Under the pieces are notes generated by a model. The model did not search any database. It saw only the letters and a program-made list of their open reading frames with translations, and was not told the origin of the DNA. Positions 1-64,000 of a stretch of DNA of 64,000 nucleotides are shown piece by piece. Position 1 is the stretch's first letter, and the number at the start of each line of letters is the position of its first letter. Source of the DNA: Gordonia jinghuaiqii (GTDB lineage: Bacteria; Actinomycetota; Actinomycetes; Mycobacteriales; Mycobacteriaceae); the NCBI RefSeq assembly GCF_014041935.1, contig NZ_CP059491.1, forward strand, positions 2,480,001-2,544,000, in the 5' to 3' direction. Both the position numbers and the translations under genes were made by a program.

Positions 1-288
1 CTCGTGGAGGCGATGGCGGCCGGTGCCGCGGTCATCGCCAGTTCACTGAACGCATTCCGCCGCGTTCTCGACGACGGCCGGGCAGGTCGTCTCGTGGAGA
101 CCGGATCGCCCGAGCAGCTCGCCGGCGGGATCATCGACCTGCTCTCCGACCCCGAGGCCCGCGAGCGGCTCGTCGCGGCGGGCCGGGTGCGCGCCGACAA
201 GTACGACTGGTCGCGGGTGGCCGATCAGATCCTGCGTGTCTACGACACCGTCACCGTCGGAGCCGGGCCGGTCGTGGTGTCCGACTGA
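1..288 (+). CDS. pimA: Phosphatidylinositol alpha-mannosyltransferase, C-terminal end (5' truncated by window)
   Basis: Only the last 95 codons are present; the reading frame is open from base 1, so the true start lies outside the window. The fragment begins with the E-A-M-A-A-G stretch typical of the nucleotide-sugar site of GT-B, GT4-family glycosyltransferases, followed by a helical C-terminus ending in DQILRVYDTV. PimA transfers mannose from GDP-mannose to phosphatidylinositol at the inner face of the membrane, the first step of PIM/lipomannan synthesis. The name rests on the GT4 motif plus position: in mycobacteria pimA lies just upstream of the pdxS-tesB-pdxT-yebC-ruvC block, as here. 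Another GT4 mannosyltransferase cannot be excluded from the fragment alone. Its TGA overlaps the next ATG. Confidence 0.75.
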   Translation, partial: LVEAMAAGAAVIASSLNAFRRVLDDGRAGRLVETGSPEQLAGGIIDLLSDPEARERLVAAGRVRADKYDWSRVADQILRVYDTVTVGAGPVVVSD

Positions 289-827
289 TGGCCACCTGGA
301 TCGTCATCGGCGTCGTCGTCGTGCTCCTGGCTGCGGGCTGGGCCTACCACACGGCCAACAGACTCGACCGGCTCAACGTGCGTGTCGACCTCGCACGCCA
401 GGCCCTCGAGGCCGGTCTGGATCGCCGTGCGGTGGTCGTGCGGGCCGTCGCCGCCGAGATGAGCGCCGCCGCCGAGAGTTCGCCCGGTACCACCGGTGAC
501 GATGTCGCCGCGGCAGCTCGGCAGCTGGCCGCGCTGGCCGATCGCGCCGAACGCGCCGCGCCGGAGGATCGCGAGGACGCCGAGAACGCGGTCTCCGTCG
601 CGCTGGCCCGCACCGATCCGCGACGGCGCTCTCCCGCGCTGGTCGTCGAACTCGCCGACGCCGAGACGCGGGTTCTGATGGCGCGCCGTTTCTACAACGA
701 CGCCGTGCGCGACACCCGGGCCCTGGCGCAGCGTCGGCCCGTGCGCTGGTTGCGGCTCGGCGGGCACGCGGCCCCGCCGGAGTACTTCGAGATCATCGAG
801 CGCGTCACCCCAGGCCAGACGGACTGA
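288..827 (+). CDS. Small membrane-anchored LemA-like protein
   Basis: 179 residues. Residues 2-19 form one hydrophobic N-terminal segment, followed by a long helical, Ala/Arg-rich region predicted to face the cytoplasm. The C-terminal part ([20 protein letters not shown] and the later PPEYFEI) resembles the R-x-x-YN-x-x-V and terminal YFE elements of LemA-family proteins. The start ATG overlaps the pimA stop (TGATG), so the two are probably translationally coupled. Mycobacteria carry a membrane protein with a C-terminal NUDIX domain at this place; this copy ends before any NUDIX box. No enzymatic role can be assigned. Confidence 0.7.
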
Positions 828-857
828 TCCCTCGTGGGGTGCGATCCTGCTCTCACC

Positions 858-863
858 TAGACT
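858..863 (+). promoter_or_regulatory. Putative -10 box (TAGACT) for pdxS
   Basis: TAGACT fits the actinobacterial SigA -10 consensus TANNNT. It lies in the 97-bp gap before pdxS and would start transcription near 870, giving a leader of about 55 nt. No convincing -35 is seen at 17-18 bp. Confidence 0.35.
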
Positions 864-924
864 GAGCGCAGGACCGGCGCGGGGAGAACGCGGCAGGTCG
901 AGACTGCTACGCGAGGAGATTTCT

Positions 925-1836
925 GTGAGTTCCAACGGCGCGACCGTTCCCGAGGTCGGCCAGGGCACCGCCCGGGTCAAGCGCGGCATGGCGGAGATGC
1001 TCAAGGGCGGCGTGATCATGGATGTGGTCACCCCTGATCAGGCCAAGATCGCCGAGGACGCCGGTGCCGTCGCCGTGATGGCTCTCGAACGCGTGCCGGC
1101 CGACATCCGCGCCCAGGGCGGCGTGTCCCGGATGAGCGACCCGGACATGATCGACGGGATCATCGCCGCGGTCTCGATCCCGGTGATGGCCAAGGCGCGT
1201 ATCGGCCACTTCGTGGAGGCGCAGGTCCTGCAGAGCCTCGGTGTGGACTACGTCGACGAGTCGGAGGTCCTGACCCCGGCCGACTACGCCAACCACATCG
1301 ACAAGTGGGCGTTCACCGTGCCGTTCGTGTGCGGTGCCACCAACCTCGGCGAGGCGCTGCGTCGTATCACCGAGGGCGCGGCGATGATCCGTTCCAAGGG
1401 TGAGGCCGGCACCGGTGACGTGTCCAACGCGACCACGCACATGCGCAGGATCCGCGACGAGATCCGCCGCCTGACCTCCCTGCCGAAGGACGAATTGTAC
1501 GTCGCGGCAAAGGAATTGCAGGCTCCGTACGATCTCGTCGCCGAGGTCGCCGAGGCGGGCAAGCTCCCGGTCACGCTGTTCACCGCCGGTGGCATCGCGA
1601 CGCCGGCCGACGCCGCGATGATGATGCAGCTCGGCGCCGAGGGTGTGTTCGTGGGCTCGGGAATCTTCAAGTCCGGCAACCCCGCACAGCGTGCGGCCGC
1701 CATCGTGGCGGCCACCACCTTCCACGACGATCCCGATGTGCTCGCCAAGGTCTCCCGCGGCCTCGGTGAGGCGATGGTCGGTATCAACGTCGACGAGATC
1801 CCGCAGCCGCACCGCCTCGCCGAGCGCGGCTGGTAA
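925..1836 (+). CDS. pdxS: Pyridoxal 5'-phosphate synthase lyase subunit PdxS
   Basis: 303 residues, full length for the family. PdxS condenses ribose 5-phosphate, glyceraldehyde 3-phosphate and ammonia from PdxT to PLP in a 12-mer/24-subunit complex in the cytoplasm. The (beta/alpha)8 landmarks are all present: IMDVVTP with Asp33, [13 protein letters not shown] with catalytic Lys90, and [11 protein letters not shown] with the second lysine Lys158, equivalent to D24/K81/K149 of the Bacillus enzyme. The GTG start is preceded by a GAGGAG Shine-Dalgarno. Its partner pdxT lies 3.4 kb downstream, separated by the PP2C-FHA-LuxR insert and tesB. Confidence 0.96.
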
Positions 1837-1945
1837 TCCCATCGCCGGTGGTCACACCACCCGCACCGCCGCCGCGGCGCCCTCGGCCCAACACGCCCGA
1901 CACCGAACAGTCGACATGCGTGGCGGGTCAGGGGCTCCGCGGCGG

Positions 1946-1951
1946 TAGTAT
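1946..1951 (+). promoter_or_regulatory. -10 box (TAGTAT) 9 nt before the PP2C start; possible leaderless promoter
   Basis: TAGTAT matches TANNNT and ends 9 nt before the ATG at 1961. There is no Shine-Dalgarno between them, so transcription would begin at or within a few bases of the start codon, an arrangement common in mycobacteria. Confidence 0.45.
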
Positions 1952-1960
1952 CTGCTGATC

Positions 1961-2827
1961 ATGGATGCGGCGACCATCGTTCGAGATGCCTCGGTCACAG
2001 GCACACACATCGTGGGTGAATTGCGGCTCGAGTGGACTGCCGCGTGCAACGTGGGCCGGGTCCGCGAGACCAATGAGGATGCGGCCCTGGCATTGCCGGG
2101 TCTGTACCTGATCGCCGACGGCATGGGTGGACACGACAGCGGGGAACTCGCGAGCGAGGCGGCGCTGCTCACCTTGTCCGAGGCGACCAGCGCGGGCGAG
2201 CTGAAGGCCACCCAGCTGCAGCTCGACGACCTGCTACTCGCCGCGCAGCGCCGCATCGGGGAGATCGACACCGAGACCGAGCGGCGTGCGGGCACCACCG
2301 CGACCGGGATCGTGCTCGTCACCCAGGACCAGAGCCCCCATTGGCTGGTGCTCAACATCGGGGACTCACGCACCTACCGCTATCAGAACGATTCGCTGCA
2401 ACAGCTCACGACCGACCACTCGCAGGTCCAGGAATTCATCGACGCCGGCTTCCTGACGCCGGAACAGGCACGAACCGACCCGCGGCGCAACGTGATCACG
2501 CGCGCCCTCGGTGCCGGGATGGTCGACCCGATCGCCGACTATCGCAGCACCCCCGTCTTCCCGGGTGACGTGTTGCTGCTGTGCACCGACGGCCTCACCG
2601 GGGAACTGCCCGACGAGGAGATCGCCGACATCCTGCGCGACGCGTCGAATTCGCAGGAGGCGGCCGAGCGACTCGTCGACGCCGCTCTCGCCCTCGGCGC
2701 GCACGACAACGTCACCGTCATCGTCGTGACCGTCCACGAGTCGGTGCCCACCCTGACGATGCCCGCGCTCAACGGGGTGGCCGAGGACGAGGCCGCCGGG
2801 CACGCCCCGGCCGCCGATCCGAGCTGA
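1961..2827 (+). CDS. Soluble PP2C-family Ser/Thr protein phosphatase
   Basis: 288 residues. PPM-family motifs occur in order: RETNEDA (Asp40), IADGMGG (Asp53), GTTATG (111-116), LNIGDSRTY, LLCTDGLTG (Asp210) and HDNVTVIVV (Asp249). These aspartates bind the two catalytic Mn/Mg ions, so the enzyme looks active. Unlike mycobacterial PstP it has no transmembrane segment or extracellular domain, so it should act in the cytosol. It is followed 13 bp later by an FHA-domain gene, a frequent pairing in phosphothreonine signalling; no protein kinase gene is in the window. The translation start is taken as ATG 1961, directly after a -10 box. Substrates are unknown. Confidence 0.9.
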   Translation: MDAATIVRDASVTGTHIVGELRLEWTAACNVGRVRETNEDAALALPGLYLIADGMGGHDSGELASEAALLTLSEATSAGELKATQLQLDDLLLAAQRRIGEIDTETERRAGTTATGIVLVTQDQSPHWLVLNIGDSRTYRYQNDSLQQLTTDHSQVQEFIDAGFLTPEQARTDPRRNVITRALGAGMVDPIADYRSTPVFPGDVLLLCTDGLTGELPDEEIADILRDASNSQEAAERLVDAALALGAHDNVTVIVVTVHESVPTLTMPALNGVAEDEAAGHAPAADPS

Positions 2828-2840
2828 CCGGGGAGTTCCG

Positions 2841-3626
2841 ATGACCGCAGGTCACGATCGATCGCCCGCGGCGTCGGCAGACCCGGGCGATCAGGGTCCG
2901 GCGGATTCCGGTCTGGACGCAGGCGCGACCTACGTCGACTACTGCGGTGAGCGCATCGCGCTCGACGCCGACCGGCGCTTCTTCATCGGTCGCGAGGCCG
3001 ACCTGTCGATCGACGACAATCCCTATCTCCACCGGCGATTCCTGGTGATACACAACGAGAACGGCCTGTGGTGGCTGACCAACCTGGGCACGCACCTGTC
3101 CGCGAGCGTCTCGGCGGGCGACGTCGGGTTCTCGGCCACGCTTGGCCCCGGGGCCCGCATGCCGTTGGTCTTCGGGGAGACCACGATCGTGTTCACCGCG
3201 GGCCCCACCACCTACGAGCTGAGCGTCTTCGCCCGGGCGCCCCAGGTGAAGTCCGTGACGCGTCCGGAGTACAGCGGTGGTCGCACCACCCAGGGTGTGC
3301 CGACCCTGACCGAGAGCCAGAAGCTGCTCATCATCGTGCTGGCGGAGGAGATCCTGCGTCGTGAGGGCACCGGGGCGAGTGCGATTCCGTCGTCGGCTCA
3401 GGCCGCCCGGCGTCTCGGGTGGCCGCTGACCAAGTTCAACCGCAAGCTCGACAACGTCTGCGACAAGCTCGACCAGCTCGGCGTCAGCGGGATGCGTGCC
3501 GGTGGCGGCAAACTCGCCAGCAATCGCCGGACCAAGCTCGTCGAGTACGCGGTGTCGTCCCGCATCGTGACCCGGGCGGATCTCCCGCTCATCGACGCCG
3601 AGGCACAACGGAACGCCGCCGGCTGA
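2841..3626 (+). CDS. FHA-domain protein with C-terminal helix-turn-helix-like region
   Basis: 261 residues. About 35 disordered residues precede a forkhead-associated domain (about 38-130), seen from FFIGREADLSIDD (strand plus GR), the HRRF turn and NLGTHLSASV. FHA domains bind phosphothreonine peptides. After a linker, residues about 155-255 (GVPTLTESQKLLIIVLAEE to the end) contain a helical segment, QAARRLGWPLTKFNRKLDNV, which reads like a winged helix-turn-helix. That would make it a phospho-responsive DNA-binding or adaptor protein; the DNA-binding reading is inference. The start has a GGGGAG Shine-Dalgarno. It is probably co-transcribed with the upstream PP2C phosphatase. No transmembrane segment. 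Confidence 0.85.
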   Translation: MTAGHDRSPAASADPGDQGPADSGLDAGATYVDYCGERIALDADRRFFIGREADLSIDDNPYLHRRFLVIHNENGLWWLTNLGTHLSASVSAGDVGFSATLGPGARMPLVFGETTIVFTAGPTTYELSVFARAPQVKSVTRPEYSGGRTTQGVPTLTESQKLLIIVLAEEILRREGTGASAIPSSAQAARRLGWPLTKFNRKLDNVCDKLDQLGVSGMRAGGGKLASNRRTKLVEYAVSSRIVTRADLPLIDAEAQRNAAG

Positions 3627-3667
3627 AGCGGCCGTCAACGCAGGGCTGTGACCTGCGGTGTTCCCAT

Positions 3668-3702
3668 GGGTAGTTCTCCCCATGGGCAGGGGAGTTCTCC
3701 CC
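3668..3702 (+). promoter_or_regulatory. Two tandem 14-bp palindromes, putative operator for the LuxR-type gene
   Basis: GGGTAGTTCTCCCC (3668-3681) and GGGGAGTTCTCCCC (3689-3702) are inverted repeats of GGGGAG with a TT spacer; the second is perfect, the first has one mismatch. Centres are 21 bp apart, two turns of the helix, at about -64 and -43 relative to the predicted start site. GGGA...TCCC symmetry is also seen in the DosR (NarL/LuxR-family) box. Probable binding site of the downstream HTH protein or another activator. Confidence 0.6.
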
Positions 3703-3703
3703 A

Positions 3704-3732
3704 TCGACCGACCGGCGAAACGCCCATAATCT
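3704..3732 (+). promoter_or_regulatory. SigA-like promoter of the LuxR-type gene
   Basis: A -35 TCGACC (3704-3709) and a -10 TAATCT (3727-3732) are separated by exactly 17 bp. The predicted start is near 3739, giving a leader of about 60 nt. The perfect palindrome ends one base before the -35, the position used by class II activators. Confidence 0.6.
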
Positions 3733-3797
3733 TCTCCTCATCACCCGGGACGACCCGGGAGCAACCACCGGCTCGAATGAGTGAAGAGGAAGCACAC

Positions 3798-4271
3798 ATG
3801 ACTGCGATCGCCCCCCAGGCTCCCCAGCACCGGCGTTCGGTCAGCGCTCGTCGGAGCGCGGAGGCCGCCGCCCGCCGTCAGGAGGCGCTTGCGCGGCTCG
3901 CCGCCCGCCGGATGCCGCTGCCGGGCCACCCGGTTGCGCCCGTCGGGCTCGGTTCCCGGCCCGGACATTCCCACCTGCGTCGTGTGGCGAGCACCCCGGT
4001 CGCCCCGGCAACCTCCGCACCGTCCGGCACGACGACCGACCGCGACAAGCCCAACCTCACCACCCGCGAGGTCGAGGTCCTGCGGACCTGGATGCTCGTC
4101 GACTCCAAACCCGCTGTGGCAGAACAGCTCTACATCTCGCTGGGTACGGTGAACACCCATCTCACCCGCATCCGTGCCAAGTACGCCGAGATCGGCCGTC
4201 CCGCACCCACCAAGGCCTCGCTGGTCGCACGGGCGATCCAGGACGGGATCATGACGCTCGAGGAGTTGTGA
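3798..4271 (+). CDS. LuxR/NarL-type HTH DNA-binding protein without receiver domain
   Basis: 157 residues. The first 80 are Arg/Ala/Pro-rich and look disordered. Residues about 86-150 form a GerE/LuxR helix-turn-helix: LTTREVEVLRTWML, then AEQLYISLGTVNTHLTRIRA as the scissor and recognition helices. No N-terminal phosphoreceiver or autoinducer domain is present, so activity must be set by abundance, a partner or modification; the FHA protein and PP2C phosphatase upstream are candidates. ATG 3798 is chosen because AGAGGA lies 7 bp upstream, although the frame is open further 5'. Two palindromes sit at its promoter and suggest autoregulation. The gene faces tesB with a short gap and is absent from the equivalent mycobacterial locus. 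Confidence 0.85.
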   Translation: MTAIAPQAPQHRRSVSARRSAEAAARRQEALARLAARRMPLPGHPVAPVGLGSRPGHSHLRRVASTPVAPATSAPSGTTTDRDKPNLTTREVEVLRTWMLVDSKPAVAEQLYISLGTVNTHLTRIRAKYAEIGRPAPTKASLVARAIQDGIMTLEEL

Positions 4272-4336
4272 GCCGGCCGCCACGGACACGCGGGGCATAT
4301 CCTCACCTGGGATGATCGCCGTGCCGCGCCGTGAGC

Positions 4337-4342
4337 GATACT
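4337..4342 (+). promoter_or_regulatory. -10-like box (GATACT) 7 nt before tesB start; possible leaderless promoter
   Basis: GATACT keeps the A2 and T6 of the -10 consensus, and exactly 7 nt (GGTCGGC) separate it from the GTG of tesB. No Shine-Dalgarno is present, so leaderless initiation is plausible. Confidence 0.35.
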
Positions 4343-4349
4343 GGTCGGC

Positions 4350-5204
4350 GTGGCAGCCATCGAGGACATTCTCCAGGTCGAGCAGATCGAAACCGACATC
4401 TACCGTGGCGGCGCGTTTCCCAGTCTCCTGCAACGCACCTTCGGGGGGCAGGTCGCCGGTCAGTCGCTGATGTCGGCGACCCGCACGGTGTCGGAGGAGT
4501 TCGACGTCCACTCCCTGCACGGATACTTCCTGCGACCGGGCAACCCGGACCGGCCCGCGGTGTTCCTCGTCGACCGCATCCGGGACGGACGGTCGTTCGT
4601 CACCCGGCGGGTGACCGGAATCCAGAACGGCGAGGCCATCTTCACGATGTCGGCGTCGTTCCACGTCCGCACCGATGAGGGTCTCGAACACCAGGACCGC
4701 ATGCCCCCGGTGCCGCAACCCGGCGAACTCAACGACCGCCTCGACAACCTCGCCGAGGAGGAACAGGTGGTCTTCAAGGAATGGCGCAACTTCGATCTGC
4801 GCATCGTGCCGCCCGAGATGCTGGTCACCTCACCGTATTTCGCCGCCCAGCAGCGTGTCTGGTTCCGGTACCGCCACAGCTTGCCCGAGGACACCGTCTT
4901 CCACGTCGGCACGCTGGCCTACATGAGCGACATGACCCTGCTCGGGTCGTCGCGGGTGCCGCATCCCGACGCCGAGGCCCAGACCGCCTCCCTCGACCAC
5001 GCCATGTGGTTCATGCGGCCGTTCCGCGTCGACGAATGGCTGCTCTACGACCAGACGTCCCCCTCGGCCGGCGCGGGGCGGGCACTGACGCAGGGCCGCA
5101 TCTTCGATCTCCAGGGGCGCCTGGTCGCCGCCGTGACGCAGGAGGGCCTGGCCCGGACCGGGCGTGCCCTGCCTGCCGATCAGCACGCCCGGACCGATCG
5201 GTGA
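4350..5204 (+). CDS. tesB: Acyl-CoA thioesterase II
   Basis: 284 residues, normal length for TesB. The protein is a double hot-dog enzyme that hydrolyses medium and long acyl-CoA to free fatty acid and CoA. N-terminal hot dog: [20 protein letters not shown], then [12 protein letters not shown]. The C-terminal catalytic triad equivalents are Asp216 (SLDHAMWFM), Ser237/Ser239 (SPSAGAG) and Gln264 (VTQEGL). The GTG start has no Shine-Dalgarno but follows a -10-like box. The stop overlaps the pdxT start (GTGA). Its place between pdxS and pdxT is conserved in mycobacteria, with no known metabolic reason. Confidence 0.93.
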
Positions 5205-5821
5205 GCGGCGCGCGACGACCACGGATCGGCGTTCTGGCACTCCAGGGCGACGTCCGCGAGCATGTGCACGCCCTCGAGGCCAGCGGAGCCGACGCTCGCC
5301 CCATCCGCCGGCCGGCCGAACTCGACGAGATCGACGGCATCGTCATCCCCGGTGGCGAGTCGACGACGATGAGCAAGCTGCTGGGCATCTTCGAGCTGTA
5401 CGACCCGCTCGCGGAGAAGTTGTCCGACGGCCTGCCCGCGTACGGGTCGTGCGCCGGGATGATCATGCTGGCATCGACCATCCTGGACACGCGGCCCGAT
5501 GCCCGGCACCTCGACGCGCTCGACATCACGGTGCGCCGCAACGCTTTCGGACGTCAGGTCGAGAGCTTCGAGACGGATCTGGAGTTCGCCGGAATCACCG
5601 ACGCCGACGACGCCGACCCGATGCGTGCGGTCTTCATCCGCGCGCCGTGGGTGGAATCGGTCGCGCCAGGGGTCGAGGTTCTCGCGCGTGTTCCCGAAGG
5701 TCCGGCGCGGGGACGCATCGTCGCGGTACGACAGGGTGACGTACTCGCCACGTCGTTTCACCCGGAAGTGACCGGGGACAGACGCGTACATGAATACTTC
5801 GTGGAGATGGTGCGTCGGTAG
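5201..5821 (+). CDS. pdxT: Pyridoxal 5'-phosphate synthase glutaminase subunit PdxT
   Basis: 206 residues. Class I glutamine amidotransferase that feeds ammonia to PdxS. The oxyanion strand is [14 protein letters not shown], the nucleophile is Cys84 in YGSCAGM, and His187/Glu189 in SFHPEVTGD complete the triad. The GTG start at 5201 overlaps the tesB stop; the frame is open further upstream only because it is a shadow of tesB. The C-terminal HEYFVEMV is typical of the family. Confidence 0.95.
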
Positions 5822-5852
5822 GATCGTGCCGACACAGACGTAGAAACGCGCT

Positions 5853-5868
5853 CCCGACACGAGTCGGG
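5853..5868 (+). promoter_or_regulatory. Perfect hairpin in the pdxT-yebC gap
   Basis: CCCGAC-ACGA-GTCGGG forms a 6-bp GC-rich stem with a 4-nt loop, 32 nt after pdxT. There is no T-run, so it may be a weak terminator or an mRNA-end stabiliser. The same 136-bp gap holds a second perfect palindrome, CCCGGCGCCGGG at 5930-5941, before the yebC Shine-Dalgarno. Confidence 0.35.
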
Positions 5869-5957
5869 GGTAACCGACCTCAAGAGGTATCAGGAGCGCC
5901 GGATGCGGGCCGCGGGCCCCGTCGCACGTCCCGGCGCCGGGAAAGGAATCGACGGAC

Positions 5958-6713
5958 ATGAGCGGCCACTCCAAATGGGCCACGACCAAGCACAAGAAGG
6001 CGGCCATCGACGCCAAGCGCGGCAAGATGTTCGCCAAGCTGATCAAGAACATCGAGGTGGCGGCGCGCACCGGTGGTGGCGATCCGTCGGGAAACCCGAC
6101 GCTGTACGACGCGATCCAGAAGGCCAAGAAGTCCTCGGTCCCCAACGACAACATCGAGCGCGCGCGAAAGCGCGGCGGCGGTGAAGAAGCCGGTGGCGCC
6201 GACTGGCAGACCATCATGTACGAGGGTTACGGCCCCAACGGCGTCGCGGTCCTCATCGAGTGCCTCACCGACAACCGCAACCGCGCCGCGGGCGAGGTCC
6301 GCACGGCGATGACCCGCAACGGCGGGAACATGGCCGACCCGGGCTCGGTGTCGTACCTGTTCACCCGCAAGGGCGTCGTCACGCTCGAGAAGAACGGGCA
6401 GTCCGAGGACGACGTCCTCATGGCTGTGCTCGACGCGGGCGCCGAGGAGGTCACCGACCTCGGTGACAGCTTCGAGATCGTCAGCGAGCCCGGCGACCTC
6501 ATCGCGGTGCGCAGTGCACTGCAGGAAGCCGGTATCGACTACGACTCCGCCGAGGCCAGCTTCCGCGCCTCGGTCGAGGTCGCCGTCGACGCCGACGCTG
6601 CGCGCAAGGTGTTCAAGCTGATCGACGCCCTCGAGGACTCCGACGACGTCCAGAACGTCTACAGCAACGTCGACATCAGCGACGAGGTGCTCGCCGAGCT
6701 CGAGGACGACTGA
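5958..6713 (+). CDS. yebC: YebC/PmpR family protein (TACO1-type regulator or translation factor)
   Basis: 251 residues. The N-terminal signature [20 protein letters not shown] and the following [20 protein letters not shown] are diagnostic for the YebC family; an acidic C-terminal domain ends in [11 protein letters not shown]. Members have been described as transcription regulators and, more recently, as factors that help ribosomes through proline-rich stretches. The start ATG has GAAAGGA upstream. It precedes ruvC, as in most actinobacteria, but ruvC has its own LexA-controlled promoter. Confidence 0.93.
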
Positions 6714-6769
6714 CGCGCCGGAGAACAGGTCCCGGTGTGTTGATCACCGGGGTTGTCCGCCCGCCCCGA

Positions 6770-6775
6770 TAGGAT
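6770..6775 (+). promoter_or_regulatory. -10 box (TAGGAT) of ruvCAB
   Basis: TAGGAT fits TANNNT and ends one base before the LexA box, so the predicted start near 6782 lies inside the operator. No clear -35 at normal spacing. Confidence 0.5.
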
Positions 6776-6776
6776 C

Positions 6777-6792
6777 TCGAACAACTGTTCGT
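6777..6792 (+). promoter_or_regulatory. LexA (SOS) box of ruvCAB
   Basis: TCGAACAACTGTTCGT matches the mycobacterial/Gram-positive SOS box TCGAAC-N4-GTTCGA at 11 of 12 specified bases. It sits just downstream of a -10 box and 31 bp before the ruvC start, a position where LexA would block initiation. Damage-induced expression of ruvCAB is expected. Confidence 0.88.
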
Positions 6793-6823
6793 AAAGTGTT
6801 CGCAGATGCCTGGGAGGGTACGA

Positions 6824-7393
6824 GTGCGCGTCATGGGCGTCGATCCGGGTCTGACCCGGTGCGGAATCGCGCTGGTCGAATCCGGTCGCGGCAGATCGGT
6901 GACCGCACTCGACGTGGACGTGGTGCGCACGCCGAGCGACATGGACCTCGCCGAGCGATTGCTCGCGATCTACACCTCGGCGTGTCACTGGCTCGACGTC
7001 CACCAGCCCGATGTGGTGGCGATCGAGCGCGTGTTCGCGCAGAACCAGGTGTCGACGGCGATGGGCACCGCCCAGGCCGGCGGCGTGATCGCGCTGGCGG
7101 CGAGTCAGCGTGGGGTCCCGGTGCGTTTCCACACCCCGTCGGAGGTGAAGGCGGCGGTGACCGGCAGCGGGCGTGCCGACAAGGCCCAGGTCACCGCGAT
7201 GGTCACGCGCATCCTCGGGATGCAGACCAAGCCGAAGCCCGCCGACGCCGCCGACGCCCTGGCGCTCGCGATCTGTCATTGCTGGCGTGGCCCGATGATG
7301 GAGCGGATGGCCGCTGCACAGAAACAGGCCGACGTGGCCGCCGCGAAACATCGCGCGCGGGTGGCCCAGGTACGAGAGGGGAGTCGCGCATGA
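6824..7393 (+). CDS. ruvC: Holliday junction endodeoxyribonuclease RuvC
   Basis: 189 residues. RuvC resolves Holliday junctions by paired nicks within the RuvABC resolvasome. The RNase H-like catalytic acids are all present: Asp7 (GVDPG), Glu68 (AIERVF), Asp141 and Asp144 ([10 protein letters not shown]). GTG 6824 is preferred over ATG 6806 because GGGAGG lies 6 bp upstream and the protein then starts VRVMGVDPG like its homologues. The stop overlaps the ruvA ATG (ATGA). Confidence 0.95.
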
Positions 7394-7983
7394 TCGCATC
7401 AGTCCGCGGTCCGGTACTCGAGGTCGCCCTCGACCACGCCGTGATCGATTGCGCCGGAGTCGGTTACCGAGTTCTCGCGACACCGGCCACGCTGTCCCGG
7501 CTGCGTCGCGGGGACGAGGCCACCCTGCTGACGTCGATGATCGTCCGCGAGGACTCGATGACGCTGTACGGGTTCACCGAACCCGACGCCCGGGCCCTGT
7601 TCGCGTTGTTGCAGACCGTCACCGGCGTGGGTCCGCGCCTGGCGATGGCCACCCTCGCCGTCCTCGAACCCGACGCCCTGCGCCGTGCCCTCGCCGAATC
7701 CGACACCAAGTCGCTCACCTCGGTCCCGGGGATCGGCAAACGCGTCGCCGAGCGACTCTGCGTCGAACTGCGCGACAAGGTGGACCGTCCGGCGGGCGAA
7801 CCGTCGAGCGGCATCGTCGCGGTCGGCGGGATTCGCGAACAGGTCGCCGAGGCCCTCGTCGGCCTCGGCTTCACCGCGGGCCCGGCCGAGAAGGCGGTCA
7901 CCGCGGTGCTCGCCGAGAACCCCGACGCCGACGCCTCCACTGCGTTGCGGCACTCGTTGTCGCTGCTCGGCAAGGCGTCGTAG
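7390..7983 (+). CDS. ruvA: Holliday junction DNA helicase subunit RuvA
   Basis: 197 residues. RuvA tetramers bind the four-way junction and load RuvB. The N-terminal OB fold reads [12 protein letters not shown]...[13 protein letters not shown]; two helix-hairpin-helix motifs follow ([11 protein letters not shown] and [13 protein letters not shown]); the C-terminal domain III (about 150-197) that contacts RuvB is intact. Start overlaps the ruvC stop by 4 bp and its TAG is directly followed by the ruvB ATG, so the three genes are one unit. Confidence 0.95.
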
Positions 7984-9090
7984 ATGTCCGGTCATCTCGG
8001 GGACTTCGGCGGGCCGGACGATTCCGACGACCGGGACGTCAGCGCGACGCCCGTCCGCTCCGACGGCGACCTCGACGCCGGGCTGCGGCCCAAGTCGCTC
8101 GCCGACTTCATCGGGCAGCCGCGCGTCTGCGAACAGCTCGAGCTCGTCCTGCACGGGGCCAAGGGGCGCGGCGGCACGCCGGACCACATCCTGTTGTCGG
8201 GGCCGCCCGGGCTCGGCAAGACCTCCCTCGCGATGATCATCGCCTCCGAGATGGGTGCGGCGATCCGCGTCACGTCGGGTCCGGCGCTCGAACGGGCGGG
8301 CGACCTCGCCGCGATGCTGTCGAACCTCGTCGAGGGTGACGTGCTGTTCATCGACGAGATCCACCGCATCGCCCGGCCGGCCGAGGAGATGCTCTACCTG
8401 GCGATGGAAGATTTCCGCGTCGACGTGGTGGTCGGCAAGGGTCCCGGGGCGACGTCGATCCCGCTCGACGTCGCGCCGTTCACCCTCGTCGGTGCGACCA
8501 CACGATCGGGGTCCCTGACCGGACCGTTGCGTGACCGGTTCGGTTTCACCGCGCACATGGAGTTCTACGAACCCGCCGACCTCGTCCGGGTGTTGCACCG
8601 CTCGGCCGGCATCCTCGGCATGGAGTTGCGCGGTGACGCCTCCCAGGAGATCGCGCGCCGGTCCCGGGGCACGCCACGAATCGCCAACCGGCTGCTGCGC
8701 CGCGTCCGCGACTACGCCGAGGTCCGCGGCGACGGTTCCATCGACGTCGACATCGCGCGCGCGGCGCTCGCGGTCTACGACGTCGACGAACTCGGCTTCG
8801 ACCGTCTCGACCGCGCCGTCCTCGGCGCCCTGATCAGGGCATTCGGCGGGGGACCGGTCGGGGTGTCCACGCTGGCGGTGGCCGTCGGCGAGGAACCGGC
8901 CACCGTCGAGGAGGTCTGCGAACCGTTCCTCGTGCGCGCGGGGATGATCGCGCGCACCCCCCGGGGCCGGGTCGCCACCGCGGCCGCCTGGCACCACCTC
9001 GGACTCACACCACCCGCCGGTGCGTTGAACGCGACCTTCGGCGTGCGGCCGCGTGAGGTCGAGACCGGGTCGATGTTCGACGATCTCTGA
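7984..9090 (+). CDS. ruvB: Holliday junction branch-migration ATPase RuvB
   Basis: 368 residues. AAA+ motor that drives branch migration with RuvA. Walker [10 protein letters not shown] (73-81), Walker B LFIDEIH (121-127), sensor I VGATTRSG, an arginine finger region GPLRDRFG, and the C-terminal winged helix with [10 protein letters not shown] and TPRGR. The first 30 residues are an acidic extension usual in actinobacteria. Zero intergenic distance to ruvA. Confidence 0.96.
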
Positions 9091-9178
9091 CGGCCCCGGT
9101 GACCGCGCCGAACCAATTCAGCACCACCTGCGGGAATGCTTCCGGCCGCGGACGTGGCACACTGTGTACAGCACAGCT

Positions 9179-9192
9179 GAGCTGATCAGCTC
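9179..9192 (+). promoter_or_regulatory. Perfect 14-bp palindrome upstream of yajC
   Basis: GAGCTGATCAGCTC is a perfect dyad in the 172-bp gap between ruvB and yajC; a second, CTGTG-N5-CACAG, lies at 9162-9176. Together they could be an operator or a small hairpin in the yajC leader. No promoter elements can be placed with confidence. Confidence 0.3.
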
Positions 9193-9262
9193 CTTGCGCC
9201 ATGCGCTGGGGGACGTTCCTCACGCTGTACACCCCGAAACAACAAAGGACTGACTCTCACTC

Positions 9263-9673
9263 ATGGATGCTCTGCTCTTCCCCCTCCTTCTGGCTCTGTT
9301 GGCCGGATTCATGTTCCTCTCGATGCGGAAGCAGAAGAAGCGCATGGCCGAGACGCAGGACATGCAGAACTCCGTGTCCACGGGTACGCGCGTGCAGCTG
9401 ACCTCGGGCCTGTTCGGCACCATCATCGACGCCACCTCGCCCGACGTGGTCGACGTCGAGATCGCCACCGGCGTGGTCACCCGCTGGAACCGGCTGGCCG
9501 TCATGCGCATCGTGACCACCGAGGAGGCGGCCGCCACCTACCCGGGTCACGTCGCACCGGAGGCCGACCTCGATTCCGACTACTCCGACACCGACTACTC
9601 GGGTTACTCCGACAGCAGCGATTCGGTGAGCCTGGACAAGCCGGCCGACGACTCGCGCGAGAACGACAAGTAA
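9263..9673 (+). CDS. yajC: Preprotein translocase accessory subunit YajC
   Basis: 136 residues. One N-terminal transmembrane segment (about 3-20), a basic RKQKKRM stop-transfer, then the conserved V-x-x-G-x-x-V-x-L-x-S-G-x-x-G-x-I core (STGTRVQLTSGLFGTIID). YajC associates with SecDF to assist export. The C-terminus is an unusual Asp/Ser/Tyr-rich tail (DSDYSDTDYSGYSDSSDS). The stop codon lies in a 15-bp tandem duplication. Shine-Dalgarno AAAGGA upstream. secD and secF follow in the same orientation. Confidence 0.92.
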   Translation: MDALLFPLLLALLAGFMFLSMRKQKKRMAETQDMQNSVSTGTRVQLTSGLFGTIIDATSPDVVDVEIATGVVTRWNRLAVMRIVTTEEAAATYPGHVAPEADLDSDYSDTDYSGYSDSSDSVSLDKPADDSRENDK

Positions 9674-9688
9674 GAGAACGACACGTAG
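9659..9688 (+). repeat. 15-bp tandem duplication spanning the yajC stop codon
   Basis: GAGAACGACAAGTAA (9659-9673) is followed at once by GAGAACGACACGTAG, identical at 13 of 15 positions. The unit carries the stop codon, so the copy supplies a second in-frame stop. Confidence 0.85.
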
Positions 9689-9865
9689 ACGGACCCGCAC
9701 TGTGACGCCCTTCGCGTCGCGGTGCACCGTCGACCCCCGCCGGACCCGCGATGTCCCGGCGTGGTCGAGCGCGCCGAATGGTGCGCGGGCCATCGGGGGG
9801 TCGGCGGGTCAGGCCGCCGAGTCGTTCTCGGCCGGTTGATGCGCCCAAAGGAGACCTGAACAGCT

Positions 9866-11614
9866 GTGACAACTCCTCGTTCGACTGCAGGGAAGGGCCC
9901 GTCGGGAAAGGGCCGGACTGCAGGGAAGGCCCGCGCGGCCAAACGATCACGGCCGAGTCGCGAGATCCCGCCGTGGCGGCCGCTCGTGGCCTTCCTCGGT
10001 CTCCTCGCCCTGGTCTACGGACTCATCTACTTCACCGGCCCGCAGACGCTCGAACCCAAACTGGGCATCGACCTGCAGGGCGGTACGCGAGTGACGCTGA
10101 CCGCCCGCACCGAGGACGGCAAGGAGCCGACCCGCGAGCAGCTCGACCAGGCCAAACAGATCATCGAGCAGCGAGTGAACGGCCTCGGCGTCTCTGGCTC
10201 CGAAGTAGTCACCAACGGCAACAACCTGGTGATCACCGTGCCCGGCCAGGACGGCGCCCAGGCCAAGTCGCTGGGCCAGACCGCTCGCCTCTACGTGCGG
10301 CCGGTGGTGGGTCAGCCGGTGATGGCGACGCCGCAGCCGCCGAAACCCGAGGGCGCCGACGGCACCGACGAGCAGACCAACGCCATGCCCACCGAGGCGG
10401 CCGCCGCGGCCATCGCCGAGCAGCGCAAGCTGCGTCAGGCGCCTGCCGACGCGACCGAGCAGCAGCTGAGCGCCCTGCAGCAGCAGATGGCCAAGATGGA
10501 CTGTTCACCCACGTCCAACGACCCGTTGCTGGGCAACGATCTCCCCGACCAATATCTGGTGGCGTGTTCCACCGACGGTTCCGAGGTCTATCTCCTCGGC
10601 CCACAGATCATCGACGGCCGCGACATCAAGACCGCCTCGGCCGGCACCGATCCGCAGACCGGCGAGTGGATCGTGACGCTGGAGTTCGAGGGCAAGGCCG
10701 CGTCGTTCTGGCCCAAGTACACCGCCGAGCAGGCCGCCAACCGGACCCAGACAGCGTTCACGCTCGACTCGCGGGTCGTCTCCGCCCCGGCGATCAACGA
10801 GCCGATCCCCGGTGGGCAGACGCGGATCAGCGGCGGTAGCGCCAGCCCGTTCACCGAGTCGTCGTCCAATGAGCTCGCGAACGTGCTGAAATACGGTTCG
10901 CTGCCGCTGTCCTTCACCGCCTCGGATGCCGAAACAGTGTCTGCGACACTGGGTCTCGCGTCACTCAAGGCAGGACTGATCGCCGGCCTGGTCGGTCTGA
11001 TCGCCGTCTTCATCTACGCGCTGGCCTACTACCGGATGTTGGGCATCCTCACGATGCTCTCCCTTGTCCTGGCCGGTGCGATGGTCTACGGCATCATCGT
11101 GCTGCTCGGACGCTGGATCGGGTTCACCCTCGACCTCGCGGGCATCGCGGGCCTCATCATCGGTATCGGCATGACCGCCGACTCCTTCGTCGTCTACTTC
11201 GAACGCATCAAGGACGAGATGCGTGAGGGACGAAGTTTCCGGTCGGCCGTGCCACGCGGCTGGGTCTCGGCCCGGCGCACCATCTGGTCGGGTAACGCGG
11301 TCAGCTTCATCGCCGCCGCGGTGATCTACATCCTCGCCATCGGTGAGGTCCGCGGCTTCGCGTTCACCCTGGGACTGACGACCATCCTCGACGTCATGGT
11401 GGTGTTCCTCGTGACGCATCCGCTGGTGGTGCTGGCCAGCCGGTCGTCGTTCCTGTCGAAGCCGAGCGTCAACGGCCTCGGCGCCATCAGCGAGGTGGCG
11501 CGCCGGCGTCGCGTCGCGGCCCGTCAACAGGGCGCGGCTGCCGGCGACGGCGTTTCGCTCGACAAGGAGGCCGTCGGTGCGAACGGCTCCACCCGCGAGA
11601 AGGGCACGGTGTGA
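9866..11614 (+). CDS. secD: Protein translocase subunit SecD
   Basis: 582 residues. SecD with SecF uses the proton gradient to pull substrates through SecYEG. After a basic N-terminus come TM1 (about 38-57), the RND-type [10 protein letters not shown] motif (67-76), a large periplasmic P1 region, and five more TMs from about 370, including [24 protein letters not shown] with the conserved Asp. The C-terminal tail is basic. The P1 domain has a Gln/Ala/Pro-rich insertion around 150-210 ([14 protein letters not shown] and [12 protein letters not shown]), common in actinobacterial SecD. GTG start with GGAGA upstream; the TGA overlaps the secF ATG. Confidence 0.95.
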
Positions 11615-12840
11615 TGACCGAACCGGACAACAAGGCCCCCGCCGACAAGGCTCCCGACAGCAAGGGTTCGGCCACCGCGGTGCTCGACGCCGACGCAGGT
11701 CCGCACGGTAGCGACGCCGATTTCGTCGGCGATTCCGAGCGCTCGTTCTTCTCACGGCTCTACACCGGTACGGGTGCCTTCGAGATCGTCGGCCGCCGGC
11801 GCATGTGGTACGCCATCACCGCCGCGATCCTGCTGGTGTGCATCGCATCGATCGCGATCCGCGGTTTCACCTTCGGCATCGACTTCGAGGGCGGCACCCA
11901 GATGTCGGTACCCGTGGTGTCCTCCGAGGTCACCGCCGATGCCGTCGAAGAGGTCGTGGCCGCCACGCTCGGCGAGGGGCCGGAATCGGTCCAGACCGCA
12001 GGCTCCGGCGGCAGTCAGACCGTGCAGGTCCGCACCGAGACGCTCGATCTGGTCCAGGCCGAGTCGGTGTCCCGCGCGCTGTCAGACCGGTTCGGTCCCG
12101 CGCTGGCGCCCGCCGAGATCAGCATCTCCGACGTCAGTTCGACGTGGGGACGTGAGATCACCGAGAAGATGATCCTCGCCCTCGCCGTGTTCCTGGTGAT
12201 CGTCTTCGTCTACATCGCGGTGCGTTTCGACCGTGAGATGTCGCTCGCAGCCATGGCGTCGTTGTTCTTCGACATCGTGTGCACCGCGGGTGTCTACTCG
12301 CTGGTGGGCTGGGAGGTCACCCCGGCGACGATCATCGGTCTGCTCACCATCCTCGGGTTCTCCCTGTACGACACGGTCGTCGTGTTCGACAAGATCGCCG
12401 AGAACACCCGCTCGGTGCTGCAGACCAGCCGGCGTACCTACGCCGAGCAGGCCAACCTGGGCATCAACCAGACCCTGATGCGCTCGATCAACACCACCGT
12501 CATCTCGGTGTTGCCGATCATCGCGCTGATGATCATCGCGGTGTGGCTGCTCGGGGTCGGCACGCTGAAGGACCTCGGCCTGATCCAGCTGGTCGGTGTC
12601 ATCGTCGGCGCCTACTCGTCGATCTTCCTGGCGGCGCCGCTGCTGGTGACCCTGAAGGAACGCCGTCCCGACATCGCCCGCCACACCGAGAAGGTGCGCA
12701 CGCGTCGGCTGGCGATCGAGACCGGCACGGTTCCGGTCGACGACCCGCGCCCGGTGCGGGGCCGTCGCCGGGCTGCCGTCGCCGCCACGGACGACGCCGA
12801 CCGCGCGGTCCCGACCGGCAAACGCCGGCGCAACCGCTAG
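11614..12840 (+). CDS. secF: Protein translocase subunit SecF
   Basis: 408 residues. Acidic 50-residue N-terminus, TM1 (about 67-84), the conserved FGIDFEGGTQ motif, periplasmic domain, then TM2-TM6 with GFSLYDTVVVFDKIAEN, equivalent to the second proton-relay motif in SecD. The C-terminus is basic and disordered. ATG 11614 overlaps the secD stop; a GTG one codon earlier is possible. The TAG stop forms the first half of a -10 box for the next gene. Confidence 0.95.
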   Translation: MTEPDNKAPADKAPDSKGSATAVLDADAGPHGSDADFVGDSERSFFSRLYTGTGAFEIVGRRRMWYAITAAILLVCIASIAIRGFTFGIDFEGGTQMSVPVVSSEVTADAVEEVVAATLGEGPESVQTAGSGGSQTVQVRTETLDLVQAESVSRALSDRFGPALAPAEISISDVSSTWGREITEKMILALAVFLVIVFVYIAVRFDREMSLAAMASLFFDIVCTAGVYSLVGWEVTPATIIGLLTILGFSLYDTVVVFDKIAENTRSVLQTSRRTYAEQANLGINQTLMRSINTTVISVLPIIALMIIAVWLLGVGTLKDLGLIQLVGVIVGAYSSIFLAAPLLVTLKERRPDIARHTEKVRTRRLAIETGTVPVDDPRPVRGRRRAAVAATDDADRAVPTGKRRRNR

Positions 12841-12843
12841 TCT
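12838..12843 (+). promoter_or_regulatory. -10 box (TAGTCT) built on the secF stop codon; possible leaderless promoter
   Basis: TAGTCT fits TANNNT; its first three bases are the secF TAG. Exactly 7 nt (CTGGGAC) separate it from the GTG of the lipoprotein gene, which has no Shine-Dalgarno. Confidence 0.45.
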
Positions 12844-12850
12844 CTGGGAC

Positions 12851-14572
12851 GTGATCGTCAGGCGCCGGGAGTTCGACAGGATTCTGAGCCTCGTGGTCGG
12901 CCTGGTGGTGGCCGCAGGCCTGCTGACGGCCTGCGGCGACGACGGGCCGCCCACCATCGACTACGTGGTCGACGCGCGGATCACGTCGTACAACGCGAAC
13001 ACGGTGGACGGCAACGCCGACGGCGTGCTCATGGCGACCGGCAGGCTGCTGCCCGGGTTCAGCCTGATCGGGCCCGCGGGCCAGGTCATCCCGGATCGCG
13101 ACGTCGGGACCGTCACCCGCGAGGCGGGTCGCCCCACGACGCTGCGCTACGAGTTCACGCCGGAAGCGGCCTTCAGCGACGGTGTCGCGCTCGACTGCGA
13201 CGACCTGCTGCTGGCCTGGGCCGCCATGAGCGGACGCCTCCCCGGATTCGCCCCGGCCACCACGGCCGGGTACCGCGACATCGAGTCGGTCGACTGCGCG
13301 GCCGGCGAGAAGGCCGCGACCGTGACGTTCGCGCCCGGCCGCGAGTACCGCGACTGGTTGTCGCTGTTCGGCGCGGGCACGTTGATGCCCGCACACATCG
13401 TGGCCGGTGACGCCGGCGTCGCCGACGTCGTCGACCCCATCCGGGCGATGGACCGCGCGGCGATCGCACGGATCGCGGAGTCCTGGAACACCGGTTTCGA
13501 CCTCATCTTCGGTCCGGTGGACCATGCTCGGTTCCCGTCGTCGGGTCCGTACCGGATCGACCGCTATTCACGCTCGGGCGGGCTGGTGCTCGTGGCCAAC
13601 GAGTCGTGGTGGGGCGATCGGCCGGAGACCTCCCGCATCGTCGTCTGGGGGCGCGGGACCGACGCCACCCGCAGACTGCCCGACGGGCGTTTCGACGTCG
13701 TGGACGTCACCACGGGAATGATCGACGGCGACATCGCCGGCACGGCCGGGTCGTCGGGTCCGCCCTCACCGGCCCGGGCGCTGGGCGTCGAGGAGATCGT
13801 GCTGTCGGGGCGCGGCGTCTTCGGGGACCTCCGGATGCGACGCGCCTTCGCCTCGTGCCTGCCGCGCAGCGACCTCGCCCGCGACTTCGGTGGCGGGGCC
13901 CAGGTGTGGAACCTGCGCGTGCAGTCGCCGGCCGACAACCTGGCCGGTCAGATGAACACCGAGTTCGGGCAGGACTACCAGCGTCCCGACATCGAGCGGG
14001 CGCGGTCACTGGTCCGTGCGGCCACCGGGCAGGGCGCGGACACCGGGGAGACCTCGGCCACCTCGGCCGCGCTGCAACCCCGCACGGTCCGGATCGGATA
14101 TCTCGCGCCCACACTGCGATGGGAGCGGATGGTCGGGGCGATCGCGGCGTCGTGTCGGGGGGCCGGGTTCATCGTCGAGGACCTCTCGAAGCCGGACATG
14201 TCGCCGGGCGCGCTCGGCAAGGACGTGGACGCGTTGATCGTGGCCGGGGGAGCATCGTTCGCCTCCGCCGGGGCCGCCGATCCCAGCCGGGACGCGTACG
14301 CCCTGCGCGGCGGTGACCCTCTCAACCTCTCCGGGACGCGGGAGCCCCAGGTCAGTCGCGGCGTCGATCAGTACGCCGTCACGGTGTCGGCTCCGGACCG
14401 GCTGCGACTGGCCCGGTCGATCGAGAACGCCGCCTGGTCGACGATGCCGTCGGTCCCCCTGTTCGCGGCACCACGCACCCGGCAGTGGAAGGATCGGGTC
14501 GGCAACGTGGCGGCCGGACTGGGCCGCAACGGCACCGGATGGAACATGGATCGATGGACGATCCGCGAATGA
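12851..14572 (+). CDS. Substrate-binding lipoprotein of the peptide/nickel ABC-transporter family (SBP_bac_5 type)
   Basis: 573 residues. Basic n-region, hydrophobic h-region and lipobox LTAC with acylated Cys28, so it should be an exported lipoprotein. The body has SBP family 5 landmarks such as YEFTPEAAFSDGVALDCDDLLLAW near the N-terminus. In mycobacteria a lipoprotein of the same family (Rv2585c) sits at the same place between secF and apt. No ABC permease or ATPase gene is nearby, so its partner is unknown; a role in peptide uptake or as a lone receptor is inference. Probably leaderless. Confidence 0.85.
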   Translation: MIVRRREFDRILSLVVGLVVAAGLLTACGDDGPPTIDYVVDARITSYNANTVDGNADGVLMATGRLLPGFSLIGPAGQVIPDRDVGTVTREAGRPTTLRYEFTPEAAFSDGVALDCDDLLLAWAAMSGRLPGFAPATTAGYRDIESVDCAAGEKAATVTFAPGREYRDWLSLFGAGTLMPAHIVAGDAGVADVVDPIRAMDRAAIARIAESWNTGFDLIFGPVDHARFPSSGPYRIDRYSRSGGLVLVANESWWGDRPETSRIVVWGRGTDATRRLPDGRFDVVDVTTGMIDGDIAGTAGSSGPPSPARALGVEEIVLSGRGVFGDLRMRRAFASCLPRSDLARDFGGGAQVWNLRVQSPADNLAGQMNTEFGQDYQRPDIERARSLVRAATGQGADTGETSATSAALQPRTVRIGYLAPTLRWERMVGAIAASCRGAGFIVEDLSKPDMSPGALGKDVDALIVAGGASFASAGAADPSRDAYALRGGDPLNLSGTREPQVSRGVDQYAVTVSAPDRLRLARSIENAAWSTMPSVPLFAAPRTRQWKDRVGNVAAGLGRNGTGWNMDRWTIRE

Positions 14573-14591
14573 GCACAGCAGGAGTGAAGTG

Positions 14592-15167
14592 ATGGCTGGC
14601 GTGGTGCCCGAACGTACCGAGCAGGCGTTGTCGCGGGCGCGGGAGGCAATCGTCCGGCATGCGCGACTCGTCGACGACTTTCCCAGCCCGGGGATCGCGT
14701 TCAAGGATCTGACGCCCGTCCTGGCCGACGCCGAAGGGCTCTCGGCGATCGTCACCGCGCTCACCCACGGGTGCAACGACGTCGACCTGGTCGCAGGAAT
14801 CGACGCCCGCGGCTTCCTGCTGGGCGGAGCCGTCGCGCGCGAACTCGAGGTGGGAGTGCTCGCGGTGCGCAAGGGCGGCAAACTCCCGCCCCCGGTCCAT
14901 GCGGTGGACTACAGCCTCGAGTACGGCAGCGCGCGGCTGGAGATCCCGGCCGACGGTCTCGTGCTGACCGGCAGGCGGGTGCTGCTCGTCGACGACGTCC
15001 TCGCCACCGGCGGCACCGCGGTCGCCGCGGCGGAACTGCTGCAGCGCGCGGGTGCGAGCGTCGTGGGGGTCGCGGTGATCATGGAAATCGTCGGGCTGGG
15101 GGGTCGCGACACCATCGCGCGCGGTCTCGGTGCGGGCGTACCCGTCCACTCGGTGGCACTGGACTGA
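14592..15167 (+). CDS. apt: Adenine phosphoribosyltransferase
   Basis: 191 residues. Salvages adenine with PRPP to AMP. DDFPSPGIAFKDLTPVL is the APRT N-terminal signature, IDARGFLLGG the hood/base-binding part, and VLLVDDVLATGGTA the PRPP-binding loop. ATG 14592 follows an AGGAGTG Shine-Dalgarno; a GTG lies one codon upstream. Located before relA as in other actinobacteria, linking purine salvage with (p)ppGpp metabolism by position only. Confidence 0.93.
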   Translation: MAGVVPERTEQALSRAREAIVRHARLVDDFPSPGIAFKDLTPVLADAEGLSAIVTALTHGCNDVDLVAGIDARGFLLGGAVARELEVGVLAVRKGGKLPPPVHAVDYSLEYGSARLEIPADGLVLTGRRVLLVDDVLATGGTAVAAAELLQRAGASVVGVAVIMEIVGLGGRDTIARGLGAGVPVHSVALD

Positions 15168-15235
15168 CGGGGCAGGCCGACCGACGCTGCACGCCCTCCG
15201 GCGGCGCGCACTGCAGGTGGTTCCGCGCCACGAAC

Positions 15236-15241
15236 TAGACT
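15236..15241 (+). promoter_or_regulatory. -10 box (TAGACT) upstream of relA
   Basis: TAGACT fits TANNNT. Transcription would start near 15248, which is the ATG of a 21-codon leader ORF that runs into the relA start. No good -35 is present. Confidence 0.45.
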
Positions 15242-15247
15242 CGGGAG

Positions 15248-15313
15248 ATGGACCCAGGGGTCTCCTGGGTGCCGAGCAGACAAGGCGTGAGGAGGACCGG
15301 TCATGCCCGATGA
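15248..15313 (+). CDS. Possible 21-residue leader peptide overlapping the relA start
   Basis: An ATG 6 nt downstream of the TAGACT -10 box opens a short ORF ([20 protein letters not shown] plus R) whose TGA ends 11 nt inside relA. Such a leaderless ORF could couple or gate relA translation. The stretch also folds as a hairpin (ACCCAGG 15252-15258 with CCTGGGT 15264-15270). Short chance ORFs are common at high GC, so this is speculative. Confidence 0.3.
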
Positions 15314-17699
15314 ATCCGACACGGCCCAACGAGCAGTGACTCCCGCGGGCTCCCCGGAGTCCGGCGACAGTCGCAACACCGTTCCGGCGGACCCGACGCA
15401 ACCGGGGGCGGGGACCGATCTCGTCCGCCAGACGCCTGCGTCGTCGTCGGCCTCGCGTCGCGTGCGCGCGCGGCTGGCTCGCCGGATGACCGCGACCCGC
15501 AGCCAGGTGCGCCCGGTCCTCGAGCCGTTGGTGACCCTGCACCGCGAGATCTACCCCAAGGCCGACGTCGCCCTGCTGCAACGTGCCTACGACGTCGCCG
15601 ACGAGCGGCACAGCGGGCAGAAACGCAAGTCCGGTGACCCCTACATCACCCATCCGCTCGCGGTGGCGACCATCCTCGCCGATCTCGGCATGGACACCAC
15701 CACGCTCATCGCGGCGCTGCTCCACGACACTGTCGAGGACACCGGATACTCGCTGGCGGAGCTGGAGAACGATTTCGGGCAAGAGGTGGCCCATCTGGTC
15801 GACGGGGTGACCAAGCTCGACAAGGTGGCGCTGGGCAGCGCGGCCGAGGCCGAGACCATCCGCAAGATGATCATCGCGATGGCGCGTGACCCGCGAGTGC
15901 TCGTCATCAAGGTCGCCGACCGGTTGCACAACATGCGTACCATGCGGTTCCTGCCGCCGGAGAAGCAGGCGCGCAAGGCGCGCGAGACGTTGGAAGTCAT
16001 TGCGCCCCTTGCTCATCGTCTCGGTATGGCGACGGTGAAGTGGGAGCTCGAGGACCTCTCGTTCGCGATCCTGCACCCCAAGCGCTACGAGGAGATCGTG
16101 CGGCTCGTCGCCGATCGGGCACCGTCGCGCGACACCTACCTCGCCCGGGTGCGGGCCGACATCAACAACGCGCTGGCCGGTGCCCGCATCAACGCGACCG
16201 TCGAGGGACGCCCCAAGCACTACTGGTCGATCTATCAGAAGATGATCGTCAAGGGACGCGACTTCGACGACATCCACGACCTGGTCGGCATGCGCATCCT
16301 GTGCGAGGAGGACCGCGACTGTTATGCCGCGATCGGCGTCGTGCACTCGCTGTGGCAGCCGATGGCCGGACGGTTCAAGGACTACATCGCCCAGCCGCGG
16401 TTCGGGGTGTACATGTCGTTGCACACCACCGTCATCGGCCCCGAGGGCAAGCCGCTCGAGGTGCAGATCCGCACGCACGAGATGCACCGCACCGCCGAGT
16501 TCGGCATCGCGGCGCACTGGCGCTACAAGGAGGGCGGCTATCGCAGGTCCGGAAAGCGGTCGGACACCGCGGAGATCGACGACATGGCGTGGATGCGTCA
16601 GCTGCTCGACTGGCAGCGTGAGGCCGCCGACCCGGGAGAGTTCCTGGAGTCGCTGCGCTATGACCTCGCCGTCCGCGAGATCTTCGTCTTCACCCCCAAG
16701 GGCGACGTGGTGACGCTGCCCGCCGGGTCGACACCGGTCGACTTCGCCTACGCCGTGCACACCGAGGTCGGTCACCGCTGCATCGGCGCGCGTGTCAACG
16801 GTCGGCTCGTCGCACTCGAACGCAAGCTCGAGAACGGTGAGGTGGTGGAGGTGTTCACCTCCAAGGCGCCCACCGCCGGGCCGTCGAAGGACTGGCAGCA
16901 GTTCGCGGTGTCGCCCCGCGCGAAGGCGAAGATCCGTCAGTGGTTCGCCAAAGAACGTCGCGAGGAGGCCCTCGAGGCCGGCAAGGACGCGATCGCCAAA
17001 GAGGTTCGGCGCGGCGGGCTTCCGCTGCAACGGCTACTCAGCGCCGAGTCGATGTCGGCGATCGCCAAGGAGTTGCGGTACACCGACGTCACCGCGCTCT
17101 ACACCGCGGTCGGTGAGAACCACGTCTCCGCCCGGCATGTGGTCAACCGGCTCGTGGCGTCGCTCGGTGGCATCGAGGACGCCGAGGAGGCCATCGCCGA
17201 ACGGTCCACACCGTCGACGATGCCGACGCGGACGCGCCAGAGCGGCGACGCCGGGGTGGTGGTCGACGGGGTCGACAACGTGGTGATCAAACTCGCCAAG
17301 TGCTGCACCCCGGTGCCCGGCGACGACATCATGGGTTTCGTGACCCGCGGCGGCGGGATCAGCGTCCACCGGACCGACTGCACCAACGCGGAATCCCTTC
17401 GCCAGCAAGAAGAACGGATTCTCGACGTCAAGTGGGCGCCGTCGCCGGAGTCGGTGTTCCTGGTCGCGATCCAGGTGGAGGCACTCGACCGCCACCGCCT
17501 GCTGTCCGACGTCACCAAGGTGCTCGCCGACGAGCGCGTCAACATCCTGTCCGCGTCGGTGGCCACCAGTCGTGACCGGGTGGCGATCAGCAAGTTCACC
17601 TTCGAGATGGGCGACCCCAAACACCTCGGACACGTCCTGAACGTCGTTCGCAACGTCGAGGGTGTCTACGACGTCTACCGGGTGACCTCGGCGTCCTGA
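15303..17699 (+). CDS. relA: Bifunctional (p)ppGpp synthetase/hydrolase, long RSH protein
   Basis: 798 residues. Order: disordered N-terminus (1-60); HD hydrolase domain with [21 protein letters not shown] and the HD pair in HDTVEDT at about 141; synthetase domain with [20 protein letters not shown] at about 357; TGS domain (about 455-520) starting [20 protein letters not shown]; zinc-finger/helical region; and ACT domain (about 720-798). The intact HD motif and the R-x-K-D form of the synthetase loop indicate a bifunctional enzyme, as in mycobacterial Rel. ATG has GAGGA upstream. Confidence 0.96.
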
Positions 17700-17725
17700 G
17701 CGGGGCCCGGTCCACAATCACGAAA

Positions 17726-17761
17726 AAGGGCGCGCCCGGATGGAAATCCGGACGCGCCCTT
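17726..17761. terminator. Bidirectional intrinsic-type terminator between relA and ppiB
   Basis: AAGGGCGCG (17726-17734) pairs with CGCGCCCTT (17753-17761), and inside it CCGGAT pairs with ATCCGG around a GGAA loop. An A-run precedes it and TTCT follows, so it can serve both convergent genes. Confidence 0.85.
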
Positions 17762-17765
17762 CTCG

Positions 17766-17825
17766 GTCGCTATGCGAGTCGGCGCTGTGTGAATCGGCGC
17801 TGTCTGAATCGGCGCCGTGTCAGTC
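17766..17825 (-). repeat. Four 15-bp tandem repeats at the ppiB stop codon
   Basis: Read on the minus strand the units are GACTGACACGGCGCC (contains the stop), GATTCAGACAGCGCC, GATTCACACAGCGCC and the diverged GACTCGCATAGCGAC. They keep the reading frame and fill the space up to the terminator. Confidence 0.8.
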
Positions 17826-18740
17826 GATGGTGGCCGTCTCGATCGTCACGGGCAATTTGGGCTTGCCGTCGCCGGGCTGGCTGCCGGCCGGCCCGGGCGT
17901 GATGCCGCCTTCGTAGATCTTGTCGAGCACCGCGAGACCCGGTTCGTCGACCTTGCCGACGATCGAGTAGTCGGGTCCGAGTTCGCTGTCGGAGATGACG
18001 ATGAACAGCTGGCTCGAGCCGGTGTTCGGGTTCTGTCCGCCCTGGCTGCTGTTGGCGATGGCGACGGTGCCGCGGGGGTAGACCACCGGCTGCGACCCGG
18101 TCGTCGGATCGGGCTGCCCGGCCTTCGCCAGATCGGTGGGCGGCTCGTCGGGACTGGTCCAGCCCGGACCGCTCATGCCGGTACCGGTGGGATCACCGCA
18201 CTGCAGGATCTTCAGCTTGTCGCTGGTGGTCATCCGGTGGCACGTCGTGTCGTCGTAGAACTTGTTCTCGATCAGCGAGGCCACCGCGGCGGTGTTGCAG
18301 GGGGCGCCGTCGCGTTCCAGGGTGATCGGCAGGACGCCCTGCGTGGTGGTGAAGGTGGCCTGTTCGGTCCCCGACTTCAGGACGCGCTCGTCCGGCTTCG
18401 GGGACTGGCGCTCGTTCTTGGCGGCGGCCTTGAGTTCGTCGAGTTCGGCCTGGTACTGCGGTCGCTGCTCGGCGGGCACCGTGTCGGGTACCTCGTCGGG
18501 GAGCTGGGAGAACCGGCTCGGCGAGTCCTCGTAGGCGCAGGTGGTCCACCGTGCTGCCTCGCGGTCGTCCATGATCTTCTTCACCACGACCGCGGTGACA
18601 CCGGCGACCACGGCGACCACGACGGCGGTCGAGATCGAGGCGATCATGATCTTCCGCTTGCGCCGGGCGAGGCGCTCGCTCTCGAGGCGTTCTTCGAGCT
18701 TGCGCTTCGCCGCCTCGCGGCGCTCCTCATTCGTGGACAC
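17820..18740 (-). CDS. ppiB: Membrane-anchored cyclophilin-type peptidyl-prolyl isomerase
   Basis: 306 residues from GTG 18740, chosen for the AGGAGG upstream; the frame is open to 18782. Basic/acidic coiled N-terminus, a single TM (about 32-54, IMIASISTAVVVAVVAGVTA), a linker, then an extracytoplasmic cyclophilin domain from about 135. It has TCHRMT, QCGDPTGTGMSGPGW and SQLFIVISD, corresponding to the conserved HR, QGGDPTGTG and Q-F-F of cyclophilins. It assists folding of exported proteins. Convergent with relA, as in mycobacteria (Rv2582). Confidence 0.9.
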   Translation of the reverse strand: MSTNEERREAAKRKLEERLESERLARRKRKIMIASISTAVVVAVVAGVTAVVVKKIMDDREAARWTTCAYEDSPSRFSQLPDEVPDTVPAEQRPQYQAELDELKAAAKNERQSPKPDERVLKSGTEQATFTTTQGVLPITLERDGAPCNTAAVASLIENKFYDDTTCHRMTTSDKLKILQCGDPTGTGMSGPGWTSPDEPPTDLAKAGQPDPTTGSQPVVYPRGTVAIANSSQGGQNPNTGSSQLFIVISDSELGPDYSIVGKVDEPGLAVLDKIYEGGITPGPAGSQPGDGKPKLPVTIETATID

Positions 18741-19034
18741 GCGGGTGGATCCTCCTGAATCTCGGCAGGCTCGTGCCGACAATCTGCGCGGACGTCACTG
18801 ACTCGAGACGCAAGTGTGCCAGTTGTACCTGAGAACGAGTTGCAGTGGGTGGTGGGGCCGGGGTGTCGCCGGGCGTGGGGTTCGGGGGCGTGGGTGCTCC
18901 GCCGGACCCGGCGATGAGGCGGATGGCGGTGGACAACGGTGTCTGCGCCACAATAGAGGGAATCCATCCCCGTCACCGGCGTTCGGTAGCCGGTGTCCAC
19001 GCGGACCTGTTCCACCGACCCTGCAAGGAGCACG

Positions 19035-19751
19035 ATGCTGATCACCGGATTCCCTGCCGGCATGTTCCAGACGAACTGCTACATCCTCGCCACGGAGGCC
19101 GGGGCGGAGGCGGTCGTCATCGACCCGGGACAGGATGCGGCGCCGCGCGTCCGCGAGCTCCTCGCCGAACACGACCTGACCCCGGTCGCGGTGCTGCTGA
19201 CGCACGGGCATCTGGACCACACGTGGAACGCGGCGCAGCTGTGCGACGAGTACTCCATCCCGGCCTACATCCACGCCGCCGACCGGCCGATGCTGGCAGA
19301 CCCGGGCCAGGGGATCGGACGGGCACTGGGCGCGATGATCGGCGATGTGGAGTTCGCCGAGCCGGAGAAGGTCATCGAGTTCGTCGACGGCGAGGCGGTC
19401 GAGTTGGCCGGCATCCACTTCTCGGTCGACCTGGCGCCCGGTCACACCCAGGGTTCGGTGCTCCTCGGCGTCGAGGTGGACACGGTGCCGGTCTGCTTCT
19501 CCGGTGACGTACTGTTTGCCGGGTCCATCGGCCGCACGGACCTGCCGGGCGGCAACCACCAGCAGTTGCTCGACTCCATCGCGACGAGGATGCTGCCGAT
19601 GCCCGCCGACACCGTCGTGCTGCCCGGGCACGGGCAGCAGACCACGATCGGCCAGGAGATCGCGACCAATCCGTTCCTGGTCGACCTCGCTCCTCCGGGG
19701 GACCGCGGGACCGACCAGAGCGCACGACCGAAGGGACGACACGGACTGTGA
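19035..19751 (+). CDS. Metallo-beta-lactamase fold hydrolase (glyoxalase II-like)
   Basis: 238 residues. THGHLDH carries the first zinc ligands, GHTQGSV and [20 protein letters not shown] the next, and [12 protein letters not shown] the last, all in standard spacing for glyoxalase II-type MBL proteins. The exact substrate (S-lactoylglutathione/mycothiol thioester or other) cannot be told. ATG 19035 has AAGGAG five bases upstream. Its stop overlaps the hisS GTG. Same place as Rv2581c. Confidence 0.88.
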
Positions 19752-21013
19752 GCGGAGCATTTCAGGCCCCCCGGGGCATCCCTGACTACTTCCCGCCGAA
19801 CTCGGCGGATTTCCGCCGGGTCCGGGACACGCTCACCGACGCCGCGCGTCGTGCAGGCTACGGTCACATCGAATTGCCCGTCTTCGAGGACACCGCGCTC
19901 TTCGCGCGCGGGGTCGGCGAATCGACCGACGTGGTCAGCAAGGAGATGTACACCTTCGCCGACCGCGGTGACCGGTCGGTGACGCTCCGCCCCGAGGGCA
20001 CGGCGGGCGTGGTGCGCGCGGTCATCCAGCACGGGCTCGACCGCGGCCAGCTGCCGATCAAGGTCTGCTACGCGGGACCGTTCTTCCGGTACGAGAAGCC
20101 GCAGACCGGTCGGTACCGGCAGTTGCAGCAGGTGGGTGTCGAGGCCATCGGCGTCGACGACCCGGCCCTGGACGCCGAGGTCATCGCGGTCGCCGACGAG
20201 GGCTACCGACGACTCGGGCTGTCGGGATTCCGCCTCGAGATCACCTCACTCGGCGACGACGAGAGCCGTCCGCGGTACCGGGAGGCGCTGCAGGAGTTCC
20301 TGTTCGGGCTGGACCTGGACGAGGCCACCCGCCAGCGCGCCGAGATCAACCCGCTGCGGGTGCTCGACGACAAGCGCCCCGAGGTGAAGGCCGCGACCGC
20401 GGGCGCACCGCTGCTCATCGACTACCTGTCCGACGACGCGAAGGCACACTTCGACCTCGTCCTGGCCAACCTCGACCGGCTCGGTGTGCAGTACGAGATC
20501 AACCCGCGACTGGTGCGCGGACTGGACTACTACACCAAGACCACCTTCGAGTTCGTCCACGACGGTCTCGGCGCGCAGTCGGGGATCGGTGGCGGCGGAC
20601 GCTACGACGGCCTCATGCGGCAGCTCGGCGCCAAGCAGGACCTCTCGGGCATCGGGTTCGGCATCGGCGTCGACCGCACCATGCTCGCGCTGGAGGCCGA
20701 GGGGGTCGCCGGGACGCAGGCAGCTCGCTGTCAGGTCTTCGGGGTTCCGCTCGGCGCGGCGGCCAAGGCCGAACTCGTCGGCGTCGCAGGCGAACTGCGT
20801 GCGGCCGGGTTCAGCGTCGACCTCGCCTACGGTGACCGCGGACTCAAGGGCGCGATGAAGGCCGCCGACCGTTCCGGTGCGCGACTGGCCCTGGTGCTCG
20901 GTGAGAACGAACTCGCCGAGCGTCAGGTCGAGGTCAAGGACCTGAGCAACGGCGAGCAGCACAAGGTCTCCCTCGACGGCTTGGTGGCCGAGGTGTCACG
21001 GCTGCTGGGCTGA
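19748..21013 (+). CDS. hisS: Histidyl-tRNA synthetase
   Basis: 421 residues. Class II synthetase: motif 1 region [13 protein letters not shown], motif 2 [18 protein letters not shown], the histidine loops [12 protein letters not shown] and GGGRYDGLM, motif 3 [10 protein letters not shown], and a C-terminal anticodon-binding domain from about 325. GTG start overlaps the upstream stop by 4 bp. Confidence 0.96.
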
Positions 21014-21255
21014 GGTCCTGCACCTTCCGAAGCGCGGTGAGGTCACTTAAGCGAGTCGTGAGCGGCGTCTCGTGCGCCGAACTCGCAGGGGAGAGGTCAC
21101 CGTGCCCCGCTGTCTCGCCCCGGTCGGGGTTCTCGAGGAGCTGATCCCGTCGGCGATCATGTGGCGACTCAAGCGGTTCGTCCGGGGCTGCCGACTACGG
21201 CGCCTTCGATCCCGAGCACGACGGTCCTACCTCGACCGGAGCCGGACGTCCTGGG
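21014..21255. other. 242-bp convergent gap between hisS and the DUF885 gene
   Basis: No supported gene. A weak stem (GCGAGT 21052-21057 with ACTCGC further on) may help termination. Codons with strong GC3 run in one frame near 21181-21240 but have no start and a stop upstream, so a decayed gene fragment is possible but not shown. Confidence 0.4.
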
Positions 21256-22938
21256 TCAGGGCCCGCCGGTGACGGCGACCTCGGCCGCCAGCACGTCGAG
21301 CGACACGCCGCCGAGCGCCAGTGCGCGCGTGTGGAAGTCCTTGAGCGTCCACTCGGGGTGGGCGCTCAGGGCGGCGTGCCGCGTCTGCTCCCACACCCGC
21401 TGACCGAGCGCGTAGGAGGGTGCCTGGCCGGGCCAGCCGAGGTAGCGGTCGAGTTCGAACCGCAGCACCGAGTGGTCCATGGCCACCGACGAGGTCAGGA
21501 ACTCCCAGGCCTTGTCGGCATCCCACGTCCCGCCGCCGAGGGACCCCGGCGCGGGGAGCCCGCAGTGGACGCCGATGTCGACGACCACCCGCGCGGCCCG
21601 CAGGCGCTGCGAGTCGAGCATGCCCATGCGGTCACCCGGGTCCTGGAGCCAACCGAGTTCGTCCATCAGCCGCTCGGCGTAGAGCGCCCAGCCCTCACCG
21701 TGACCGGAGGTGAACGAGGCGAGTTTGCGCCACGAGTTGAGATCGGGATCGACGATGGCCGAGCCGAGTTGGAGATGGTGGCCCGGTACGCCCTCGTGGT
21801 AGACGGTCGTCTTCTCCTGCCAGGTGTGGAAGACGGTCTGATCGTCGGGCACCGACCACCACATCCGGCCCGGCCGGGACAGATCGGCGGTGGGCTGGGT
21901 GTAGTAGATGATCCCGGTCGACGACGGCGCCAGCCGGCACTCCAGCCGGGACAGGCGCTCGGGGATGTCGAAATGGGTGCCGCCGAGCCCGGCGACCGCG
22001 GCATCGGAGGTCGCCTGCATCCAGTCGACGAACTCGTGGCGGTCGCGGATCTGGTACTGCGGGGCCCGGTCGAGCCAGGCGAGTGTCTCGCCGACGCCGT
22101 GCCCGGGCAGCAGCCCCTCGGCGATCTCGTGCTGCTCGGCCACGATCTGTTCGAGCCGGGTCATCGCCCACGCGTAGGCCTCGTCGGGATCGGCGTCGGC
22201 ACCGAGGTAGGCGGGCAGATGCAGCAGGTAACGGTCGCGCCCGATCGCGTCGTCGTCGACCGCACCGGCGAGGACCTCGCCGCGCAGATAATTCGCCAAT
22301 GTCCCGAACGCGGTGCGGGCGGCGTCCAGGGCGGTGCCCAGGGTGCCGGCCAGAGCCGGGTCGGCGGCGATCGCCGCGGTGTTGCCCGCGATCGCGGCGG
22401 CGGCCGACTCCGATTGTCGCGCAACAGCTTCCACCTGACGTCTGGCCGGCGCAGGGCCGTGACGCAGGCGGTGGGCGAGTCCGTCGACGACGTCGGCCAG
22501 GGCGCCGGGGATCGCGGTGAGGCGGGCCACGAACACCTCACGCCGTTCACGGGTGTCGGTGGGCATGAGATCGAAGACGTCGCGGATGGCCTGCAGCGGG
22601 GAGGCGATCACGTTGCACTCGCCGATGCGCTCGCCCGCCTCGGCGAGTGCGAGTTCGCGACGCAGCGACGCACTCATCGTCGCGACCGTGACGCGGTCGA
22701 CCGGGTCGGCGACCGGGGCGTCGGCGAGGGCGGCGAGGGTGCCTGCGGCGACCTCGGCACGTTCGGCGCACCCCTGGGCCGAGAAGTCGGTGAGCCGGTC
22801 ATCGTGTGCGCCGTGGCCGATCTCGGTGGCGAACAGCGGATCGAGCGCGCACAGCCGGTCGAGGTGCGCCTCGGCGATCGCATCGATCGCCGTCGGGGTG
22901 CGGCCGGTGCCGGGGCCCGCCGGATTCGAGGGCGTCAC
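21256..22938 (-). CDS. DUF885-family protein, predicted metallopeptidase-like
   Basis: 560 residues from GTG 22938, which overlaps the stop of the upstream metallopeptidase gene (GTGA). The longer open frame to 23577 is a shadow of that gene. The DUF885 hallmark VYHEGVPGHHLQ is present near residue 380, with SGHGEGWALYAERLMDELG after it and YLGWPGQAPSYALGQRVW near the C-terminus, all typical of the family. Members are described as membrane or secreted lipoproteins in some species, but no signal peptide is seen here. The HE...H and downstream E resemble a zincin site; peptidase activity is inference. Confidence 0.85.
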   Translation of the reverse strand: MTPSNPAGPGTGRTPTAIDAIAEAHLDRLCALDPLFATEIGHGAHDDRLTDFSAQGCAERAEVAAGTLAALADAPVADPVDRVTVATMSASLRRELALAEAGERIGECNVIASPLQAIRDVFDLMPTDTRERREVFVARLTAIPGALADVVDGLAHRLRHGPAPARRQVEAVARQSESAAAAIAGNTAAIAADPALAGTLGTALDAARTAFGTLANYLRGEVLAGAVDDDAIGRDRYLLHLPAYLGADADPDEAYAWAMTRLEQIVAEQHEIAEGLLPGHGVGETLAWLDRAPQYQIRDRHEFVDWMQATSDAAVAGLGGTHFDIPERLSRLECRLAPSSTGIIYYTQPTADLSRPGRMWWSVPDDQTVFHTWQEKTTVYHEGVPGHHLQLGSAIVDPDLNSWRKLASFTSGHGEGWALYAERLMDELGWLQDPGDRMGMLDSQRLRAARVVVDIGVHCGLPAPGSLGGGTWDADKAWEFLTSSVAMDHSVLRFELDRYLGWPGQAPSYALGQRVWEQTRHAALSAHPEWTLKDFHTRALALGGVSLDVLAAEVAVTGGP

Positions 22939-23795
22939 AGGTCGTCGGTGGCGAAGGTGTCGCACCGGTCGGGATCGCCCGACTGATAGCCGACGGTGAA
23001 CCACCGCGCGCGCTGGGTGGCCGACCCGTGCGTCCACCCCTCGGGGTTGGAGCCCGGGCCCTGGATCGTGTCGTCGCCGATGGCCTTGGCGGTCTGGATG
23101 ACCGAGGCGATCTGCTGCTGCGAGATCGGGGCGAGGAGCGCGTCGGGACCGTTGTCGGCGTGATGGGCCCACACCCCGGCCAGGCAGTCGGCCTGTAGTT
23201 CGACCCGCACCGACCCCGACCGGGGTCCCTGCGATCCCATCCGCTGACCCTGGGCCAGCGCGCCGGTCAGGTTCTGGATGTGATGCCCGTACTCGTGGGC
23301 CACCACGTATTCCTGGGCAAGGGGTCCGTCGCTGCCGCCCATGCGCCGAAGTTGCGTGAAGAACGTCGGGTCGAAATAGGCGGTCGAATCGGCGGGGCAG
23401 TAGAACGGTCCCGTCGCCGAGCTGGCCGCACCGCAGCCGGTGTTCACCGCGTCGGCGAAGATCACGGTCTTCGGCGGGGTGTATTCCGGCCAGATGTCGG
23501 ACCACACGTCGTCGAGGCTGACCGTGGTCGCCTTGATGCGGCAGATCGTGTTCTCGTTGGCCATCTCGTAGGTGCACGCGTCGAGCTGCTGCTGGATCTG
23601 CGCCGCCCCCGAGGACGTGCTCTGCTGCCCGCCGCCCTCGGTACCGAGGAGCTCACCGGGGTTCACCCCGAACAGCAGCGCGACGATCGTGAGGATCAGT
23701 CCGGCGCCGCCGCCGAGCGCGATCCGGCCGGCACCGCCCCCGCCACCACCGGAGACGTTGCCGGTGTCGATGGATCCACTGCCTTGGAAGGTCAC
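22935..23795 (-). CDS. Neutral zinc metallopeptidase (YpfJ family)
   Basis: 286 residues from GTG 23795 ([12 protein letters not shown]), as in homologues; the frame is open further but only into the aspS promoter region. Gly-rich N-terminus, one TM (about 25-44), then an extracytoplasmic domain with [12 protein letters not shown] (zinc-binding HExxH) and [11 protein letters not shown] (third ligand helix). Cysteine pairs suggest disulfides. Matches mycobacterial Rv2575. Divergent from aspS and coupled to the DUF885 gene. Confidence 0.88.
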
Positions 23796-23936
23796 GCGGT
23801 CATTCTGGCACGACCGACACCGCCGGCAGGCGCACGCAAAGGTATGCGATTGCCGCTCGGACACCTTGATGCGGCACCATGGACATCTGGCCTCGGGTTT
23901 CCTCTCGGGCGCAACCAACGTTGGGAAGGACTCTCA

Positions 23937-25757
23937 GTGCTCCGCACGCATTCCGCAGGTTCGCTGCGTCGCTCCGACGCGTCGCAGACCGTCACCGTCG
24001 CCGGTTGGGTCGCACGCCGACGCGACCATGGAGGCGTGGTGTTCATCGACCTGCGCGACTCCAGCGGGCTGGTCCAGGTGGTCTTCCGCGACGAGGCGGT
24101 CGCCGCCGCCGCCCACCGCCTGCGCGCCGAGTACTGCGTCGCGGTGACCGGCGTGGTCGAGGTCCGCCCCGAGGGGAGCGAGAACCCCAACCTGAGCTCC
24201 GGCGAGATCGAGATCAACGCCGTCGAGCTCGAGGTCCTCAACGAGTCGGCGCCCCTGCCGTTCCAGCTCGACGAGTCACCCGGTGAGGAGGCGCGTCTGC
24301 GCCACCGCTACCTCGACCTCCGTCGCGAGGGCCCCAGCGCCGCGCTGCGCCTGCGGTCCAAGGCCAACGCCGCCGCGCGCGGTGTGCTCGCCGCACACGA
24401 CTTCGTCGAGATCGAGACGCCGACGCTGACCCGCTCGACGCCCGAGGGCGCGCGTGACTTCCTGGTGCCCGCACGCCTGCAGCCGGGCACCTTCTACGCA
24501 TTGCCGCAGAGCCCGCAGCTGTTCAAGCAGCTGCTCATGGTGGCGGGTATGGAGCGCTACTACCAGATCGCGCGCTGCTACCGCGACGAGGATTTCCGCG
24601 CCGACCGCCAGCCCGAGTTCACCCAGCTCGACATCGAGATGAGCTTCGTCGACCAGGACGACGTCATCGCTGTCGCCGAAGAGGTCCTCGTCGCGCTGTG
24701 GAAGCTGATCGGCGTCGAGATCTCGACCCCGATCCCGCGGATGACCTACGCCGACGCGATGCGCCGGTACGGCTCGGACAAGCCCGACCTCCGGTTCGAC
24801 ATCGAACTCGTCGAATGCGCCGAGTACTTCGCGAACACGCCGTTCCGCGTGTTCCAGTCCCCGTACGTCGGTGCCGTGGTCATGCCCGGTGGGGCGTCGC
24901 AGCCGCGCCGGCAGCTCGACGCCTGGCAGGAATGGGCCAAACAGCGCGGCGCCAAGGGGCTGGCCTATGTGCTCATCGGGGAGGACGGCACGCTCGGCGG
25001 GCCGGTCGCCAAGAACCTGTCCGACGACGAGCGAGCCGGACTGGCCGCCCACGTCGGTGCCGCACCCGGCGACTGTGTCTTCTTCGCGGCCGGCGAGGTC
25101 AAGCCGTCGCGTGCGCTGCTCGGCGCCGCACGCGGTGAGATCGCCTCGAAGCTCGGCTTGATCAAAGACGGGGACTGGGCGTTCACGTGGGTCGTCGACG
25201 CGCCGATGTTCGAGCCCGCGGCCGAGGCCACCGCCTCCGGCGATGTCGCGCTGGGACATTCGGCCTGGACCGCGGTGCACCATGCGTTCACCTCGCCCAA
25301 GCCGGAGTCGATCGACTCCCTCGAGTCCGATCCGGGCTCGGCGCTGGCCTACGCCTACGACATCGTGTGCAACGGCAACGAGATCGGCGGCGGATCGATC
25401 CGTATCCATCGCCGCGACATCCAGGAACGCGTCTTCGAGATCATGGGCATCAGCCACGACGAGGCCCAGGAGAAGTTCGGCTTCCTGCTCGACGCATTCG
25501 CCTACGGCGCACCGCCGCACGGCGGGATCGCGTTCGGCTGGGACCGCATCACCGCCCTGCTCGCCGGTGAGAACTCGATCCGCGAGGTGATCGCCTTCCC
25601 CAAGTCCGGTGGCGGGGTCGACCCACTGACCGACGCGCCGGCCGCGATCACCCCGCAGCAGCGCAAGGAATCCGGCATCGACGCCAGGCCCGCACCCCGC
25701 GGCGGCGCCGAGGCGAAGGACGGAACCGAAGCCGGCCCGGCCGGCGCCGGGGCCTGA
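23937..25757 (+). CDS. aspS: Aspartyl-tRNA synthetase (bacterial type)
   Basis: 606 residues. N-terminal OB fold ([20 protein letters not shown]), motif 1 region, motif 2 [20 protein letters not shown] and the following [10 protein letters not shown], the bacterial GAD insertion (about 290-410) and motif 3 [10 protein letters not shown]. The final 40 residues are an Ala/Gly-rich tail. GTG 23937 has GAAGGA upstream. Actinobacteria often lack AsnRS and use a relaxed AspRS with GatCAB; whether that holds here cannot be judged from this window. Confidence 0.95.
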
Positions 25758-25762
25758 CACCC

Positions 25763-25816
25763 GATCACATCGAAAAGCGGTGGCCGAGCGTGAGTTCGGC
25801 CACCGCTCGCGTGATC
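25763..25816 (+). terminator. Stem-loop terminator after aspS
   Basis: AGCGGTGGCCGA (25776-25787) pairs perfectly with TCGGCCACCGCT (25796-25807) around an 8-nt loop, and GATCAC (25763-25768) pairs with GTGATC (25811-25816) outside it. No T-run follows, usual in this group. Confidence 0.7.
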
Positions 25817-25926
25817 GCCGGCGGGCGCCGGTCACCCATCTGTGATGAGATCGCCTCCATGGCGCAGAACGTGGGCACGAGCACGGTGGGAACCCTTGCG
25901 TTGCCGGGTGACCGGGAGGCCGGACG

Positions 25927-28900
25927 ATGACGATCAAGGTTGCCCTCGAACATCGGACGAGCTACTCCTTCGACCGGCCGACCAAGATCTATCCGCATGT
26001 GGTCCGGCTGCGTCCGGCACCGCACTCGCGTACCCCGATCGAGGCGTACTCGCTGACCGTCGAGCCGGGTGATCACTTTCTCAACTGGCAGCAGGACGCC
26101 TTCAGCAATTACCAGGCGCGCCTGGTGTTTCCGGAGCCGTCGAGCACTCTGAGCATCACCGTCAGCCTGGTTGCCGACCTCACCGCGATCAACCCCTTCG
26201 ACTTCTTCATCGAGGACTGGGCCGAGGACTACGGGTTCACCTATCCGGAGCAACTGCGCCGCGACCTCGAGATCTTCCTACGTCCGGCCGGTGTCGCCGA
26301 AGGTGAGTTCGCGGGTGCGCCTGTGCATCCCGCGATCGCGAAGTTCGCCGCCGAGCACAAGCCGGTGGGCCGCACGCGGGTGATCGACTTCCTGGTCGCG
26401 CTGAACGCGGCGGTGCGCGACGCCGTCGGCTACACCGTGCGGCTCGAGGCGGGCGTGCAGTCCCCGGAGTACACGCTCTCCAGTGCCATCGGCTCGTGCC
26501 GCGACTCCGCCTGGCTGCTCGTCGCCCTGTTGCGTGAACTCGGGCTCGCCGCCCGATTCGTGTCCGGGTACCTTGTGCAGCTCACCTCCGACATCAAATC
26601 CCTGGACGGTCCGTCGGGTCCCGATGCCGACTTCACCGATCTGCACGCGTGGACCGAGGTCTACCTGCCCGGCGCCGGTTGGGTCGGCATGGATCCCACC
26701 TCCGGTCTCTTCGCGGGGGAGGGGCACATCCCGCTGGCCGCCACCCCGCATCCCGTCGGCGCCGCGCCGATCACCGGGGCGACCGGACCCTGTCACGCGA
26801 CCCTGGATTTCTCCAACACGGTCACCCGGTTCCACGAGGACCCGCGCGTCACCCTTCCCTACACCGCGGAGCAGTGGGACCGGGTCAACGATCTCGGTGC
26901 CCTGGTGGACAAGCGGATGGCCGACAACGACGTGCGCCTGACGATGGGCGGCGAGCCGACCTTCGTCTCCGTCGACAACCAGACCGATCCGGAATGGCTG
27001 ACCGCCGCCGACGGACCCCACAAGCGGCTGCTGGCCTCCCGGCTGGCCGAACGCCTGAAGCAGGCCCATGCGCCGTACGGGCTGGTCCAGCGCAGTCAGG
27101 GAAAGTGGTATCCCGGTGAGCCGTTGCCGCGCTGGCAGATGCAAGTGATGTGGCGCGACGACGGCGAGCCGATCTGGCGCGATCCGGCACTGCTCGCCGA
27201 TCCGTGGTCGACACCGGAGCAGTGCGCGGCCGCGATCGAGACCGAGACCCACGGCGCCGATCCGGCCGCCGGGGACCACAGTCCGGCCCGGGAGCTGCTC
27301 ACCGCGTTCGCCGAGACGCTCGGCCTACCTGACCGGCAGGTGATGCCCGCCTACGAGGATCCGCTCGTGCGGATGCGCGAACTGGCCGCGATGCCGCCCG
27401 GGGACCCCGGCACCGATCCGACGCTGCCCACCGCGCGTGCGTTCGCGCAGGCGGAGGTCTCGGTGGAGATCGACGGTGTCGAGGTCGACGCCGAGGAGAG
27501 CGACGACGCGGACAGCCTCGCCCCGGCGAGCGACTCGGTGACCAAACGCCGCGCGCTGGTGGCCAAGCTCGACGCCGCGGTCACCGAGCCGACCGCCTAC
27601 GTGCTCCCGCTGAGCCGTTCGGAGGATCGCGCCGACTGGCAGAGCGCCGTGTGGACCACCCGGCGCGGGCGTGTCGTCCTCACCCCCGGAACGTCGCCGG
27701 CCGGACTGCGCCTGCCGCTGAACTCGTTGTCGTGGGGACCTGCGCCGACGCTGTTCGAGGCCGACCCGTCCGCCCGTCCCGGCGCGCTGCCCGCCGATCC
27801 GGCCGCGGCACTGGGCTACACCGTGCGCGAGGTCGACCCGACCGAGTTCCTGCCCCGCACCGCACTCGTCGCCGAGGTTCGTGGCGGCGTGCTGTACGTG
27901 TTCATGCCGCCGACGTCGACGCTCGAGGAGTTCCTCGCCGTCATCGAGCTCGTCGAGGGGGCGGCGGCGGCGACCTCGACGCCCGTGGTCATCGAGGGTT
28001 ACGGGCCACCGGCCGACCCGCGACTGACCTCGCTGTCGGTGACCCCCGACCCGGGTGTCATCGAGGTCAACATCCAGCCGACCGCAGGCTTCGCCGAGCA
28101 GTCCGAACTGCTCGAATCCCTCTACGACCACGCCCGGGCGGTCCGGCTGGGCACCGAGAGCTTCGACCTCGACGGCAGTCACGGCGGCACCGGCGGCGGC
28201 AACCACATCACGCTGGGCGGCACCACCCCGGCCGACTCGCCGATGCTGCGCCGGCCCGACCTACTCGTGTCGATGCTGACCTACTGGCAGCGGCACCCCG
28301 CGTTGTCGTACCTGTTCTCCGGTCGCTTCATCGGAACCACCTCGCAGGCGCCGCGCGCCGACGAGGGGCGTGAGTCGGCCCTCTACGAACTCGAGATCGC
28401 CTTCGCCGAGATCGACCGGCTCGCGGTGACGAGCGACAGCGGTGACACGGCGCCGCCCAATCCGTGGGTCACCGACCGCGCCCTGCGGCACCTGCTCACC
28501 GACATCACCGGCAACACCCACCGGGCCGAGTTCTGCATCGACAAGCTCTACAGTCCGGACTCGGTCCGCGGGCGGCTCGGGCTGCTGGAGTTGCGTGCCT
28601 TCGAGATGCCGCCGCACCACCGGATGGCGATGGTGCAGTCGCTGCTGGTCCGGAGCCTGGTCTCCTGGTTCTGGGAGGAGCCCTATCGGGCGCGGCTGAT
28701 CCGCCACGGCGCGGACCTGCACGGCAAGCATCTGTTGCCGCACTACGTGATCTCCGACATCGCCCTCGTCGCCGAGGACCTCCGCGAGGCCGGCTATCCG
28801 TTCGAGACCGCATGGCTCGACCCGTTCACCGAGTTCCGTTTCCCGCGACTGGGCACCGTGCAGATCCGCGACCAGGAGATCGAGCTCCGCAGCGCCATCG

Positions 28901-29415
28901 AGCCGTGGAACACGCTGGGGGAGGAGTCGACGGGCACCGGCACCGCCCGCTACGTCGACTCCTCGGTCGAGCGCGTGCAGGTGCGGGTGCTCGGTGGCGA
29001 GGACGATCGATACCTGTTGACCTGCAACGGTTTCCCGATTCCGCTGCGCTCGACCGGACGCACCGGGGAGCGGGTCGCGGGGATACGCTTCCGGGCCTGG
29101 CAACCGCCGAGCTCGCTGCACCCGACGATCACCATCGACACCCCGCTGACCTTCGACCTCGTCGACACCGTCAACGGCCGGTCCGTCGGCGGTGCGACCT
29201 ATCACGTCGTCCACCCGGGTGGCCGCGCCTATGATCGGCCGCCGGTGAACGCCGTGGAGGCCGAGTCTCGTCGCAACGGACGGTTCGAGGCGACCGGCCA
29301 CACCACCGGCGCCGTCGACATCGGCCTACTCCGCGAACGGCAGGCCAGACAGGCCGTCGATTTCGGGGTCCCCGGCATCCTCGATCTGCGGCGGGCACGT
29401 ACAGTTCTGCGGTGA
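25927..29415 (+). CDS. Transglutaminase-like / DUF2126 putative amidoligase fusion protein
   Basis: 1162 residues, similar in size to mycobacterial Rv2566. Residues about 1-80 are a transglutaminase N-terminal region (KVALEHRTSYSFDRPTKI). The transglutaminase core follows with Cys191 (GSCRDSAW), His240 (DLHAWTEV) and Asp256 (GMDPTSG), a complete triad. From about 337 (LTMGGEPTFVSVDNQ) to near the end is the DUF2126 region, listed in Pfam as a putative amidoligase, interrupted by an acidic linker about 510-540. No signal peptide, so a cytoplasmic role is likely. Start ATG has GGGAGG upstream. Its TGA overlaps the next gene by 4 bp. Substrate unknown. Confidence 0.88.
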   Translation: MTIKVALEHRTSYSFDRPTKIYPHVVRLRPAPHSRTPIEAYSLTVEPGDHFLNWQQDAFSNYQARLVFPEPSSTLSITVSLVADLTAINPFDFFIEDWAEDYGFTYPEQLRRDLEIFLRPAGVAEGEFAGAPVHPAIAKFAAEHKPVGRTRVIDFLVALNAAVRDAVGYTVRLEAGVQSPEYTLSSAIGSCRDSAWLLVALLRELGLAARFVSGYLVQLTSDIKSLDGPSGPDADFTDLHAWTEVYLPGAGWVGMDPTSGLFAGEGHIPLAATPHPVGAAPITGATGPCHATLDFSNTVTRFHEDPRVTLPYTAEQWDRVNDLGALVDKRMADNDVRLTMGGEPTFVSVDNQTDPEWLTAADGPHKRLLASRLAERLKQAHAPYGLVQRSQGKWYPGEPLPRWQMQVMWRDDGEPIWRDPALLADPWSTPEQCAAAIETETHGADPAAGDHSPARELLTAFAETLGLPDRQVMPAYEDPLVRMRELAAMPPGDPGTDPTLPTARAFAQAEVSVEIDGVEVDAEESDDADSLAPASDSVTKRRALVAKLDAAVTEPTAYVLPLSRSEDRADWQSAVWTTRRGRVVLTPGTSPAGLRLPLNSLSWGPAPTLFEADPSARPGALPADPAAALGYTVREVDPTEFLPRTALVAEVRGGVLYVFMPPTSTLEEFLAVIELVEGAAAATSTPVVIEGYGPPADPRLTSLSVTPDPGVIEVNIQPTAGFAEQSELLESLYDHARAVRLGTESFDLDGSHGGTGGGNHITLGGTTPADSPMLRRPDLLVSMLTYWQRHPALSYLFSGRFIGTTSQAPRADEGRESALYELEIAFAEIDRLAVTSDSGDTAPPNPWVTDRALRHLLTDITGNTHRAEFCIDKLYSPDSVRGRLGLLELRAFEMPPHHRMAMVQSLLVRSLVSWFWEEPYRARLIRHGADLHGKHLLPHYVISDIALVAEDLREAGYPFETAWLDPFTEFRFPRLGTVQIRDQEIELRSAIEPWNTLGEESTGTGTARYVDSSVERVQVRVLGGEDDRYLLTCNGFPIPLRSTGRTGERVAGIRFRAWQPPSSLHPTITIDTPLTFDLVDTVNGRSVGGATYHVVHPGGRAYDRPPVNAVEAESRRNGRFEATGHTTGAVDIGLLRERQARQAVDFGVPGILDLRRARTVLR

Positions 29416-32150
29416 CCTCTTCGCCGGGCAACGCTTCCGCGGTGTTCGATCGCTACCGTGCCGAGGGGTACACGCTCTTCGACATGGACCGGCTCGGCGA
29501 GACCGGCCTCGGCGCCGACGCGCCGCCCGTCCACTACGACGAGTTGCTGGACTCCACGGGAGCGGTTCGTCCCGCGTGGGAGGACCTGGCCAGGATCTAC
29601 GCGCTGCGCGGCAGCGATCGTCTCCGTGAGTCCGCCGCGCGTCTGGCCGCGTCGGTCAGCGACGACGGAGTGGTCTACAACGAGTTCGACGGCAGCTCGA
29701 CCGTCACCCGCGACTGGGATGTCGATGCGGTGCCGCTCGTCGTCGACGGCGTCGAATGGGCTGCGCTGGAGAAGGCCATCACCCAGCGGTCGATGCTTCT
29801 CGATCTTCTGCTGCGCGACCTGTACCGCGACCAGAAGACCATCACCTCCGGGCTGGTCGCCCCCGAAATGGTCTTCGGGCACCCCGGTTACATCCGCAAG
29901 GCCGCGCGGTTGGAGGTGGCCGGTCCGCACGCGCTGTTCCTGCACGCGGTGGACGTCTCGCGCCTCGCCGGCGGTGGTTTCGTCGCCTACGGCGACCGCA
30001 CCCAGGCGCCGTCGGGCGTCGGCTATGCGATCGTCGGCCGCCGGCTGATGTCGAAGACCTTCCCGCAACTGTTCCAGGCGTGCGCGCCCCGTCCGATGGC
30101 CAACTTCGCGGCCACCATGCGGCTGGCGCTCACCGAGTACGCGCCGCCCGGCGTCGACGACCCGACCGTGGCCGTCCTCAGCCCGGGCAGCATGTCCGAG
30201 ACCGCGTTCGACCAGGCCTACCTGGCGTCGGTTCTCGGTTATCCGCTGGTCGAGGGCGCCGACCTGACCGTCCGTGACGGCGCGGTCTACATGCGCTCGC
30301 TCGGACGCTACAAACGTGTCGACGTCCTGCTGCGCCGCGTCGACGCCGCCTACACCGATCCGCTCGATCTGCGTACCGACTCCCAGCTCGGGGTTGCGGG
30401 CCTGGTCGAGTCGATCTCGCGCGGCAACGTCACGGTCCTCAACACTCTCGGTTCGGGCGTGCTGGAGAACCCGGCCTTGCACACAGTGCTGGAGCGGCTC
30501 GCGCCGGTCCTGCTCGGCGAGGACCTGCTACTCGGCTCGGTCACCACCTACTGGGCCGGAGACACGTTGCAGCGCAGCAAGATCCGCGCCAACCTCGGGT
30601 CCCTTGTGCTCACCAACACCCGCACCGACGAGGAGTTCGTCGGCCCGCTGCTCGACGCGGCCACGCGTGCCGATCTCGCCGCCCGGGTGGAGGCGCAGAC
30701 GTGGCAGTGGGTGGGCCGCGAGCTCGAGGCCTTTTCGGTGGCCCCGACCATCACCCCGGGCGCCGCGCCCGGCCGGAACGGACGCGTGCTGCGTGCCGCG
30801 CCGGTGTCGGTGCGCGCGTTCAGCGTCGCGCAGGGACCGACCTACTCGGTCATGCCCGGCGGGCTCGGCGCCGTCCTGGCCGACGGGGTCGAGGGAGCCG
30901 CCCACCACGTGATCGCGGCCAAGGACGTGTGGGTGACCAGCACCGAGGTCGGCGGGCATGTGTCCCGCCGGTCGGAGACGCGTAACGAGCCCGAGCCGCT
31001 CGTTGCGATCGCGGCCGGACGCCCGGCGCCGCGCGAGTACTCCGAGGTCGCGGCCGCGGCGAGCCCGCGTGTGCTGGCCGACCTGTACTGGCTGGGCCGC
31101 TACGGCGAGCGCACCGAGCTGGTGACCCGGCTCGCGAAGGTCTCCCGGGAGCGCTACCAGGACTTCCAGTACCGGCCGTGGATGTCGGGGATCTCCGCCA
31201 TCCCGCTGCTGCTGCACGCGGTCGCCTCGGTGACCGGCACCGCGGGCTACCTCGACACCGCCGGTCTGCTGGTGTCGGGAACCGACCGGCCACCCTCACC
31301 CGATGAGGTCAACGGCGCCATCGAGAAGATCGCCGAACTCACCGTTGCGCGTACGGTGCCGGGCACGATCGCCTACTCGGTCGACCGTCTCGTCGCGGCT
31401 GCCCGTGCGGTCCGTGACCAGATGTCGACGAGTACGTGGATGGTGCTGGCGCCGGTGGAGCGCGTCGTCGCGAACACCGCACGACTCGTCGCCCGGTCGC
31501 GCGCCGAGTCGGGGCCCGAGGGCCTCGGGGACGCCGCACTCGACCTCGGTCCCGACCTGGCCCGTGCGCACGAGGAGGTCCTGCACGGGGTCCTGGCCCT
31601 CACCGGCCTGCAGGCGGAGTCGATGGTCCACGACGCGGGCTGGATGTTCATGGACCTCGGTCGCCGGATCGAACGCGCCATCACCCTGGCCGACCTCACC
31701 CAGGTGATGTTCGCCGATGCGCGGGACATCGACGTCGAACAGGCACTGCTCGAGTCGTTCCTCGCCGCCAACGAGTCGTCGGTGATCTACCGCCGCCGCA
31801 ATCGGGGTCTGTACCGGCTCGCCAGCGTCGTCGAGTTGTTGCTGTTCGACCCGACCAACCCGCGGTCGATGATCTTCTCGCTCGAACAGATCCACACCGA
31901 CCTGGTCTCGGTGCCCGAGACCCTGCGGTCGGCCGGCGCCGAGCGCGCGGTCCAGGACATGATCGCCGACCTGCGTCGCAGCGACCCGGCTGACCTGGTC
32001 GGAATCGACGCATCGGGTCGTCGTGCCGATCTGGCCGAGCTGATGATCACGCTGCGGGCCGGCGCGCGCGAGCTGTCGGAACTGCTGACCAGGACCCGCT
32101 TCGCCGTGCCCCGGCAGGCGCAGCCGATCTGGGGCGGTGGTGAATCGTGA
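29412..32150 (+). CDS. Circularly permuted ATP-grasp / alpha-E domain fusion protein
   Basis: 912 residues, equivalent to mycobacterial Rv2567. Residues about 1-510 form the circularly permuted ATP-grasp (DUF404/DUF407) part: YRAEGYTLFDMDRLGETGL, VVYNEFDGSSTVTRDWDVDA, DLYRDQKTI, GHPGYIRKA and SVTTYWAGD. Residues about 545-895 are the helical alpha-E (DUF403) part: VLADLYWLGRYGERTELVTR, WMFMDLGRRIERAI, NESSVIYRRRNRGLY. In many bacteria these are separate neighbouring genes; here they are fused. Such proteins are predicted, from comparative genomics, to form amide bonds in a peptide-synthesis or tagging system, but activity is unproven. GTG start overlaps the upstream stop. Confidence 0.88.
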   Translation: MTSSPGNASAVFDRYRAEGYTLFDMDRLGETGLGADAPPVHYDELLDSTGAVRPAWEDLARIYALRGSDRLRESAARLAASVSDDGVVYNEFDGSSTVTRDWDVDAVPLVVDGVEWAALEKAITQRSMLLDLLLRDLYRDQKTITSGLVAPEMVFGHPGYIRKAARLEVAGPHALFLHAVDVSRLAGGGFVAYGDRTQAPSGVGYAIVGRRLMSKTFPQLFQACAPRPMANFAATMRLALTEYAPPGVDDPTVAVLSPGSMSETAFDQAYLASVLGYPLVEGADLTVRDGAVYMRSLGRYKRVDVLLRRVDAAYTDPLDLRTDSQLGVAGLVESISRGNVTVLNTLGSGVLENPALHTVLERLAPVLLGEDLLLGSVTTYWAGDTLQRSKIRANLGSLVLTNTRTDEEFVGPLLDAATRADLAARVEAQTWQWVGRELEAFSVAPTITPGAAPGRNGRVLRAAPVSVRAFSVAQGPTYSVMPGGLGAVLADGVEGAAHHVIAAKDVWVTSTEVGGHVSRRSETRNEPEPLVAIAAGRPAPREYSEVAAAASPRVLADLYWLGRYGERTELVTRLAKVSRERYQDFQYRPWMSGISAIPLLLHAVASVTGTAGYLDTAGLLVSGTDRPPSPDEVNGAIEKIAELTVARTVPGTIAYSVDRLVAAARAVRDQMSTSTWMVLAPVERVVANTARLVARSRAESGPEGLGDAALDLGPDLARAHEEVLHGVLALTGLQAESMVHDAGWMFMDLGRRIERAITLADLTQVMFADARDIDVEQALLESFLAANESSVIYRRRNRGLYRLASVVELLLFDPTNPRSMIFSLEQIHTDLVSVPETLRSAGAERAVQDMIADLRRSDPADLVGIDASGRRADLAELMITLRAGARELSELLTRTRFAVPRQAQPIWGGGES

Positions 32151-33052
32151 GCTCGCGCATCTACCGGGTGATGCACCGGACCAGCTACACCTACGACGAC
32201 GACGTGTCCTCCTCGTACGGTCGTTGCCACCTGACGCCTCGCGACCTGCCGGGGCAGCGGGTCCGCTCGACGTCGGTGCACATCGAACCCGAGCCCGACG
32301 ACCGTTCGACCGGCATCGACGTGTACGGCAACAACGACAGCTACTTCCACGTGCGCACCCCCCACCGCGAACTCACCGTGACGGCACGCTCGGTGGTCGA
32401 GGTGGACCCCATCGACCAGGGCGTGCTCCTCGGATCCGCGGCCCGCGCCCCCTGGGAATCGGCGCGCCCGGCGGTGGTGGGCACCGGCGACGCCGCCTTG
32501 GCCGCCGAGTTCGTCCTGGATCTGGACCCGCCGGAGATCACCCCCGCGGTCCGGGCCTACGCCGACGAGGTGTTCACCCCGGGGCGGCCACTGATCGAGG
32601 CCGTCACCGACCTCACCACGCGCATCTTCGGCGACTTCACCTACCGGTCGGGTTCCACGGCCATCTCCACGCGGGTCGACGCCGTGATGGACCGGCGCGA
32701 AGGCGTGTGCCAGGACTTCGCGCGCGTGGCGATCGCCTGCCTACGCTCGGTCGGACTCGCCGCGCGCTACGAGTCGGGGTACCTCGCGACCGACCCGCCA
32801 CCGGGCAAGGAGAAGATCTTCGGCGCCGACGCGAGCCATGCCTGGGCCGCGGTGTGGATGCCCGACGGCCGGTGGCTCGCCTTCGACCCGACAAACGACA
32901 AGCTGGTCGACGAGCGCCACGTCACGCTCGCCTGGGGACGCGACTACGACGACGTCCCACCTCTGCGCGGCGTCATCTACACCGACTCCAAGAAGAGTCA
33001 CATCGACGTCTCGGTCGACGTCAGCCCCGTCGACGCGCCCGGCGAGGCCTGA
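32147..33052 (+). CDS. Transglutaminase-like cysteine peptidase-fold protein
   Basis: 301 residues, equivalent to mycobacterial Rv2569c. The N-terminal transglutaminase-associated region (IYRVMHRTSYTYDDDVSSSY) is followed by the papain-like core with the triad Cys188 (REGVCQDFA), His231 (ASHAWAAV) and Asp247 (AFDPTND). No signal peptide or TM. GTG overlaps the stop of the ATP-grasp gene by 4 bp, so the three genes 25927-33052 are one operon. It may hydrolyse or transfer the amide made by the ATP-grasp and amidoligase parts; that is inference from context. Confidence 0.9.
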   Translation: MSSRIYRVMHRTSYTYDDDVSSSYGRCHLTPRDLPGQRVRSTSVHIEPEPDDRSTGIDVYGNNDSYFHVRTPHRELTVTARSVVEVDPIDQGVLLGSAARAPWESARPAVVGTGDAALAAEFVLDLDPPEITPAVRAYADEVFTPGRPLIEAVTDLTTRIFGDFTYRSGSTAISTRVDAVMDRREGVCQDFARVAIACLRSVGLAARYESGYLATDPPPGKEKIFGADASHAWAAVWMPDGRWLAFDPTNDKLVDERHVTLAWGRDYDDVPPLRGVIYTDSKKSHIDVSVDVSPVDAPGEA

Positions 33053-33200
33053 ACCCGTCCCCATTTGTCGTTCGCGAAACAAAAGTGTTGCGGCGCAGCG
33101 TGTTCGGTGACGCTTATGATAATTTGCCAACCGCAAGGTCCTACAGATGGATGAACACTGCTGTTGCCACCAGGTTGCAACAGGTACCTTGGGGGACGAC
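33053..33200 (+). promoter_or_regulatory. AT-richer intergenic region with promoter and two dyads
   Basis: This 148-bp gap is visibly richer in A/T than its surroundings. It holds a -10 candidate TATGAT (33115-33120), a dyad centred on TTCGCGAA (33071-33078) and an inverted repeat CTGTTGC (33161-33167) / GCAACAG (33177-33183). It probably drives the following phosphotransferase-like gene; the dyads may be operator or leader hairpin. Confidence 0.45.
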
Positions 33201-34439
33201 ATGACGGTCATAACAGAAAGCCGCATCATCAGCGTGGTGCGGGCGGCAGAGGCGCTGCTGTCACAACGCGCCGGGTCCCCAGTCGTCCTCGATGATCCAG
33301 AGAACCTCGGTGGGAGCGGACGCACGACGGTGGTGCGGGTACGGGTCGCCCAGAACCCGCTCAGCCTCGATCGCTCACTGGTCATCAAGGCACTGCCCGA
33401 ACACGAGGACCCCCAGGCATTCCACCGCGAGATCGCGTCGTACAAGTACGCCACCGCGCTGCCCAACGAGTCGCGTCCGGGCCCGCAGCTGATCGCCTCG
33501 GCCCCGGAACTGCGCATCATGGTGCTCTCCGACCTCGGACACGGTCGTTCGATGCTCGAATACCTCGCCGGCACCGACCCCGTCGAGACCGCACGCGCGG
33601 TGAGTGCGTGGGGTCAGGCGCTGGGCCGGATGCATGCGGCCACCGTCGGCGGCGAAGGTGATTTCCTCGCCCTGGTGCGCCGGGGGCCCTCGGGCACCCA
33701 GGGACGCGACATCCTGCGCGACGAGGCCCTTCGCTCGATCGATTCGGTCGCCGGTCACGGTGAGTCGCTCGGCGTCGAGGTACCCGCTCATGTGATCGAT
33801 GCCCTGCGCGGCGCCGCCACCCTGTTCGACGAGGGCGAACACCGCGCGTTCAGTCCCTCCGACGTCGGACCGGAGAACATCCTCCTCAACGACGACGGCG
33901 TCCAGTTCATGGACTATGAGTGGGGCAGTTTCCGCGACGCCACCCTCGACATCGCATACGCGCTGGTCACGATCACCGCGCAGCTCCCGGCCCGGTCGTC
34001 GGACCGCGTGACCGACCTCGAGGTGTCGATGGTCGACGCGTGGCGGTCGGAGGTGCTCTCGATCTGGCCCGCACTCGCGCACGAGCGGGAGATGCAGCGC
34101 AAGGTGCTGATGGCGCGGTTCCTGTGGGTGTGGCTGTCGACGGCATGGATGCTGCCCGGCGAGTCGGACTCGTCCCCCCTCGACAGCGCCGCCCTCGACA
34201 CCGCAGGTTTCGACACCGCAGGTTTCGACACCGCAGGTTTCGACAACTCGGGTTTCGACAACGCGGGTTTCGAGAACGCGGGCTTCACCCACGACTGGGC
34301 TCTGCACACCAACGACCCGCGTGTGATCGTGAGCCGCTGGACCGATCTCGCGGCTGCCGCCGGGCGCGCCGGGGACGACGAGATCGCCGCCTTCGCGTCC
34401 TCGATGGGGCTCGCTCTGCAACGCAACTGGCTGGCCTGA
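33201..34439 (+). CDS. Aminoglycoside phosphotransferase/choline-kinase-fold protein with pentapeptide-like insert
   Basis: 412 residues from ATG 33201, chosen for GGGGGAC upstream; ATG 33147 in frame is less likely. The fold shows as ALVIKALP-type Lys63, [14 protein letters not shown], and the Brenner-like loop [12 protein letters not shown] with Asp221 and Asn226 but Ser in place of the usual His, then FMDYEW with Asp238 for Mg. Between 326 and 360 lie seven 5-residue units ([15 protein letters not shown] and similar) encoded by 15-bp DNA repeats, inserted after a Trp-rich helix. Small-molecule kinase activity is likely but the substrate is unknown. It may belong functionally to the upstream peptide-ligase operon, though it has its own promoter region. 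Confidence 0.75.
34176..34280 (+). repeat. Seven in-frame 15-bp tandem repeats
   Basis: Units of the form GGTTTCGACACCGCA, two of them identical (34206-34220, 34221-34235), then diverging to GGTTTCGACAACTCG, GGTTTCGACAACGCG and GGTTTCGAGAACGCG; the first two units start CCCCTCGAC and GCCCTCGAC. They encode Phe/Leu-Asp-Thr/Asn-Ala-Gly pentads within the phosphotransferase-like protein. Confidence 0.9.
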
Positions 34440-34446
34440 CACGCTC

Positions 34447-35832
34447 GTGGACGGACTGTTCGACCCGCCCGAGGACCCTCGGGCCCCCGCTGGACACGGC
34501 CCGGGGCCCGGAGGGCTGACCGCTCCGCCGTCACCGACGGCGCCGCTCGCGGTCCGGATGCGACCGCAGAGTCTCGACGAGATCGTCGGTCAGCAACACC
34601 TGCTCGGCACCGGCTCGCCGCTGCGCCGCCTGATCAGCGGCGCGGGCGCGGCGTCGGTGCTGCTCTACGGGCCGCCCGGCACCGGCAAGACCACCATGGC
34701 GTCGTTGATCGCACGCGCCACCGGCGGCCGGTTCGAAGCACTGTCGGCGTTGTCGGCCGGCGTCAAAGAGGTTCGCGCGGTCATCGACGTCGCCCGCCGC
34801 CGACTCATCGGCGACAGCAAGACCGGCGGCCAGCAGACCGTCCTGTTCATCGACGAGGTCCACCGGTTCTCCAAGACCCAGCAGGACGCCCTGCTCGATG
34901 CCGTCGAGAACCGGATCGTGCTACTCGTGGCGGCGACCACGGAGAACCCGTCGTTCTCGGTCGTTGCGCCGCTGCTGTCGCGTTCGCTCGTCCTGCAACT
35001 GCGGTCGCTCACCGACGCCGACATCCGCGAGGTGCTGACCCGCGCGGTCGCCGACCCCCGCGGACTGAACGGTGAGGTGGAGGTCACCGACGCCGCCTAC
35101 GGCCATCTCATCGCGGTGTCGGGCGGGGATGCGCGTCGTGCGCTGACCGCACTCGAGGCAAGCGCCGACTCGACCGACCGGATAGATCTCGCCGACGTCG
35201 AGACCGCGATCGACCGCGCCGCGGTGCGCTACGACCGCGACGGCGACCAGCACTACGACGTGACCAGTGCATTCATCAAATCGATCCGCGGCTCCGACGT
35301 CGACGCCGCCGTCCACTACCTCGCGCGGATGATCGCGGCGGGGGAGGACCCGCGGTTCATCGCACGGCGACTGATGATCCACGCGAGCGAGGACATCGGG
35401 ATGGCCGATCCGACGGCCCTGCAGGCGGCCGTGGCGGCCGCCCAGGTGGTCAACCTCGTGGGCATGCCCGAGGCGAAGCTGGCGCTGACCCAGGCGACGA
35501 TCCACCTCGCGACCGCGCCCAAGTCCGCGGGTGTGGTCGCCGCGATCGGTGCCGCGCTCGCCGATGTGGAATCGGGGAAGGCGGGGGCGGTCCCGGCCCA
35601 CCTGCGGGACGGCCATTACCCCGGCGCCAAGAAGCTCGGCAACGGCGTCGCCTACCGCTTTCCGCACGACGATCCCGATGGTGTTCTGGCGCAACAGTAT
35701 CCACCCGATGATCTGGTCGGCGTCGATTACTACGTGCCCACCGATCACGGTCTCGAGCGCGAGATCGGTCCGCGGGTCGCGAAGTTGCGGTCGATCGTGC
35801 GCGGTGCGGTGTCCCGGCGCCGCTCGCGCTGA
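34447..35832 (+). CDS. rarA: Replication-associated recombination protein A (RarA/MgsA AAA+ ATPase)
   Basis: 461 residues. RarA acts at stalled replication forks and is related to clamp-loader subunits and WRNIP1. [12 protein letters not shown], Walker [10 protein letters not shown], Walker [10 protein letters not shown], sensor [12 protein letters not shown], and the C-terminal tetramerisation/MgsA region with [20 protein letters not shown] and [19 protein letters not shown] start; no clear Shine-Dalgarno, 8 nt after the previous stop, so coupling is likely. Same place as Rv2559c. Confidence 0.94.
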
Positions 35833-35893
35833 CGGCCTTCGGCGACGTCGTCGCAGATGAGAGTCCCTGCGCCATTCCACGACGCGCCGACGG

Positions 35894-35928
35894 TAGGCTG
35901 GGATGTCGCGACAGTCAATGGTCGCGAC
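35894..35928 (+). promoter_or_regulatory. alaS promoter -10 and palindromic leader element
   Basis: TAGGCT (35894-35899) is a TANNNT -10 box with a predicted start near 35906. The self-complementary octamer GTCGCGAC occurs at 35905-35912 and again at 35921-35928, so the start site lies within a dyad that can also fold as an 8-bp stem with an 8-nt loop. In E. coli, AlaRS represses its own gene by binding a palindrome around the start site; a similar circuit is possible. Confidence 0.45.
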
Positions 35929-35954
35929 TACCAACCGCGAGGACGACACCCACA

Positions 35955-38630
35955 GTGCAGACGCATGACATCCGGAAGCGCTTTCTGGACCACTTCATCA
36001 AGGCCGGCCACACCGAGGTGCCGAGTGCCTCGTTGCTGCTCGACGACCCCAACCTGTTGTTCGTCAACGCGGGCATGGTGCCGTTCAAGCCGTTCTTCCT
36101 GGGTGAGCGGACGCCGCCGTACTCGCGCGCGACCAGCGTCCAGAAGTGTGTGCGCACCCTCGACATCGACGAGGTCGGGATCACCACCCGGCACAACACC
36201 TTCTTCCAGATGGCCGGCAACTTCTCGTTCGGCGACTACTTCAAGCGCGAGGCGATCACCTTCGCCTGGACGCTGCTGACCAACAGCGTCGACGACGGCG
36301 GTTACGGCATCGACCCCCAGAAGCTGTGGCCCACCGTCTACCTCGACGACGACGAGGCCGAGGCCATCTGGCGCGACGAGATCGGTGTGCCCGCCGAACG
36401 CATCCAGCGCCGCGGGATGAAGGACAACTACTGGTCGATGGGCGTACCCGGCCCGTGCGGTCCGTGTTCGGAGATCTTCTTCGACCGCGGACCCGAGTAC
36501 GGCGTCGAGGGCGGCCCGGAGGCCGACGAGGACCGCTACATCGAGATCTGGAATCTCGTGTTCATGCAGAACGTGCGCGGACCCGGCGGCGGCAAGGACA
36601 ACTACGAGATCCTCGGCCCGCTACCCAAGCAGAACATCGACACCGGCATGGGCGTCGAACGCGTCGCCTGCCTGCTCCAGGGTGTCGACAACGTCTACGA
36701 GACCGATCTGCTCAAGCCGATCATCGATCTCGCCGCGGAACTGTCCGGGCGTGCCTACGGCGCGGGCTCACACGACGACGACGTCCGTTTCCGCGTGATC
36801 GCCGACCACGCGCGCACCTCGGCGATGCTGATCGGCGACGGCGTCCTGCCCGGCAACGACGGCCGCGGATACGTCCTGCGCCGGCTGCTGCGGCGAGTGG
36901 TCCGGTCCATGCGGCTGCTCGGGACCGGCGACGACAAGGCCACCATGGGCACGATCATCGGCAAGGTCATCGACCTGATGGCGCCGTCGTACCCCGAGCT
37001 CGAGACCCAGCGCCGCCACATCGTCGACGTCGCCGTCGGTGAGGAGACCTCGTTCGCCAAGACCCTCGCCGCCGGTTCCAAGCTGTTCGCCGACGCCGCC
37101 ACCGCCACCAAGAAGGCCTCGCGCACCACCATCGCCGGGGCCGACGCCTTCACCCTGCACGACACCTACGGCTTCCCGATCGACCTGACGCTCGAGATGG
37201 CCGCCGAGGCCGGACTCGCCGTCGACCAGGAGGGTTTCACCGCCCTCATGGCCGAGCAGAAGCAGCGCGCCAAGGCCGACGCCACCGCCCGGAAGACCGG
37301 ACACGCCGACCTCAGCGTGTATCGCGACTTCCTCGACCGCGGACCGACGGAGTTCACCGGCTTCGACGAGTTGGTGTCGGAGGCCCGCATCCTGGGTCTG
37401 GTCGCCGACGGCGCTCGAATGCCCGCGGCGTCGGCCGGTCAGGAACTCACGGTCGTCCTCGACCGCACCCCGCTCTACGCCGAGTCCGGCGGCCAGATGG
37501 CCGACATCGGCACCATCACCACCGGTTCGGGTGTCCGCATGTCGGTCACCGACGTGCAGAAGGTCGGCAAGTCGGTGTGGCTGCACAAGGTGCGCGTCGA
37601 CGAGGGCGAGATCGAAGAGGGCGACGAGGTCCTCGCGGCCGTGGACACCGCATGGCGTCACGGCGCGACGCAGGGACACTCGGGCACCCACATGGTCCAC
37701 GCCGCGTTGCGCGAGGTCCTCGGCCCGGGCGCCACCCAGGCCGGTTCGCTGAACCGGCCGGGCTATCTGCGCTTCGACTTCAACGCCGGCGGTCCGGTGA
37801 CCGAGGCGCAGCGTCGTGAGATCGAGGAGATCAGCAACGCCGCCGTCGAGGCCGACTACCAGGTCAACACCTTCGAGACCGGGCTGACCGAGGCCAAGGC
37901 GATGGGTGCCATGGCGCTGTTCGGCGAGAACTACGGCGACGTGGTCCGTGTCGTCGAGATCGGCGGGCCGTTCTCGATGGAGCTCTGTGGCGGCACCCAC
38001 GTCGCGTCGTCGTCGCGGATCGGTCCGATCACGCTGATCGGAGAGTCGTCGGTCGGCTCGGGCGTGCGCCGCGTCGAGGCCTACGTCGGCATGGACTCGT
38101 TCCGCTTCCTGTCCAAGGAACGTGCGCTGCTCGCCGGTCTGGCGTCGTCACTGAAGGTGCCGTCCGAGGAGGTGCCGGGCCGCGTGGAGCAGCTCGTCAC
38201 CAAGCTCCGCGACGCCGAGAAAGAACTGGCCAGGGTGCGCGCCGAGCAGGCGCAGGCCGCGGTCTCCGGTCTCCTCGACACCGCCACCACCGTCGGCTCG
38301 ACGCTCGTCGTCGAGGGGCGTGTGCCCGGCCTCGACGCCAACGGCCTGCGCTCAGTGGTCACCGATCTCCGTGGCCGCGTCGCCGACCGTCAGGCCGTGT
38401 TCGCGCTCTTCTCGCCGAGCACCGACGGCCCGGAGGCCAAGGTGCCGTTCGTGATCGCCACCACCGGTGCCGCACGCGACGCCGGGATCAAGGCAGGCGA
38501 TCTGGTCAAGGAGGTCGCACCGCTGGTCGGCGGTCGCGGTGGCGGCAAGCCGGATCTGGCCCAGGGCTCCGGCACCGATCCGGGCGGGATCGACGCGGCC
38601 TTGTCACGCATCCGCGAGCTCGTCGGCTGA
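35955..38630 (+). CDS. alaS: Alanyl-tRNA synthetase
   Basis: 891 residues, full length. Aminoacylation domain from [20 protein letters not shown] with motif 2 [18 protein letters not shown]; editing domain with the zinc-site pair HSGTHMVH and MELCGGTH; C-terminal oligomerisation and DHHA1-like domain with [15 protein letters not shown] near the end. GTG 35955 gives the conserved start [14 protein letters not shown]; an ATG at 35964 is out of frame. Its TGA overlaps the next ATG. Confidence 0.97.
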
Positions 38631-39091
38631 TGCCGGATCCCGAACCTCAGCCGAACGGTCCCCGGCGCGCTCGTGGCCGGCTGCTCGGCATCGACGTGGG
38701 GAGCGTACGGATCGGTGTCGCGGTGTGCGATCCCGACGGCATTCTCGCCACGCCGGTCGAGACCGTTCGCCGGACACCTTCGGCGACAGCCGATCTCGAC
38801 CGGATCGCGGACCTCGTCACCGAATACGACGCGATCGGCGTGGTCATCGGACTGCCGAAGACGTTGAAGAACACCGCAGGCGCGGCGGCCGAGACCGCAC
38901 GCGAATTCGGCGATCGCCTCGCCGCGCGCATCGCGCCGGTCGAGGTGGCTTGGCAGGACGAACGTTTCACGACGGTGACCGCTCAGCAGGCGCTGCACGC
39001 GAGCGGTCGTTCGGTGAAGTCGTCGCGGAGCGTCATCGATCAGGCCGCGGCGGTCGCTATTCTCCAGGGGTGGCTCGATGCGCGACGGTGA
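38630..39091 (+). CDS. ruvX: Holliday-junction resolvase-like protein RuvX (YqgF)
   Basis: 153 residues. RNase H-fold protein thought to act in 16S/pre-rRNA processing or as a resolvase. GIDVGSVRIGVAVCDPDG carries the first catalytic Asp, VVIGLPKTLKNTAG the second element, and WQDERFTT and SVIDQAAAVAILQ the last acids. ATG overlaps the alaS stop. The alaS-ruvX-mltG-aroE order is conserved in actinobacteria. Confidence 0.93.
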   Translation: MPDPEPQPNGPRRARGRLLGIDVGSVRIGVAVCDPDGILATPVETVRRTPSATADLDRIADLVTEYDAIGVVIGLPKTLKNTAGAAAETAREFGDRLAARIAPVEVAWQDERFTTVTAQQALHASGRSVKSSRSVIDQAAAVAILQGWLDARR

Positions 39092-39131
39092 ATCAGTAGA
39101 CCCCACAACAGACTCGGGAGGGGATCCTTCG

Positions 39132-40862
39132 GTGACCGAAGATCGGCGTCGCACGCGACACCGGGATGGCCAGGGACGCCGGGCCGCCGACGGCATGGAT
39201 CCCGAGCGCCTGCGGTATTTCACCCAGCCCGCCGACGGTTCGCCGCACACGCGGCATCGTCGTCGGCGCACGGGCCAGCAGGGCGACACACCGGGACGCG
39301 AGCCGGAGCCCCCGCAGGCCCCGGTACGCCGGGAGGCCGGCGAGTTCCGGGCCCGCGCGACGCCGGTGCGTATCCCTCCGCCGGCGCAGCAGGCACCACA
39401 AGCACCGCAGCAGGCACAGCCGAGACCCGCCGCGCCGCAGCCCCCCGCCGCGCCGCCCCGACAGGCGGCACCGGCCCCCGCACCCACTCCGGCCCCCGCA
39501 CCCACTCCAGCCCCCGCACCCACTCCGGCCGCCGCACCCACCCCGTCGCGATCCGCGCAGCCACCCGGCCACCCCGAATCGCGCCATGTCCGGTCCCGCC
39601 GCGATGAGCCCCGCCGCGATGAGCCCCGCCGCGATGAGCCCGGGACGGACGAGGACTGGTGGCCCGGCGCCGACGACGTCGAGGCGGCCGAGCCGACACG
39701 CCGCGCACCGCGTCGCACACGCAAGAATCGCCGCGCGGTGCTGGCGCTGGTCATTGTCTTCATGCTCGCGCTCATCACCGGCGTCGGGTACTACGGCCTG
39801 AGGGCGACCGGGATGCTCGAATCCCGCAAGGACTACACCAACGCGGCGGGTGCCGGTGACGTGATCGTCGACATCCCCGACAATTCGACGCTGGCCGACT
39901 TCGGTCGCATCCTCACCGACGCCGACGTGGTCGGCAGCGTGCGCGCTTTCGTCGATGCCGCAGGCGGACAACCGATGTCCGGCGGCCTGTACAAGATGCG
40001 GACGCAGATCCCGGCGACCACCGCGGTCGAGATGCTCACCGACGACGGTGCCGAGCACCGTGTCGGCCGGGTGGTGGTGCCGCCCGGCCTGCAACTCGAT
40101 TCCAAGACCGGCATCGACGGCAAGGTGACGCCCGGCATCTTCGCCCTCATCGAGAAGGCGACGTCGATCTCGTTCAACGGCCGGCCCGAAGGGGTCACCG
40201 CCGCCGAACTGGAGAAGGCCGCCGCCGAGGCGACCCCGGAGGAACTGGGTGTGCCGGAGTGGGCGCGCGAGAACGTCGCCGGCATGACCGGCGACCACCG
40301 GCGAATCGAAGGTCTCATCGCGCCGACCACGTGGGAACGTGTCGAACCCGACCACACCGCCGTGCAGATCCTGCACGAGATGATCTCCAAGAGCGGGATC
40401 ATGTTCGACCAGTGGGGGCTGGTGAGCCGCAACAACTCCGGGCTGGACCCGTATCAGACGCTGATCGCGGCGTCGATCGTCGAACGTGAGGTCCGGCACG
40501 TCGAAGACGCTCCCAAGGTCGCGCGGGTCATCCGCAACCGGCTCGACAAGGATCAGCGTCTGGAGATGGACTCGACGCAGAACTACACCGCGGCGGTGAC
40601 CAACATCGATGTGCACGGCGAGGCCTACAAAGCCGACAACGAGTGGAACACCTACCGCTACAACGGTCTTCCGCCCACCCCGATCGCCGCGGTCGGAGTG
40701 CCGGCGCTCGAGGCGATGCTCGATCCGGCCCCGGGTTCCTGGTTGTACTTCGTGACCGTGGACACCGCCGGAACCACCTTGTTCGCGAACACCTTCGAGG
40801 AACACAAGCGCAACCGCAACGTGGCGTGCCACAACAAGCTCGTGGCCACGGGCTGTCAGTGA
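39132..40862 (+). CDS. mltG: Endolytic transglycosylase MltG
   Basis: 576 residues from GTG 39132, supported by GGGAGGGG upstream; ATG 39078, overlapping ruvX, is an alternative (594 residues). A long cytoplasmic N-terminus is rich in Pro/Ala/Gln with PAPTPA repeats and three RRDEP repeats. One TM follows (about 218-238, AVLALVIVFMLALITGVGYY). Then comes the extracytoplasmic YceG domain with DPYQTLIAASIVEREV, holding the catalytic Glu, and NTYRYNGLPPTPIAAVG. MltG cleaves nascent glycan strands and sets their length. The stop lies in a 14-bp direct repeat shared with the aroE start. Confidence 0.92.
   Translation: MTEDRRRTRHRDGQGRRAADGMDPERLRYFTQPADGSPHTRHRRRRTGQQGDTPGREPEPPQAPVRREAGEFRARATPVRIPPPAQQAPQAPQQAQPRPAAPQPPAAPPRQAAPAPAPTPAPAPTPAPAPTPAAAPTPSRSAQPPGHPESRHVRSRRDEPRRDEPRRDEPGTDEDWWPGADDVEAAEPTRRAPRRTRKNRRAVLALVIVFMLALITGVGYYGLRATGMLESRKDYTNAAGAGDVIVDIPDNSTLADFGRILTDADVVGSVRAFVDAAGGQPMSGGLYKMRTQIPATTAVEMLTDDGAEHRVGRVVVPPGLQLDSKTGIDGKVTPGIFALIEKATSISFNGRPEGVTAAELEKAAAEATPEELGVPEWARENVAGMTGDHRRIEGLIAPTTWERVEPDHTAVQILHEMISKSGIMFDQWGLVSRNNSGLDPYQTLIAASIVEREVRHVEDAPKVARVIRNRLDKDQRLEMDSTQNYTAAVTNIDVHGEAYKADNEWNTYRYNGLPPTPIAAVGVPALEAMLDPAPGSWLYFVTVDTAGTTLFANTFEEHKRNRNVACHNKLVATGCQ
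39597..39641 (+). repeat. Three perfect 15-bp tandem repeats in mltG
   Basis: CGCCGCGATGAGCCC occurs three times without gap and encodes RRDEP pentads in the cytoplasmic tail. An upstream stretch (about 39475-39545) has 18-bp repeats coding for PAPTPA units. Confidence 0.92.
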
Positions 40863-40879
40863 ACGCGGGCTGTCAGTGA
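40849..40879 (+). repeat. 14-bp direct repeat across the mltG stop / aroE start
   Basis: CGGGCTGTCAGTGA at 40849-40862 and again at 40866-40879 (17-bp offset). Each copy contains GTGA: in the first the TGA ends mltG, in the second the GTG starts aroE. This suggests that a 4-bp overlapping junction was split by a tandem duplication. Confidence 0.85.
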
Positions 40880-41733
40880 GTACGGGGTCTCCCTACGGCG
40901 CGCACCGTCGCGCCGCGGTCCTGGGATCACCGATCCGCCACTCGCGCTCGCCGCGAGTGCATCTCGCCGCGTACCGGGCGCTCGGGCTGACCGACTGGAC
41001 CTATGACCGCATCGAATGCACCGCCGACCGCCTCCCGGCGGTCGTGTCCGGTGCCGATCCGGACTTCGTCGGGTTCTCGGTCACCATGCCCAACAAGCTC
41101 GCCGCTCTCGAGTTCGCCTCGGAGCGGACCGAACGCGCCGAACTCGTCGGCTCGGCCAACACACTGGTGCGCTCCGAGTCGGGGTGGACCGCGGACTGCA
41201 CCGACATCGACGGTATGGCCGGCGCGCTGACCGGACTCGCCGTCGACGCCGACATCGCCGCGGGCGCAGACCCGGTCGCCGTCGTCGTCGGTGCGGGTGG
41301 AACGGCGTTGCCGACGGTGATGGCGCTCGTCGGGATCGGCATCACCGAACTCACCGTCGTGGCGCGCGACGCCCGACGCGCGGGCCCGGTGCTCGAGCTG
41401 TGCGAACGGCTGGGAGTAGCCGGACGCGTCGTTCCCTTCGCGCTCGACCCCGAGCTGGATCGTCGTTGCCGGAACGCGGCCGTCGTGGTGTCGACGGTGC
41501 CTGCGCCCGCCGCGGCGGACCTGGCCCCGGCGGTGGCGCGGGCGGACAAGGTCGTCGATGTGATCTATGACCCGTGGCCGACGCCGTTGGCCGAGGCGGT
41601 CGACGCCGCGGGCGGCACCGTCGTCGGGGGACTGGTCATGCTCGTGAATCAGGCTTTTCGGCAGGTCGAACTCTTCACCGGCCTGCCCGCCCCGCGCGAG
41701 GTCATGATCGAGGCGCTCGCCGCGAACGACTGA
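40876..41733 (+). CDS. aroE: Shikimate dehydrogenase
   Basis: 285 residues. Reduces 3-dehydroshikimate with NADPH. GSPIRHSRSPRVHLAAY binds shikimate, VTMPNKLAAL carries the catalytic Lys, DCTDIDGM the catalytic Asp, and VVVGAGGTALPTVMAL is the nucleotide-binding loop. GTG start without a good Shine-Dalgarno, 13 nt after mltG. First gene of a cluster with aroC, aroK and aroB. The stop lies in a 23-bp tandem duplication. Confidence 0.93.
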   Translation: MSTGSPYGAHRRAAVLGSPIRHSRSPRVHLAAYRALGLTDWTYDRIECTADRLPAVVSGADPDFVGFSVTMPNKLAALEFASERTERAELVGSANTLVRSESGWTADCTDIDGMAGALTGLAVDADIAAGADPVAVVVGAGGTALPTVMALVGIGITELTVVARDARRAGPVLELCERLGVAGRVVPFALDPELDRRCRNAAVVVSTVPAPAAADLAPAVARADKVVDVIYDPWPTPLAEAVDAAGGTVVGGLVMLVNQAFRQVELFTGLPAPREVMIEALAAND

Positions 41734-41766
41734 TCGGCTTCTCCGCGAACGACTGACCGGCTTCGC
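41721..41766 (+). repeat. 23-bp tandem duplication spanning the aroE stop codon
   Basis: Copies at 41721-41743 and 41744-41766 share CGCGAACGACTGA and differ at only two positions afterwards; both contain GACTGA, the end of aroE. Confidence 0.85.
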
Positions 41767-41827
41767 CGGGGCCGGCCCCTGTGGAATCCCAGGCGGTGTA
41801 CGCGCCGTCGGCAGCCATGCTCGACCG

Positions 41828-42238
41828 ATGGCCGAATGCGTGATCCTGGTGTGGCTGATGGTCATCGCCGACACCGACGCCCGAACGCTGCGCATCCCGA
41901 ATCGGCTCGTCTGGCCTGCTCTCTGGGCGGTGGCGGCGCTGAGTGTGGCGCACCCCGCGGTGGGAGTGTCCGCACTCGTCGCGGCGACGCCGTACACGCT
42001 GACCTACCTGCTGCGCTGGTGCGGCGGCGGGGACGTCAAACTTGCCGCCGTGTGCGGTGGCCTCGTCCACCGGTGGGACGAGGCCCTGATCCTGGTGGCC
42101 CTGGCCTCGTTGATCGCCCTGGCGATGGTCGGGCTCGGCTCGCTGCGCGGGAGGGATCAGGGCGGGAGGGAACACGGCGGCCACCCGCACGGGCCGGCAC
42201 TCGCCGGGGCCACCGTCGTCGTCGCCGGACTCCTCTGA
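41828..42238 (+). CDS. Short A24-family (prepilin-peptidase-like) membrane protease
   Basis: 136 residues, about half the size of PilD-type enzymes and lacking their methyltransferase part. The two catalytic Asp motifs of the aspartic A24 family are present: ADTDARTLRIPN and GGGDVKLAAV. Four hydrophobic segments fit a polytopic membrane protein. Position between aroE and aroC is the same as mycobacterial Rv2551c. No pilin genes are in the window, so the substrate is unknown. Start ATG lacks a strong Shine-Dalgarno. Confidence 0.82.
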   Translation: MAECVILVWLMVIADTDARTLRIPNRLVWPALWAVAALSVAHPAVGVSALVAATPYTLTYLLRWCGGGDVKLAAVCGGLVHRWDEALILVALASLIALAMVGLGSLRGRDQGGREHGGHPHGPALAGATVVVAGLL

Positions 42239-42280
42239 CGACGGGACAGATGCCTCCGCCGTCGGGGTGCGAGGAGCAGC

Positions 42281-43485
42281 ATGGAACAATCGATCACTGT
42301 GTTGCGCTGGATAACTGCCGGAGAATCCCACGGACCTGCCCTGGTCGCCATCGTCGAGGGCATGGTTGCCGGTGTCGAGGTGACCTCGACCGACATCGCC
42401 GAGCAGCTCGCTCGCCGCCGACTCGGCTACGGACGCGGTGCGCGGATGAAGTTCGAGGCCGACAAGGTCACCGTGCTCGGCGGCGTCCGCCACGGCCTCA
42501 CCATGGGCGGTCCGGTCGCGATCGAGATCGGCAACACCGAGTGGCCCAAGTGGGAGACGGTGATGGCGGCCGACCCGGTCGATGCCGCCGAACTCGAGGG
42601 CAGCGCCCGCAACGCACCCCTCACCCGGCCTCGCCCCGGGCACGCCGACTACTCCGGGATGCTCAAGTACGGCTTCGACGACGCCCGTCCCGTGCTCGAG
42701 CGCGCCAGCGCCCGGGAGACCGCGGCCCGGGTCGCCGCCGGCACCGTCGCCCGCAACTTCCTGCGCCAGGTCCTCGGCATCGACGTGATCTCCCATGTGA
42801 TCTCGATCGGCGCGAGCGAACCGTATGGGGGTCCGCCGCCGCGGTTCGCCGACCTCGACGCCATCGATGCCAGCCCCGTCCGCGCGTTCGACGCCGACGC
42901 CGAGAAGTCGATGATCGACGAGATCGAGGCCGCCAAGAAGGACGGCGACACCCTCGGCGGCGTCGTGGAGATCGTCGCCACCGGTGTACCCGTCGGACTC
43001 GGATCGCACGTCAGCGGCGAGACCCGCCTCGACGCGCGTCTGGCGGCCGCACTCATGGGTATCCAGGCGATCAAGGGCGTGGAGGTGGGCGACGGTTTCA
43101 CCACCGCGCGGCGCCGCGGCAGCGAGGCGCACGACGAGATGGTGCCCGGTCCCGACGGCGTGCTGCGCTCCACCAACCGTGCCGGTGGCCTCGAAGGTGG
43201 CATGACCAACGGTGAGGACCTCCGGGTGCGCATCGCGATGAAGCCGATCTCGACGGTGCCGCGCGCGCTGTCGACCATCGACATGGCCACGGGGGAGACC
43301 GCCAGCGCCATCCACCAGCGTTCGGATGTGTGTGCCGTGCCGGCCGCAGGTGTGGTCGCCGAGGCCATGGTCGCGCTCGTCGTCGCGCAGGCCGCACTGG
43401 ACAAGTTCGGCGGCGACTCGGTCGCCGAGACCGCGACCAACCTCCGCTCCTACCAGGCCGGTGTCGACGCGCGTCCGCCGCGCCC

Positions 43486-43489
<4 letters not shown>
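42281..43489 (+). CDS. aroC: Chorismate synthase
   Basis: 402 residues. Converts EPSP to chorismate with reduced [36 protein letters not shown], the GNTEWPKWE loop, [31 protein letters not shown] and the late [14 protein letters not shown] are family signatures. ATG 42281 has GAGGAG upstream; many homologues begin at the position of GTG 42299 (VLRWITAG), so the first six residues are uncertain. The stop overlaps aroK (ATGA). Called aroF in mycobacteria. Confidence 0.95.
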
Positions 43490-45172
<1,683 letters not shown>

Positions 45173-45179
45173 ACGCACA

Positions 45180-45241
45180 CCCACCAGCAAACGACGAACC
45201 CACCACGAAACTTCGTGGTGGGTTCGTCGATTGCTGGTGGG
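45180..45241. terminator. Bidirectional terminator: 62-nt near-perfect palindrome
   Basis: CCCACCAGCAA (45180-45190) plus CGACGAACCCACCACGAA (45192-45209) pair with TTCGTGGTGGGTTCGTCG (45212-45229) and TTGCTGGTGGG (45231-45241): 29 bp with a single A-A mismatch and a minimal loop. It lies between convergent aroB and the minus-strand gene and can terminate both. Confidence 0.92.
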
Positions 45242-45250
45242 TTTACGGAT

Positions 45251-45736
45251 TCACTGCGCGTCGGCGTGGCGATCCTCGTGGACCGACCAGTCGTCCTCGG
45301 CGGCGTCCTTGTTCTGCTGCCGGCGGATCAGGAAGCGGCCGACGGCCGCGCCGACGAAGGCCGGCACGAACACGAGCAGCGCGGTGAACGACGCCCCGGC
45401 GAACAGTTCGATGAACAGGCTCGACTGTCCGATACCCGCCAGGACGGTGGTACCGAGAATCCACGAGATCAGGCCGGCGAGGACTCCCGCGAGGACGCCG
45501 GCCTTCAGCCAGAGGATGGTCAGGTCCTCGTAGTCGTCGGGATCGGGGTTGGCGCGGGCATCGCGGATACCGTCGAAGCCGCCCCAGAGGAGGGCCACAA
45601 GCACGACAGCGGCGATCGCAATGGTGCGCCACGTCGTGGAGTTCAGCGGGGCCTCGACCACCGCGACACCGAGCAGGACGCGGGCGAGTACGTGAACTGC
45701 GGTCATCGAGAGACCGCGCAACAACCACGAAGACAT
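45251..45736 (-). CDS. Four-TM membrane protein (B-4DMT / Rv2536-like family)
   Basis: 161 residues. Four hydrophobic segments (about 12-30, 36-53, 71-92, 98-125), with GGFDGIRDARANPDPDDYEDLT in the cytoplasmic loop and a charged tail. It resembles the small actinobacterial membrane protein found between the aro genes and pepQ in mycobacteria (Rv2536). Function unknown; the transporter label used for such proteins is not proven. ATG 45736 is preferred because a TAGTAT -10 lies exactly 7 nt upstream; ATG 45745 is within that box. Convergent with aroB and divergent from pepQ. Confidence 0.8.
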   Translation of the reverse strand: MSSWLLRGLSMTAVHVLARVLLGVAVVEAPLNSTTWRTIAIAAVVLVALLWGGFDGIRDARANPDPDDYEDLTILWLKAGVLAGVLAGLISWILGTTVLAGIGQSSLFIELFAGASFTALLVFVPAFVGAAVGRFLIRRQQNKDAAEDDWSVHEDRHADAQ

Positions 45737-45743
45737 GCGCGTC

Positions 45744-45749
45744 ATACTA
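45744..45749 (-). promoter_or_regulatory. -10 box (TAGTAT) of the membrane-protein gene; leaderless
   Basis: Read on the minus strand TAGTAT is followed by 7 nt (GACGCGC) and then the ATG. No Shine-Dalgarno exists in so short a space, so a leaderless transcript is expected. Confidence 0.5.
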
Positions 45750-45819
45750 CGCACGGTTGTGGTGATTGCGGACACACCCGCACGATACGGCTGGGTTCGC
45801 TTGCCGTGCGTGCCCGCCG

Positions 45820-45825
45820 TAGCGT
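45820..45825 (+). promoter_or_regulatory. -10 box (TAGCGT) of pepQ; leaderless
   Basis: TAGCGT fits TANNNT and is followed by 7 nt (GGCACCG) and the GTG of pepQ. Together with the minus-strand box at 45744-45749 it forms a divergent leaderless promoter pair in 96 bp. Confidence 0.5.
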
Positions 45826-45832
45826 GGCACCG

Positions 45833-46948
45833 GTGGCGCACACTCATGACACAGCGGGCAGACGAAACCGGTTGCGGGACACCCTGGCGGCCCGCACCGA
45901 CGGCACACCCGTCGACGCCTTCGTCGTCTCCGACCTCGTCAACGTCCGCTATCTCACCGGGTTCACCGGTTCCAACGCGGCCGTTCTCATCGACGTCGCG
46001 GACCCCGCCGCCGACCGCATCGCGACCGACGGCCGCTACCTCACCCAGGTCGCCGCGCAGGTGCCCGACGTCGAGCCGGTGATCGAACGGGCATGCGTGC
46101 CCGCGCTCGTCGACCACGCCCGGACCGCGGGTGCATCCCGCATCGGGTTCGAGGCCGATGAGCAGACCGTGGCGACTCATCGGGCGTTGAGCTCGTCCCT
46201 GGAGGGCAGCGGCGTCGAACTCGTCCCGCTGACCGGCGTCGTGCAGGGTCTGCGCGCGGTCAAGGAGCCGGGGGAGATCGAGCTGCTCCGCGCGGCGTGC
46301 GCCATCGGCGATGCGGCGCTCGCGGCGATCATCGCCGACGGTGTGCTGCGCGCCGGCACCACCGAACGGGAGGCCGCGCGGGCCCTCGAGTGGGAGATGT
46401 ACCGCCTCGGCGCCGACGGGATCGCCTTCGAGACGATCGTGGCCGCCGGCGCACACTCCGCGATCCCGCACCACCGGCCGACGCACTCCGCGCTCGCCGA
46501 CGGTGATCTCGTCAAGATCGACTTCGGCGCGATCGTCGACGGGTACCACTCGGACATGACGCGCACCTACGTGCTGCGACGTGCCGCGCCGTGGCAGCGC
46601 GACCTCTACGAACTCGTCGCCACCGCGCAGGCCGCCGGGTGCGCGGCCCTGACCCCGGGGGCGGAGCTGCGCGCGGTCGACGCGGCGGCGCGCGAGGTGA
46701 TCGCCGACGCGGGGCACGGCGAGCACTACGTGCACGGTCTCGGTCACGGGGTGGGGTTGCAGATCCACGAAGCGCCCGGGATCGGCAAACTCGCGACAGG
46801 TACACTGCCATGCGGTGCTGCGGTCACCGTGGAGCCCGGTGTCTACCTACCCGGATGGGGTGGGGTCCGCATCGAGGACACCCTGGTCGTCACCACCGGC
46901 GACCCCGACCTGCTGACCGCCACCGACAAGACATTCACCGTCATCTGA
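45833..46948 (+). CDS. pepQ: M24-family aminopeptidase P / Xaa-Pro dipeptidase
   Basis: 371 residues from GTG 45833; the frame is open far upstream but that part is antisense to the membrane-protein gene. The N-terminal creatinase-type domain (VDAFVVSDLVNVRYLTGFTG) is followed by the pita-bread domain with metal ligands in KIDFGAIVDGYHSDMTRTYV (two Asp), GLGHGVGLQIHEAPGI (His), VTVEPGVYLPG (Glu) and GVRIEDTLVV (Glu). It cleaves peptides next to proline. It precedes efp, a translation factor for polyproline stretches, as in most actinobacteria. Confidence 0.93.
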   Translation: MAHTHDTAGRRNRLRDTLAARTDGTPVDAFVVSDLVNVRYLTGFTGSNAAVLIDVADPAADRIATDGRYLTQVAAQVPDVEPVIERACVPALVDHARTAGASRIGFEADEQTVATHRALSSSLEGSGVELVPLTGVVQGLRAVKEPGEIELLRAACAIGDAALAAIIADGVLRAGTTEREAARALEWEMYRLGADGIAFETIVAAGAHSAIPHHRPTHSALADGDLVKIDFGAIVDGYHSDMTRTYVLRRAAPWQRDLYELVATAQAAGCAALTPGAELRAVDAAAREVIADAGHGEHYVHGLGHGVGLQIHEAPGIGKLATGTLPCGAAVTVEPGVYLPGWGGVRIEDTLVVTTGDPDLLTATDKTFTVI

Positions 46949-46969
46949 CTGCAAGGGAAGACACACCAC

Positions 46970-47533
46970 ATGGCGACCACCGCCGATTTCAAGAACGGCC
47001 TCGTGCTGCGCATGGACGACCAGCTCTGGCAGATCCAGGAGTTCCAGCACGTCAAGCCGGGCAAGGGCCCCGCGTTCGTGCGCACCAAGCTGAAGAACGT
47101 GATGAGCGGCAAGACCGTCGACAAGACCTTCAACGCCGGCGTCAAGGTCGAGACCGCGACCGTCGACCGTCGTGACATGACCTTCCTGTACAACGACGGC
47201 ACCGACTACGTGTTCATGGACGCCCAGGATTACGAGCAGTTCGCCATCCCGCCGGCCACGGTCGGCGACGGCGCACGTTTCCTGCTGGAGAACATGACCG
47301 TGCAGGTCTCGCTGAACGAGGGCAATCCGTTGTTCGTCGAACTGCCCGTCACCGTCGAGCTGATCGTCGCCCAGACCGATCCGGGTCTGCAGGGTGACCG
47401 CTCCACCGGTGGCACCAAACCCGCCACCCTCGAGACCGGGGCCGAGATCCAGGTGCCGCTGTTCATCAACACCGGTGACAAGCTCAAGGTCGATTCGCGC
47501 GACGGCAGCTACCTCGGCCGCGTCAACTCCTGA
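46970..47533 (+). CDS. efp: Elongation factor P
   Basis: 187 residues, three beta-barrel domains. [38 protein letters not shown] (the loop that carries the modified residue in some species; here Lys in PGKGP) and the C-terminal signature [18 protein letters not shown]. It relieves ribosome stalling at consecutive prolines. AAGGGAAG lies upstream of ATG. nusB starts 2 nt after the stop. Confidence 0.96.
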
Positions 47534-47535
47534 CC

Positions 47536-48021
47536 GTGAAACAATCCGGAACCAGACACAAGGCACGCAGGCGTGCGGTGGACCTGCTCTTCGAGGCCGA
47601 GGCCAAGAAGGTCAGTCCCGCCCAGCTCGTCGCCGAACGCCGCGAGTACGTCCGCTCGGACGAGAGTGTCGGCTCGATCCACGATTACACCGCCACGGTG
47701 ATCCAGGGCCTGGCCGACGATCAGAGCCAGATCGACGCGGTCATCTCGTCGTACCTGCGCGACTGGACTCTCGAGCGGCTGCCCGCGGTCGACCGCGCCA
47801 TCATGCGCCTGGCGACCTGGGAGCTGTTCAACTCGCTCGACGTCGACACGATCGTGGTGGTCGACGAGGCGGTGGAACTGGCCAAGGAGCTGTCCACCGA
47901 CGACTCGCCCGCCTTCGTCAACGGGGTGCTCGCCAAGATCGCCGAGCTGGCCCCGCAGGTTCGTGCCGCCGCGTCGGCCGAGTCCGGCGGGTCACAGTCG
48001 GACACCTCGCGCCCGGACTGA
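47536..48021 (+). CDS. nusB: Transcription antitermination factor NusB
   Basis: 161 residues. All-helical RNA-binding protein for rRNA antitermination and maturation. [27 protein letters not shown] and [27 protein letters not shown] are family signatures. GTG start two bases after efp, so probably coupled. The stop is embedded in a perfect 19-bp tandem duplication. In M. tuberculosis the locus ends here; in this genome the pyrimidine operon follows at once. Confidence 0.94.
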
Positions 48022-48046
48022 TCCTCGGCGCCCGGACTGATCCTCG
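48009..48046 (+). repeat. Perfect 19-bp tandem duplication spanning the nusB stop codon
   Basis: GCGCCCGGACTGATCCTCG occurs at 48009-48027 and 48028-48046 with no mismatch. The nusB TGA (48019-48021) lies in the first copy. Confidence 0.95.
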
Positions 48047-48097
48047 GCGCGGGGGTCGGCCCGCGGTGCGGAAATTCGTCTGTCTCGGTGCCCGGTG

Positions 48098-48103
48098 TAC
48101 AGT
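48098..48103 (+). promoter_or_regulatory. -10 box (TACAGT) of the pyr operon
   Basis: TACAGT fits TANNNT; the start would be near 48110, giving a leader of about 52 nt that contains the PyrR-binding element. A perfect 8-bp inverted repeat GTCTGTCT (48078-48085) / AGACAGAC (48110-48117) brackets the box and may be an operator. Confidence 0.45.
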
Positions 48104-48129
48104 GACGCCAGACAGACATCCTTTAACGA

Positions 48130-48147
48130 TCCGTCCTGCGAGGCGGA
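48130..48147 (+). promoter_or_regulatory. PyrR-binding RNA hairpin in the pyr leader
   Basis: TCCGTCCTGCGAGGCGGA folds as a short stem presenting the UCC-N-G-N-GAGG core recognised by PyrR. The Shine-Dalgarno GAAGGAGG (48148-48155) follows directly, so PyrR bound with UMP/UTP would hide it. This is the translational form of PyrR control known from mycobacteria, not the terminator form of Bacillus. Confidence 0.75.
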
Positions 48148-48161
48148 GAAGGAGGTCGGCT

Positions 48162-48746
48162 TTGGCCAGCCCCGCTCCCAGGGTGCTGCTCGATGCCGCT
48201 GACGTGTCGCGCACGGTTGCCCGTGTCGCACACCAGGTCATCGAGAAGACAGCTCTGGATTCACCCGACGCCCCGCGCGTCGTCCTCATCGGAATCCCCA
48301 CTCGCGGAACATCTCTCGCGATGCGTCTGGGCGCCAAGATCGGCGAGTTCACCGGCGTCGAGGTGCCGGTGGGATATCTGGACATCACTCTCTACCGCGA
48401 CGATCTGCGCGGAAAGCCACACCGCCCGCTGGAACGGACGATGGTTCCGCACGGGGGAGTCGACAACGCCATCGTGATCCTCGTCGACGACGTCCTCTAC
48501 TCCGGTCGCACCGTGCGTGCCGCACTCGACGCGCTGCGCGACCTCGGCCGGCCGTCGGCGGTACAGCTCGCGGTCCTGGTCGACCGCGGGCACCGCGAAC
48601 TCCCGTTGCGCGCAGACTATGTCGGCAAGAACATCCCCACCGCTCGCGACGAGCAGGTGTCGGTGCATCTCACCGAAGACGACGGCATCGACGAGGTTGT
48701 CCTCAGCGGTGCCCCGATTCCGCCTGCGGCCGAGGGTGATTCATGA
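48162..48746 (+). CDS. pyrR: Bifunctional pyr operon regulator / uracil phosphoribosyltransferase PyrR
   Basis: 194 residues from TTG 48162, the only start that fits the strong GAAGGAGG 6 nt upstream and the family N-terminus. [34 protein letters not shown] and the PRPP loop [19 protein letters not shown] are diagnostic. It binds pyr mRNA when UMP/UTP is high and has minor UPRTase activity. First gene of pyrR-pyrB-pyrC-orf-carA-carB-pyrF. The stop overlaps the pyrB ATG. Confidence 0.95.
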
Positions 48747-49696
48747 TGCGGCACTTGCTGTCGACACAAGATCTCAGTCGCGAGGAGGCCACCGCTCTCC
48801 TCGACGACGCCGAACGTTTCGAGCAGGCACTGACCGGTCGCGAGGTGCGCAAGCTCCCGACGCTGCGCGGGCGCACCGTGATGACGGTGTTCTACGAGAA
48901 CTCCACCCGCACCCGGGTCTCGTTCGAGGTGGCAGGCAAGTGGATGAGCGCCGACGTCATCAACGTCAGCGCCTCGAGTTCCTCTGTGGGCAAGGGTGAA
49001 TCACTTCGTGACACCGTCAAGACCCTGCACGCCGCGGGTGCCGATGCGCTGATCGTGCGGCATCCGGCGTCCGGCGCTCCGGCCCAGATCGCCGACTGGA
49101 CAGCGACTCCGGAGGGAGACGGTCCCGCGGTCGTCAATGCCGGCGACGGCACCCACGAACACCCCACCCAGGCGCTGCTCGACGCCCTCACGCTCCGTCA
49201 GCGGCTGGGGTCCCTCGACGGGAGGCGCATCGCGATCGTCGGCGACATCGTCCACTCGCGGGTGGCCCGGTCCAACGCCCACCTGCTCGCGACGCTCGGT
49301 GCCGAGGTGGTCCTCGTCGCCCCACCGACCCTGCTCCCCGCCGGGGTGCAGGAGTGGCCGGTGACCGTGTCGGGCAGCCTCGACGCCGAACTCCCCGCGG
49401 TCGACGCCGTCATGATGCTGCGCGTGCAGGCCGAGCGGATGACCGGCGGCTTCTTCCCGAGCGCCCGCGAGTACTCGGTGCGGTTCGGGCTGAACGACCG
49501 TCGCATGTCGATGCTCTCCGACGACGCCGTGATCCTGCACCCGGGACCGATGCTGCGGGGCATGGAGATCGGCTACTCCGTCGCCGACTCGCCCAAGGCC
49601 GCCGTGCTCGAACAGGTCCGGAACGGCGTCCATGTCCGCATGGCGGTTCTGTTCCGGCTGCTCGTCGGCTCCGATTCGGCGGGAGCCCACCTGTGA
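48743..49696 (+). CDS. pyrB: Aspartate carbamoyltransferase catalytic subunit
   Basis: 317 residues. [19 protein letters not shown] binds carbamoyl phosphate; [28 protein letters not shown] and the Asp/Arg loop [11 protein letters not shown] are conserved. No pyrI regulatory subunit is present, normal for actinobacteria. A second ATG follows directly (48746). Overlaps pyrR by 4 bp. Confidence 0.96.
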
Positions 49697-49754
49697 GAAC
49701 CACCACCGTCGCGCCCGCCCTCGGGCCGACCATCAGCACCTCAGGAGATGTGAA

Positions 49755-51065
49755 GTGACCGTCCCGCCCACCGGTTCGGTTCTGCTCGGCGCCGTTCGCC
49801 CGTACGGCGAGGGCGAGCCCGTCGACGTCCTCGTCGTCGACGGCGTCATCACCGAGATCGGTACCGGACTCACCGCGCCCCGGGGCGCCGAGAGGATCGA
49901 CGGCAACGGCGGGGTCCTGCTGCCCGGCTTCGTCGACCTGCACACCCACCTGCGCGAACCCGGACGAGAGGACACCGAGACCATCCGGTCCGGTTCGACG
50001 GCCGCGGCGCTCGGCGGGTACACCGCGGTGTTCGCGATGGCCAACACCAGGCCCGTCGCCGACAACTCGACCGTCACCGACAACGTGTGGCGTTCCGGCC
50101 GTGAGGTCGGGCTCGTCGATGTGTACCCGGTCGGCGCGGTCACCGTGGGTCTCGGCGGCAAGCAGCTCGCCGAGATGGGCATGATGGCCGGCGGCGCGGC
50201 CGGGGTCCGCATGTTCAGCGACGACGGCAAATGCGTCGACGACCCGCTCCTCATGCGACGTGCGCTGGAGTACGCGACCGGCCTCGGCGTCCTCATCGCG
50301 CAGCACGCCGAGGAGCCGCGTCTGACCGTCGGCGCGGTCGCCAACGAAGGGCCCTGGGCCTCGCGGCTGGGCCTCGCCGGGTGGCCGCGCGCCGCCGAGG
50401 AGTCGATCGTCATCCGCGACGCACTCCTCGCCCGGGACGCCGGCGCCCGTGTCCACATCTGCCACGCCTCCACCGAGGGCACCGTGGAATTGCTGCGCTG
50501 GGCCAAGGAGCAGGGGATCGCGATCACCGCCGAGGTGACCCCGCATCATCTGCTGCTCGACGACTCGCTTCTGCAGACCTACGACCCGATCAACAAGGTC
50601 AATCCGCCGCTGCGCGAGGTCCGCGACAACGAGGCGCTGCGTCGCGCGCTGGCCGACGGGATCATCGATTGCGTGGCCACCGACCACGCGCCGCACGCCG
50701 CGCAGGAGAAGTGCTGCGAGTTCGCACAGGCGAAGCCGGGAATGCTCGGGCTGCAGACGGCGTTGCCCATCGTGGTCGAGACACTGGTCAAGCCCGGGCT
50801 ACTCGACTGGCGCGGCGTCGCACGCGTGATGAGTGAACGTCCCGCCGAGATCGTCGAGCTGACCGATCAGGGCCGGCCGATCGAGGTGGGCGAACCCGCC
50901 AACCTCACCGTCGTCGACCCCGACGCGTCCTGGGTGGTGCGCGGCGCGGAACTGGCGAGCCTGTCGGACAACACCCCGTTCGAGGCGATGACCATGCCGG
51001 CCACCGTCACGACCACCGTGTTGCGGGGAATCGTGACCGCGCACGACGGGCAGGTGACCCGATGA
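49755..51065 (+). CDS. pyrC: Dihydroorotase (class I)
   Basis: 436 residues from GTG 49755, which has AGGAG upstream; the open frame before it is without signal. The zinc site [19 protein letters not shown], the later HICHAST and [10 protein letters not shown] (catalytic Asp) identify an active class I enzyme rather than the inactive homologue. It closes carbamoyl aspartate to dihydroorotate. Overlaps the next ATG by 4 bp. Confidence 0.95.
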
Positions 51066-51697
51066 ACATCCGGTCGCGGCGCGGCGTTCTCCCGATCGTC
51101 CTGGTGGTGCTGGTGGTCGCCTCGGTGATCGCGACGCTGCTCGGGTACGGGAAGTTCGTCTTCAACGCGTGGTTCATCGGTGTCTTCGCGCTCCTCGCGA
51201 TCGGCCTGATCACCGTGTTCTACCTGCTGGTGACCGGAAACAAGAAGAAGACAGCGGCGCAGTCCGAGCTCATCGGGCAACTGCCGGCCACACCTGCGAA
51301 TCCGGGTGCGGCCGTGCGCGGTCCGGACACCGGGCTCTACCTCGGCAGTACCATCGCGCCGAGTTGGCAGACCCGGGTGACCGTCGGCGACATCGGCGAC
51401 CGCGCGTCGTCGGTGCTGACCGAGTTCGAGACCGGCGTGCTCATCGCCCGCCAAGGTGCCGGCGACATCTGGATCCCGCGGGATTCGATCACCGCGGTCC
51501 GCACCGAACGCGGAATCGCGGGCAAGGTGATGTCGGCCGACGGCGTCCTCGTGATCCGATGGGTGCTGCCCAGCGGTACCGAAATCGACACCGGGATGCG
51601 CGCCGACGACAAATCGATCTATCCCGGCTGGGTGAACGCCTTCGCCGGGAAGCATGACAGTGGACATGGGCCACAGGAACAAGGGGCACAAGAATGA
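51062..51697 (+). CDS. Two-TM membrane protein with PH-like domain, in pyr operon
   Basis: 211 residues. TM1 about 9-27 and TM2 about 36-56 with a short loop, then a soluble domain (about 90-200) of alternating beta strands ([40 protein letters not shown]) that looks PH-like. A homologue sits at the same place, between pyrC and carA, in mycobacteria (Rv1382). No role in pyrimidine synthesis is known. ATG overlaps pyrC and its stop overlaps carA, so it is firmly co-translated. Confidence 0.85.
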
Positions 51698-52880
51698 ACA
51701 CAGCGGTCTTGGTGCTGGAGAACGGCCAGGTGTTCACCGGCCGGAGCTTCGGCGCAGTCGGCGAGACCCTCGGTGAAGCGGTGTTCTGCACCGCGATGAC
51801 CGGCTATCAGGAAACCCTCACCGACCCGAGTTACCACCGGCAGATCGTCGTGGCCACCGCGCCGCAGATCGGCAACACCGGCTGGAACACCGAGGACGGC
51901 GAGAGCACCGGCAGCGCGGGGAGTACGGGTGTCGACGGCGACTCGGGCAAGATCTGGGTTGCCGGCTATGCGGTCCGCAATCCCACCCGCCGGGTCTCCA
52001 ACTGGCGCGCGACGACCACCCTCGAGGACGAACTCGCGAAGCAGGAGATCGTCGGCATCGGCGGGATCGACACCCGCACCGTCGTGCGCATCCTCCGTGA
52101 CCACGGGTCGATGAAGGCGGGGATCTTCTCCGGTGCGGCACTCGCCGACACCGAGGAACTGCTCGCCCGCGTGCGCAATCAGCCGGACATGAAGGGTGCC
52201 CGCCTCGCGGACGAGGTCACCACCACCGACGGCTACGTCGTCGAACCTCTCGACCAGCACCGGTTCACGGTGGCGGCCATCGATCTCGGGATCAAGACGA
52301 ACACCCCCCGCATGTTCGCCGAACGCGGGGTGCGGACCCACGTGCTGCCCGCGACGGTCGCCCTCGAGGCGATCGCCGACCTCAAGCCCGACGGGGTGTT
52401 CCTGTCCAACGGTCCCGGCGATCCGGCAACCGCCGACGACATCGTCGAGCTGACCCGCGGGGTACTCGGCCAGGACCTCCCGCTGTTCGGCATCTGCTTC
52501 GGCAACCAGATCCTCGGCCGCGCGCTGGGACGTTCGACCTACAAGATGAAGTTCGGGCACCGGGGGATCAACATCCCGGTCGTCGACCATGCCACCGGCA
52601 AGGTCTCGATCACCTCGCAGAATCACGGCTTCGCGCTCGAGGGAGAGCAGGGGGAGGAGTTCGGCTCCGACTTCGGCCGCGCCCGCGTCAGCCACGTCTG
52701 CGCCAACGACGGCAGTGTGGAGGGCGTCGAGCTGCTCTCCGGCCGCGCCTTCTCCGTGCAGTACCACCCGGAGGCGGCCGCGGGACCCCACGACGCCGCG
52801 TATCTGTTCGACAAATTCGTCACCCTGCTCGAGGGTGACCGTGCGTCCCGCAAGACCACTCATCAAGGAGCGAAGGCCTG

Positions 52881-52881
<1 letters not shown>
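51694..52881 (+). CDS. carA: Carbamoyl-phosphate synthase small (glutaminase) subunit
   Basis: 395 residues. N-terminal CPSase domain ([34 protein letters not shown]) and class I amidotransferase domain with nucleophile Cys268 in GICFGNQ and His358 in VQYHPEA. A Gly/Ser/Asp-rich stretch (about 68-87) breaks the usual NTG-x-N-x-E-D-x-E to WVAGY connection and is longer than in other family members I know. Overlaps both neighbours. Confidence 0.96.
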
Positions 52882-56212
<3,331 letters not shown>

Positions 56213-56216
<4 letters not shown>

Positions 56217-57058
56217 CGGAGGCGCCCGGTTTCGCCGCCCGGTACCGACCGGTGGTGGCCGAGCGCGGACGCCTCTGTGCCGGGATCGACCCACACGTGG
56301 GTCTGCTCGAGGACTGGGGCCTGCCGGTCACCGCCGACGGGCTGGCGCGGTTCGGCGACATCTGCGTGGAGGCGCTGGGCCCGGTGGCGGCGGTGATCAA
56401 GCCGCAGGTCGCCTTCTTCGAGCCGTTCGGCGCCGCGGGCTTCGCGGTGCTCGAACGGGTCATCGCGGGGTGCCGGGAGGCCGGCGCGCTGGTGATCGCC
56501 GACGCCAAACGCGGCGACATCGGCTCGACCATGTCGGCCTACGCCCGGGCGTGGTTGTCGGATTCGTCACCCCTGTGCGCGGACGCCGTCACCGCGTCTC
56601 CGTACCTCGGATACGAGTCGTTGCGGCCCGCGCTGGACCTGGCGGGGGAGACCGGCCGGTCGGTGTTCGTTCTCGCCCGGACGTCGAACCCGGAGGGCGG
56701 GGACGTGCAGCTCGCGCGGCTGGCCGGCCCGGCGTCGCCGGAGCGCACGGTGGCGCAGGGGATCGTCGACGCCGCGTCGGCGTCGAATTCCGACGGCCGG
56801 GGCGGTGTCGGGCTCGTCGTCGGCGCGACGCGCGAGCACGGCCTGGATCTCACGGGCCTGCGAGGACCGATCCTGGCACCCGGCCTGGGTGCCCAGGGTG
56901 CGACCGCCGCGGACCTGCCGATCGTCTTCGACGGTGCCGATCCCGCGTGGGTGCTTCCCGCCAGTTCACGTGGTGTGCTGCGCGCCGGTCCCGACCCGAT
57001 CGCCCTTCGGGACGCGTTCACGCGTGCCCGGGACGAGGTCGAGTCCGCCCTGGGCTGA
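56213..57058 (+). CDS. pyrF: Orotidine 5'-phosphate decarboxylase (PyrF type 2)
   Basis: 281 residues from GTG 56213, overlapping the carB stop. It has [30 protein letters not shown] and the catalytic [11 protein letters not shown] (Lys/Asp), then [11 protein letters not shown] near the phosphate site. Longer than the E. coli type and typical of actinobacteria. Last gene of the pyr operon. pyrE and pyrD are not in the window. Confidence 0.94.
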
Positions 57059-57537
57059 GCGCTGTCGTCGAGGCACCGGATACGGTCGCGACACGCGCGA
57101 GACGGCGCCGAATCCGAAAGAGATTCGCCGGGTATCACTCTCGTCACACCCGTATCAGCGAGTGAACTCACGGATCACTGGTAGTTCGCATTGCTATCGA
57201 ACTCGCCGACCGTGTTTGGCGCCATGACCTGCGGGTATCGTCGAAAACGCGTAGTCAGGACGGTGAGCAGAATGGGAAATTTCCGATGCGCTCTCTCGAA
57301 CCGCTCAGGAGCCCTACAACATGAGAAAACCCGGCGAAAACGGGGGGTCGCGCTCGCAAATGCCTGCTCACGTGGGTACGGTCGCATTCGCCGCCAACAT
57401 TTGATGGCGTCGGACGGGTACCCACCCGAACGATCCGCCGACGATGGCGACCCAGCAGCGGTCGCACGGCACCAGCGCCTCGGACGCCCTCGGGCGGACG
57501 ATGCAGTCCCAATCAAGAACGAAAGACGGAGGAACCC
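57059..57537. other. 479-bp intergenic region between pyrF and mihF
   Basis: The longest gene-free stretch here and richer in A/T than its surroundings. A 121-codon frame at 57191-57556 has atypical composition and runs into mihF, so I do not call it. A TANNNT box, TACGGT (57377-57382), with a weak TCGCAA 17 bp upstream may be a mihF promoter. The long leader may hold regulation, since mihF product levels are high and growth-dependent in mycobacteria. Confidence 0.5.
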
Positions 57538-57852
57538 GTGGCCCTTCCCCAGTTGACTGACGAGCAGCGCGCCGCTGCGTTGGAGAAGGCAGCTGCCGCT
57601 CGTCGTGTCCGCGCGGAGCTCAAGGAGCGCCTGAAGCGTGGTGGCACCGATCTCCAGCAGGTGCTCAAGGATGCCGAGAACGACGAGATCCTGGGCAAGA
57701 TGAAGGTCTCGGCGCTGCTCGAGGCCCTTCCCAAGGTCGGCAAGGTCAAGGCTCAGGAGATCATGACCGAGCTGGAGATCGCCCCGACGCGCCGCCTGCG
57801 CGGTCTCGGCGACCGTCAGCGCAAGGCCCTGCTCGAGAAGTTCAGCTCCTGA
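57538..57852 (+). CDS. mihF: Integration host factor, actinobacterial type
   Basis: 104 residues. [20 protein letters not shown], then Lys/Arg-rich helices, and the helix-two-turns-helix [20 protein letters not shown] with [20 protein letters not shown], the lysine-rich double-strand DNA-binding part of sIHF/mIHF. It bends and organises the nucleoid and is essential in mycobacteria. GTG start with GGAGGA upstream. The gene before gmk in mycobacteria and streptomycetes as well. Confidence 0.95.
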
Positions 57853-57904
57853 GCGTGGGCAACCCAACCGAATACGGCAGCGTGACGCGCTCACGGGCCC
57901 GGCG

Positions 57905-58911
<1,007 letters not shown>

Positions 58912-58941
58912 TCTCGGGCATCGGCAGTCTGTGAACCGTTG

Positions 58942-60201
58942 ATGACCACACCGACCGGAACACGCCGTCGCGTCCTCATCGGCGTGGGCGGCGGAATCGC
59001 TGCTTACAAGGTGTGCTCGGTGATCCGTCACTTCACCGAGTCGGGCCACGACGTCCGCGTCGTGCCCACCCCCGCGGCCCTGGAGTTCGTCGGCAAGGCG
59101 ACCTTCGAGGCGTTGAGCGGTAACCCGGTGTCCACCACGGTCTTCGACGACGTCGACGAGGTCGCCCACGTGCGCCTCGGGCAGGGTGCGGACCTCGTGG
59201 TGATCGCACCCGCCACCGCCGACCTCATGGCCCGCGCGGCGCAGGGGCGTGCCGACGACCTGCTCACCGCGTCGTTGCTCACCGTGCGCTGTCCGGTGTT
59301 GTTCGTGCCCGCGATGCACACCGAGATGTGGGAGCACCCGGCGACGCAGGCCAATGTCGCGACCCTGCGATCGCACGGCTCGGTGGTGATGACCCCGGCG
59401 TCGGGTCGTCTCACCGGCACCGACTCCGGTCGCGGGCGGCTGCCCGACCCGCAGGAGATCGCACTCGTCGGTGAGCTGCTCCTCGCCCGGTCCGACGCGC
59501 TGCCCTACGACCTCGCGGGCGTCCGTGTGCTGATCAGCGCCGGCGGTACCCGCGAGCCGCTCGACCCGGTTCGCTACCTCGGCAACCACAGCTCCGGTAA
59601 ACAAGGCTTCGCACTGGCCCGCGCTGCGGCGCAACGCGGGGCGAGTGTCACCGTCGTCGCGGGTTCGACCGCCGACCCCGGTGATCCCGCCGGCGTGCAG
59701 ATCGTGCGGATCTCGACGGCCGAGCAGCTGGCCGAGGAGATGACCAAACGCGCTGCCGACGCCGATGTGGTGATCATGGCCGCCGCGGTCGCCGACTTCC
59801 GCCCCGTCTCCGTCGCGGAGGCGAAGATCAAGAAGGGCGACGAGGGGCCCGCACCCATCGAGCTCACCACCAATCCCGACATTCTCCGCGGGCTGGTGAC
59901 CGCACGCGCGGACGGCCGCATCCCCGCCGAGACCGTGATCGTCGGGTTCGCCGCCGAGACCGGCGACGAGACCGGGGGCGTGCTCGACCACGGCCGCGCC
60001 AAGCTGGCCCGTAAGGGCTGTGATCTGCTCGTGGTCAACGCGGTCGGCGAGGGCAAGGCGTTCGGGACCGAGGACAACACCGGATGGCTGCTCTCTGCGA
60101 CAGGCGACGAGACCGCACTGCCGTTCGGGTCGAAAACACTCATGTCGAGTCGGATACTTGACGAAGTGAGACAACTGGTGCCTGATGGTCGGGGAGCCTG
60201 A
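58942..60201 (+). CDS. coaBC: Bifunctional phosphopantothenoylcysteine decarboxylase / phosphopantothenate-cysteine ligase
   Basis: 419 residues. The CoaC part (1-190) has the flavoprotein Gly loop VLIGVGGGIAAYK, VIAPATADLMAR and MHTEMWEHPA. The CoaB part begins VRVLISAGGTREPLDPVRYLGNHSSGKQG and includes ELTTNPDIL and ARKGCDLLVVNAVGEG. Together they make 4'-phosphopantetheine for CoA. ATG 58942 is used; a TTG directly precedes it. Confidence 0.95.
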   Translation: MTTPTGTRRRVLIGVGGGIAAYKVCSVIRHFTESGHDVRVVPTPAALEFVGKATFEALSGNPVSTTVFDDVDEVAHVRLGQGADLVVIAPATADLMARAAQGRADDLLTASLLTVRCPVLFVPAMHTEMWEHPATQANVATLRSHGSVVMTPASGRLTGTDSGRGRLPDPQEIALVGELLLARSDALPYDLAGVRVLISAGGTREPLDPVRYLGNHSSGKQGFALARAAAQRGASVTVVAGSTADPGDPAGVQIVRISTAEQLAEEMTKRAADADVVIMAAAVADFRPVSVAEAKIKKGDEGPAPIELTTNPDILRGLVTARADGRIPAETVIVGFAAETGDETGGVLDHGRAKLARKGCDLLVVNAVGEGKAFGTEDNTGWLLSATGDETALPFGSKTLMSSRILDEVRQLVPDGRGA

Positions 60202-60210
60202 CCGAACCAT

Positions 60211-60303
60211 TAGGTTGAATGCACTCCCGCGGCCAGATCAGACCTGGCCCCACCTGCCAGCGGCGCGGCGAACCACCGCGCGTGAAGATCTCGAGAGGAT
60301 CTG
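60211..60303 (+). promoter_or_regulatory. metK promoter -10 and structured 5' leader
   Basis: TAGGTT (60211-60216) fits TANNNT with a start near 60223. The leader can form three successive hairpins: GGCCAG/CTGGCC (60231-60236, 60244-60249), GCGCGG/CCGCGC (60263-60268, 60276-60281) and AGATC/GATCT (60286-60290, 60298-60302). The last presents the GAGAGG Shine-Dalgarno in its loop and ends at the ATG. It does not match a SAM riboswitch that I recognise. Confidence 0.4.
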
Positions 60304-61512
<1,209 letters not shown>

Positions 61513-61550
61513 CCCCGAAGGGGGCACGGGTCCCGGCAGCCGAGCTGTCG

Positions 61551-63530
61551 GTGGCCCGTGTTCTGCCGATTCTGGGTCTCACCCATCTCGACCGCCCGTT
61601 CGACTACCTCATCGACGTCGATCAGGACGCGGCGGCGATTCCCGGTGTGCGGGTCCGGGTGCGTTTCGCCGGGCGGCTCGTCGACGGTTATCTCCTCGAG
61701 CGCATCGAGAAGAGTGATCACCCGGGCAAACTCGGCTGGCTCGAGCGGGTGGTGTCCGCCGAACCGGTCCTCACCCCGGAACTGGCCGCATTGTGCCGGG
61801 CAGTGGCGGATCGCTATGCCGGCACCATGGGTGACGTTGTGCGCCTTGCCATCCCGCCTCGCCACGCACGCACGGAGAAGGAGACGACGCCGGAGCCGAC
61901 CGCCGTCGTCGAACGTCCCGATCCGGCCGGGTGGCAGCGGTATCCGCTCGCGGCGGCGTTCCTCGAGAGCCTGACCGACGGGCATCCGAGGGCGGCGTGG
62001 CAGGCACTTCCGGGCGAGGACTGGCCGCACCGGCTCGCCGAGCTGGCGGCCACGACGCTGGCGGCGGGGCGCGGGTGCATCATCGTCGTCCCCGACCAAC
62101 GAGACCTCGACCGGGTGCAAGCCGCATGTGAACCACTCATCGGGGACCGTGGTGTGGCGCTGTCGGCCGGGCTCGGCCCCACCGCCCGCTACCGCCGGTG
62201 GCTGGCGGTGCGTCGCGGTGCCGCCCAACTCGTGATCGGTACGCGCAGTGCGGTGTTCGCGCCCGTCGCGGACCTCGGACTCGTCGTTGTCTGGGACGAC
62301 GGCGACGACAGCATGTCCGATCCGCGCGCGCCGTATCCCCACCCGCGTGAGGTGGCGGTGTTGCGGTCGCATCAGGAGCGTTGCGGGCTCATCCTCGGCG
62401 GCTTCGCCCGCACCGCGGAGGCTCAGGCGCTGGTGGCGTCGGGCTGGGCGCATGACCTCGTGGCCGACCGCACGACCGTGCGGCAGCACAGCCCACGCGT
62501 GCAGGCGATCTCCGATGACGACCGCCAGATCTCCCGCGATCCGATGGCCCGGTCGGCCCGCATCCCCGAAGTCGCGTTCGACGCGGCGCGCACCGCTCTC
62601 AAGGCCGACCGGCCGGTCGTGTTCAGCGTTCCCCGGCGCGGCTATGTCCCGTCGATGGCGTGCACGCGGTGCCGCGAACATGCGCGCTGCCGGGCATGTC
62701 ACGGTCCGTTGCAGCTCGACGGCGACGGCCGGATCAGCTGTCGCTGGTGTGGGAGAGCCGAGCGGTCCTTCCGTTGTCCCGAATGCGGCAACACCTCGTT
62801 CCGGGCGACCGTGACGGGTGCCCGGCGGACCGCGGAGGAGCTCGGCCGGGCGTTCGCCGGGGTGCCGGTGGTGACCAGCGGCGGTGACACCGTTCTCGAC
62901 GAGATCGAGCCGGGCGCACGCCTTGTGGTGTCGACGCCCGGCGCCGAACCGTTGGCACCGGGTGGGTACGGCGCCGCGATCGTCGTCGACACCTGGGCCC
63001 AGCTCGACCGTGCCGATCTTCGGGCCGAGGAGCACGCCGTGCGGCGGTGGATGGCTCTGGCCGGCATGGTCGCTCCGCACGGGGACGGTGGCCGTGTGGT
63101 GATCGTCGCCGACTCGTCGCTGGCCCCCGTACAGGCACTGATCCGTTGGGACCCGGTCGGTTTCGCATCCCTGCAGTTGGCCCAGCGGGTGGAACTCGGG
63201 TTCCCGCCTGCGGTGACGATGGCCTCGGTCGACGGCCCGACGCGGGTCATCACCGAGTTCGTCGAGAATCTCGAACTGCCCGAGGGCACTGACGTTCTGG
63301 GACCGGTGCCGCTGCCGCAGGGGGTGCGTCCGCCCGCGGGCAGCGCCGAGTGGGAGGCCGCGGCCCCAGACGAGGTGGACCGGGACGAGATGGACCGAAT
63401 CCTGGTGCGGCTGCCGCGCAAGCACGGACGGCTTCTCGCCCGGGCGCTCGTCGCCGGACAGGCCCGCCGCAACACCCATCGCGAGACCGGGCCGATCAGG
63501 GTGCAGATAGACCCGCCTACGATCGGATGA
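61551..63530 (+). CDS. priA: PriA-like primosomal protein N', probably without helicase activity
   Basis: 659 residues from GTG 61551, close to the usual mycobacterial length; no other start fits after metK. The N-terminal DNA-binding domain (VLPILGLTHLDRPFDYLI...VRVRFAGRLVDGYLL) and both zinc-binding sites (CTRCREHARCRACH, CRWCGRAERSFRCPECG) are kept. But where E. coli PriA has GSGKTE the protein reads PGEDWPH, and DEEH is replaced by DDGDD, so ATP hydrolysis is unlikely. A scaffold role in replication restart is the probable function. This loss is general in actinobacterial PriA. Confidence 0.9.
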   Translation: MARVLPILGLTHLDRPFDYLIDVDQDAAAIPGVRVRVRFAGRLVDGYLLERIEKSDHPGKLGWLERVVSAEPVLTPELAALCRAVADRYAGTMGDVVRLAIPPRHARTEKETTPEPTAVVERPDPAGWQRYPLAAAFLESLTDGHPRAAWQALPGEDWPHRLAELAATTLAAGRGCIIVVPDQRDLDRVQAACEPLIGDRGVALSAGLGPTARYRRWLAVRRGAAQLVIGTRSAVFAPVADLGLVVVWDDGDDSMSDPRAPYPHPREVAVLRSHQERCGLILGGFARTAEAQALVASGWAHDLVADRTTVRQHSPRVQAISDDDRQISRDPMARSARIPEVAFDAARTALKADRPVVFSVPRRGYVPSMACTRCREHARCRACHGPLQLDGDGRISCRWCGRAERSFRCPECGNTSFRATVTGARRTAEELGRAFAGVPVVTSGGDTVLDEIEPGARLVVSTPGAEPLAPGGYGAAIVVDTWAQLDRADLRAEEHAVRRWMALAGMVAPHGDGGRVVIVADSSLAPVQALIRWDPVGFASLQLAQRVELGFPPAVTMASVDGPTRVITEFVENLELPEGTDVLGPVPLPQGVRPPAGSAEWEAAAPDEVDRDEMDRILVRLPRKHGRLLARALVAGQARRNTHRETGPIRVQIDPPTIG

Positions 63531-64000
63531 ATGCGCATCGTTTTCGCCGGGACCCCAGAGGTCGCCGTGCCGTCGCTACAGGCTCTACTCGACTCGCCGT
63601 CGCATGAGGTGGTCGGTGTCATCACCCGGCCCGACGCGGTGTCGGGACGCGGACGCAAGGTGATGCGGTCACCGGTCGGTGTGCTGGCCGATGAACACGG
63701 ACTCGAGGTGATCACCCCGCGCCGGTTGTCCGATCCGGAGGTGGACGAGGTTCTCCGGCGCTGGGCGCCCGACTGCGGTGCGGTGGTCGCCTACGGCGGT
63801 CTCGTGCCGCCGGGCCTCCTGGAGTTGCCGACGCACGGATGGGTCAACCTCCACTTCTCGGTGTTGCCGGCATGGCGCGGCGCGGCACCGGTCCAGGCGG
63901 CCATCGCGGCCGGCGACGAGGTGACCGGGGCCAGCACGTTCCGTCTGGAGAAAGGGCTCGACACCGGGCCGGTGTACGGGGTCCTCACCGAGACCATCCG
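63531..64000 (+). CDS. fmt: Methionyl-tRNA formyltransferase, N-terminal part (3' truncated by window)
   Basis: The frame is open from ATG 63531, two bases... directly after the priA stop, to the window end, giving 156 codons. [20 protein letters not shown] is the family start; [20 protein letters not shown] follows. The catalytic site is [20 protein letters not shown] (Asn, His) with Asp in [11 protein letters not shown]. It formylates initiator Met-tRNA with 10-formyl-THF. The C-terminal OB-fold domain lies outside the window. Confidence 0.95.

Follow-up and report, generated by a model that had tools for sequence, protein, structure and literature searches.

Three overlapping genes in the window, by which we mean the whole 64-kb stretch of DNA that was analysed, combine two transglutaminases with a putative amidoligase and with an ATP-grasp fused to an alpha-E domain, and the question that they raise is which of these proteins could form an amide bond and what the others would do beside it. 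The operon type is already known; the new part is the apparent loss, from the fused ATP-grasp, of its canonical ATP/Mg residues. A 2008 study cited Rv2566 of M. tuberculosis as a case of a transglutaminase joined to a domain of the carboxylate-amine ligase superfamily, with peptide formation as its suggested role (Iyer et al. 2008, Biol Direct, PMC2588565), and in the part of that paper concerned with Rv2566 its family was put in the GCS2/glutamine-synthetase-type ligase superfamily by profile searches, with a Pup-like small gene absent from its neighbourhoods. The Rv2566-type operon described there has the same transglutaminase-ligase fusion, and the same predicted peptide-forming role, as the operon of the window.

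Organization and genomic setting of the operon

The operon is made up of the following features, assigned from open reading frames and Pfam matches and, for the overlaps, from the sequence.

25927..29415, + strand: gene 1, fusion of a transglutaminase (about residues 6-257; C191/H240/D256) with a DUF2126 putative amidoligase (about residues 288-1155); ORF of 1162 aa, Pfam
29412..29415, + strand: genes 1 and 2 overlap by 4 bp, with stop and start codon sharing GTGA; sequence
29412..32150, + strand: gene 2, probable pseudo-ligase in which an alpha-E domain (residues 552-895) follows a circularly permuted ATP-grasp (residues 108-487) that lacks the canonical ATP/Mg residues; ORF of 912 aa, GTG start, Pfam
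32147..32150, + strand: genes 2 and 3 overlap by 4 bp, with stop and start codon sharing GTGA; sequence
32147..33052, + strand: gene 3, stand-alone transglutaminase-like protein (C188/H231/D247); ORF of 301 aa, GTG start, Pfam

Gene 1 matches Bact_transglu_N, Transglut_core and DUF2126, the last of these over its full length (1142 bits, positions 2-826 of 826), and gene 3 matches Bact_transglu_N and Transglut_core. Gene 2 matches CP_ATPgrasp_2 at residues 108-487 (391 bits) as well as CP_ATPgrasp_1 (318 bits), scores well above the cut-offs that place it in the circularly permuted (CP) ATP-grasp family, and it belongs to the Alpha-E family through a match at residues 552-895 (203 bits, positions 3-292 of 294). 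The ORF coordinates and Pfam matches thus bear out the three frames, the two 4-bp overlaps and the domain fusions that had been described from the letters of the DNA by an earlier, sequence-only reading. That reading also held that the genes must act together; the overlaps alone are no proof of this, but the arrangement does recur: of the 53 loci with both genes among L021-L100, 50 have the fused one on the strand of DUF2126 and downstream of it. Both Cys-His-Asp triads are complete, as had been claimed, with the named residues present in genes 1 and 3, in keeping with bacterial transglutaminase-like proteins of the papain fold. Across the family the triad is kept in 93/93 rows of DUF2126-fused transglutaminases, corresponding to about 90 distinct genes because three genes were fetched twice, and in 71/74 rows of stand-alone transglutaminases, the rest being one row that does not cover the site, one CHC and one SHD.

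As read from the translations, the operon is flanked by aspS on one side and by a kinase-like gene, then rarA and alaS, on the other. A Tsukamurella record is annotated with the same gene order around the operon, and the aspS-alaS neighbourhood presumably matches that of M. tuberculosis. Among the matches listed, Williamsia maris is the closest relative, with 73% identity in the best segment across gene 1, and it is also the sister of the window's copy in the ATP-grasp tree, so that a Williamsia-like actinomycete is the probable source of the window. The three proteins show no evident membrane-like segment, the highest Kyte-Doolittle mean over 19 residues being 1.44, and a promoter and terminator scan gave no signal above chance.

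The ATP site of the fused ATP-grasp

A first alignment held the two ATP-grasps of the window's genome and their relatives (14 sequences), and ten canonical ATP/Mg positions were picked for scoring after it had been viewed. The main alignment comprised 60 complete fused and 37 complete split CP-ATP-grasp domains, where split denotes the stand-alone paralogue; a domain had to be covered to >80% to be counted, and a split one also had to have an alpha-E gene no more than 300 bases away. Eleven rows were excluded, namely L001, L002 and L006, which are copies of the window's genome, L007-L009, for which alpha-E lies outside the sequence retrieved, and five partial domains.

Of the 10 scored residues the window's copy has retained 0 and its 60 fused relatives 0-3, compared with 10/10 in all 37 split paralogues, in which E-x-N, Lys, the GG-x-G loop, the Asp of HVDLRPF and NSSQ are all present (37/37). 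The E-x-N motif would provide metal ligands in ATP-grasp enzymes; its Glu is found in 1/60 and its Asn in 0/60 fused domains, against both in 37/37 split ones. The window's protein has G and R at these positions, and in the fused clade the Asn column is Arg or Trp in 56/60 and the Glu column mostly Ala, Ser or Gly. The Lys and the Gly-rich loop of ATP-grasps have a nucleotide-binding role. In the window's gene 2 a Thr replaces the Lys and the loop is shortened, and over the fused clade the Lys column is kept in 45/60 domains, but retention of the loop glycines falls to 3%, 25% and 3%. The Asp of HVDLRPF is kept in 0/60, so that E-x-N, the Gly-rich loop, DDK, this Asp and NSSQ are all missing almost throughout the clade. 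Asp219 is kept in 52/60 fused domains, that of the window included, and since both it and the Lys are retained so widely, some ligand binding may remain.

Choosing the ten positions after viewing the alignment makes a Mann-Whitney value calculated from them partly circular, and it is not relied on; a count over all split-invariant columns is the unbiased version. Of 80 such columns, 23 are kept in <20% of the fused proteins, and these include E232, N234, D390-D391-K392, two loop glycines, D499 and N531-S532-S533-Q534. Retention reaches at least 80% for another 36, which comprise many Gly, Pro and Leu columns but also R347, R501, K539, D540 and W542. In a tree of the 97 domains the fused and split proteins form separate clades with one branch between them (SH-aLRT 100, by a quick method).

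The motifs were assigned from three sources: an alignment to PDB 3n6x, a match of the split clade to E. coli Gss that is short and falls below significance, and general ATP-grasp chemistry. The 3n6x entry, a putative glutathionylspermidine synthase of the CP_ATPgrasp type, is the only significant PDB sequence match of the gene 2 ATP-grasp region (E 6e-58), and it keeps EDN, SGGYG, HVDLRPF and NSSQGGG, whereas the window's protein is without them. Comparison of the split clade with a small Gss alignment by hhalign gave the short, non-significant alignment, which places D219, E232 and N234 on D318, E330 and N332 of E. coli Gss, residues that we take to have roles at the metal site. This placement is the support obtained here for metal binding by E-x-N. 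With the fused clade, the motif region was left unaligned against the same small Gss alignment, and nothing was obtained against the single E. coli Gss protein.

The fused ATP-grasp therefore appears to be without its canonical ATP site, and the ATP-grasp-alpha-E protein is probably a pseudoenzyme; with the site apparently lost, the gene 2 protein probably assists an active relative whose gene lies at another place in the genome. The proposal of two potential amide-forming modules in the operon is left unsupported by these counts, and the absence of Mg/ATP residues in the ATP-grasp, which the sequence-only reading had itself named as grounds for giving up its interpretation, was found for the fused form at the level of sequence. 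No mention of an inactive, pseudo- or degenerate ATP-grasp was found in the literature searched; Iyer et al. 2009 (Mol Biosyst), which is reportedly the main comparative paper on such systems, lay outside it and may already contain part of what is described here.

The DUF2126 domain and partners encoded elsewhere

With the fused ATP-grasp probably inactive, DUF2126 is the other candidate for a ligase in the operon. The domain is widespread, at least 592 stretches (counted as stretches, not genes) matching it in a scan of the genome collection with two patterns. Its residues E343, E398, H752, H760, R866, D872, E888 and R890 are identical in 45/45 aligned rows from several phyla, and K393 is kept in at least 90%. 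Aligned to GCS2 by hhalign, the DUF2126 profile is colinear over 187 columns with a score of 27.6, which is not significant (P 0.024, probability 2%); the best of 30 column-shuffled profiles scored 23.3 and the reversed one 16.8. The alignment puts the segments GNHITLGG and ELRAFEMP on HVHVGIS and EVRVCDGM. No alignment was obtained with PafA/Dop profiles from the same genome, nothing with single GCS2 and PafA proteins, and a profile search of the PDB returned chance-level matches only (E 0.57 or worse). DUF2126 is also much larger than the GCS2/PafA-type ligase domains, to which it has no significant profile match. Since the GCS2 score lies beyond the null yet far from hhalign significance, the amidoligase fold stays a published claim that our profiles weakly support. 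No product is assigned to DUF2126 in the literature searched, in which the term itself was not found.

The genome of the window (5.18 Mb, a single contig) has a second operon at 3.46 Mb, about 0.95 Mb away, with a split ATP-grasp, alpha-E and transglutaminase, also joined by 4-bp overlaps, and this ATP-grasp keeps the canonical Mg/ATP residues. A set of split ATP-grasp, alpha-E, transglutaminase and Anbu is treated in two structural papers (PMC6376114, PMC5666114). The operon of the window shares the ATP-grasp, alpha-E and transglutaminase families with that set, but the four genes described in those papers have ATP-grasp and alpha-E separate and do not include DUF2126, whereas in the window the two are fused and accompanied by DUF2126. 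In the Anbu-bait pull-downs that one of the papers describes, no specific interaction was detected among the proteins of this related operon (PMC6376114). The set at 3.46 Mb is Anbu-operon-like without an Anbu beside it: a tblastn search with one Anbu (from L054, E 0.01) had no match in the 16-kb stretch around the split operon and none in the 64-kb window, and recovered two copies in A. caldus locus L014 as a control. An A. caldus DUF2126 locus lies less than 6 kb from glnL/ntrC. Two further systems were set aside as relatives, the RloB/RloC system being a different ATP-grasp/inactive-transglutaminase operon and that of PMC12096838 having an inactive transglutaminase fused to membrane helices.

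Split-type CP-ATP-grasps accompany DUF2126 in 48/48 genomes, picked by hand from the best 80 loci among the matches listed, nearest the window, and a long fused one is present in 44/48, both judged by eye from frame length and score; the four without it are those of L054, L064, L076 and L088. The split residues were checked in 35 of the 48 genomes (30 with 10/10 scored residues, plus 5), the other 13 resting on score and length. At the loci retrieved from the 48 genomes, both forms are present in 15, only the fused one in 22, only the split one in 7 and neither in 4. Within the window's phylum DUF2126 occurs in 6/149 genomes, and CP_ATPgrasp_2 is over the cut-off in 6/6 of them versus 30/143 others (Fisher 1.4e-4), and Peptidase_Mx, a zinc peptidase, in 6/6 versus 1/143 (Fisher 5e-10); both values ignore shared ancestry, three of the six genomes being of one genus, and none of the co-occurrence counts is phylogenetically independent. 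The text of Iyer et al. 2008 on Rv2566 is silent on the missing canonical ATP/Mg residues of the fused protein, the 48/48 split coupling and the Peptidase_Mx coupling, all of which come from the present analysis (PMC2588565).

Peptidases are also found beside the loci themselves. A Peptidase_Mx cluster lies next to 12 of 88 DUF2126 loci (L013-L100; median 13 bp from a core gene) and a proteasome-family cluster, which we read as Anbu, next to 11 (median 36 bp), these being the two commonest extra neighbours, identified by Pfam on one member of each cluster. The single Peptidase_Mx of the window's genome is at 3.376 Mb, far from the operon. Among the 48 genomes, Peptidase_Mx is over the cut-off in 18 (16 of them strongly) and Anbu is present in 15, in two at only 28-30% identity; strong Peptidase_Mx and Anbu are both absent in 18, so that not every DUF2126 genome has one or other of these peptidases. 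Both are found in a single genome, G150, a MAG in which 3/4 Anbu matches contain a TGA stop. The numbers no more than hint that Anbu and Peptidase_Mx stand in for one another (P 0.007 over the 48 genomes, 0.063 outside Actinomycetota). The recurrence of the system beside one or other peptidase fits the ligate-and-trim cycle that had been put forward for the operon. Of that earlier reading, the domains, the triads, the conservation of the operon and, as the best general guess, peptide or amide chemistry are all supported.

A proposed ligation and trimming system and its alternatives

We propose, at what we judge to be about even chances, that the operon is an accessory module built around DUF2126 and serving a dispersed ATP-dependent system, probably cytosolic, for peptide (amide) ligation and trimming, with the fused protein as a pseudoenzyme. 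DUF2126 would be the catalytic ligase of the operon, using ATP to form an acyl phosphate that is then joined to an amine, as in glutamine-synthetase/GCS-type chemistry. The fused ATP-grasp-alpha-E would hold the substrate or product or scaffold the complex, possibly in partnership with the active split forms of ATP-grasp and alpha-E about 0.95 Mb away, and the two Cys-His-Asp papain-fold domains would transfer or hydrolyse the amide. A peptidase would trim the product, here the Peptidase_Mx at a third place in the genome and in other bacteria Anbu. A broader reading, which we hold tentatively and think somewhat more apt to be wrong than right, is that the fused clade, in many phyla, is a conserved pseudoenzyme derived from an active-ligase paralogue that lost its ATP site once and now, as a partner without catalysis of its own, connects the active split ATP-grasp, alpha-E and a dedicated peptidase, either Peptidase_Mx or Anbu, with the ligase-transglutaminase that carries DUF2126, the whole forming one multi-site machine for building and trimming peptides.

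An alternative view of purpose, compatible with this mechanism, is a pathway for scavenging or storage under nitrogen limitation instead of protein tagging, and we consider it possible, though rather doubtful. In P. putida grown on nitrate versus ammonium the proteasome-like PP_2685 and the ATP-grasp PP_2688 are up (log2 4.4 and 4.0; PMC8050072), the domains correlate with urea metabolism in marine metagenomes (PMC3597751), and the A. caldus locus has glnL/ntrC within 6 kb. However, the nitrate regulation belongs to a Pseudomonas operon with an Anbu gene, and regulatory evidence was not found for the operon of the window, set between aspS and alaS. By analogy with that related Pseudomonas operon, and with the A. 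caldus and metagenome hints, nitrogen limitation is the best physiological lead.

It is unlikely that DUF2126, as a GCS/Pup-ligase-like enzyme, works mainly in reverse, in amide hydrolysis or de-ligation like Dop, with this operon removing what the split operon builds. The split ATP-grasp in 48/48 DUF2126 genomes does mean that another ligase is available, both papain-fold domains would be capable of hydrolysis and peptidases are recurrent neighbours; yet DUF2126 did not align to the PafA/Dop profiles, and the sequence says nothing on catalytic direction. That the fused ATP-grasp is active through a remodelled nucleotide site, centred for instance on the D-R-T-Q-A-P-S-G motif peculiar to it, seems to us quite unlikely. 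The fused clade does have many invariant or nearly invariant residues of its own, R308/R309, D316 and K504/D505/W507 among them, and the conserved DRTQAPSG segment, but the Arg or Trp that stand for Asn, and the Ala, Ser or Gly for Glu, are not usual metal ligands, and in the window's gene 2 the Lys, Glu and Asn are all replaced and the loop shortened. Least probable of the readings considered is that DUF2126 and the fused ATP-grasp are both active ligases performing two amide-forming steps, a claim that should for now be dropped: gene 2 has its high ATP-grasp Pfam scores, and the related split ATP-grasp of the Yersinia Anbu operon is described as releasing phosphate from ATP, glutamate or glutamine giving no stimulation (PMC6376114), but that operon has ATP-grasp and alpha-E as separate genes, and the fused clade is almost throughout without the E-x-N, Gly-rich loop, DDK, HVDLRPF Asp and NSSQ, the window's copy scoring 0/10.

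On the reading of a DUF2126-centred module with a pseudoenzyme, one of the presumed ligases would be dead, which changes the protein to assay. The missing partners would be the split ATP-grasp, alpha-E and peptidase encoded elsewhere in the genome, so that assaying the operon alone could fail.

Mycobacterial loci and Rv2569c

In the mycobacterial DUF2126 loci L029, L028, L022 and L025, a gene of the Peptidase_Mx (zinc peptidase) cluster adjoins the operon genes. We take Rv2569c to be the transglutaminase of the mycobacterial counterpart of the window's operon. The Cys-His-Asp triad is present in 71 of the 74 stand-alone transglutaminase rows, and no membrane-like segment was seen in the window's stand-alone transglutaminase. 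Rv2569c is described as an extracellular serine protease in a 2024 paper (PMC11081392); judged from the triad of its transglutaminase relatives and from the window's copy, which is without such a segment, this assignment looks odd.

Neighbouring genes and variant loci

Directly 3' of the operon lies a gene with weak choline/thiamine kinase matches, whose 430-aa product carries approximately six five-residue repeats at about residues 353-380 (type defined by 10 protein letters, not shown):

window 33147-34439, + strand, kinase-like protein gene

In the DUF2126 locus of A. caldus (L014), the transglutaminase and DUF2126 parts are in separate frames, and glnL/ntrC are found near two Anbu-like (proteasome-like) genes, one of which is annotated only as hypothetical:

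L014 1566-2288, Anbu-like gene
L014 5199-5945, Anbu-like gene

Long frames in some genomes of the phylum match only the first ~260-270 positions of CP_ATPgrasp_2, and may be fused forms in which the domain's second half has been lost entirely:

G031:C1:3625281-3626072, partial CP_ATPgrasp_2 frame, profile match
G113:C1:3215085-3215897, partial CP_ATPgrasp_2 frame, profile match
G123:C33:25658-26416, partial CP_ATPgrasp_2 frame, profile match

Record titles

The Tsukamurella tyrosinosolvens 'plasmid 21' record (L013, 5923-9305) contains aspS, alaS and the fused ATP-grasp-alpha-E and transglutaminase genes in the order of the window, with a DUF389 gene in the place expected for DUF2126; this 'plasmid' is probably a fragment of the chromosome under a wrong label. 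A DUF2126 operon (L061) lies on a MAG contig that bears the title Helicobacter pylori PMSS1, probably wrongly. In the tree of ATP-grasp domains, the fused protein of this operon clusters with its counterpart from an Aliarcobacter MAG.

Joint clusters in Caballeronia and Burkholderia

Split ATP-grasp, split alpha-E, DUF2126, the fused protein and transglutaminase share a single cluster in Caballeronia and Burkholderia (L016 and L017), and a putative zinc-binding metallopeptidase is also annotated in Caballeronia. This clustering suggests that the split and fused sets form one joint system.
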